Origin: Chitinophagaceae bacterium
GTDB taxonomy: Bacteria; Bacteroidota; Bacteroidia; Chitinophagales; Chitinophagaceae
DNA length: 38,144 nt
Assembly (NCBI GenBank): GCA_947476485.1
Contig: CANJQU010000034.1
Span: 1-38,144, forward strand
Reading direction: 5' to 3'
Shown piece after piece: positions 1 through 38,144 of this stretch. Position 1 is the first letter of the stretch, and every line of letters begins with the position of its first letter. Made by a program: the position numbers and the translations under genes. The notes beneath the pieces were generated by a model that saw only the letters and a program-made list of their open reading frames with translations, ran no database searches and was not told the DNA's origin.

Positions 1-14
1 AAGGGTATAATAAA

Positions 15-364
15 TTACCGGTCGAGGCTAAATCGCATGGTTTTATACATATTCTCGGTTCTAAATTTAATAAGGTATAAGCCATTGGGAATGTTTTGTT
101 CAAAATAACTATTGTATAGATCGACTCGTCGACAATGGGTTGCACATCCGAGTATATCCTCCTTCCAGGCATATCCATAATGTCAATTGCAGCATCTTTC
201 CGTCCATTCAAGCCCGATAACACACCTTTAATAGTTGTCTGAACTTTGTAAGGGTAAGGAATATATGAAATGGTTGTATTCTCGTTGTCTATGTTTTTGA
301 CTGAAGTGGCAGGGGCGGTAATGGTAAATCTCTTTCGATCGCGTGAACGGGGTATTAGAAAAAC
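15..364 (-). pseudogene. Remnant of a T9SS-sorted secreted protein (3' end only, frameshifted)
   Basis: Reading the minus strand, one frame from about 364 to 120 gives a sorting-domain-like segment (SYIPYPYKVQTTIKG, then GLNGRKDAAIDIMDMPGR, RIYSDVQPIVDES). A second frame then gives YNSYFEQNIPNGLYLIKFRT and ends MRFSLDR before a TAA at 15-17. Joined, these make a typical type A T9SS C-terminal domain (beta-strand, DMxGRxxY, NGLYxxK). The frames only join through a frameshift near 111-122. A stop at 365-367 blocks the upstream frame, there is no start codon, and a complete gene lies directly upstream. This is best read as the tail of a lost cell-surface protein. A sequencing indel could explain the frameshift but not the missing 5' part. 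Confidence 0.7.
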
Positions 365-984
365 CTAAACCCGACATATACCTGCGCTGCACGGTTCTTC
401 CATGAACCGGGAACTTCGGTTACGAGTTGATTATTGACATTGGTGACACCGAGTATATATCGCGCACCAAGCATAAGGTGGGCCGGCAGTTTTGCCTCAA
501 GGCCAATAACGGCGGAAAATTCTGACTTGAAGTGTGTTTGGGGATCTGTAGCAGGTCTTGGATTTGGGTGTGCGGTAACGGTGATGACATCGCTATATTG
601 CGGCCCCGCCTGGGCCCACAACCAATGAAAGAGCCTGTATTCAAACAACAGCGGTATATCAAGATATAGATTCTTGTACTTGCCATCCTGCGAGGCGTTA
701 TATGCAAATGTATAATTGACGGGATTGAGCAATCCTTCGATACGGCCGCCATACCTTCCCTTGCGCATACTCAGGAAAAGTCCTCCTACTATACTTGGTT
801 TGTATCCCTGCCTTATCATAGTCACATTTGCAGCGTGAAGCTCGCTGAAGTTAGCACCCAGCTTAGCACCCAGCGTGACTTTAGGAAGCGAATTCTTGAT
901 CGCTTTAGCACCCGGTAATTGGGCAAGGCTATCACCGGTAAAAGAAAATATTGCAAATGCGGCCAGTATGAGCTTGTATTTCAT
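355..984 (-). CDS. Outer-membrane beta-barrel protein (PorT/OMP_b-brl_2-like)
   Basis: A 209-residue protein with an N-terminal signal peptide (KYKLILAAFAIFSFTGDSLA) and alternating strands ending in an aromatic C-terminus (YVGFRFF), as expected of an outer-membrane barrel. The segment TLGAKLGANFSEL followed by PSIVGGLF matches the start of the small porin-like barrel family common in Bacteroidota. I chose the ATG at 984. A TTG 18 bases upstream is also in frame, but a -7-like box (TACCTTTG, 1000-1007) overlaps it. The gene lies 47 bp downstream of a paralogue on the same strand (VKLGVNFQEI, GIVGGGYF), so the two may be co-transcribed. The ligand or role is unknown. Confidence 0.8.
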   Translation of the reverse strand: MKYKLILAAFAIFSFTGDSLAQLPGAKAIKNSLPKVTLGAKLGANFSELHAANVTMIRQGYKPSIVGGLFLSMRKGRYGGRIEGLLNPVNYTFAYNASQDGKYKNLYLDIPLLFEYRLFHWLWAQAGPQYSDVITVTAHPNPRPATDPQTHFKSEFSAVIGLEAKLPAHLMLGARYILGVTNVNNQLVTEVPGSWKNRAAQVYVGFRFF

Positions 985-1031
985 ATAAGGGTTGTTTTGC
1001 AAAGGTAGTCACAAAAATTGTGCCTTATTAA

Positions 1032-1859
1032 TTAGTGTATCCGGTAGGAAAAGGTAGCCTGGATGCTATTAATGGTCCAGCCAAGGTAGGCCTTGGGATA
1101 AATATTGTTGTTCACATCGGTCAACCCATGTACGTACCTCGCACCCACACGTAGCGCTTTTGGAAGCTGCACTTCAAAGCCGGCCACAAGCGAGAATTCT
1201 GATCTAAAAAATACGTTGCTCTTATTGTATATTTTAGTGAACTGTCCGTTTTTATCTGACGATGAAAGCAGGTATGAGTAGTGTGGGCCGAAAAGCAGGT
1301 AAACCTTGCGGGACACTCGTTGCTCAAACATGAATGGGATAGAGATGTAAATACCGCTGAAAGCACTCTTGGTCACTGTATCAGTGCCTGCGGTATGCGT
1401 TGCATAATAGGCTGCCGGATCCTGTGAAGTATAATTTCCGGTTGATAGGAGCAACTCTGCCCTCATACCCGATGTGCCCCAAAACCTTCTGAAATAGCCG
1501 CCTCCCACTATCCCCGGATTAAAAGCAGGAGAGAAAGGGGAATGGGCGATCTCCTGGAAGTTGACCCCAAGTTTTACTCCAAGGTCTGATTCTCCTTTTG
1601 GGAATGGTCTGTGTGTCTTTGTACCAGCGGCCTGTTCGGGTGAGTTCCATTTGAGTTTCAGTTGGAATTTGCCTCTCCGTGCATATTTATTTTTATTGCG
1701 GCCTTCACTGTCATATCCGCCATAGGTGTCGTTGTCATGAACCACTCTTTTCTCTCTTTTGCCTCCATTTGCATCACCATCGCCACGCTCCTGTGCCTTT
1801 AAGACAACAGAAAATGTGATGAGGAAAGACAATGCCAGAAAAAATGGTATCCGCCGCAT
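1032..1859 (-). CDS. Outer-membrane beta-barrel protein, paralogue of the next gene
   Basis: A 275-residue protein with a signal peptide (RRIPFFLALSFLITFSVVLKAQ). A charged, Gly/Lys/Arg-rich linker follows (about residues 24-70, with GDGDANGGKREKR), then a barrel that aligns by eye with the downstream gene: SDLGVKLGVNFQEI, GIVGGGYFRR, FRSEFSLVAGFEVQLP and VGARYVHGLTDVNN against FKSEFSAVIGLEAKLP and LGARYILGVTNVNN. The pair is a tandem duplication. The hydrophilic linker is absent from the shorter copy and would sit in the periplasm. Start is the ATG at 1857-1859, preceded by a good Bacteroidota promoter. Probable outer-membrane location; function unknown. Confidence 0.8.
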   Translation of the reverse strand: MRRIPFFLALSFLITFSVVLKAQERGDGDANGGKREKRVVHDNDTYGGYDSEGRNKNKYARRGKFQLKLKWNSPEQAAGTKTHRPFPKGESDLGVKLGVNFQEIAHSPFSPAFNPGIVGGGYFRRFWGTSGMRAELLLSTGNYTSQDPAAYYATHTAGTDTVTKSAFSGIYISIPFMFEQRVSRKVYLLFGPHYSYLLSSSDKNGQFTKIYNKSNVFFRSEFSLVAGFEVQLPKALRVGARYVHGLTDVNNNIYPKAYLGWTINSIQATFSYRIH

Positions 1860-1911
1860 AATTTTATCATTGTAATGATGCGATGAAGTTAACGCACCAC
1901 AATAATGTTTA

Positions 1912-1941
1912 CAAATTTATTGCAAATGTAGAGTATACAAA
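1912..1941 (-). promoter_or_regulatory. Promoter of the beta-barrel pair
   Basis: On the minus strand a -33 TTTG (1938-1941) and a -7 TAAATTTG (1912-1919) are separated by 18 bp. This fits the Bacteroidota primary-sigma consensus. Transcription would start near 1905, leaving a leader of about 45 bases before the ATG at 1859. Confidence 0.6.
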
Positions 1942-2007
1942 AGTTTTGTGGCTATTAATTTCAATGCAGGATGAAATCATCATTGCCCGATAAGTTTTTA
2001 TATTTAC

Positions 2008-3459
2008 ATGATGCGTGACAAAGGTGATATGCCGGTAGTGAATTCCCCGATGAAAGCTGCAGCGCTTATTACGCCGCTTGTGCTGCTGGTCTTGCTTGTG
2101 ATGTCCCTCATCTTCTTTAAGGAAAGGATGCTCTATATAGATGCGCCGCATATGCTCTTCCGGATTATTAATGATGGCCGGTTCCATATTGAGGAGCATC
2201 GGTACGGGTCATTTATCTCTCAATTGTTTCCGTGGATAGGTATAAGGCTTCATATTCCGCTGATGGGATTAATGATATTGTATTCGGCAGGGTTCTATAT
2301 ATTCTATCTCTCAGTTGCGTTGTTGCTGGTATATAAATTCCGCAACTATGGCCTGGCAATATTGCTGGGTCTGTATTTTACCCTTTTTGTGAGTGATACG
2401 TACTACTGGCCAAATAATGAAGTGCATCAAGGTATTGCCTGGCTTACGTTTACGTTCGGGGTAAACTACTTTGCGGCAGAGCGGCGGTGGCCATTCCCGG
2501 TAAGACTGGTATTGTTCTTCGGGTCGTTTTTTCTTTCTATATGGACGCATCCTTTGGTGATGCTTGCTGCTGTCTATTTATGGTTTTTTTACGTGGCTGA
2601 TAGGAAGCTATTCTCGTCTACCAGAGTTCAGATGGTGCTTTTTTCTGTTATTCTTATAGTGCTCGCGGGGGTTAAATTTTACCAGGGAATGCAGCATGGA
2701 TATGACAGCAGCAAGATAGAGGTGCTGACGGGCTTTGATATCCACAGGTTGAGATCGATCTTCAGTTCGCCGCAATTTCGCTTTTTTAAAGACGGCATCT
2801 CCGGCCGTTACTTGTTGTTTTCGGTGTTGTTCATTACGGGCCTGATCAGCCTCCTGGCAAATAAAAGGTACCTGCTTTTTGCCTGGACCATTCTATTTGC
2901 CACTGGATACGTGGCGCTCATCTGCGTCACTTATTGGGATTTTACGTTACGCAGCTTTATGGAGAGCGAATATATGCCCCTGGTTATCATTTGCTGTGCC
3001 CCGTTCGTTTATTATGTTATTCCTATGATGCGGCCTAAGTTGTGTGTTGCAGCTATCGCTGTTGTGTACTTCATTCGCATTGCATTCATCGTTGTGGCGG
3101 CCGGCCCTTTTAGCAACAGAGTGGCGATGATGGAACGAATTAATGAGAAAATGAAACAAAAACAGCTTACCAAGGTCATTATTACCAGTCCCTTCCCGCC
3201 TATAATAGACAGTGTGCTGATCAGTAAGTGGGGAGCGCCTGTGGAGAGTATGTTCCTTTCAAAACTCAGGGGTGAAACCCCGCAACGGACATTCATTTTT
3301 CTGGATTCGCAGGAAATGATGTCGTTTCACACAGCAGCCAGGGATACCTTGCTGGGGGCATGGGAAAAGAGAGCGGCTGTAAATATCAATCCCGCTTATT
3401 GCAGCATAGATACCAGTGTGCAGTATTCCGTGCTCACTTATCGTATGCTGATGGAGTAA
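2008..3459 (+). CDS. Polytopic membrane protein of unknown function (GT-C-like topology)
   Basis: A 483-residue protein with about ten to twelve hydrophobic helices (about residues 20-40, 78-125, 135-172, 176-222, 264-310, 322-372) and a soluble C-terminal part of about 110 residues. The first loop after helix 1 has an acidic stretch (LYIDAPHMLFRIINDG), which, with a soluble C-terminus, resembles the layout of GT-C lipid-linked glycosyltransferases. No diagnostic motif is clear, so this is a topology-based guess. Start codons at 2008, 2011, 2029 and 2050 are all possible; none has a strong ribosome-binding site. It is transcribed divergently from the beta-barrel genes and its stop codon directly abuts the stop of the convergent gene. 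Confidence 0.75.
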   Translation: MMRDKGDMPVVNSPMKAAALITPLVLLVLLVMSLIFFKERMLYIDAPHMLFRIINDGRFHIEEHRYGSFISQLFPWIGIRLHIPLMGLMILYSAGFYIFYLSVALLLVYKFRNYGLAILLGLYFTLFVSDTYYWPNNEVHQGIAWLTFTFGVNYFAAERRWPFPVRLVLFFGSFFLSIWTHPLVMLAAVYLWFFYVADRKLFSSTRVQMVLFSVILIVLAGVKFYQGMQHGYDSSKIEVLTGFDIHRLRSIFSSPQFRFFKDGISGRYLLFSVLFITGLISLLANKRYLLFAWTILFATGYVALICVTYWDFTLRSFMESEYMPLVIICCAPFVYYVIPMMRPKLCVAAIAVVYFIRIAFIVVAAGPFSNRVAMMERINEKMKQKQLTKVIITSPFPPIIDSVLISKWGAPVESMFLSKLRGETPQRTFIFLDSQEMMSFHTAARDTLLGAWEKRAAVNINPAYCSIDTSVQYSVLTYRMLME

Positions 3460-4425
3460 TTAAATTGACAGGAACGGGCTGTCGTTTCTAACCGTGATAC
3501 TCTTGCTATTCAGCTTTTCTTTCAGTGCCAGCCACTGTCGGTCATTCAATGTGCCGCCGGGAAAGACTTTGCTTCTGAAGTCCTTTGTTATTATACGCAG
3601 GCTGTTAGGCATTTTACCCTGGGTCTCTATGGCAACTTCCTTAACGTCCTCCAGCCTGTACAGCTTTTTCCTCCATGGAAGATTGTGATTTTTTACAGCG
3701 AGATAATGCTCGGATACCAGGAAGTAGTTCAGAAGTAAAGAATTGAAGTAGTACCAGGCAATGCAGAACAAGCCAAAGAAGGAAATGAATTTAGGAATAT
3801 TAATATTGTCGAGGTATCCCGGCCGCAGTATGAACATGAATATTATAACCGCATACAGGCTCCACAGCATAATTCCTCTTAGACTGGTAAACTGGTTGCC
3901 TTTAAATGCCGCGAAGGTTTCGGGTATGTTCTGATTTTCCTCAACCACCTCAGACTGGTAAGTAAAAGTTGTTTGCCTGTCTATAATTACCTGTTGGATA
4001 AAGGATTTTATCTCGCTCAGGTTTACATAAAAATCATCGAAAAGGTATTTTACTTTACCATTTTTAAAGCGCAACACCATTCCTTCCATTTTATAAGAGA
4101 ACAAATACCTGAATGGCTGTTTGCCGGTGAGCTCAGCGCTTTCAAGTTCATTCCACTCATAAGCTTCGGTATCATTAAACGTTACCTGGTATTGGTCTGT
4201 CTTAACTATTGGCGTATTCCGGAAATATTTATAAAGGGAAAAAATGCCAAGCAGGATAAAGAATAAGCTAAAGGCAGTCATTGTTACAAATCCATTCTCC
4301 CTTCTTTCCGCCGATCTTATGCCCACCCAAAGAATGAAGCCTCCCAGTGCACAGCAGAAGATGGTAAGAAAAAAGATAAGGAAATAAAATTTCAGCGGGT
4401 GACGCCTTAGTGCTATTGGGTTCAT
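3460..4425 (-). CDS. Membrane protein with two TM-pair/PH-like segments
   Basis: A 321-residue protein built as an apparent internal duplication. A TM pair (about residues 12-35 and 46-64) and a beta-rich soluble segment (about 75-150, VLRFKNGKVKYLFDDF) are followed by a second TM pair (about 184-202 and 208-233) and another beta-rich segment (about 237-310, YFLVSEHYLAVKNHNLPW, RIITKDFRSKVFPGG). The soluble parts look like the bacterial PH-like domains found in YcxB/DUF304-type membrane proteins; that is a judgement by eye. It begins 11 bp after the bshC stop codon, so it is almost certainly in the bshC operon. Function unknown. Confidence 0.7.
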   Translation of the reverse strand: MNPIALRRHPLKFYFLIFFLTIFCCALGGFILWVGIRSAERRENGFVTMTAFSLFFILLGIFSLYKYFRNTPIVKTDQYQVTFNDTEAYEWNELESAELTGKQPFRYLFSYKMEGMVLRFKNGKVKYLFDDFYVNLSEIKSFIQQVIIDRQTTFTYQSEVVEENQNIPETFAAFKGNQFTSLRGIMLWSLYAVIIFMFILRPGYLDNINIPKFISFFGLFCIAWYYFNSLLLNYFLVSEHYLAVKNHNLPWRKKLYRLEDVKEVAIETQGKMPNSLRIITKDFRSKVFPGGTLNDRQWLALKEKLNSKSITVRNDSPFLSI

Positions 4426-4436
4426 TATGCCGAAAA

Positions 4437-6032
4437 TTACTCAATTATTAGAAACTCCGATGTTAAAGGTTTTATAGCATCTTTTACAGTATCGAAAAAT
4501 GAAGATCCATAATCCAGATAATACCCGGAAAAATTCTCAACACGCTCCTGCAGGCTATTACCGGCGAACAGGCTTTTTTTGAACCGGTCTATCCTTTCCA
4601 ATTGTACCTGCATCTTCCGCTTTTCTGCCCGCAACATCTTTTTCTCCAGTTCTGCGAGCCTGTGGCGCATCTTTGTCAGCGCGGCATCTGCAGCAGCGGC
4701 CAGGGTAGGGTCGAGCGTGGTGGCTTTTTGTTTCAGCGAGTTAAAAATTTGTTCGATGGCTTGGGTTTCATTTTTTGTTTGCCATTCAGTGCCGCTGTGT
4801 TTTGTCACATAGTCGCGCTCCAGCTCCAGCTCCGGTTTGAAAATGTCGGGGATGCTGAGTTCAGACTGCCTGCGCAGTTTCGCTGCGGCGTCATCTATCC
4901 ATAATACCGACTGGCGCAAAAGGATAACTGGGTAAAAAACTTTATAATACTTGAAAAGCGAATTAAGTTGCAGCCAGTATGCCACCTCAGCACCTCCGCC
5001 TATAAAGGCTACATTAGGTAATATCGTTTCCTGGAACAATCCTCGCAGCATCACGTTCGGGCTGAAACGTTCCGGGTGCTGATTAAGCTCGGCGAGTATT
5101 CCGGCTTCTGAAAACTCAATTTCACTGTTTAATACGACCCATTTGTCGTCTTTTTTCTCAATACGCTCACGTATCTGGCCATTGAGATAAAAGAGATTAA
5201 TTTCGCGGGGATGGGCTTGTATCTTATAGTTTGCTCCCAGGGCTTCTATATGCTTGGTGATGATAGGATTAGCTGCCTGGTGCAACAGCTCGTCCTGCAC
5301 CACGGGAATGAATGCGGCTTTTAGCATAGCATCATCCGGGTCTAAAACCACGAGGCCATACCTGCCGAACAATTCATTTACGAGATACTTTGTTGCAGCA
5401 CCTATGGTTTCGTGTTCTAAATAAGCTTTTGTAAGCAATGCCTGCAGCTCATCGCAATTACTACCGGGAGGGCCAAAAGTTTTGAACAGTTCATTCAGCA
5501 GCGGTTTCAGGCTGGCGGGGCTCATACGGCCTACAGCGCCGGTTTGTCCGGCTCCGTCCCATACATATTTCTCGCCACGAAACCTGAACATGCCCAGTTC
5601 TTCCAGGTCGTTGTCTTCACTGCCCATGTAGTAGACGGGGACAAAATGTTTGTGCGGGTAGGTTATGTTCAGTTCTTCGGCCAGTTTTATGGCATGGAGT
5701 ATCTTGTATATAAAGTAGAGGTAGCCGGTAAGCAGGTTGGGCTGGTGAGCTGTGCATATGGTGAACGTATTTTCGCTCAGCAGCGACTGTATGTTCACTT
5801 CTGTTTTTCCGGATCGTGGAAGCCGGCCGTATTGCGCGGAGAGTGTTGCTACTAAAGTCTTACGGTCTACAGGATATGCAGCACGAACCTTGATCGCTTG
5901 CGCCACTCCGGCAGCATCGGGGGTAAAATCGTAAAATGGTTTTATATCATTGCTTTCGCTGAGATAGTCAGTTACCAGTTTGGAGAAATACCCCGTTTCT
6001 TTATAGGGCACATGCGTAAAAACATTATCCAC
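4437..6032 (-). CDS. bshC: Bacillithiol biosynthesis cysteine-adding enzyme BshC
   Basis: A 531-residue cytosolic protein of the usual BshC length. BshC is the putative last-step enzyme of bacillithiol synthesis, adding cysteine to glucosaminyl-malate. Family hallmarks are visible: a Rossmann-like core with TAHQPNLLTGYLYFIYK (about 94-110) and VPVYYMGSEDNDLEELG (about 131-147), NVAFIGGGAEVAYWLQL in the middle, and a long C-terminal coiled coil rich in Arg/Lys/Glu (about 435-480). The start is a GTG at 6030-6032: an in-frame stop lies three codons upstream (6039-6041) and no in-frame ATG matches the family N-terminus. The gene heads a two-gene operon with the membrane protein downstream and diverges from radC. 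bshA and bshB are not in the window. Confidence 0.93.
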   Translation of the reverse strand: MDNVFTHVPYKETGYFSKLVTDYLSESNDIKPFYDFTPDAAGVAQAIKVRAAYPVDRKTLVATLSAQYGRLPRSGKTEVNIQSLLSENTFTICTAHQPNLLTGYLYFIYKILHAIKLAEELNITYPHKHFVPVYYMGSEDNDLEELGMFRFRGEKYVWDGAGQTGAVGRMSPASLKPLLNELFKTFGPPGSNCDELQALLTKAYLEHETIGAATKYLVNELFGRYGLVVLDPDDAMLKAAFIPVVQDELLHQAANPIITKHIEALGANYKIQAHPREINLFYLNGQIRERIEKKDDKWVVLNSEIEFSEAGILAELNQHPERFSPNVMLRGLFQETILPNVAFIGGGAEVAYWLQLNSLFKYYKVFYPVILLRQSVLWIDDAAAKLRRQSELSIPDIFKPELELERDYVTKHSGTEWQTKNETQAIEQIFNSLKQKATTLDPTLAAAADAALTKMRHRLAELEKKMLRAEKRKMQVQLERIDRFKKSLFAGNSLQERVENFSGYYLDYGSSFFDTVKDAIKPLTSEFLIIE

Positions 6033-6051
6033 AGATAATTATTTTGAGTAG

Positions 6052-6080
6052 CGAAGGTAGGAGGTTAATTCAGAATCAAA
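6052..6080 (-). promoter_or_regulatory. Probable bshC promoter
   Basis: On the minus strand a -33 TTTG (6077-6080) and a -7 TACCTTCG (6052-6059; one mismatch to TAnnTTTG) are 17 bp apart. The expected transcript start near 6045 leaves a 13-base leader before the GTG start of bshC. Confidence 0.45.
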
Positions 6081-6163
6081 AAGTTATAAATGCTAAGTGG
6101 CGATTGATAATTTTTATTGTTCATCGCTTCCAGAAGCCGGAATAATCTGTATTTTCAATTTTC

Positions 6164-6853
6164 ATGCAGGAGTCGAAAAGTATAAAGAACTGGACCGAGG
6201 ATGAGCGGCCGCGGGAGAAGATGCTCCAAAAAGGAGCTGCGGCGCTTACTGATGCAGAACTGCTGGCCATCCTTATATCCAGCGGCACACGTGAGCGCTC
6301 TGCGCTGGACCTGGCACGGGATGTGCTTTCTCTTGCCCACAACAATCTGCGGGAGGCCGGCCGGCTGAGTGTTGCCGAACTGCAAAAAATAAAGGGAATA
6401 GGGGAGGCGAGAGCCATCACGATTTGTGCTGCTATGGAACTAGGCCGCAGGCGCCAAATGATCGATGGGCCGGACAGAACTGCGATCAACACCAGCAAGG
6501 ATGCAGCCCGTTATTTTATGCCGTTAATGCAGGATCTTAACCACGAGGTTTTTTGTGTGTTGTATATGAACCAGGCCGGGAGACTTATAAAACATGAATT
6601 CCTGAGCAGTGGTGGTATGACTGCAACAGTGGTGGATATACGCATGATCCTGAAAAGCTGCCTGCTGAATAATGCTACCCATATTATAATAGGCCACAAC
6701 CATCCATCCGGCAGTAAAAGGCCTAGTGATGCCGATAAGTCGATGACGCTGAAATTGCGTGATGCGGCAGAGCTAATGGATATTAAGCTTAAGGATCATA
6801 TTATTATCGCTGGCAATGATTTCCTGAGTATGAGCGATGAGGGGCTTGTGTAA
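6164..6853 (+). CDS. radC: RadC family JAMM-domain protein
   Basis: A 229-residue protein of typical RadC length. The N-terminal half has the UPF0758 helical region and a helix-hairpin-helix (LQKIKGIGEARAITICAAME, about 73-92). The C-terminal half is a JAB/MPN domain with the metal-site motif complete: Glu128 (NHEVF), His178 and His180 in GHNHPSG, Ser188 and Asp191 (SDAD). RadC was named for DNA repair but its biochemical role remains unsettled. The gene is divergent from bshC and stands alone; a 15-bp tandem repeat begins at its stop codon. Nothing in the neighbourhood suggests a mobile-element RadC. Confidence 0.93.
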   Translation: MQESKSIKNWTEDERPREKMLQKGAAALTDAELLAILISSGTRERSALDLARDVLSLAHNNLREAGRLSVAELQKIKGIGEARAITICAAMELGRRRQMIDGPDRTAINTSKDAARYFMPLMQDLNHEVFCVLYMNQAGRLIKHEFLSSGGMTATVVDIRMILKSCLLNNATHIIIGHNHPSGSKRPSDADKSMTLKLRDAAELMDIKLKDHIIIAGNDFLSMSDEGLV

Positions 6854-6892
6854 GTGATAAGTTGATAGGTGATAAGTTGGTAAGTGATAAGG
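6854..6892. repeat. 15-bp imperfect tandem repeat (2.6 copies)
   Basis: GTGATAAGTTGATAG (6854-6868), GTGATAAGTTGGTAA (6869-6883) and a partial GTGATAAGG (6884-6892) lie directly after radC. A related GATAAGTTGATAAG occurs at 24071-24084 after another gene, so this is a dispersed intergenic repeat type. The rest of the 6854-7108 gap is AT-rich, with one inverted repeat listed separately. Confidence 0.7.
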
Positions 6893-6980
6893 TTTCATGT
6901 TTCTTTTTTTTGTGTTTATTGGTCCTCATTTTCTTCCCATTTCTCCTCCTTTTTTCTTATTTTTGAAACAGCGATATGAT

Positions 6981-7023
6981 GTGCATTATTATGTAGATAA
7001 ATAATGATGGGATAGTAATGCAC
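6981..7023. repeat. Inverted repeat upstream of the giant BIG2 gene
   Basis: GTGCATTA (6981-6988) and TAATGCAC (7016-7023) are perfect 8-base inverted arms around a 27-base AT-rich centre, which itself can pair (CATTATT with AATAATG). It lies 86-128 bp upstream of the ATG at 7109. It could be an operator or a hairpin; there is no U-tract for a terminator. Confidence 0.4.
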
Positions 7024-7108
7024 ATTTTAATATCGGAGATAGCAGATAGCGTTACCTTTAGGTGAGTTTTGCAGTAATGCAAAGGTGTGCATTTTTATAG
7101 GATTACTT

Positions 7109-10100
7109 ATGAGAAAACTTTTACTTACGGTTGTTTTTGGGCTTTGTGTGGTGGCTGCATTCGGGCGAACAGGTGATTTCAATTTCTTTGAGCCTGCACC
7201 TGCTCCGGTGGTTAGCCCTATAGTTGGGGTATCTCCGGTTTGCATGGGCAGTTCCTTTGCCTTTAGCGACGCAACTCCCGGTGGTGTTTGGAGCAGCAGC
7301 AACTCTGCTGTGGCAACAGTGGATGCTTTTGGAACAGTATTTGGCGTGGCAACAGGCACAGTTACCATATCTTACTCGGTTACAGACGGCACCGGTACCT
7401 CAACTGTTTCCTATCCCGTGACCGTGAACCCGGCAACGGCAGTTATATCCGGTGCTGGCAGCGTTTGTTCCGGCTCCTTTGTTATTCTTACTGATGCAGC
7501 GGGTACTGGGACCTGGACGAGCAGCAATGCGGCGATAGCTTCCGCGGGTTCCACAACTGGTATTATATCCGGTATCTCTGCGGGTACGGTCACCATCCGA
7601 TTTACAAAGACCCCCGGTTGTTACCGGTCCACGATATTTACTGTAAATGCAACACCTGCCGCTATCTCCGGTTCTTCAATGGTATGTGTCGGTTCAACAA
7701 CAGCATTATCCAATACACTTGGAGGCGGAACATGGACCAGCAGCAATACTTTGACAGCGACGATTGGAATCACTTCAGGTATCGTTACGGGCGCGGCCTC
7801 CGGATATACCGTTATTCGCTATACAATGAGCACCGGCTGTGCTGCCCAGATGAATATGACGATCAACCCTGTTCCCGGTGTTATTTCCGGCACTAAATCG
7901 GTTTGTATTGGTGCAATGACGTCATTGTCGGACATTTCGCCATCTGGTGCATGGAGCAGCAGCAATACCGCAGTGGCTACCGTGGCTACCGGCTCCGGTT
8001 TTGTTGCGGGTATTTCCGCAGGCACTACAAATATCACTTATACATTGTCTGCAACCGGTTGCTACAGAACTGCAATCGTGACCGTAAATGCTTTGCCGCC
8101 CGCAATTTCCGGTACTGCCCGGGTATGCGTTGGGTCCACGACATTATTGACCGATGCCATAACAGGGGGAACGTGGAGCAGCAGCAATACAGGCATGGCT
8201 ACGGTGGCTACTTCCGGTATGGTGACAGGTGTTGCCGTTGGGATACCCCTTATCTCTTATAAGTTGCCAACCGGCTGTGTCATAACTATACCGGTTACTG
8301 TGAATCCGTTGCCGTCAACAATTATAGGCAGCGCGAAAGTATGTATCGGATCAACGATTACCTTAACCGATACCTCAGCAGGTGGCACATGGAGCACAGG
8401 CAGCGGCCTGATCTCAGTAAGTGGTTCGGGCAATGTAAGCGGGATATCTGCGGGCACCGGTATTGTTACTTATACCATTGGCACGGGTTGTATCACTACC
8501 CGAATCGTTACAATTAATGCGCTCCCGCCTGCAATCAGCGGCACTACAGTGTTGTGTGCGGGCGCTACTACAACTTTGACCAATGCCGTAACTGGTGGTA
8601 CCTGGAGCAGCAGCGATGTTTCGCTGGCGGTCATTTCCGGCACCGGGTTCCTGGCTGCGGTTGCCGCAGGTAACCCGGTCATCAGTTATCAGCAGGCTGG
8701 TACCGGTTGTACCAGGACCGCAACATTTACTATCAATCCTGTGCCTGCTGCTATAACAGGCACAGCAAGTATGTGTGCAGGTGCGGGCACAGCGCTGACG
8801 AATGCTTCACCTGGTGGAAACTGGAGCAGCGGCGCGGTTGCTATTGCCATTGTTGACGCCTCCGGAAATGTATTTGGCAGTTCCCCCGGCACGGCCATTA
8901 TCAGCTATTCGTTTACTACGGGTTGTCGCGCCACCCGCATCGTGACCGTTAACCAGTTGCCTGCAGTTATTTCCGGCTTTGCCCGCATATGTACAGGAGC
9001 CACCACCACTTTTAGTGATACGCCAACAGGCGGCACGTGGAGCAGCAGTGATCTCTCAATTTCCACGATAACCGGTGCTGGCGTTGCTTCGGGTCTCGCG
9101 GCAGGAACAACAAATATTACCTATACACTGGGTACCGGCTGTGCTGCTGTAAGGGTGCTGACTGTGAATGCATTGCCGCCTGCAATTACCGGTACCATGA
9201 GCGTCTGCGTCGGATTGTCCACACCCTTGACGAATGCAGCCGCGGGTGGCACATGGAGCAGCAGCAATACTTCGATCGCAACTGTAAATATCTCCGGTGG
9301 GGTTTTTGGCATGGCGGCTGGTACAGCAACCATCTCCTACGTACTTCCTACCGGCTGCAAGACCACAACCACGATGGTAGTAAATGCAGCTCCTCCCGCG
9401 ATCAGCGGTACAAGCGCGGTATGCATGGGCGCATCAGCGACATTGAGCAATGCAACAGGTGGCGGCACATGGAGCTCCGGCAACCCTGCCGTTGCAGATA
9501 TTACCGGCACAGGAACAATAATTCCCGTGAGCGCCGGCACTACTATCATTACCTACACTGCCGCTACGACCTGTATCCGTACTAAAATAATTGCAATCAA
9601 TCCATTGCCTGAGGCGATTACCGGAACCGGTTATTTGTGCACCGGCGCTACTACTGTATTAAGTGATGTGTCGGCAGGCGGTACCTGGGCTGCAACTCCG
9701 GCAGTTGTGGCCACTATTGGTTCCGCTACTGGCATCGTTAATGGGATCGGGCTTGGCACTGCAATGGTGACTTATACACTTGGAACCGGATGCGCTACGA
9801 CCACCATCGTAACGGTAAGCATTGCGCCTCACCCCATAACGGGGATCTATGGCATTTGCGAAGGCTCATACCTGACCTTGCTTGAATCCACACCGGGCGG
9901 CACATGGAGTGTCGCAAATCCTTCTATTGCGACCATCGGGGCCGGAACCGGAACTGTAAATGGTATACTCGCAGGTACTACTACCGTTAGTTATACATTG
10001 AGCAGCGGTTGTTACTCCACGGCTACGATCACCATAAATGCAGCGCCGGCTCTTATATCAGGCACGAGGGTTGTTTGTTCGGGCAGTTCTATTACTTTGA

Positions 10101-13100
10101 GCAACGCTGTAACCGGAGGGGTGTGGACCAGTTCGCCGACATCGGTAGCGGTTGTGGGATCGGTGACCGGATTGGTGACCGGTGGCGCTGCAGGTACGGC
10201 AAACATCACTTATACAGTTGGCGGCAGTTGCAGAACAGTTTTGAATATCACCGTGAATCCGCTTCCGAATGCCATTACCGGTACATTGCGTGTTTGTGCC
10301 GGATTAATGACGGCACTTAGTGACCCATTTCCCGGAGGGGCGTGGAGTACAGATGCATCGGGGAATGCAAGTATTGACGGGGCGGGGTTTGTGACCGGGA
10401 TAACAGCAGGAACAGCGGTAATTACCTATATGCTTCCCACCGGCTGCCTGCGTACCACTACCGTAACTGTAAACCCGCTGCCGGCTCCTATTTCCGGTCC
10501 GGGCGAAGTATGTCTCGGACGCGTAATAACACTGACCGATCCATCTCCTGGCGGCACCTGGGGCACCAGCAATATGGCTGTGGCTACCATCGGGCTCACC
10601 GTTGGCACATTGACTGGTGTAGGCGCGGGAACATCGATCATTACCTATCGTATACCCACTGGATGCATTATTACGAGAGTGATTACTGTGAATCCTTTAC
10701 CGTCGCCAATTACTGGATTAACCAGTGTTTGCGTCGGAGCTACTACTGTACTTTCGGAGGCCGCGGGCGGCACCTGGAGCAGCAGTAATCCTGCTATTGC
10801 CTCTATAGCTGGCAGCGGTGTTGTTACAGGTGTAAGTGCAGGAAATGCAACAATTACCTACACGCTTGGTACCGGCTGTATCAAGACCGTTCTGTTTACG
10901 GTTTATGCACTGCCAGCTGCCATCAGCGGCGCCAGCGCTGTATGTATCGGCGGCACCATCAGTGTCAGCGATGCCACATTGAGCGGTGCATGGAGCAGTG
11001 ATAATACGGTTGTTGCCACAGTCACGAGCGGCGGCACCGTAAGCGGGCATTCGGCTGGTTCGGCACATATAATTTACACGCTTGGTTCCGGATGCACCGC
11101 TTCAAAAACGGTCATCGTCAACCCCAATCCGCCCGCCATTACCGGTACTGCCTTTATGTGTGCAGGGTTGGGAACAACTTTGAGTGATGCCGCAACGGGC
11201 GGTACCTGGACGAGCAGTTACCCGGCCACAGCGACCATTGGGTCTGCAAGCGGAGTAGTGTCGGGTGTAGCGGCAGGAACTACTGTGATCACCTATACGT
11301 TACCGACCACCTGCAAAATAACAACTGTAGTTACGGTTAATCCGCTTCCTGCAGCTATAGCCGGTAACCTGAATGTGTGCCAGGGGTATATCTCTGCGCT
11401 CAGCAATGCAGCGACAGGCGGTACCTGGAGCAGCAGCAATCCATCGGTAGGTACTATCGGCATTACATCTGGCGTGGCATATGGTGTGGCCGTAGGTACG
11501 GCAACTATTACTTATACCCGTGCAACGGGCTGCCTGAGGACAACAACTATTACAGTCAATACATCCCCGGCAGTTGTGACCGGTCCCGGAAATGTGTGCA
11601 GCGGTCTGACGATTTCCTTAACGGATGCTACCGCCGGTGGGTCATGGACCAGCGGTAATCTGTCGGTGGCGCATGTGGGCGGCACAACCGGCATTGTTAC
11701 CGGTGTGGCGGCCGGTACGGCGGAAATAACTTATTCAATTGGCGCATGCAGGGCGACCAAGGTGGTGACTGTAGCTACTTCGCCCGCTGCAATTTACGGC
11801 ACGAGAACCGTTTGCGCCGGCAGCATAACATCCCTAACCGATCCTGTAGCCAGTGGTACCTGGAGCAGCAGCAACACGTCTGTAGCATTTGTGGCGCTTA
11901 CTTCCGGCAATGTTACCGGGGTGTCTGCCGGCACGGCCACTATCACGTATACTGTTGGCACAAGTTGTTTTAAAACAGCAGTTGTTACTGTAAATCCTTC
12001 GCCCGCGCCTATCAGTGGCGCCACTACGATTTGTGTAGGTAGTATTACGGCATTGAGCGATGCGGTGCCAGGTGGTACATGGAGCACAAGCAACTATGTC
12101 GTTGCGCCCGTTACCAGTGCAGGCGTTGTTACCGGAGCTTCATATGGCACCGCACGCATTACCTATTCTATGGGTGCCGGCTGCAGGACCAGCGTTACGA
12201 TCGTGGTTAATTCGGTGCCCGTTCCAATTACGGGAGCTTCAAATGTTTGTATCGGCAGTTATACCACGCTCAGCAACGGAACGCTGGGCGGTACATGGAC
12301 AAGCAGTGATTCTACGATCGCATCTATCGGACTGGTATCGGGTGGTGTTTTAGGTGTTGCGCCCGGAAGTGCGACCATCACCTATACAATAAGCTCGGGT
12401 TGTTTACGGACAACATCGATCACGGTTAATCCATTACCCGCCGCAATATCAGGCACCGGCTTTGTTGTTTGTTCCGGGTCGTCGCTAACCCTGAGCGATG
12501 ATGTGAGTGGCGGGCATTGGAGCAGCAGCAATACGGCTGTTGCCACCGCAGGTTCTTCTACCGGTATTGTTACCGGCGTGTCAGGGGGTACCGCAACAAT
12601 TACCTACAAGCTTTCCCCCGGTTGTGTAGCTACAGCTACAGTAACAGTTAACCAATCGCCGGCGGCGATCACCGGACCGTCTACGGTATGCGTTGATGCA
12701 TCGATCTTCCTGAGTGATGTAACGAGTGGCGGTACGTGGCAGGCTAGCAACGGTTTTGCCACCATCGATGGATTTGGAAACGTTACCGGCGTAAGCCCGG
12801 GCATTGATACATTCAGCTATGTGGTGGCATCGGGCTGTATGGCAAGGTATGTTGTCTCTGTTAATTCTACTCCGGCTGATGTGACCGGATCGGGACACAT
12901 CTGTACCGGCGATACTATTTCGCTGCATGACGGTTCAGCAGGCGGACATTGGACAAGCAGCAACACTTCTATAGCAACCGTTGGGTCTGCGTCTGGCATC
13001 GTTTTTGGCGAGACGCCAGGCACTGTTACAATAACGTATAGTCTTAGCGCTATTTGTCATGCGCTTGCCGTTGTTACCGTAACGCAAACTCCTGCGCCAA

Positions 13101-14554
13101 TCGTTGGTACCACTTATTTCTGCGTCCCTAATTCCATGAACTTCAGTGATTCCATTGCCGGTGGCACCTGGACCAGCAGTGATCCGGGGGTGGCTTATGC
13201 CTCTCCCGTTACTGGTCATATTACTGCAGTATCAGGTGGAACGGCGGTTATTACTTATACGTTACCGGGCGGCTGTATTGCCACTGCCTCGGTCACTATT
13301 TCTCCTATGGCTGTTGTCAGCAGCATTGGTGGTTATAATGCAGTTTGCCTTGGTTCGTCGATTACATTAACGGATGCCGAGCCGGGTGGGGTATGGAGCA
13401 GCAGCAATCCGGCAGTAGCGATCGTGAACCCCGTGACTGGTCTTGTTACAGCGATTTCTGAAGGTAATGATACGATCACTTACATGGTCACCCGGTTTTG
13501 CAGCACGGCTATGGCTACATTGCCGCTGACAGTAGGGCCGCGGGTAATATTAGACAATATAACCGGTAATAACACTGTTTGTCCGTTAGCAACAGATACG
13601 CTCATGAATACGACTCCGGGTGGTCTCTGGACGATCACGAATCCGGCGAAAGGCAGCATCTCCACAGATGGGATATTTACGGGCCTTGCTCCTGGGTTGG
13701 ATACTGTTGTGTACACGGTGTTCGGAACCTGTGCTGCTGTGGTCCGGGCTACGGTTATTATTAATGAGCTTCCCGCCCATCCAAATATCGTTGCACATCC
13801 GGGAGGGGAACTGTGTACGAATACGCAGTTTATGAACATCGGCGCCGGTATCGGTCAGCCTAACGGTTTCCTGTTTACCTGGAATGCCGTTAATGCCCAG
13901 ATATATGGGATCAGTCCTAACAAGCAGAACATTCTAGTTAACTTCCCGTCTGCGGGAACTGCGACCATCTCTGTTACCAGTAAGTTCCTGCTGACCGGTT
14001 GTGCAATTACCGATAGTTTTGTAGCGAATATTGCCGGATCCTCAGCGCCTGGTGTCGCCGGTGTGACGTACTCTGCGCCGGATTTTACCTGCACAGATGG
14101 CAGCGCAGACAGCTACCAATGGGGTTATGACAACGGTTATACGTTTGATTCTACATTGATCCCTGGGGCTACGGCTCAGACATTAAGCTTGGCGTCACCG
14201 GATTTTGCAAATAACTTTTATTGGGTAATGACCGTTCACGGTGGTTGTATCCAGAAATCATACTACAGGTTACCGCCTGCTGTGGGTGTTGGTCATACTT
14301 CTATCGGCGACCTTTCATTTACCTTATTCCCTAATCCTGCAGATGCAAAGGTGTACATCGAAGTGAAGGGCCTGACAAGGGCAGACGGGTTAAGTGTGAA
14401 GCTCTTTGATATGTTGGGTAAGGATATGCAGGGCTGTTTGCTTGTTGATGGTAAGGGCAGCATTGATGTGTCCGGCCTTGCGCCGGGTGTCTATTCTGTA
14501 ATGTTTATAAAGGACGGGATGAAGATTGGTGCCAGGACATTTGTGAAAAACTAG
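7109..14554 (+). CDS. Giant secreted BIG2-repeat protein with T9SS sorting domain
   Basis: A 2,481-residue protein. The start is the ATG at 7109 because it gives a clean signal peptide (MRKLLLTVVFGLCVVAAFG); an upstream GTG at 7085 does not. Residues about 33-2223 are 30 tandem Ig-like BIG2-type repeats averaging 73 residues. Each has the pattern [IV][ST]G-x3-VCxG, then GGTWSSSN, a VxGxxxGxxxITY core, and a second cysteine about 50 residues after the first (TGC). Residues 2224-2400 are a non-repeat, PKD-like region. The last 80 are a T9SS domain (FTLFPNPADAK, DMLGKDM, GLAPGVYSV) with a basic C-terminus. The product is predicted to be exported through the outer membrane and surface-attached or released. 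An adhesive or filament role is inferred only. Confidence 0.9.
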   Translation: MRKLLLTVVFGLCVVAAFGRTGDFNFFEPAPAPVVSPIVGVSPVCMGSSFAFSDATPGGVWSSSNSAVATVDAFGTVFGVATGTVTISYSVTDGTGTSTVSYPVTVNPATAVISGAGSVCSGSFVILTDAAGTGTWTSSNAAIASAGSTTGIISGISAGTVTIRFTKTPGCYRSTIFTVNATPAAISGSSMVCVGSTTALSNTLGGGTWTSSNTLTATIGITSGIVTGAASGYTVIRYTMSTGCAAQMNMTINPVPGVISGTKSVCIGAMTSLSDISPSGAWSSSNTAVATVATGSGFVAGISAGTTNITYTLSATGCYRTAIVTVNALPPAISGTARVCVGSTTLLTDAITGGTWSSSNTGMATVATSGMVTGVAVGIPLISYKLPTGCVITIPVTVNPLPSTIIGSAKVCIGSTITLTDTSAGGTWSTGSGLISVSGSGNVSGISAGTGIVTYTIGTGCITTRIVTINALPPAISGTTVLCAGATTTLTNAVTGGTWSSSDVSLAVISGTGFLAAVAAGNPVISYQQAGTGCTRTATFTINPVPAAITGTASMCAGAGTALTNASPGGNWSSGAVAIAIVDASGNVFGSSPGTAIISYSFTTGCRATRIVTVNQLPAVISGFARICTGATTTFSDTPTGGTWSSSDLSISTITGAGVASGLAAGTTNITYTLGTGCAAVRVLTVNALPPAITGTMSVCVGLSTPLTNAAAGGTWSSSNTSIATVNISGGVFGMAAGTATISYVLPTGCKTTTTMVVNAAPPAISGTSAVCMGASATLSNATGGGTWSSGNPAVADITGTGTIIPVSAGTTIITYTAATTCIRTKIIAINPLPEAITGTGYLCTGATTVLSDVSAGGTWAATPAVVATIGSATGIVNGIGLGTAMVTYTLGTGCATTTIVTVSIAPHPITGIYGICEGSYLTLLESTPGGTWSVANPSIATIGAGTGTVNGILAGTTTVSYTLSSGCYSTATITINAAPALISGTRVVCSGSSITLSNAVTGGVWTSSPTSVAVVGSVTGLVTGGAAGTANITYTVGGSCRTVLNITVNPLPNAITGTLRVCAGLMTALSDPFPGGAWSTDASGNASIDGAGFVTGITAGTAVITYMLPTGCLRTTTVTVNPLPAPISGPGEVCLGRVITLTDPSPGGTWGTSNMAVATIGLTVGTLTGVGAGTSIITYRIPTGCIITRVITVNPLPSPITGLTSVCVGATTVLSEAAGGTWSSSNPAIASIAGSGVVTGVSAGNATITYTLGTGCIKTVLFTVYALPAAISGASAVCIGGTISVSDATLSGAWSSDNTVVATVTSGGTVSGHSAGSAHIIYTLGSGCTASKTVIVNPNPPAITGTAFMCAGLGTTLSDAATGGTWTSSYPATATIGSASGVVSGVAAGTTVITYTLPTTCKITTVVTVNPLPAAIAGNLNVCQGYISALSNAATGGTWSSSNPSVGTIGITSGVAYGVAVGTATITYTRATGCLRTTTITVNTSPAVVTGPGNVCSGLTISLTDATAGGSWTSGNLSVAHVGGTTGIVTGVAAGTAEITYSIGACRATKVVTVATSPAAIYGTRTVCAGSITSLTDPVASGTWSSSNTSVAFVALTSGNVTGVSAGTATITYTVGTSCFKTAVVTVNPSPAPISGATTICVGSITALSDAVPGGTWSTSNYVVAPVTSAGVVTGASYGTARITYSMGAGCRTSVTIVVNSVPVPITGASNVCIGSYTTLSNGTLGGTWTSSDSTIASIGLVSGGVLGVAPGSATITYTISSGCLRTTSITVNPLPAAISGTGFVVCSGSSLTLSDDVSGGHWSSSNTAVATAGSSTGIVTGVSGGTATITYKLSPGCVATATVTVNQSPAAITGPSTVCVDASIFLSDVTSGGTWQASNGFATIDGFGNVTGVSPGIDTFSYVVASGCMARYVVSVNSTPADVTGSGHICTGDTISLHDGSAGGHWTSSNTSIATVGSASGIVFGETPGTVTITYSLSAICHALAVVTVTQTPAPIVGTTYFCVPNSMNFSDSIAGGTWTSSDPGVAYASPVTGHITAVSGGTAVITYTLPGGCIATASVTISPMAVVSSIGGYNAVCLGSSITLTDAEPGGVWSSSNPAVAIVNPVTGLVTAISEGNDTITYMVTRFCSTAMATLPLTVGPRVILDNITGNNTVCPLATDTLMNTTPGGLWTITNPAKGSISTDGIFTGLAPGLDTVVYTVFGTCAAVVRATVIINELPAHPNIVAHPGGELCTNTQFMNIGAGIGQPNGFLFTWNAVNAQIYGISPNKQNILVNFPSAGTATISVTSKFLLTGCAITDSFVANIAGSSAPGVAGVTYSAPDFTCTDGSADSYQWGYDNGYTFDSTLIPGATAQTLSLASPDFANNFYWVMTVHGGCIQKSYYRLPPAVGVGHTSIGDLSFTLFPNPADAKVYIEVKGLTRADGLSVKLFDMLGKDMQGCLLVDGKGSIDVSGLAPGVYSVMFIKDGMKIGARTFVKN
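7205..13777 (+). repeat. Array of 30 BIG2-like coding repeats (about 219 bp each)
   Basis: The coding sequence is periodic at about 210-230 bp. The best conserved stretch encodes GGTWSSSN, whose DNA (ggcacatggagcagcagcaa and close variants) recurs almost every unit. Copies differ at many positions elsewhere, so the array is old or diversifying. Repeat 1 lacks the second cysteine. Repeats 29 and 30 are the most divergent and lead into the non-repeat tail. Confidence 0.85.
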
Positions 14555-14584
14555 GGTAGAGGTACTTTGGCCGCGTGTGTTGAA

Positions 14585-14606
14585 TAGCGTCGATGCATTG
14601 ACGCTA
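14585..14606. repeat. 22-bp near-perfect palindrome after the giant gene
   Basis: TAGCGTC (14585-14591) and GACGCTA (14600-14606) flank a palindromic ATGCAT core; the only imperfect position is a G/T pair. It sits 31 bp after the giant gene's stop. There is no T-run, so a classic terminator is not supported. It could be a REP-like element or a protein-binding site. Confidence 0.45.
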
Positions 14607-14680
14607 CGGTATAGCGATAGAATAGCCAGGTAATTTTTCTGGCAGACAGCATAATCAGCTTCCCTCTCGTGCTTTATCGT

Positions 14681-14702
14681 TACTTTTGAGCCGGTACATT
14701 TG
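14681..14702 (+). promoter_or_regulatory. Candidate -7 elements upstream of the 188-residue protein gene
   Basis: Two boxes match TAnnTTTG: TACTTTTG (14681-14688) and TACATTTG (14695-14702). The first would give a leader of about 15 bases; the second would make the message nearly leaderless. No good -33 TTTG is seen. Confidence 0.35.
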
Positions 14703-14710
14703 ATCTAAGG

Positions 14711-15277
14711 ATGCATGAGATAGAGCCTTTTTATAACTGGCGGCATTTATATAATTCGGAAGAGGATGAAATGTCTCCCTTCTATGGCGTTGAGCACAGT
14801 GAATTCGAGTATTCGAACACGGTGTATAATTACTACATCCATCCGCAGTGGGATGAATTCGGATCGAAGACATTATACATGAAAGTGCTGTTTGCAGATT
14901 ATGAGCTGAATTATGCCATAATAGAATTGATTGGGGAGTGGAACGATGCAGTGGAGAATGATATCATGCAACTAAAACGCTCTGTAATAGACCTGATGGT
15001 TGCAAAACAGATATCCAAGTTTATCCTCATTACCGAAAACGTGCTCAATTTTCACAGCAGTGATACAGACTATTATGAGGAATGGAGCGAAGACATTAAG
15101 GATGATGGGGGATGGATAGCGGCTATAAATATGCCCTCACAGACGCAGTATGATTTTCGCCGTTCGCACATTGATCACTATGTGACGCTCATAGACAGCC
15201 CGAACTGGCGGACTTTCCAGCCCCAGGATTTTTTTCAGTCAATTGATAATATGATGCTCAGGTTGGGGACAGGGTAG
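14711..15277 (+). CDS. Hypothetical acidic cytosolic protein
   Basis: A 188-residue protein with no signal peptide or membrane segment. It is rich in Asp, Glu, Tyr and Trp (EWNDAVENDIMQLKRS, YYEEWSEDIKDDGGWIAAIN). Alternating hydrophobic strands and helices suggest a single alpha/beta domain. I do not recognise the family. The ATG at 14711 follows an AAGG motif and TAnnTTTG boxes, and the reading frame is much better populated than other frames here, supporting a real gene. It converges on the small basic protein gene, with 19 bp between the stops. Confidence 0.7.
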   Translation: MHEIEPFYNWRHLYNSEEDEMSPFYGVEHSEFEYSNTVYNYYIHPQWDEFGSKTLYMKVLFADYELNYAIIELIGEWNDAVENDIMQLKRSVIDLMVAKQISKFILITENVLNFHSSDTDYYEEWSEDIKDDGGWIAAINMPSQTQYDFRRSHIDHYVTLIDSPNWRTFQPQDFFQSIDNMMLRLGTG

Positions 15278-15296
15278 CCATCGGAAAGTAAGCTAT

Positions 15297-15500
15297 TTAC
15301 ATTCCTGACAGCTTCTTCATCAGGTTCACGCCGCCTTTTTTGCTCTTATTTATCATTGTTTTGGCCTGCTTGCCGCCTTTGGCAGTTGGGTGGTTGGAAA
15401 AAGATATTGGCTTTGATGGAAGCCTTACCGGTCCTGCTTTTTTTGCAGGTGCTGCAGGTTTTTTGTCTCCGGTTGGTGTTGGTTGTTTATTCGTATCCAT
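15297..15500 (-). CDS. Small basic Lys/Pro/Ala-rich protein
   Basis: A 67-residue protein with a low-complexity, Lys/Pro/Ala-rich N-terminal half (TPTGDKKPAAPAKKAGPVRL) and a basic C-terminal half (KGGKQAKTMINKSKKGG). It has no hydrophobic segment and almost no acidic residues, so it would be strongly cationic and probably disordered. This composition is typical of nucleic-acid-binding or ribosome-associated small proteins, but no family is recognised. It starts at an ATG (15498-15500) and ends convergently with the upstream plus-strand gene. The composition is coherent along its length, which argues for a real gene, but its small size leaves doubt. The 264 bp between it and 15765 hold AT-rich sequence with no clear gene. 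Confidence 0.55.
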   Translation of the reverse strand: MDTNKQPTPTGDKKPAAPAKKAGPVRLPSKPISFSNHPTAKGGKQAKTMINKSKKGGVNLMKKLSGM

Positions 15501-15764
15501 ACTGCAAGATAGGATTTATGGATATTATTTCATAGTGCGGATATAGGTTTTGAAAATTTGGTCTGGTTTTTGATTGTTAATGATTAGGAAATTAACGGAT
15601 TATTCGCTATAATTGTGTAATGTTTTATTCGGATTAGTAATTGGTTAAAAAGACAGTATTAATCGGCTGTTAAAATTATTTTCCCGGACAAAGTTTTTGT
15701 ATTATTGTAAAGAGGACCCTACAGACAGATTTTTAGATAGATAGCACGGCTTAAATGGAGTTCT

Positions 15765-17708
15765 ATGGCGCATAAAATACGTATTCTTCCTCGTTGGTTG
15801 GTTTTTTTGTTTGACCTGTTCCTGGTTTGTTTTTGCATTTTTCTTTCCAGAATGCTGAAATTGAACTTTAACTGGGAACATGTGAGTATCGGCATGCGGT
15901 TCATGATCGGGGTGGTGCTGGTTATTAATGCCGTACTTTTTTACATCTTTAAGAGTTACGCAGGCATCGTTAGATTCACTAATCTTGAAGACACATCGAG
16001 GCTGGTGATGGTGAATGCGATCGCAGCCTTCTTATATGTTGTACTCAATACATTCGTTTTAAAGAACGGGAACTATTTCACGCTGCAGATCGTTGCGATC
16101 AACTTCTTCATTACCACCTTTGGTATTATTTCTTACCGGCTTGCGGTGAGGTACTGTTTTAATTTTTACAAGTCGCTTTCACAGGGTGGCGAAAAATTAT
16201 TGAAGAAGAAAGTGGTGGTGTACGACACGTCGGCAGATGGGTTGCACATTAAGAAAGTGATGAACAGCCTGCCCAACGGAGATATGCAGGTAGTGGCGTT
16301 CCTTGATGATTCATTCAGCACTGCGGGCAAATTACTTGAAGGTATTCCTATCTACAATACCAGCGAAGCCAGCCTGGAGAAGCTGCATAACGAAGGGGTG
16401 GAACTGTTGATCCTTGCAAACAAGCACATGGAGAAAGGCAAGCTCAATGACCTTGTAGATAATTGCCTGGCACATGGTATACGCATACAACAGGTGCCTG
16501 CTATGCTGGATTGGCTCAATGGCAAGCTGGATACCCAGCAATTACAGGATATAAATATAGAAGACCTGTTGGAGCGCGAGGTGATTAAAATACATAATGA
16601 AGCTATATATACGGAGCTGAAAGGCAAGAAGATACTCGTTACCGGTGCCGCGGGCTCCATAGGTAGTGAGCTGGTAAGGCAGCTATTGCAATACCGGCCA
16701 TCTGTACTGATCCTCTGTGATATGGCGGAGACGCCCATGCATGAGTTTATGCTGGAGATACAGGAAAAATATAAGAACTCAAATGTAAAAGCATACCTGG
16801 GCGACATTTGCGACCGGCAGCGTATGGAACATCTGTTTGAGATATACAACCCGCAGATCGTATTCCATGCAGCAGCTTACAAGCATGTGCCGCTGATGGA
16901 GGAAAATCCGTCCATTGCCGTGATGAATAACGTGAACGGAACCAAAATACTTGCTGAGCTATCTGTGGCAAATGATGTTGAGAAGTTCGTGATGGTATCA
17001 ACTGACAAGGCTGTGAACCCGACCAATGTAATGGGGGCTTCAAAACGTATAGCAGAAATATTTACACAGAGCTACTTCAGGCATCTTACAGGGGATGGTG
17101 AGAATTCAGAAAGCGCTGATAATACAGAGGGAGCAAAGCATGTAACCAAATTTGTGACAACACGTTTTGGTAATGTACTCGGCTCAAATGGATCTGTGAT
17201 CCCGCGTTTTAAGAAACAGCTGGAAAAAGGCGGACCGCTTACGGTAACCCATGCCGATATTACCCGTTACTTTATGACCATCCCCGAGGCCTGCCTGCTG
17301 GTAATAGAGGCTGGTGTGATGGGGCAGGGCGGTGAGATTTTTGTGTTTGACATGGGCAAGCCCGTGAAGATATCGGACCTTGCAAGAAAGGTCATAAAGC
17401 TGGCCGGCAAGGAGCCTGATATTGATATAAAGATCATCTACACAGGGCTGAGGCCGGGTGAAAAACTCTATGAGGAATTGCTGAGTAATGCCGAGAATTG
17501 CCGCCCCACCTACCACGAAAAGATAATGATCGCCGATGTGCGCCAATACGATTTTGCTGTAGTGGAGAAGAGGGTGAATAAGCTAATAGCCAGCGCGCGC
17601 CAGCACTATACATTGGAAACGGTTTTCCTGATGAAGGAATTAGTACCGGAATTTGTAAGCAACAATGTGGCTTATGAAAAGGTAAATGTAGGCGTGCCGA
17701 ATGCTTAG
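15765..17708 (+). CDS. Membrane-bound nucleotide-sugar 4,6-dehydratase/epimerase (WbpM/CapD family)
   Basis: A 647-residue protein of the large SDR type that starts O-antigen or capsule sugar synthesis, usually acting on UDP-GlcNAc. Four hydrophobic segments occupy about residues 10-130. A CoA-binding-like Rossmann domain follows (about 147-240), then the catalytic SDR domain from about 285, with the NAD motif TGAAGSIG (293-300), HAAAYKHVPLMEENP (368-382), STDKAVNP (412-419) and VMGASKRIAE. The usual catalytic Tyr of YxxxK is Met423 (MxxxK with Lys427), as in WbpM-type enzymes. The gene stands alone with an intrinsic terminator behind it. Its exact product cannot be told from sequence. Confidence 0.9.
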   Translation: MAHKIRILPRWLVFLFDLFLVCFCIFLSRMLKLNFNWEHVSIGMRFMIGVVLVINAVLFYIFKSYAGIVRFTNLEDTSRLVMVNAIAAFLYVVLNTFVLKNGNYFTLQIVAINFFITTFGIISYRLAVRYCFNFYKSLSQGGEKLLKKKVVVYDTSADGLHIKKVMNSLPNGDMQVVAFLDDSFSTAGKLLEGIPIYNTSEASLEKLHNEGVELLILANKHMEKGKLNDLVDNCLAHGIRIQQVPAMLDWLNGKLDTQQLQDINIEDLLEREVIKIHNEAIYTELKGKKILVTGAAGSIGSELVRQLLQYRPSVLILCDMAETPMHEFMLEIQEKYKNSNVKAYLGDICDRQRMEHLFEIYNPQIVFHAAAYKHVPLMEENPSIAVMNNVNGTKILAELSVANDVEKFVMVSTDKAVNPTNVMGASKRIAEIFTQSYFRHLTGDGENSESADNTEGAKHVTKFVTTRFGNVLGSNGSVIPRFKKQLEKGGPLTVTHADITRYFMTIPEACLLVIEAGVMGQGGEIFVFDMGKPVKISDLARKVIKLAGKEPDIDIKIIYTGLRPGEKLYEELLSNAENCRPTYHEKIMIADVRQYDFAVVEKRVNKLIASARQHYTLETVFLMKELVPEFVSNNVAYEKVNVGVPNA

Positions 17709-17744
17709 CGATGTTATTTTGCTTTTATTCCGAGAAATACAATG

Positions 17745-17776
17745 GATCCATACTATGTAGTGTGGATCTTTTTTTT
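17745..17776 (+). terminator. Intrinsic terminator after the dehydratase gene
   Basis: GATCCATAC (17745-17753) pairs with GTGTGGATC (17760-17768) through a 9-bp stem with one G-U pair and a 6-base loop, followed immediately by eight Ts (17769-17776). Confidence 0.85.
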
Positions 17777-17891
17777 CTGGCGTTCTTGTTGCCTTTGCCC
17801 GCATAGGCTTTGGAATTCTCTTCAATAGCCAGCTTTCATTTTTCTAAATTACTCAATAATATTGGCTAAATTTATTGTAACAAATAAGTAA

Positions 17892-18818
17892 ATGACGCCA
17901 AAGACTCGCTCTATAGTATACATCACTTCCGGACTAGTGGCGGGAGTATTGTTAGTAACTGGAATATCGCTGAAGAAAATTGATCCCGGAGCTACACCCG
18001 TAGATGTTAGTGCAGATGGGCGGCTGCAGTATCGTTGGTATGCGCCTGCACTGCCCAAGTCGATAGATTTTGCGGGTGAATCGGTGCCGCTGGAAAAATG
18101 GGAGGTGAAGGAAAAACTGGACAGAGAACTGCTTGTGAATTCTTACCTGCACGGCAGCCAGCTTTATATTATGAAGCTGGCGGGTAGATACTTCCCTATA
18201 ATCGAAGAAAGACTGAAGGCTAACGGTATACCCGATGATTTTAAGTTTGTTTGTGTTGCCGAAAGCGCGCTCAATCAGAACGCGGTTTCCGGCGTCGGCG
18301 CGTCCAGTTTCTGGCAATTTATGAAGGAAACCGGCCCGGGTTATGGACTTGAGGTAAATGACGAAGTTGATGAGCGGTTCAATGTCGTAAAGGCTACGGA
18401 TGCTGCATGTAAGTATTTCCAGACCGCTTATGCTAAGTTTGGCACATGGACAGCCGCGGCAGCCTCCTATAACTGTGGAATGCAGGGATATACAAACCAG
18501 AGCGACTTCCAACAGGCCACTAACTATTATGATCTCATTTTCCCGGATGAGACCAACCGCTATGTATACCGCATACTCGCTTTGAAATATATCTTCACAC
18601 ACCAGAAAGATTTCGGTTTAACGCTGGATGCATCTGAAGAATACAAGCCGCTGAAATATCGCACAGTTGAAGTAGACAGGACGGTCGAGAACCTTACAGA
18701 GTTCGCCAAAGCAAACGGCAGCACCTACAAAATGCTGAAAATATACAACCCATGGCTGAGGGCGCATAAGCTTACCGTGAAAGCTGGAAAGAAATACCAG
18801 GTTGCCTTTCCTTTATAA
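17892..18818 (+). CDS. Lytic transglycosylase (SLT domain, MltD-like) with C-terminal LysM-like segment
   Basis: A 308-residue protein with an N-terminal membrane anchor or signal (about residues 8-27). The goose-lysozyme-like SLT fold starts near 110, with the catalytic Glu124 in CVAESALNQNAVSG, then GASSFWQFM, ASYNCG and RYVYRILALKYI, the standard transglycosylase motifs. It would cleave murein glycan strands in the periplasm, releasing 1,6-anhydro ends. The last 45 residues (TVENLTEFAKANGSTYKMLK, then KAGKKYQVAFP) look like one LysM peptidoglycan-binding module. The start is the ATG at 17892 after an A-rich leader. It is monocistronic between the 17745-17776 terminator and a 350-bp gap. 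Confidence 0.9.
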   Translation: MTPKTRSIVYITSGLVAGVLLVTGISLKKIDPGATPVDVSADGRLQYRWYAPALPKSIDFAGESVPLEKWEVKEKLDRELLVNSYLHGSQLYIMKLAGRYFPIIEERLKANGIPDDFKFVCVAESALNQNAVSGVGASSFWQFMKETGPGYGLEVNDEVDERFNVVKATDAACKYFQTAYAKFGTWTAAAASYNCGMQGYTNQSDFQQATNYYDLIFPDETNRYVYRILALKYIFTHQKDFGLTLDASEEYKPLKYRTVEVDRTVENLTEFAKANGSTYKMLKIYNPWLRAHKLTVKAGKKYQVAFPL

Positions 18819-18873
18819 TTGCTAAAGTAGCTTCTATACTCATTTCTAAGTCCTTTAAGCAGGCAATTCCCAT

Positions 18874-18889
18874 CCCGGAAGTATCCGGG
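18874..18889. other. Hairpin in the 350-bp gap before the second repeat protein
   Basis: CCCGGA (18874-18879) and TCCGGG (18884-18889) enclose an AGTA loop; CCC and GGG outside can extend the stem past an internal loop. There is no T-run. The remaining gap (18819-19168) shows no convincing gene; a TCACTTTG box at 19115-19122 is a weak promoter candidate for the gene at 19169. Confidence 0.4.
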
Positions 18890-19168
18890 AGAAGGGTATG
18901 TAAAGCTGCTTGTTTCTGAATAGTCTCACATTCCTGGTTTCGGGTGCTTTTTTCGTTATTACACACTACACGCACCTCGCTGTGGTGGCTCTTTTACGGC
19001 CAAATTTTACCGAAAACGGCCGCTCTCTATTTTCGTATTCATCAAGATCTGCCCAAAACTTAACTGTTTTTTACCAAAAGTCATCATTGTTCAAAATCCA
19101 TCAAGCAGATTCGTTCACTTTGTGCAAGAAATAAGAACTCACATTTTCTAACCAACTAAAGAACAAAA

Positions 19169-21532
19169 ATGAAAAAAATCATTACGTTAAGTATTGTCTT
19201 TTTAATGGCCATCATGGCAAACGATGTTACAGCCTGCGGCACATCTACTGCTGCTTTATGCACAGGAGCAGCAACCGCGCTGAGCAATTATTATGGAGGA
19301 ACCTGGACAACCAGTAATGCGTCCGTAGCGACGGTAAGCGCAACAGGCGTTGTAACCGCAGTAGCTCCCGGTACTGCAACCATCACGAATACATATACTA
19401 CTGGTTCCGGCTGGTATTTTAGCACAAACACTGCTGTTACTACAGTAACTGTTAGCGGCGTGCCAACCGGGGTAACGGCTACATTGTCTACAACGGCAAT
19501 ATGCAAAAATTCAAAACTTTACCTTTATGGTGCGGCTACCGGGGCAACCAGCTATTCATGGACATCGCCAGGCGGTTCTTCCATATCTTCATCATCTTCA
19601 CTGAGCGCTTATGTTAACTCTGTGGCAGTTGGAAATACAGGGGTTTACACGTTTTCAGCAACCAATTCATGCGGTACTGTAAAGGTGGTATCTGCACCGG
19701 TAACTGTTTCAACCGCTGTACCCTCTTCTGTATCAGCCAGCGCTACACCTGCCCAGATTTGCGCAGGAACATCCCTTTCACTTAATGGCAACGCAACAGG
19801 AGCAACCAGCTATTCTTGGAAAGCTCCAGGCAGTGCAACTATGGCATCCGCTGCAAGCCAAAACACTACAGTTCCATCAATCACTACATCCAATGCAGGT
19901 AGCTACACGGTGACTGCAACAAACGGATGCGGCAGCACAAAAGCTTACAGCTCAGCAGTTGCGGTAACCGCAGCTCTTCCTGTAGTATCGGCTAGTGCAT
20001 CGCCTTTGAACATGTGCAGTGGTTCCGCCCTCACTCTTACAGGTAGCGCAAGCGGTGCCACCGGTTACTCATGGGCTGGCCCTGGTGGCACATCAGTTGT
20101 GTCTGCTACATCTTTGAGTACATCTATACCGGCTACAATTACTGGCAATACCGGTGTCTATACATTATCTGCTACAAACGTATGCGGTACTGTCCGCGCT
20201 ACTACTGCTTTGGTAAATGTAGCTGGTGCAGTTCCTTCCGCTTTAACTGCAACTGCTGCCCCGGCTCAGTTGTGCAGCGGTTCTGCACTTACACTTTCGG
20301 GTGTCGCAACAGGTGCCACAAGTTACTCATGGGCCGGCCCTGGTATGGCTGTCGCTAATGTTCAGAATAGCTCAGTCTCTTTTGTTACAACATCTAATGC
20401 GGGCACTTATACTTTTACTGCAACTAATGCCTGCGGTACGACAGTCACAACCAGCAATGTTGTTTCTGTAACTGCAATGGCTCCAACTTCTGTGATCGCG
20501 TCTACGCCTGATGCAATTCTTTGCAGCGGCGCTGCGCTTACACTTAATGGCAGTGCAAATGGCGCTACCAGCTATTTATGGAATGGACCTGGCATGACAA
20601 CAACAGCTTCGCAGAATGCATCTGTTGCTGCTGTCTCCTTGTCAAACGCAGGTGCCTACACGTTCTCTGCAACAAATATTTGCGGCACTACAAGCGCTAT
20701 TGCTAACGTTGGTGTTAGTGAAGCAGCAGAGATATCTGGCTTTGTCAGCGATGTTACCTGCAATGGTTGGAGCAATGGTGATGTGATACTTGGCAATATC
20801 GTGATATCAGTAGCTGCAAACTATTCCAGCGGTTATACTACTGCTTGGAGCAATGGTTCAACCTCAGGGTATGGTATTTTTGGTCTAAGCGCAGGTACTT
20901 ATTCAGTTACCGTTACTGTTGACGGCGGCTGCTCTACTACTAAAGCTTTTGAAGTTACCCAGCCAACACCGATCGTTGCTGTGACTACGATCACCAATTC
21001 AGGTGCTAACGATGAGTCAGGCGAAATAGACCTGGTAGTTACAGGCGGCACTGCACCCTATACTTATAGCTGGAGCACAGGCTCAACATCGCCAGACGTA
21101 AATGGCTTAGCTCATGGTAGTTATTGTGTAGAGGTTACAGATGCAAACTCGTGCACCTACAACAATTGTTATTTCGTGAACAATGAAAATGGTAATGCCC
21201 GTGTACGTTCGCACGAAACAGAAGACTCAACTGCTGCGATCAATCCTGTTGTCGGTGAAATGCTGCAGGTTACACATACCGGCGCGTTCCCTAACCCATT
21301 CACCTCTTCAACAAATGTTTCTTTCTCAGTACCTGCTGATGGTCACACAACCGTGGAAGTTTACAACGCTGTGAACGGACAGAAGACCGGCACAATATTC
21401 AGCGAGGAAACAAAGGCAGGCCAGTCATATAATTGCACAATTGATGGTACATATCTTCCATCAGGAGTTTATATCTACAAAATATCTTCAAAAAATAGTT
21501 CGTATGTAGGAAAGGTGACATTGGTAAAATAG
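19169..21532 (+). CDS. Secreted BIG2 / Ig-like / SprB-repeat protein with T9SS sorting domain
   Basis: A 787-residue protein with a signal peptide (MKKIITLSIVFLMAIMANDVTA). One BIG2-like repeat (about 23-96, GGTWTTSNASVATVSATG) is followed by five Ig/PKD-like repeats of about 83 residues (about 97-515). Each of these has a cysteine pair (LCSGSALTL ... ACGTT) and the signature GATSYSWxGPG. Residues about 518-690 carry two SprB-type repeats (DVTCNGWSNGDVILG; GTAPYTYSWSTGSTSPDVNG). The end is a T9SS domain (AFPNPFTSSTNVSFS, YNAVNGQKTG, LPSGVYIYKISS) with terminal KVTLVK. SprB repeats occur in Bacteroidota gliding adhesins, so a cell-surface adhesive role is plausible but unproven. It is monocistronic, ending at a strong terminator. 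Confidence 0.9.
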   Translation: MKKIITLSIVFLMAIMANDVTACGTSTAALCTGAATALSNYYGGTWTTSNASVATVSATGVVTAVAPGTATITNTYTTGSGWYFSTNTAVTTVTVSGVPTGVTATLSTTAICKNSKLYLYGAATGATSYSWTSPGGSSISSSSSLSAYVNSVAVGNTGVYTFSATNSCGTVKVVSAPVTVSTAVPSSVSASATPAQICAGTSLSLNGNATGATSYSWKAPGSATMASAASQNTTVPSITTSNAGSYTVTATNGCGSTKAYSSAVAVTAALPVVSASASPLNMCSGSALTLTGSASGATGYSWAGPGGTSVVSATSLSTSIPATITGNTGVYTLSATNVCGTVRATTALVNVAGAVPSALTATAAPAQLCSGSALTLSGVATGATSYSWAGPGMAVANVQNSSVSFVTTSNAGTYTFTATNACGTTVTTSNVVSVTAMAPTSVIASTPDAILCSGAALTLNGSANGATSYLWNGPGMTTTASQNASVAAVSLSNAGAYTFSATNICGTTSAIANVGVSEAAEISGFVSDVTCNGWSNGDVILGNIVISVAANYSSGYTTAWSNGSTSGYGIFGLSAGTYSVTVTVDGGCSTTKAFEVTQPTPIVAVTTITNSGANDESGEIDLVVTGGTAPYTYSWSTGSTSPDVNGLAHGSYCVEVTDANSCTYNNCYFVNNENGNARVRSHETEDSTAAINPVVGEMLQVTHTGAFPNPFTSSTNVSFSVPADGHTTVEVYNAVNGQKTGTIFSEETKAGQSYNCTIDGTYLPSGVYIYKISSKNSSYVGKVTLVK

Positions 21533-21552
21533 TTGGGAGTGAGTTCTAACTG

Positions 21553-21588
21553 GGGCTGCATCAGACGAAAGTTTGAGCAGCCCTTTTT
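21553..21588 (+). terminator. Intrinsic terminator after the SprB-repeat protein gene
   Basis: GGGCTGC (21553-21559) pairs perfectly with GCAGCCC (21577-21583), with an additional inner TCA/TGA pairing, followed by TTTTT (21584-21588) and further Ts. Confidence 0.85.
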
Positions 21589-21642
21589 GTATTTTTAAAA
21601 GCTGCTGTTTTTAGATATATTTACATTATCCAAAAAACGGAA

Positions 21643-24075
21643 ATGGCGCAAAATAAGGGAAGAAGCCCCATCGGAGGATGGGTATTGTTGGTTGGTGTCG
21701 CCATCCTGGTATGCCTGCTGGATAGATCGCCATTCCCGGGTGTGCCCGCTATAGGGCGTCTGCTTGACCCGGTGCATGGTTGCTGGGCCAATGCGGAACC
21801 TGTAAATAAAAATTTCTCCGCCGATCTTAAATTGCCCGTTGCAAATAAGGCCACAGTCTGGTTTGACAACAGGCTGGTTCCTCATATCCATGCAGATAAC
21901 GATCAAGACCTTTATTTCCTGGAAGGCTACGTACATGCGTACTTCAGGCTGTGGCAAATGGATATGCAAACCCGGGCTGCCGGTGGTAGGGTGAGTGAAG
22001 TAGTAGGGGAGAAGGCGCTGCCGTATGATCGCAGGCAGAGACAGAAAGGTATGGTGTATGCGGCTGAGAACTCGCTCAAGGTCATGGAAGCAGAGCCGCA
22101 CACGAAGGCTATGCTGGATGCATATACCGAAGGGATCAACCGGTTTATTGCATCACTAACTTTCAGGGACTATCCGATTGAATACAAGTTGATGGGGTTT
22201 GCGCCGGACAAGTGGACCAACCTGCGTACAGCCCTGCTCATGAAATACATGGCCGATGACCTGACCGGGAAAACCGATGATATTGCCCTCACCTACCTGC
22301 GCGATCACCTGGCAAAAGATGAATTCGATCTGCTGTTCCCTGAGCGGGTAGCAGGCGCTACACCCGTGATACCTGCAGGAACTGCGTATGACAAGCCTTC
22401 CCTTCATGTTCCCGTTGCTCCCGCAGATAGTGTTGCATTCCCGCATTTTGATGCTGCCGAGTTTGGTGAGAAAAGAGAAGATGGAAAGGGAAGCAACAAC
22501 TGGGTGGTCGGCGGCAGCCGCACTGCAAGCGGGGCGCCTATACTTTGCAATGATCCCCATCTCGGGTTGAACCTGCCATCGCTCTGGTACGAGGTACAGT
22601 TGCAGGCTCCGGGCCTGAATGTATATGGCGCTTCTTTGCCGGGTGCACCGGGCGTGATCATAGGTTTTAATGACAGCCTTACATGGGGGCTCACCAACAA
22701 TTACCGCGATGTAAAGGACTTCTACCTTATAAAGCCTGTATCTGATAATAAGCGCAGCTACTGGTTTGCAGGCAAGCAGCTCGACTACGCCAAAAGGATA
22801 GAGACTATCAAAGTAAAGGGAAAGCCGGATATTATTGATACCATAGACTATACCATTCATGGGCCGGTAACTTATGAAGCCCAGAATGCAAAGGACGGTG
22901 GCCTGAGAAAACCGCTGGCCATGTGCTGGATGGGGCATAGGAGTAGCAATGAGCTACGCGCGGTGTATCTGCTGAACCGTGCAAGGAACTACAGCGAATA
23001 TGTAGATGCCATTCTTAATTTCCAATGCCCTGCGCAAAACATGGCCTATGCCGACCGCGCCGGGAATATCGCCCTGTGGGGGCAAGGCCAGTTTGTGAAC
23101 CAATGGAAAGACCAGGGCAGATTTGTAATGAACGGCAGCGACAGCGCCACACTCTGGAAAGAACTGATCCCTATGCGAGAGAACCCGCATGTGCTAAACC
23201 CTGCACAAGGCTTTGTAGCATCGGCAAATCAGGTTAGTACAGACAGCACCTATCCATATAACTATACTGATGGCGGCTGGGTGAACCTGAGAGCATGGCG
23301 GATAAACAAATTGCTCGCGAACGTACAAAAAGCCACAATTTCCGATATGCAGGTAATGCAGAATGATACTTATTCTGAGTTGGCTGCCGGTATGCTGCCC
23401 ATTATGTTGACAGAATTAACTGATACTTCCTCTGGAAAATATATTAAGCTGCTCAGAGAATGGGATTATCATTTGAATGCAGAAAGTGTTGCAGCGGCAA
23501 TATTCCAAATTTGGTGGAGTAACCTATATTCTGATCATTGGGCGGCATATCACCTGGGAAATGTGCCTGATAAGCAGTTGCCATTACAGGAAGTGACAAT
23601 GCAGATAATTGGTTTTAATAAGTATTTTCCACTGTTGAATGAGGATGGCTCCCGAACCAGTAGCATTGGTGAACCAATTATTTCCAGCTTCAAAAAAGCA
23701 ATAGACAGTATCAAAAAACTGGAGAAAACAATTGGTACAGACTGGTACAAAGTAAAAAACACCTCCGTTACCCATCTTGCCAAACTTCCCGCTTTCAGTT
23801 ATGATCATCTGAAAATAGGAGGGTGGGGCAACACCATAAATGCAGCCAAGGGCAATCACGGTCCATCGTGGCGAATGGTGGTGCAGATGGGCAAGGAGAT
23901 CGAGGCTTATGGTGTGTACCCGGGTGGACAATCGGGCAACCCCGGCAGTAAGTACTATGCCGACTTCTTACAGCAGTGGGTGGAAGGGAAGTATAATAAG
24001 CTGCAGTTTTTACCGAATGTAAATGAGCAAAAAGATAGTGCTATAAAGTTTGTGTGGCACGTTAGTAAGGGATAA
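21643..24075 (+). CDS. Penicillin acylase family amidohydrolase (Ntn hydrolase)
   Basis: An 810-residue protein with one N-terminal hydrophobic segment (about residues 11-26), so exported or anchored. Ntn-hydrolase acylases are made as precursors cleaved just before a catalytic Ser/Thr/Cys. Here the expected site is Ser284 in GKGSNNWVVGGSRTASG, followed by PILCNDPHLGL and GxxLPGAPGVIIGFND, all classic for the S45 family. The alpha part (about 60-255) has VPHIHADNDQDLYFLEGYVHA. Substrate cannot be told: the family includes beta-lactam acylases and acyl-homoserine-lactone acylases. A small membrane-protein gene follows 31 bp downstream, probably in the same operon. Confidence 0.9.
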   Translation: MAQNKGRSPIGGWVLLVGVAILVCLLDRSPFPGVPAIGRLLDPVHGCWANAEPVNKNFSADLKLPVANKATVWFDNRLVPHIHADNDQDLYFLEGYVHAYFRLWQMDMQTRAAGGRVSEVVGEKALPYDRRQRQKGMVYAAENSLKVMEAEPHTKAMLDAYTEGINRFIASLTFRDYPIEYKLMGFAPDKWTNLRTALLMKYMADDLTGKTDDIALTYLRDHLAKDEFDLLFPERVAGATPVIPAGTAYDKPSLHVPVAPADSVAFPHFDAAEFGEKREDGKGSNNWVVGGSRTASGAPILCNDPHLGLNLPSLWYEVQLQAPGLNVYGASLPGAPGVIIGFNDSLTWGLTNNYRDVKDFYLIKPVSDNKRSYWFAGKQLDYAKRIETIKVKGKPDIIDTIDYTIHGPVTYEAQNAKDGGLRKPLAMCWMGHRSSNELRAVYLLNRARNYSEYVDAILNFQCPAQNMAYADRAGNIALWGQGQFVNQWKDQGRFVMNGSDSATLWKELIPMRENPHVLNPAQGFVASANQVSTDSTYPYNYTDGGWVNLRAWRINKLLANVQKATISDMQVMQNDTYSELAAGMLPIMLTELTDTSSGKYIKLLREWDYHLNAESVAAAIFQIWWSNLYSDHWAAYHLGNVPDKQLPLQEVTMQIIGFNKYFPLLNEDGSRTSSIGEPIISSFKKAIDSIKKLEKTIGTDWYKVKNTSVTHLAKLPAFSYDHLKIGGWGNTINAAKGNHGPSWRMVVQMGKEIEAYGVYPGGQSGNPGSKYYADFLQQWVEGKYNKLQFLPNVNEQKDSAIKFVWHVSKG

Positions 24076-24084
24076 GTTGATAAG
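24071..24084. repeat. Second copy of the GATAAGTTGATAAG repeat type
   Basis: GATAAGTTGATAAG spans the stop region of the acylase gene and matches the unit of the tandem repeat at 6854-6892. Confidence 0.5.
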
Positions 24085-24106
24085 ATACAAGTTTAAAAGT
24101 TGTTCA

Positions 24107-24454
24107 ATGAGGTTTCTGTTATTGGTCATATTGATTGCGTTATTGTCTGCTGCGGCAGAGGTGTTTTTGCCATGGTGGGGAATTGCCGTTGTTTCATTTA
24201 TTGTTTCTCTGTTCGTCAGCCTCAGGCCGGGTAAAGCTTTCCTGGCTGGCTTCCTGGGCATTGCCCTTTTCTGGCTCACCGCTGCCTGCATTCATGACTT
24301 GACTAACGACCATATTCTTTCTGCGAAAATGGCGGCTTTGTTTCATTTGCCCAATTACGTGATTTTTATTCTTGTTACGGCATTAATAGGTGGCCTGGTG
24401 GGCGGGTTAAGTGCTTGGGCGGGGGCTTTGATTCGGCCGAAGGTACAAACATGA
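24107..24454 (+). CDS. Small four-helix membrane protein
   Basis: A 115-residue protein starting at the ATG at 24107, chosen over an upstream in-frame codon because it begins directly with a hydrophobic helix (MRFLLLVILIALLSAAAEVF). About four TM segments follow (about 1-18, 20-37, 43-63 and 82-108), with a glycine-rich last helix (LIGGLVGGLSAWAGALI) and a basic C-terminus. It lies 31 bp after the acylase gene on the same strand, so it is probably co-transcribed. No family function is recognised. Confidence 0.7.
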   Translation: MRFLLLVILIALLSAAAEVFLPWWGIAVVSFIVSLFVSLRPGKAFLAGFLGIALFWLTAACIHDLTNDHILSAKMAALFHLPNYVIFILVTALIGGLVGGLSAWAGALIRPKVQT

Positions 24455-24516
24455 TCATTTTTGAAGACATCCACCATTAGTTGTGGCAATCGGAAAACCC
24501 TAAACTGAATTTAGAA

Positions 24517-25707
24517 ATGAGAAAGTATACCATACTATTTCAAATTTGCTTATTGCAGCTACTACTAATTTGCATAAACTGCAAAAGCCAAAACAGAACA
24601 CAGTCTGCCACCACCTCCGATAAATCAAAACCCGCGCTGTCGAAAGTCAAAAAGAACTATTTCATCACGGAGTACCCACAGGAGTTTTTTTCCGTTCAGT
24701 GCGGTTTGGAGGATAAAGCCGGAAATATGTGGTTCGGCACAGGTGGTAACGGTATCTATATTTACGATGGTAAGTCTTTTACCAATTTTACTCATTTAGA
24801 CGGTCTGTGCCATGATGATATTCTTTGCGCTTGTGCGGATAAAGCAGGGAACATTTGGTTTGGGACCCGGAATGGTGTTATCAGGTATAAACCATCAGCC
24901 GGCAAGCCAGTTAAAACGGACTTTACAAGTTTTTTAATTTTAGCAAATACGATCAGCAGATCTACCCGGACTAAGATCCCATACACCTACCGGCCCGCAG
25001 AAAACTTTGTCTGGAGTATATATCAGGATAGAACCGGGAAAATATGGTTTGGCACAAATAAAGGGGTTTATGTCTGCGATCCGCTCGCAGACCCAGGCAG
25101 TGACGTGCCTCTTTTTACGCGCTTTTTGGAAGATGATCGTATCCTGAATAAAGATAACCTGGTGCTGAAAGATATATCAGGCATCGCCGAGGATAAAGAC
25201 GGCAATATCTGGTTTTCGTCCGGCTATATTGACCAGGAAGGTATTTGTCGCTACGATGGTAGATCGCTCACTAATTTTAAACCCGATGGCATCGGCTCCT
25301 TCCGTTCCATTATAGCAAGTAAAACCGGGGACCTGTTTTTCCTCAGCACATTTCGCGGCACCTATCGTTACGATGGAAAGTCTTTTATCAATTTTACAAA
25401 GCAAATAGGATTGAAAAATGATACGATCACCGCAATTGCAGAAGACAGGACAGGCAACTTCTGGTTCGGCGCTGCCAGTGACAACCTGCTAAACGGAGGA
25501 AGTGGCGGCGTGTGGCGCTATGATCCTGCTGCTTCGCTCACCGCAGGTTCAAGATCCCTTACAAAGTTCACCACAAAGGATGGTTTGAGCCACAATTGCG
25601 TTTTCTGTATTCTTGAAGATAGGCACCGAAACATTTGGTTTGGAACAAGGAACACTGGTTTATGCCGTTATGATGGGAGGCAGTTTACTGACTTTACTGA
25701 CAGGTAA
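24517..25707 (+). CDS. Two-component-regulator-propeller lipoprotein (stand-alone)
   Basis: A 396-residue protein starting at ATG 24517. It has a lipoprotein-like signal (ILFQICLLQLLLICINC; Cys followed by KSQN), then about seven Reg_prop beta-propeller motifs: GNMWFGTGGNGIYIYDGKSF, GNIWFGTRNGVIRY, GKIWFGTNKGVYV, GNIWFSSGYIDQEGICRYDG, GDLFFLSTFRGTYRYDG, GNFWFGAASDN and NIWFGTRNTGLCRYDG. Such repeats normally form the periplasmic sensor of hybrid two-component systems in Bacteroidota. Here the protein ends after the propeller (QFTDFTDR) with no TM helix, kinase or regulator, so it is probably a surface or periplasmic lipoprotein. Ligand unknown. Confidence 0.85.
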   Translation: MRKYTILFQICLLQLLLICINCKSQNRTQSATTSDKSKPALSKVKKNYFITEYPQEFFSVQCGLEDKAGNMWFGTGGNGIYIYDGKSFTNFTHLDGLCHDDILCACADKAGNIWFGTRNGVIRYKPSAGKPVKTDFTSFLILANTISRSTRTKIPYTYRPAENFVWSIYQDRTGKIWFGTNKGVYVCDPLADPGSDVPLFTRFLEDDRILNKDNLVLKDISGIAEDKDGNIWFSSGYIDQEGICRYDGRSLTNFKPDGIGSFRSIIASKTGDLFFLSTFRGTYRYDGKSFINFTKQIGLKNDTITAIAEDRTGNFWFGAASDNLLNGGSGGVWRYDPAASLTAGSRSLTKFTTKDGLSHNCVFCILEDRHRNIWFGTRNTGLCRYDGRQFTDFTDR

Positions 25708-25800
25708 TCTTTAATTGACGAGAACAAAAAGTATGTTCCTCTCTTATCTCATGCCCCCCTGACACTATAAAAATAAATAACAGGAAATTGATGGATATCA

Positions 25801-25830
25801 TTTGACCAAAGCAAACAATTTATTATTTTG
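25801..25830 (+). promoter_or_regulatory. Promoter of the secreted hypothetical protein gene
   Basis: A -33 TTTG (25801-25804) and a -7 TTATTTTG (25823-25830; one mismatch to TAnnTTTG) are separated by 18 bp. The start near 25837 gives a leader of about 10 bases before the ATG at 25847. Confidence 0.5.
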
Positions 25831-25846
25831 CATAAAAACATACAGT

Positions 25847-26659
25847 ATGAAAAAGGTAGCTATATTGTTTGCCGTATTACTTATAGTTGGATCAAATGCC
25901 TATGGCCAGGCGAAGTCGTTAAAACAAGTATTGACGCTCCGTATCGACAGGCCGGGAGGGGCGAATGCAGCCAGTGTAGCCTGGCACCCTGTGCAGAAGA
26001 AATACTATGCCGCACAGGCTGGCAATGAAGTTTACCCGATGGAGGTATTTGATGCCACAGGAAAAATGCTCAGCGATGATAAACTGGAAACAATGTTTGA
26101 TGTTCGGGGTTTTTGGTACAATCCAAACACCAAAACACTTCAGGCAAACGGCTATGATGTCGCCGGTTGGGTAGATTATAAACTCAATGGCAAAGGGATA
26201 CCAATTTCAGTAACGAAAATGGACATAGAGCCTGGTAAACCCGATGCGCAGAGCGTGGCCGCTTACGACTCGAAAAAGAATGTGGTTTACTATTTTGACT
26301 ATGCCAACGTTGGCGTTGAACGACACAATATGAAGGATGGCGTTGCCGACACAACTATCGCATTGCACCTGGGCGCCAAAACAAAGAGTGATATGTCTGA
26401 TGATCAGAACGACAAAAAAGCAAACTACAACGAAAATGCGCTCATTTATACCGGAGTTGCAGGTGCGGAAATAGGATTGCTTAATACTGCTGAAAAACAA
26501 ATAGAACTGTACAACATTGCTACCGGTTTTATGACTAAAGCATTAAAGCTACCCGAAGACGCACCAGTACCAACCTCTCTGAACTTCAGCTATTGCAACG
26601 GTATCTACTGGCTCAATGACAGGACAGAACGTGTGTGGCATGGTTACAAGGCTAATTAG
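25847..26659 (+). CDS. Secreted hypothetical protein (possible beta-propeller)
   Basis: A 270-residue protein with a signal peptide (MKKVAILFAVLLIVGSNAYGQ), starting at ATG 25847 just behind a promoter. The mature part has repeated strand motifs such as ASVAWHPVQKKYYAAQAGNE, AVFD-like (MEVFDATGKM), SVAAYDSKKNVVYYFDYANV and IYWLNDRTERVWHG. These resemble YVTN/SMP-30-type propeller blades, though the length would allow only four to five, so the assignment is tentative. No sorting domain or lipobox; probably periplasmic. It ends before the hairpin that terminates the convergent tRNA gene. Confidence 0.7.
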   Translation: MKKVAILFAVLLIVGSNAYGQAKSLKQVLTLRIDRPGGANAASVAWHPVQKKYYAAQAGNEVYPMEVFDATGKMLSDDKLETMFDVRGFWYNPNTKTLQANGYDVAGWVDYKLNGKGIPISVTKMDIEPGKPDAQSVAAYDSKKNVVYYFDYANVGVERHNMKDGVADTTIALHLGAKTKSDMSDDQNDKKANYNENALIYTGVAGAEIGLLNTAEKQIELYNIATGFMTKALKLPEDAPVPTSLNFSYCNGIYWLNDRTERVWHGYKAN

Positions 26660-26690
26660 TAGATCGGCTTGCGGTTTCACCTTCCATAGT

Positions 26691-26740
26691 AAAAGAAAAA
26701 GCGGAGAATGGCCAACGCTCACCGCGCTTCATTCTCCGCT
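26691..26740 (-). terminator. Intrinsic terminator of the tRNA-Leu gene
   Basis: On the minus strand AGCGGAGAATG (26740-26730) and CATTCTCCGCT (26710-26700) form an 11-bp perfect stem, followed by TTTTTCTTTT (26700-26691). The same hairpin faces the convergent protein gene ending at 26659 and could act on both strands, though the plus side has only a weak T-run. Confidence 0.85.
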
Positions 26741-26749
26741 CTCATTTTG

Positions 26750-26833
26750 TGCCCGGGACTGGATTCGAACCAGCACATCCTTGCGAACGCTGCGACCTGA
26801 ACACAGTGCGTCTACCAATTTCGCCACCCGGGC
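26750..26833 (-). tRNA. tRNA-Leu (anticodon CAG)
   Basis: On the minus strand GCCCGGG (26833-26827) pairs with CCCGGGC (26757-26751), with discriminator A at 26750. The D arm reads GCGAAATTGGTAGACGC. The anticodon stem-loop is CTGTG-TTCAGGT-CGCAG with anticodon CAG. A long class-II variable arm follows, then the T arm CTGG-TTCGAAT-CCAG. The 84-nt length, the variable arm and the A discriminator fit leucine. The 3' CCA is not encoded. Confidence 0.95.
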
Positions 26834-26859
26834 GGTAATGATTTGTGTTTCAGGGAGCG

Positions 26860-26867
26860 CAAAGGTA
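26860..26867 (-). promoter_or_regulatory. -7 promoter element of tRNA-Leu
   Basis: TACCTTTG on the minus strand matches TAnnTTTG and lies 26 bp upstream of the tRNA 5' end. No clear -33 TTTG is visible. Confidence 0.45.
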
Positions 26868-26878
26868 ATGAGTTTTTT

Positions 26879-26908
26879 GGAATTTGGAATTAGTAATTTG
26901 GAATTTGG
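26879..26908. repeat. AATTTGGAATT dispersed repeat
   Basis: GGAATTTGGAATT (26879-26891) and AATTTGGAATTTGG (26895-26908) are tandem near-copies between the tRNA and the next gene. The reverse complement AAATTCCAAATTCCAA occurs at 32404-32419 behind the S9 peptidase gene. This is a low-complexity dispersed intergenic repeat. Confidence 0.6.
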
Positions 26909-26977
26909 ATAGAAAATTATTTCACTGCGCGAGGCGCGTGTGCCAATCCTAATTCCAGAAATACCAATTCCTTAAGA

Positions 26978-27589
26978 CTACTTAATGTCCACATCAAGCA
27001 CTTTATTTCCCTGCAGTATTCCCTCCAGCTTATCGCCGGGGTTTACAGGGCCAACACCAGAAGGGGTTCCGGTAAATATCATATCGCCAATGTTTATGGT
27101 GAAGAACTTAGAAACGTAGGCGATGATCTTATCAATGGAGAATATCATGTCGCGGCTGTTGCCGTCCTGTACGGTCTCTCCGTTTTTTGTTAGCTGGAAG
27201 GATAGATTGCGCATATTCGTTTCGGCGGTTATGGGGTTGAACGTACCCACTGCAGCCGATCCGTCAAATCCTTTCGATATTTCCCAAGGCAGCCCCTTGC
27301 TTTTAAGGCTGTTTTGCAGGTCGCGTGCTGTAAAGTCGATGCCCAGCGTTACCTGGTCGTAGTATTTATTGGCAAATTTCTCCTGGATATGCTTCCCGTT
27401 CTTGCATATCTTCACTACTACTTCGCATTCGTATTGCAGATCGTCCGTGAACTCCGGATAATACAATGGTTTTTCCGGTAAGAGCAGCGCAGCCTTTGGC
27501 TTAATAAAGATGACCGGCTCCCTGGGCACCTCGTTGTTCAATTCTTTGGCGTGTTCTGCGTAATTTCGCCCAACGCAAATTATTTTCAT
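26978..27589 (-). CDS. Fumarylacetoacetate hydrolase-fold protein
   Basis: A 203-residue protein of the short FAH family (acylpyruvase / oxaloacetate decarboxylase / 2-oxo-hept-3-ene-dioate hydratase group). Visible marks are the opening MKIICVGRNYAEHAKEL, metal ligands Glu54 and Glu56 in YECEVVVKI, Asp85 in GIDFTARD, and the C-terminal GDMIFTGTPSGVGPVNPGD. It acts in the cytosol on small 2-oxo or 2,4-dioxo acids with a divalent metal; the exact substrate is not set by these motifs. The start has a good ribosome-binding site (AGGAG about 10 bases upstream). It is divergent from the thioesterase gene with only 20 bp between them, so each promoter must lie inside the other's coding region. Confidence 0.9.
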   Translation of the reverse strand: MKIICVGRNYAEHAKELNNEVPREPVIFIKPKAALLLPEKPLYYPEFTDDLQYECEVVVKICKNGKHIQEKFANKYYDQVTLGIDFTARDLQNSLKSKGLPWEISKGFDGSAAVGTFNPITAETNMRNLSFQLTKNGETVQDGNSRDMIFSIDKIIAYVSKFFTINIGDMIFTGTPSGVGPVNPGDKLEGILQGNKVLDVDIK

Positions 27590-27609
27590 AAATTTTTTCT
27601 CCTGCTATT

Positions 27610-28047
27610 ATGGGTCGTGTAAAGATAAAATTTCCAAACGAGAATCCATTGTATATCGCGACAATTCCCGTGCGGATAGGAGATGTGAATTATGGCGGGC
27701 ATGTTGGTAATGATGCTGTTTTGTCTATCATTCACGAAGCCCGGATGATGATGTTGAGCAGCAGAAACTACAGCGAGATGAATGCCGGAGGTAACAGCAT
27801 GATCATGGCAGATGTGATGATTTCTTACAAAGGGGAGTCGTTTTATGGTGATGTGCTGACTATACGCATTTATGCTGAGGAGATTACGGATCGTACATTT
27901 GATCTATTGTATCAAATATACACATTGAGGAACGGCTTAAATTCAGATATAGCGCATGCAAAAACAGGGATGGTTTGCTTCGATTATGAGGCCAGAAAGT
28001 TGGCTCAGATGACAGACGAATTGAAGAGATTTCTTTCCAATTTGTAA
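27610..28047 (+). CDS. Acyl-CoA thioesterase-like hotdog-fold protein
   Basis: A 145-residue single hotdog domain of the 4HBT/YbgC type. The active-site stretch reads RIGDVNYGGHVGND (residues 22-35), with Asp25, His31 and Asn34 in the usual D-x5-H-x2-N arrangement and Glu43 on the central helix (IIHEARMMML). Members hydrolyse short or aromatic acyl-CoA thioesters; substrate unknown. It is divergent from the FAH-fold gene and convergent with the peroxidase gene, only 4 bp from stop to stop. Confidence 0.85.
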   Translation: MGRVKIKFPNENPLYIATIPVRIGDVNYGGHVGNDAVLSIIHEARMMMLSSRNYSEMNAGGNSMIMADVMISYKGESFYGDVLTIRIYAEEITDRTFDLLYQIYTLRNGLNSDIAHAKTGMVCFDYEARKLAQMTDELKRFLSNL

Positions 28048-28051
28048 AAAA

Positions 28052-28606
28052 TTATTTTTCTAATAAGGCAATAATTTCAGGGCTGTCGGGCAATGTTCCG
28101 GGAGAAAATACGGCAACGAGGTTGCCTTTTTCGTCGACCACGTATTTTTGAAAGTTCCATTTTACTTTGCTGTCCCCGTATCCATTGTATCTTTTTTGTG
28201 TGAGCCAGCGATATATAGCGGCCATCTTTGCTCCCTTTACCGATACTTTTGCAGCTACAGGAAAGGTTACGCCATAGTTCTCTTTGCAAAACGCAGCTAT
28301 CTTCTCATTGGATCCCGGTTCCTGGAAGAGGAAATTATTGCTTGGAAAGGCTACGATCACCAGCCGGTCCTTGTATTTAGTATACAGGCTTTCAAGTCCC
28401 TCGTATTGTGGTGTAAAGCCGCATTTAGATGCGGTGTTCACGATCATTATTTTTTTCCCTCTGAAGGTTGAAAAATCAATGATGCTGCCATCCGCTGCAG
28501 GCACTTTAAAATCATATATACTAGTTGGAACCTGTGCCTGGCCTGCGGAAAAGAAAAAACTAAAAAATGGTAACATAATACGCCACATTGCAGTCTGCTG
28601 GTTCAA
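28052..28606 (-). CDS. Exported glutathione-peroxidase-like thiol peroxidase
   Basis: A 184-residue protein with a signal peptide (about residues 8-24, ending AGQAQ), so periplasmic. The GPx fold is complete: peroxidatic Cys62 in NTASKCGFT, FPSNNFLFQEPG (86-98; the canonical Gln of NQF is Asn91), Cys107 in AFCKENYGVTFP and Trp150 in KWNFQKYVVD. Cys107 sits where thioredoxin-dependent GPx-like enzymes keep their resolving cysteine, so this is probably a two-Cys peroxidase rather than a glutathione enzyme. A -7 box lies just upstream. It may reduce hydroperoxides in the envelope; its electron donor is not evident. Confidence 0.88.
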   Translation of the reverse strand: MNQQTAMWRIMLPFFSFFFSAGQAQVPTSIYDFKVPAADGSIIDFSTFRGKKIMIVNTASKCGFTPQYEGLESLYTKYKDRLVIVAFPSNNFLFQEPGSNEKIAAFCKENYGVTFPVAAKVSVKGAKMAAIYRWLTQKRYNGYGDSKVKWNFQKYVVDEKGNLVAVFSPGTLPDSPEIIALLEK

Positions 28607-28627
28607 AAATCGTTTTACTCAATTTCC

Positions 28628-28635
28628 CAAAGGTA
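28628..28635 (-). promoter_or_regulatory. -7 promoter element of the thiol peroxidase gene
   Basis: TACCTTTG on the minus strand, 21 bp upstream of the ATG at 28606, matches TAnnTTTG; a leader of about 15 bases is expected. No clear -33 box. Confidence 0.45.
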
Positions 28636-28711
28636 GGTTAAAACTAAGGGTTGTTCTGCCGGCCATCGTCTATCCTGCGAATATCGGGTTAGTATTCTCG
28701 TTAATTCAGGC

Positions 28712-28719
28712 TATTTTTG
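28712..28719 (+). promoter_or_regulatory. -7 element of the Ig-like lipoprotein gene
   Basis: TATTTTTG ends 7 bp before the ATG at 28727. If used, the transcript would be leaderless or nearly so. Confidence 0.4.
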
Positions 28720-28726
28720 GGCGCAA

Positions 28727-30268
28727 ATGAATTCCCGTTTCAGCCGCCTTTTATTATTTATCCCGGTAGTTACCGGCCTCTGTTTTTTTACAGGCTGCGC
28801 AAATATTACCGCTCCCACTGGTGGCAAAAAGGATACCACTCCGCCCAGGCTGACGGCATTAGAACCACAAGATTCCCTGCTTAATGTTAAGACCAAACGA
28901 ATAGAGCTTAACTTTGACGAATACATTACTTTAAGTGATGCAATTAAGGAGGTGGCTTTATCACCCATCCTTTCCATTCAGCCGATTGTAACCTCAAACA
29001 ATAAGCACGTCGTCGTGAAGATCGTAGACTCATTGCTGGAGGAAAATACTACCTATCGTTTGTCGTTTGGTAATGCCATTAAAGACCTGCACGAAGGCAA
29101 TGCCTTTGCCGGGTATACTTACACCTTTAGCACCGGCGCTTATTTCGACTCATTGGAACTAAGAGGAAGTGTGATCAGCGCCGCTACCGGTTTGCCGGAT
29201 TCCACGGGTGTGGTGGTCGTTTTGTATAGCGTTAAAGACAATGACAGCGCCGTAGTGCGCCGCAAGCCAAAGTATGTGACAAAAGCAAACGCCAAAGGCG
29301 AGTTTGTTTTTAAAGGGTTGCCCGGAAGGAGTTTCCGCATTTATGGCCTTAAAGATCCGAATGGAAACCTTATTTATGATGGCGCCCTTGGTGGTGAAAT
29401 GATAGCTTTTAATGAGGTGCCGGTATTGCCCGGTGATACGGCAATGAAACCGCTCAGGCTCCGTATGTTTACTGAAATGGCGGACACAGCCGCTAAAAAT
29501 ACAGATAGTGTAAGGAAGGTGACTGACAGCCTGGCAAAAGAGAGTGGGCTTAAAAAGAAGGGACGGGACAATTCCAAAAATGACGTCAGCTATTCTGTGA
29601 ACCTGGACACAACCACCGTTGCCAAAAGAACCTATGATATTACAAGGCCGATAAACCTGTCTTTCAACAGACCGACGGAACTGAATAAAACCAAAATCAC
29701 GATCTCCTACGACAGTTCGGGTGTTACTGTGACACCTGGTATTTCCATTGTTACCGACTCACTGAATCCTTTGATAGTGCACGTTTCACCAGAAGTGCAG
29801 GGGCGCATGCACTGGCGGGAAGATAGGGTATATACGTTGCGGTTGGCCAAGGGCTTTGCTAAGGACACTGCCGGTAAAGACCTGATGCCGGCGCGCTACA
29901 CCTTCAGAACCTGGGAGGAGGAAGACTATGGCAAGATACCGGTGCACCTGCCGGTGAAATACCTTAACGCGCACTATGTACTTATGGTAACAACAGACAG
30001 GGATACAGTCTATCAGAAGCCGGTAACAGACACTGTTGTCAAATTGTCGCGGTTACGCCCCGGGCGCTATACCATCCGGGTGATCGCAGATAAGAACGAC
30101 AATGGCAAGTGGGATACCGGCGATCTTTTTGCCAAAGTGCAGCCCGAAGAAGTGATCCCCTATCCCGAAGATGTCAAGCTGAAAGCCGGATGGGAGAACA
30201 TTATAGATTTTGAGCAGAAACCCAAACCAGTAATGAGTCCGAAAGGAAAAGCGTTGCAGGGTAAGTGA
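28727..30268 (+). CDS. Lipoprotein with Ig-like Big_5 domain
   Basis: A 513-residue lipoprotein: signal peptide with lipobox FTGC (Cys24), then ITAPTGGKKDTTPPRL. A Big_5/SbsA-like Ig domain occupies about 36-135 (TPPRLTALEPQDSLLNVKTK, RIELNFDEYI, TYRLSFGNAIKDLHEGNA, YTYTFSTG). A carboxypeptidase-regulatory-like segment (about 140-215, GSVISAATGLPDSTGV) ends in GLKDPNGNLIYD. The second half repeats an Ig-like unit (ITRPINLSFNRP) and ends with RVIADKNDNGKWDTGD. This architecture is a widespread single-copy Bacteroidota lipoprotein of unknown function. It sits 64 bp upstream of the S9 peptidase gene on the same strand, but that gene has its own -7 box. Confidence 0.85.
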   Translation: MNSRFSRLLLFIPVVTGLCFFTGCANITAPTGGKKDTTPPRLTALEPQDSLLNVKTKRIELNFDEYITLSDAIKEVALSPILSIQPIVTSNNKHVVVKIVDSLLEENTTYRLSFGNAIKDLHEGNAFAGYTYTFSTGAYFDSLELRGSVISAATGLPDSTGVVVVLYSVKDNDSAVVRRKPKYVTKANAKGEFVFKGLPGRSFRIYGLKDPNGNLIYDGALGGEMIAFNEVPVLPGDTAMKPLRLRMFTEMADTAAKNTDSVRKVTDSLAKESGLKKKGRDNSKNDVSYSVNLDTTTVAKRTYDITRPINLSFNRPTELNKTKITISYDSSGVTVTPGISIVTDSLNPLIVHVSPEVQGRMHWREDRVYTLRLAKGFAKDTAGKDLMPARYTFRTWEEEDYGKIPVHLPVKYLNAHYVLMVTTDRDTVYQKPVTDTVVKLSRLRPGRYTIRVIADKNDNGKWDTGDLFAKVQPEEVIPYPEDVKLKAGWENIIDFEQKPKPVMSPKGKALQGK

Positions 30269-30307
30269 TAATTTCCATCTTTCATGGCTGCATTTCGGCA
30301 CATTTAC

Positions 30308-30315
30308 TATTTTTG
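30308..30315 (+). promoter_or_regulatory. -7 element of the S9 peptidase gene
   Basis: TATTTTTG, identical to the box before the lipoprotein gene, lies 17 bp before the ATG at 30333 and predicts a leader of about 10 bases. Confidence 0.45.
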
Positions 30316-30332
30316 CCCCCTCAATATAAGAT

Positions 30333-32390
30333 ATGAAGCACACTTTTAATTTGGCAAAATCGGCATTTGCAGCATTGTTGGTAGCTGGGTCACTGAGCGT
30401 TGACGCACAGGGCGTTGCCCGGCATTCAGAGCATATGACACCGGAATTGCTATGGAGCCTGCACAGGGTGAGCGGTAACGGTGTGAGCCGCGACGGCCGT
30501 TATGCCTATTACAGTACAAAAACCACCGATTGGAAGACCGAAAAAAGTGTTACCCACCAGTATCGCATAAACATACAGGATGGCACCCGGAAAGAATGGA
30601 CCACTGAAGCAGGCAAAACAATAACACAGCGCTACGACAAGATGTGGTTTGCCTACTACGATAACTTTTTGTACAAAAGCGTGGATAGCGGCGCTACGTG
30701 GCAGGAGATATATACAAAACTACAGGATGCTGAAAATGTATGGGTATCGCCTGACGGGCAGTATGTAGCCTATTCTAAAGATGTTATGGTTAAGCCCATG
30801 CTTGGCACAGACATTAACAGCGACCTGCCCAACACCACGGCCAAAGTGTACACCGACCTTAACTACAGGCATTGGGACACATGGGAAGACGGAAAGTTCT
30901 CCCACATTTTCCTGGCGAATATTAAGGAGGGGACAGCCAAGGACCTGATGGAAGATGAGCCGTATGATTGCCCACAGAAACCATTTGGTGGTGCCGAAGA
31001 CCTGGCTTGGTCTCCAGATAGCAAGGGCTTTGTATATGTATGCAAAAAGAAATTCGGGAAGGAGTATGCGCTGAGTACCAATACGGATATCTACTATTAC
31101 GACCGGGAGACAGGCAAGACCACGAACTGGACAGAAGGCATGCCCGGATACGATATGGCTCCGGCTTTCAGCAAGGATGGCAAAAAACTGGCATGGCTGA
31201 GCATGGGCCGTGACGGTTTTGAGGCGGACAAGAATGACATAGTGGTGATGGAAGTAGCAACTGCGAAAAAAGTGAATATCACCGCTAAATGGGATGGTAC
31301 TGCCGGTGGTTTTATCTGGAGTAATGCCAACGACAAGATATATTTCAATGCGCCGCTGGAAGGTACAGAGCAACTGTTTGACGTGCCGGTGCCGAACAAG
31401 TTCAACGACAAAGAGACCTTTGCCGTAAACAATATTACCAAGGGTAAGTATGATGTGACCGGCATAATAGGCGAGGGGGGCGGAGAGATTATTGTGACCC
31501 GATGCGATATGAACCACTCGGCGGAAATATATGCCGTGAAGCCAAAGTATGGTGATATGCGCCAGCTTTCACATGAGAACGATGCAACCTATCAGCAGAT
31601 CAAAATGAGTAAAACGGAGCTTCGTTCAATGACCACTACCGACGGGGCAACACTGCATACCTGGATCATTTATCCACCTGATTTTGACCCGGCGAAGAAA
31701 TACCCGACGCTGTTGTATTGCCAGGGCGGACCGCAGTCTGCGCTTTCTCAGTTTTACAGTGTCCGCTGGAACTTTCAACTGATGGCTGCCCAGGGTTATA
31801 TCGTGGTGGCTCCAAACCGCCGCGGCATGCCGGGCTGGGGTGTGAAGTGGAATGAAGCGATAAGCAAGGACTGGGGTGGCCTGCCCATGCAGGACTACCT
31901 TACTGCGATAGATGAATTCAGCAAGGAGCCGTTTGTTGACAAGGGCCGGCTGGGCTGCGTGGGCGCGAGTTATGGCGGGTATAGCGTATTTATGCTTGCC
32001 GGCATACATAATAATCGTTTCAAAACATTCATAGCGCATGACGGTCTTTTTGATCTGAAGAGTTGGTACGGAACTACCGAGGAACTGTGGTTTGCAAATT
32101 GGGACATAGGCGGTGCATTCTGGAAAGATCCGTCGCCACTAAGCTATGACCGCTACAACCCGGTGAATTTTGTAAACAGATGGACCGCACCTATCATGAT
32201 CATCCAGGGTGGCCTTGACTACCGGGTGCCGATAGAGCAGGGCCTTGAGGCGTTCCAGGCGGCAAAACTCCATGGTCTGAATGCAAAACTGCTCTACCTG
32301 CCTAATGAGAACCACTGGGTACTGCATCCGCAGAATGGTATTGCCTGGCAGCGTGAGTTCTTTAAGTGGCTGGATGAAACACTGAAATAA
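30333..32390 (+). CDS. S9 family serine peptidase (dipeptidyl peptidase 5-like)
   Basis: A 685-residue protein with a signal peptide (about 1-25, ending SVDAQ), so periplasmic. The N-terminal two-thirds is a beta-propeller with WD40/TolB-like strands (VWVSPDGQYVAYSKD, LAWSPDSKGFVYVCKK, PAFSKDGKKLAWLSM). The C-terminal alpha/beta hydrolase holds the triad Ser546 in GASYGGYS, Asp629 in GGLDYRVP and His661 in ENHWV. CQGGPQS upstream would form the oxyanion region. The layout fits DPP5-type peptidases, which release N-terminal dipeptides from oligopeptides in Bacteroidota. It is followed by an intrinsic terminator. Confidence 0.92.
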   Translation: MKHTFNLAKSAFAALLVAGSLSVDAQGVARHSEHMTPELLWSLHRVSGNGVSRDGRYAYYSTKTTDWKTEKSVTHQYRINIQDGTRKEWTTEAGKTITQRYDKMWFAYYDNFLYKSVDSGATWQEIYTKLQDAENVWVSPDGQYVAYSKDVMVKPMLGTDINSDLPNTTAKVYTDLNYRHWDTWEDGKFSHIFLANIKEGTAKDLMEDEPYDCPQKPFGGAEDLAWSPDSKGFVYVCKKKFGKEYALSTNTDIYYYDRETGKTTNWTEGMPGYDMAPAFSKDGKKLAWLSMGRDGFEADKNDIVVMEVATAKKVNITAKWDGTAGGFIWSNANDKIYFNAPLEGTEQLFDVPVPNKFNDKETFAVNNITKGKYDVTGIIGEGGGEIIVTRCDMNHSAEIYAVKPKYGDMRQLSHENDATYQQIKMSKTELRSMTTTDGATLHTWIIYPPDFDPAKKYPTLLYCQGGPQSALSQFYSVRWNFQLMAAQGYIVVAPNRRGMPGWGVKWNEAISKDWGGLPMQDYLTAIDEFSKEPFVDKGRLGCVGASYGGYSVFMLAGIHNNRFKTFIAHDGLFDLKSWYGTTEELWFANWDIGGAFWKDPSPLSYDRYNPVNFVNRWTAPIMIIQGGLDYRVPIEQGLEAFQAAKLHGLNAKLLYLPNENHWVLHPQNGIAWQREFFKWLDETLK

Positions 32391-32421
32391 AACGCTAAAG
32401 GTTAAATTCCAAATTCCAACG

Positions 32422-32448
32422 AAAGCAGGGCGGAAAGCGCCTGCTTTT
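32422..32448 (+). terminator. Intrinsic terminator after the S9 peptidase gene
   Basis: AAAGCAGG (32422-32429) pairs with CCTGCTTT (32440-32447) around a GC-rich loop; a TTTTG run overlaps the 3' arm. The rest of the 32391-32698 gap holds one minus-strand terminator and no visible gene. Confidence 0.65.
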
Positions 32449-32647
32449 GTTGTTTATGGGAGTTATTCAGCTTCCGCCAAAATTTCACCGCTTCAATAGC
32501 CTATGGTTTTAAGCAGGGTGTTGTACTAAATCGTATCGTAAAACTTTAGCTCAAGTGTCGCTTAACATATTCCCGTATAGTTTCTTTTGCTAAAATTGCC
32601 GGTATTTCTTTGTTGCTTTTTGATAACGTTTACCGTGTTTAATTAAT

Positions 32648-32676
32648 CGAAAAAGCCTCCCGGTTAAGGGAAGCTT
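32648..32676 (-). terminator. Intrinsic terminator after the small lipoprotein gene
   Basis: On the minus strand AAGCTTCCC (32676-32668) pairs with GGGAGGCTT (32661-32653) through a 9-bp stem with one G-U pair and a 6-base loop, followed by a T-run (plus-strand A at 32650-32654). Confidence 0.8.
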
Positions 32677-32698
32677 CCAATGTTTTTGACTTAGTTCT

Positions 32699-33271
32699 TT
32701 ATCCCTGTACCCTTATATTGAATTTAAACTGAATGGTGCAATGCAGCGTATCGGTGGTAGACCGGCGTAGCTTACCACCTAATGAATAGTTGAACTGGTT
32801 ACCTGTGAGGTAACTCTTCAGCTCGGTTGTGGTATCTACCGGCATGGAGAGTGTTGTTGCGTAGGTATCCGGATTGCTGGGAATATTTACCTCGTAAGGG
32901 GTAGCTTCGGCATTGGATGAAAATGCAGCGTTGCATGACTGGAAGTTCGCGAAGTTGTTAGACACACTCGCGTCCTGTATGTTCACGGTGCATGACGTCA
33001 GTTTTACGCTCTGGATATTTGCTACACCCATCAAGCCGGCCGTATGCGCCTTAATAAATGAATCAATATTAATAGTGTTTGATCCTGCATCTACTGTTGC
33101 CCCGGAGCCGCTATTGGTCATCGGCGGGATGGCTACTGTAACTTCGCCTGACTGCATAGCCAGGTTGTACCTAAGCAGATTGCTGATGCCTTTTGTGCAT
33201 GATTGAAGTGTAAATACAGAGGCAACTGTTGCGATGATTGCCATTGAGGGGATCAATTTTACTTGTTTCAT
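32699..33271 (-). CDS. Small lipoprotein of unknown function
   Basis: A 190-residue protein with a lipoprotein signal: hydrophobic stretch IIATVASVFTL and lipobox LQSC (Cys25), followed by TKG. The mature part is beta-rich and Ser/Thr/Asn-rich (VTVAIPPMTNSGSGATVD, TINIDSFIKAHTAGL), with further cysteines in KLTSCTVNIQD, FQSCNAAF and LHCTIQF. It ends in alternating strand residues (LHCTIQFKFNIRVQG). No family is recognised. It has a near-consensus promoter and its own terminator, so it is a stand-alone, probably well expressed unit. It lies beyond the 3' end of the giant repeat gene on the same strand, separated from it by that gene's terminator. Confidence 0.75.
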   Translation of the reverse strand: MKQVKLIPSMAIIATVASVFTLQSCTKGISNLLRYNLAMQSGEVTVAIPPMTNSGSGATVDAGSNTINIDSFIKAHTAGLMGVANIQSVKLTSCTVNIQDASVSNNFANFQSCNAAFSSNAEATPYEVNIPSNPDTYATTLSMPVDTTTELKSYLTGNQFNYSLGGKLRRSTTDTLHCTIQFKFNIRVQG

Positions 33272-33287
33272 GTTTTCTAATTTTCAA

Positions 33288-33318
33288 CAAAGATAGTTAA
33301 TGATTTGTGATTAACAAA
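33288..33318 (-). promoter_or_regulatory. Near-consensus promoter of the small lipoprotein gene
   Basis: On the minus strand a -33 TTTG (33315-33318) and a -7 TATCTTTG (33288-33295) are 19 bp apart, an exact match to the Bacteroidota TTTG-N19-TAnnTTTG model. The start near 33281 gives a leader of about 10 bases. Confidence 0.75.
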
Positions 33319-33400
33319 TAAATAACCAAATATTTTTTTGCTGTCCGTAGTATTTTCTTACGACAACGTAACGTACTGAAATACCCTGTTTTCCGGAAAT

Positions 33401-33432
33401 GAAAAAGTAGGCTGATATGAACAGCCTACTTT
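33401..33432 (-). terminator. Intrinsic terminator after the right-edge giant gene
   Basis: On the minus strand AAAGTAGGCTG (33432-33422) and CAGCCTACTTT (33414-33404) form an 11-bp perfect stem with a 7-base loop, followed by Ts (plus-strand A at 33402-33406). It lies 22 bp past the stop codon at 33454. Confidence 0.85.
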
Positions 33433-33453
33433 CCGTTTTCTTAAGTGTACATT

Positions 33454-36400
33454 TTATTTCCCGATCACAAAATGGAATACCTCATGATCATGACCAATAA
33501 CGATGCTCAACAGGTACATTCCATTGGTAAGGGTTTTCTCCAGTGATATTGCCTCATTGATCTTACCACCTGCCACTGTGACGTTGTTGCTGTAAATCAC
33601 CTGGCCAAGCATATCTGTTACTTGAATTGTCACTTCCCGGTCTTGTTCCTGGCCTATTGAGCCCTTTACATTGAAGGTACCCATGTTCGGGTTAGGGACA
33701 ATTCTTACATCCACCGGCATAGCATTTACAACAATCGGGGTAATATAAACAACTGTTTCTCCGCTGCTGTTGGTCACTATGTGCTTTATGTTTGCCGCAC
33801 CTGGTGAGATCGCTGTAATAAAACCTTCATCAACAGTAACAACATCAGTGTTGCTGCTACTCCAGATCCCGCTGCTAGATTCGTCTCCGATACTAACAGA
33901 TGTACCCAGGTAGATATTTAGTGTTCCGTCGACCGAGGTGGCATTGCCATGCGGAGCAGGCGTATGAACGGTGATCGTCTTGGTAGCTGCCGCCATGCAC
34001 CCGCCGGAAGAAGGGTAGGCTACAGCATAGGTGATAATAACTGTGCCTGCCGTACCAACACCGGTTACGTTACCTGCTCCATCAACACTGCCAAGTGCAG
34101 GGTTGCTGCTGCTCCAGGTGCCACCTGGTGTAGCATCTGATAAAGATATCGTAAGGTTGTGCCCAACATTGTTTGCACCTGATATTGGAGCAACAACCAA
34201 CAGTGCATTCACGGTAACTACTGCCGTTGTCTTACATGTATTGGTTGCCGTATATGTAACCGTGGCCGTCCCGGTTGAAACGCCGTATACCCGGCCGGAT
34301 GGGCTGATGGTCGCCGTGCCAGCAGGACTGATTGTCCATGATGTACCAGGTGTTGCGTCTGACAGGAAAGTTACTGACCCTACACCACACACAGCCAGAT
34401 TACCGAGTATGGGTGTTGGTATTGGCTTCACAGTAACATTATAGGTTTTGTAACATCCATTGGCAAGAGAGTAAGTAACGGTATTGGTGCCATCTGTTAA
34501 ACCCGTAACCGTGGTAACTGTAGTGCCGGTTGTAACAGAGACACCGGCAGTACTTGTCCACGTACCGCCGCTGGTAAAATTGCTTAGCGTAACTAAAGAA
34601 CCATTGCATACCGAAGATGCACCGCCGATGCTGGAAGGGGACGCATTAACCGTTACAACAACGGTAGTGGGTACACCGCCAACGGTATATGAGATCGTTA
34701 CAGTGCCGGCGGTATTGCCGGTTACAATACCTGATGTTCCTGCAGTGGCAATTGTAATATTGGCTGAGTGCCATACACCACCGGGCGTAGCGTTAGTTAA
34801 TGCTGTGGTTAAGCCGGCACACACACTCAGTGTACCGGTTATGCCGGACACACCCGATGGGTTAACAGTAACTATTTTAGTTGCAGTAGCGCTACCGCAG
34901 CTACCAGTAAGTGTATAGCTCACAGTTACCGTCCCTGGACTCACGCCGGTTACAACACCAGTGCTGCCCACCGTTGCTGCAGCGTTTGTTCCGCTCCATA
35001 CTCCGCCTGCAGTAACGTTGGATAAACTGATACTCGTTCCGGCAATTACGACAGATGCACCATTAATCGTCCCGGCTGTTACGCCGTTCACCGTTACCAT
35101 CCTTGTAGTGCTAGCGCTGCCGCAACCGGTGGTTACTGTATAAGAAATAGTAGATAATCCTGGAGCCACGCCTGTTACAACACCCGTGCCACTTACAGTG
35201 GCGACAGATATATTGGCGCTGCTCCACGTTCCGCCGCTAATCGCATCAGAAAATGTGGTTACCGAACCCGCACACACTGCAGCCAGGCCGGATATAGTAC
35301 CTGCACTTGGCGGCAGGCTCACTGTTACAATAATTGTTGCCCTGCAGCCAGCCGGAGCTACCAGTGTATAATATATTGGCGTGGTACCCGGATTAGTCCC
35401 GGTTACTACGCCACCGGTACCCACTGTAGCCGTTGATGGGATACCGCTGCTCCACACGCCACCCGGTGTAATATCTGAAAGCGCAGTTGTAGCACTTTTA
35501 CAAAGCGTGCCGGTTCCGGTAATTGCTGCCGGTATCGGGTACACAGTTACCACAGTCGTTGCAGAGCCTGTACCCACAGTGTAGCTAAGCCTTGCCGTGC
35601 CCGCGCTGAGGCCTGTTACAACCCCGGTGGCGGATACTGAAGCTATTGCAGCATCCGCTGCGTTTATACTCCAGGTTCCACCCGGTGTACCGTCAAAAAA
35701 TGGTGCTGTGGCTCCGGTGCACAGATAAAAATAATATCCGGTTATAGCCGCTACAGTAACCGTACTGGTGCCAACGGTAACTAGTTTTGTTGCAGAAGCC
35801 GCACCGCAAATTCCGGTAATGGTATATGAAATGACAACAGTACCGGGACTTACGCCGTGTACAAGCCCCGCGGTCACTGTCGCATTGCCGTTGCTTGCGG
35901 TCCATGTACCTCCCGGTGCAGCATCTGTTAAGGTAATATCTGCTCCTACACCAACACTTGACGCGCCGGTGATTACACCGGCTGATGTTGCATTTACCGT
36001 TATCGTTGTGGTAGCGCTGTTGCTGCACCCGCTGTTAGTGCCTGTAACAGTATATGAATGAACACCGGTCGTTGGCGCAAATGCAATTCCGTTAATAACA
36101 CCGCCGCTCCAGGTATAAGAGGATGCTCCGGTGCCGCTCAGCGTAGCAGTGCCGCCTGCACAGAGCGCAATTCCTCCGCCTGTGCTGCCCACTGTCGGAA
36201 GGGGATTAACGGTTAATGTGGTTACTGCCGTATTGCTGCAACCGCTGGTTGTGCCGGTTACCGTGTACGTATTAATGCCAACCGCAGGTGTAAACGCTGC
36301 GCCATTTACAACGCCCCCGCTCCAACTGTATAATCCCGCTCCTGTACCGCTCAGCGTTGCAGTGCCGCCTGCACAAAGTGCCATTCCTCCACCCGTGCTA

Positions 36401-38144
36401 CCCACTGTCGGCAGGGCATTCACCGTCAAAGTGGTTACTGCCGTATTGCTGCAGCCGCCGGTAGTGCCGGTCACCGTGTAAGAATTAATGCCAGCGGATG
36501 GCGTAAATGCAGCACCATTTGTAATGCCTCCTGTCCAGCCGTACGCGCTGGCTCCAGTACCGCTTAGTGTAGCAGTACCGCCTGCACAAAGCGCTATTCC
36601 TCCACCCGTGCTACCCACTGTGGGCAGGGTATTCACAGTTAATGCAGTTACTGCCGTATTGCTGCAGCCGTTTGTATTGCCGGTTACGGTATAAGTATTA
36701 ATGCCAACAGATGGAGTAAAGGCTACGCCATCTGTTATTGCGCCGCTCCAGCTATAAGAGCTGGCCCCTGTACCGCTAAGTGTTGCCGTAGCGCCCGAAC
36801 ATATTACAACACCGCCACCGGAAGTACCTACTGTTGGTAATGCATTCACGGTCACTATTGAAGTTGAAGCAAGCGTACCACAACCGTTGGTAACGGTATA
36901 GGAGATCGTGGTCATTCCATTGATCAAACCGTTAACGATCCCAGTTACTCCAACCGTTGCAACACCGGTTGACACCGAACTCCACACGCCGCCGGCAGCA
37001 GCGTTTGAGAGACTTATCGAGCCACCCTCGCAAACATGCCCCGCACCAATAATAGTTCCAGGGGCGGGTAGGGCATTTATCGTGATCGTCTTTGTATCTG
37101 TTGATGTACCGCATATTCCGGTTACGGCATAACTGATTGTTGCCGTGCCCGCGCTCAAACCGGTCACAGTTCCGTTAGACCCGACCGACGCGATCCCGGC
37201 ATCGGATGACGACCATGTGCCACCAGGGATCGGATCGTCCAGGGAAATAGCGCTGCCATTGCAAACTGAAGATGGGCCGGTTACAATATTTACAGGGCTG
37301 CCGAGGCGATAAAGTTCCAAAGCCTCTGCGTCTGTCAAAGCTCTGTTGTATATAGTTATATCATCTATTTTTCCCGCAAAATAAGCGCTGGTGCCCGATT
37401 CTAAAGATTCATTCTGTCTTTTTCCGAATACAATGTTCGAAAATGCTGTGTTCAGGTTATCCGCGAAGGTGCCCAGTAACACACCATCGATGTATGGCTT
37501 AAGAACATTGGATGCATAAACAATTACCGCCTGGTGCCAAATTCCGGTATCTGCAAAAGTGCCGGTAGCGATGTCATTGGATGGTCCGTTCCCATGAAAC
37601 AACGTATTTTCTAAAAAGTCCTGACTGAAAAAGCCAAACGCCTGCCCGTTGTTGTCCTGTCCCCCTGCTACTATCCAGCCACGTTTGAGAACAGATGGTT
37701 TAAACCATACTGAGAATGATTTGGCGCCGCCGCCGGTAGGGAATGCGACAGGTGTACTTATGTAATTAGAGCTGCCATCAAAGTAGTAAGCGCTATTGGC
37801 GTTGCCAAAGCGATCTGTAGTAAGGGTAGCTCCGTTGTTCATCCCGTTTTGCCCGTTGCCGCTTTCATCGTTTGCATTGCCATTGAAAGGATACCATGCC
37901 ATAAGGCCGCTTGTTGCGATGGCCGAATAGGTATTTACGGTCACAGTAACGGTGGCCGAACTGGTGCAGCTATTACCATCAGTTCCCGTCACCGTATAGG
38001 TAGTGAGTGTCGCAGGGCTGGCAATAACAGAGGAGCCTGTGCTGGTGGATAAGCTTCCTGTTGGTAGCCAATTGTAAGTGCTGCCGCCGATGGCAGACAA
38101 TGGTGTGCCAGACCCAATGCAGACCGATGTTTCCGGTCCTGCGC
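33454..38144 (-). CDS. Giant secreted LamG / BIG2 / Ig-repeat protein with T9SS sorting domain (5' partial)
   Basis: The frame is open to the right edge (the first visible residues AGPETSVCIGSGTPL continue a repeat), so the start lies outside; 1,562 residues are visible. N to C: an Ig-like unit; a LamG/concanavalin-like domain at 37908-37296 (GLMAWYPFNGNANDESGNG, YYFDGSSNYI, FSVWFKP, KIDDITIYNRALTDAE); two BIG2-like repeats; four 71-residue PKD-like repeats (LCAGGTATLSGTGA); about ten more BIG2-like repeats; and a T9SS domain (VRIVPNPNMGTFNVKG, DMLGQVIYSN, LTNGMYLLSIVIG). LamG domains often bind glycans or proteins, so a surface adhesin or matrix protein is plausible. It shares the BIG2 module with the genes at 7109 and 19169. 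A strong terminator follows. Confidence 0.9.
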   Translation of the reverse strand, partial: AGPETSVCIGSGTPLSAIGGSTYNWLPTGSLSTSTGSSVIASPATLTTYTVTGTDGNSCTSSATVTVTVNTYSAIATSGLMAWYPFNGNANDESGNGQNGMNNGATLTTDRFGNANSAYYFDGSSNYISTPVAFPTGGGAKSFSVWFKPSVLKRGWIVAGGQDNNGQAFGFFSQDFLENTLFHGNGPSNDIATGTFADTGIWHQAVIVYASNVLKPYIDGVLLGTFADNLNTAFSNIVFGKRQNESLESGTSAYFAGKIDDITIYNRALTDAEALELYRLGSPVNIVTGPSSVCNGSAISLDDPIPGGTWSSSDAGIASVGSNGTVTGLSAGTATISYAVTGICGTSTDTKTITINALPAPGTIIGAGHVCEGGSISLSNAAAGGVWSSVSTGVATVGVTGIVNGLINGMTTISYTVTNGCGTLASTSIVTVNALPTVGTSGGGVVICSGATATLSGTGASSYSWSGAITDGVAFTPSVGINTYTVTGNTNGCSNTAVTALTVNTLPTVGSTGGGIALCAGGTATLSGTGASAYGWTGGITNGAAFTPSAGINSYTVTGTTGGCSNTAVTTLTVNALPTVGSTGGGMALCAGGTATLSGTGAGLYSWSGGVVNGAAFTPAVGINTYTVTGTTSGCSNTAVTTLTVNPLPTVGSTGGGIALCAGGTATLSGTGASSYTWSGGVINGIAFAPTTGVHSYTVTGTNSGCSNSATTTITVNATSAGVITGASSVGVGADITLTDAAPGGTWTASNGNATVTAGLVHGVSPGTVVISYTITGICGAASATKLVTVGTSTVTVAAITGYYFYLCTGATAPFFDGTPGGTWSINAADAAIASVSATGVVTGLSAGTARLSYTVGTGSATTVVTVYPIPAAITGTGTLCKSATTALSDITPGGVWSSGIPSTATVGTGGVVTGTNPGTTPIYYTLVAPAGCRATIIVTVSLPPSAGTISGLAAVCAGSVTTFSDAISGGTWSSANISVATVSGTGVVTGVAPGLSTISYTVTTGCGSASTTRMVTVNGVTAGTINGASVVIAGTSISLSNVTAGGVWSGTNAAATVGSTGVVTGVSPGTVTVSYTLTGSCGSATATKIVTVNPSGVSGITGTLSVCAGLTTALTNATPGGVWHSANITIATAGTSGIVTGNTAGTVTISYTVGGVPTTVVVTVNASPSSIGGASSVCNGSLVTLSNFTSGGTWTSTAGVSVTTGTTVTTVTGLTDGTNTVTYSLANGCYKTYNVTVKPIPTPILGNLAVCGVGSVTFLSDATPGTSWTISPAGTATISPSGRVYGVSTGTATVTYTATNTCKTTAVVTVNALLVVAPISGANNVGHNLTISLSDATPGGTWSSSNPALGSVDGAGNVTGVGTAGTVIITYAVAYPSSGGCMAAATKTITVHTPAPHGNATSVDGTLNIYLGTSVSIGDESSSGIWSSSNTDVVTVDEGFITAISPGAANIKHIVTNSSGETVVYITPIVVNAMPVDVRIVPNPNMGTFNVKGSIGQEQDREVTIQVTDMLGQVIYSNNVTVAGGKINEAISLEKTLTNGMYLLSIVIGHDHEVFHFVIGK
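35985..36834 (-). repeat. Four tandem 213-bp coding repeats, near-identical
   Basis: A landmark cctgcac-type stretch (encoding the LCAGG or equivalent segment) falls at about 36156, 36369, 36582 and 36795, exactly 213 bp apart (71 codons). The encoded units begin TVGSTGGGIALCAGG (first copy TVGTSGGGVVICSGA), share TATLSGTGA, and end SYTVTGTTxGCSNTAVTTLT. Conservation is far higher than in the neighbouring BIG2 repeats, indicating recent duplication or gene conversion. Confidence 0.85.

Follow-up and report, generated by a model that had tools for sequence, protein, structure and literature searches.

The window, the whole stretch of 38,144 nucleotides analysed from a Chitinophagaceae bacterium (contig CANJQU010000034.1), encodes a giant protein of immunoglobulin-like (Ig-like) repeats in which two cysteines recur from unit to unit, and the question is which cysteine is bonded to which. 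The reading reached here, with a probability of about 0.86 on sequence-based evidence, is that of a surface rod secreted by the type IX secretion system (T9SS) and built of 30 tandem Big_2-like domains, with one disulfide locking each junction. This disulfide would most likely be an interdomain staple, joining the first cysteine of domain n, C1(n), to the second cysteine of the following domain, C2(n+1).

Features are listed in Table 1. If translation began at an in-frame GTG at 7085, the giant protein would be 8 residues longer. The 30 Big_2-like units occupy residues 31–2221 and have 71–78 residues each (about 73 aa). Pfam Big_2 (PF02368) matched the whole protein at 292.8 bits (cut-off 22.8) in 22 stretches, which assigns the repeats to the Big_2 fold, and 24 of the 30 units matched Big_2 alone at E ≤ 0.01 when searched singly. 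Pfam Ig_NUP210_16th matched the same number of units (24/30, within 7199–13771), and nucleoporin 210 also turned up in structure searches. No binding domain was found in this ORF by Pfam search at E ≤ 1. Short tandem repeats were seen upstream of the giant ORF (TAAGTGA-like, 6851–6891) and near a tRNA-Leu gene (TTTGGAA, 26876–26909).

Table 1. Features of the window, with positions, strand and the basis of each assignment
Feature	Position	Strand	Basis
Whole ORF, giant T9SS-type protein of Ig-like domains, 2,481 aa (from first ATG to end of stop)	7109..14554	+	ORF list, Pfam/TIGRFAM matches, unit count
N-terminal leader, apparent signal peptide (MRKLLLTVVFGLCVVAAFG...)	7109..7198	+	Read from translation
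Unit 1, C1 (C45) present, no C2	7199..7423	+	Unit alignment, first-domain test
Units 2–30, Big_2-like, both cysteines in each; predicted to form 29 staples of the C1(n)-C2(n+1) kind, starting with C45-C171	7424..13771	+	
Units 31 and 32, non-Big_2 Ig-like, cysteines in similar places	13772..14308	+	Unit count
T9SS type A sorting domain (Por_Secre_tail), contains C2443	14324..14518	+	PF18962 28.9 bits (cut-off 27), TIGR04183 23.3 bits (cut-off 23), both barely above cut-off
787-aa T9SS protein with PKD_6/Ig-like/SprB repeats and a similar CxG...GC pair	19169..21532	+	Domain matches; cysteines read from translation
Second giant T9SS protein, Ig-like/Big_2 type, carrying Laminin_G_3 and truncated at the window end	33454..38142	-	Pfam, pair table

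C1, the cysteine of a VCxG motif, was present in all 30 units and C2, the cysteine of TGC, in 29, at a spacing of 49–52 in those 29 units; from C2 to the following C1 the distance was 22 residues in 25 of 29 instances. These counts agree with an earlier note on this DNA, which had described about 30 BIG2-like repeats, most with a cysteine pair, one in VCxG and the other about 50 residues on in TGC, and a first unit without the second (unit 1 has C45 only). Further cysteines lie in the apparent signal peptide (C13) and in the sorting tail (C2443). Mean identity among the units was 44% in protein and 61% in DNA, so the array is not a recent or collapsed repeat and its cysteine pattern is not due to chance. 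Search profiles had the two cysteine columns masked, which made domain detection independent of the cysteines; in unit-model numbering C1 is C15 and C2 is C66. Among unique full-length units found with the masked model in the window and loci L001–L126, 1,807 of 1,851 had both cysteines, 27 had C1 only, 15 had C2 only and 2 had neither. The presence of both cysteines in nearly every unit is compatible with one disulfide inside each domain, C1 bonded to C2 of the same unit, and C1 and C2 of the same unit were weakly associated in this set (phi 0.08, p 0.03).

Losses of cysteines were tabulated over 2,707 unique pairs of adjacent domains, ordered as both present, C1 only, C2 only and neither. For C1(n) and C2(n+1), the table read 2,666/3/1/37 (phi 0.948, Fisher p 7e-79). 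When the upstream domain lacked C1, C2 of the next domain was also missing in 37 of 38 cases and its own C2 in 0 of 38, which contradicts the earlier note's placement of one disulfide within each domain. Within the upstream domain, C1(n) and C2(n) were lost independently (2,624/45/38/0, phi -0.016; 83 single and no double losses), which argues against an intradomain bond. The downstream domain, C1(n+1) and C2(n+1), gave the one same-domain table that favors it (2,617/26/50/14, phi 0.263; 14 double and 76 single losses), a weak association that was attributed to Cys-free terminal domains. A bond from C2(n) to C1(n+1), which at 22 residues are the closest in sequence, was also considered and rejected (both 2,600, C2 only 62, C1 only 43, neither 2, phi 0.018).

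The pair set was drawn from the window's own genome, other genus genomes, 76 loci of named relatives and other families of the order (5 pairs, L046–L050), and is mostly genus. Left out were pairs whose gap fell outside the range -6 to 14 residues, and any domain that was truncated at a sequence end or aligned to the model over fewer than 35 positions. The named relatives were metagenome-assembled genomes (MAGs) labelled Flavipsychrobacter (which belongs to Chitinophagaceae), Taibaiella, Chitinophagaceae, Sphingobacteriales, Bacteroidia or uncultured Bacteroidetes, with one Chitinophaga and one Chitinophagia also among them; the window's genome is presumably of this kind too. The C1(n)-C2(n+1) counts were 480/1/1/29 in the window's own genome, 624/0/0/4 in stretches of other genus genomes, 1,399/2/0/4 in the 76 loci of named relatives, which are putative genus members, and 163/0/0/0 in loci from a unit-alignment scan of genus and other-family genomes. 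In a stricter first version of the test (1,522 pairs), C1(n) and C2(n+1) were jointly lost only once, which is not enough for a verdict; wider adjacency limits gave 1,716 pairs (1,704/3/0/9), and more loci then gave the 2,707.

When C2 states were shuffled within ORFs (2,000 shuffles), double losses averaged 5.1 with a maximum of 12, versus 37 observed. The 37 are spread over 23 ORFs and fall into 22 clusters at 60% identity, 6 at 50% and 2 at 40%, the two lower levels to be read against the 44% mean identity among units of the window protein itself; 29 come from the window's own genome and 8 from elsewhere, and the loss events are not independent. Three of the 37 are junctions of the second giant protein in the window. 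Pfam IL8 (small cytokine) matched the Cys-bearing repeats of that protein with 29.7 bits against a whole-protein cut-off of 21.3, no single stretch being significant, and this match is almost certainly a false annotation.

Four pairs were discordant. One lies at a contig edge (L007), two (L075, L126) have, by reading, another cysteine at position 5 of the second domain, and one (L185) is a plain exception; L075 and L126 are thus two of the three pairs that keep C1(n) without C2(n+1). A coupling links position 5 of domain n+1 with residue 18 of domain n (z 3.8, control 1.4). Beyond the main set, order-level Big_2 loci (156 pairs, 154/0/0/2) pointed in the same direction, both double losses being in one locus (L130); phylum-level Big_2 loci gave 6 adjacent pairs, too few to inform the test, and PKD_6 arrays (111 pairs, 106/1/3/1) had too few losses for a judgement, with a third cysteine in L240. 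As a positive control, the rare extra cysteines C19/C49 (24/24) and C21/C47 (18/18) co-occurred perfectly in one domain and are probable intradomain disulfides, a behavior that C1 and C2 of one unit do not share. Additional interdomain pairs, C24(n)/C24(n+1) and C68(n)/C68(n+1) (each seen in 4 pairs) as well as C65/C64 (seen in 6), were set aside as probably reflecting repeat relatedness or shifts in the C2 alignment.

The ends of the domain chain provide a second line of evidence. If C1(n) bonds to C2(n+1), a first domain can do without C2, and a last domain requires C1 only when a cysteine lies downstream. Unit 1 of the window protein has no upstream partner and lacks C2, as the interdomain model predicts; with bonds inside domains its C45 would be an orphan. 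C2 was missing from 11 of 17 N-terminal first domains versus 40 of 2,710 inner domains, and likewise from the first repeat of the 787-aa protein. Among the 6 of 17 with C2, two by reading seem cut by contig edges (L007, L208) and one is in a broken stretch (L088); the others have other sequence upstream (L078), an oddly placed cysteine (L097) or an extra N-terminal cysteine (L125). Last domains (n = 101) had C1 and a cysteine within 130 aa downstream in 80 cases, neither in 14, the downstream cysteine without C1 in 5 and C1 without such a cysteine in 2 (p 2e-11). Thus 14 of the 16 without a downstream cysteine lack C1, and the other two are both broken or cut. Array-first domains that follow other sequence (n = 160), defined by an internal gap or more than 70 aa upstream, had C2 in 150 cases, 145 with a cysteine in the 100 aa upstream and 5 without; of the 10 lacking C2, 6 had no cysteine in the 100 aa upstream and 4 had one. 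At the C-terminal end of the window protein, staples C2158-C2298 and C2236-C2380 are predicted for units 31 and 32, with putative partners, and C2328 (units 31/32) and C2443 are left without clear partners in the scheme.

Residue couplings were computed by mean-field direct coupling analysis on 2,500 of 2,863 adjacent pairs of the main and order sets (effective number 2,096), domains with fewer than 60 aligned positions or gaps above 3 being additionally dropped. The top interdomain coupling was D24-D24, which joins the same column in both domains, as is typical of related repeats, and V16(n)-L4(n+1), C15(n)-C66(n+1) and S18(n)-A67(n+1) ranked second to fourth. C15(n)-C66(n+1) scored 9.2 with Cys-losing pairs included and 3.1 (versus 2.0 in the control) without them; the drop follows from near-invariant columns, and the direct coupling of the cysteines therefore rests on the same loss events. 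The couplings around them persisted in the 2,415 pairs with all four cysteines, where z was 10.0 for V16(n)-L4(n+1), 8.1 for S18(n)-A67(n+1), 7.0 for V16-P3 and 4.5 for S13-N2, versus 1.5, 0.1, 0.6 and 0.1, respectively, in an n,n+2 control; the first three were the strongest off-diagonal couplings. Within one domain, S12-T70 (z 11.4), A7-T68 and L4-T64 define the pairing of strand A/A' with G, a register that sets the domain's own C15 beside residue 73 and its own C66 near residues 7–8. Judged by this register, the two cysteines of one domain would be separated by about seven strand residues, more than 20 Å. AlphaFold2 models of three units and of two units had mean pLDDT of 97.9 and 97.8, with pTM 0.85 in both. 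A disulfide inside each domain was rejected on co-loss, chain ends and coupling register combined, and its probability is now very small.

Secretion is indicated by the type IX sorting tail together with the T9SS translocon protein SprA (SprA_N), detected in 25 of the 26 genus genomes, the window's own included; the window's genome has at least 150 T9SS sorting tails. A DsbA-family match was present in 24 of the 26 genus genomes (23 over cut-off). A DsbB profile search gave none in the 26 genus genomes, and VKOR was found in one of 26, the window's own, as a domain of a 522-aa open frame (L127, G000:C72). For a genus so rich in cysteine pairs, this scarcity of partners that would re-oxidise DsbA counts against the staple reading. 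A BshC-type bacillithiol synthesis protein (4437–6032, - strand) suggests bacillithiol as a low-molecular-weight thiol. Disulfides also matter elsewhere in the T9SS/gliding machinery, according to one report (PMC12635249).

The near absence of DsbB and VKOR would fit cysteines that stay reduced, the pair being kept for packing, metal binding or exchange with a disulfide-linked gliding/T9SS track, and the same report has outer-membrane proteins disulfide-linked to a track in Bacteroidota (PMC12635249). However, the near all-or-none loss of exactly two partners, and the alternative cysteine in two of the exceptions, fit a bond better than packing, and the DsbA-family matches in 24 of 26 genomes also argue against reduced cysteines, which are accordingly considered very unlikely. 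Interchain links, in which C1(n) of one molecule would bond to C2(n+1) of a neighbouring one within an oligomer or a staggered bundle, would satisfy the co-loss rule, which alone is silent on whether n and n+1 share one chain. Grappling hooks are reported to be heptamers of a T9SS-secreted protein, in a passage that does not name GhpA (PMC11205867). Against such links, the residues beside C1(n) couple to the linker directly after domain n (V16-L4, V16-P3, S13-N2, V14-V1), which is nearest within the chain, and the single-chain models are confident without partners; interchain links are also considered very unlikely.

With the staple placed between consecutive domains, the VCxG cysteine, which lies in the A'-B turn at the far end of domain n, would bond to the TGC cysteine some 124 residues further on, where strand G begins at the near end of domain n+1. 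The individual staples of units 2–30 are predicted from the rule seen across many proteins. The series would begin at unit 1, where only C1 is needed and present, and would extend into units 31 and 32, ahead of the sorting tail. The chain would pass the inner membrane via Sec, fold and be oxidised in the periplasm and pass the outer membrane via the T9SS, giving a surface rod with 29 Big_2-like junctions, and probably two more, each locked by a disulfide. Locked junctions may fix the angle between neighbours and confer resistance to unfolding and proteolysis. At 3.5–4 nm per Ig-like domain, the result would be a stiff stalk with a length on the scale of 100 nm that could serve an adhesin or act as a spacer. 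Sequence statistics support the cysteine pairing rule, the residue contacts and the use of the pair across the genus; disulfide formation, mechanics, rod length and an adhesive role are what we infer from these patterns; the recurring disulfide and the stiff rod put forward in the earlier note are supported in this indirect sense, with the bond moved from within each domain to between domains.

In the window's genome (4.58 Mb, 215 contigs), 529 units were counted in 28 ORFs within 336 kb, the stretches apart from the window having been chosen for their matches. The unit-alignment scan gave at least 147 matches in each of 24 other genus genomes, with 231 to 1,305 first-look candidates; the 15 genomes surveyed from other families of the order included 5 with matches, never more than 8. 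In an order-wide scan, 70 of 298 genomes had a match at E ≤ 1e-6. More tentatively, and as something possible rather than probable, interdomain staples may be the usual way in which giant T9SS rods are built throughout this order, perhaps including GhpA-like hooks, with hundreds in one genome and covalently continuous stalks of up to thousands of residues, oxidised via DsbA-like proteins without DsbB and, in the genus, mostly without VKOR. The rule, legible in the sequence itself, is that every C1 calls for a C2 in the domain after it and vice versa. It gives a testable call of which bacterial rods are covalently locked; it also marks possible bend sites, at the rare junctions that lost both cysteines.

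A probable relative with solved structures is grappling hook protein A (GhpA) of Aureispira sp. CCB-QB1 (PDB 9flp, 9fls, 9flu, 9flv, 9flw, 9flx, 9fly, 9g8b), whose repeats look nearer to PKD_6-type domains than the units studied here do. The three-unit profile matched GhpA with E 5.4e-38 summed over 21 stretches, the best single stretch reaching only 3.4e-06, and the two-unit profile gave no GhpA match at E ≤ 0.01. The 787-aa neighbour matches GhpA more strongly than the main protein does, with a phmmer E of 2e-155 added up over 13 stretches whose composition bias is high. In Pfam Big_2 (PF02368) as found in intimin, LigA/LigB and S-layer proteins, the cysteine pair is not general; the masked model applied to phylum-wide Big_2 loci gave 27 units, 9 with both cysteines, 13 with neither and 5 with C2 only.

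The canonical immunoglobulin disulfide joins strands B and F. The present repeats share with it the Ig-like beta sandwich and one cysteine pair per unit of length, but their cysteines, one in the A'-B turn and one where strand G begins, are predicted to pair across the domain boundary. Isopeptide and ester bonds of Gram-positive Ig-like proteins lie inside single domains and are not disulfides, unlike the bond between domains predicted here. Stalks of tandem Ig-like domains occur widely, and linkers, calcium or intradomain bonds are the usual explanation of their stiffness. The Gram-positive surface proteins with isopeptide or ester cross-links (e.g. PMC8382745) are stiffened by covalent bonds, as is predicted here. 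A literature search that covered few subscription journals, largely at the level of abstracts, yielded no recognised report of disulfides that staple one bacterial Ig-like domain to the next. Arrays of Big_2 domains, giant T9SS proteins and stalks stiffened by covalent bonds are already known, and a staple at every junction, supported by the co-loss rule, would be a variant on them.
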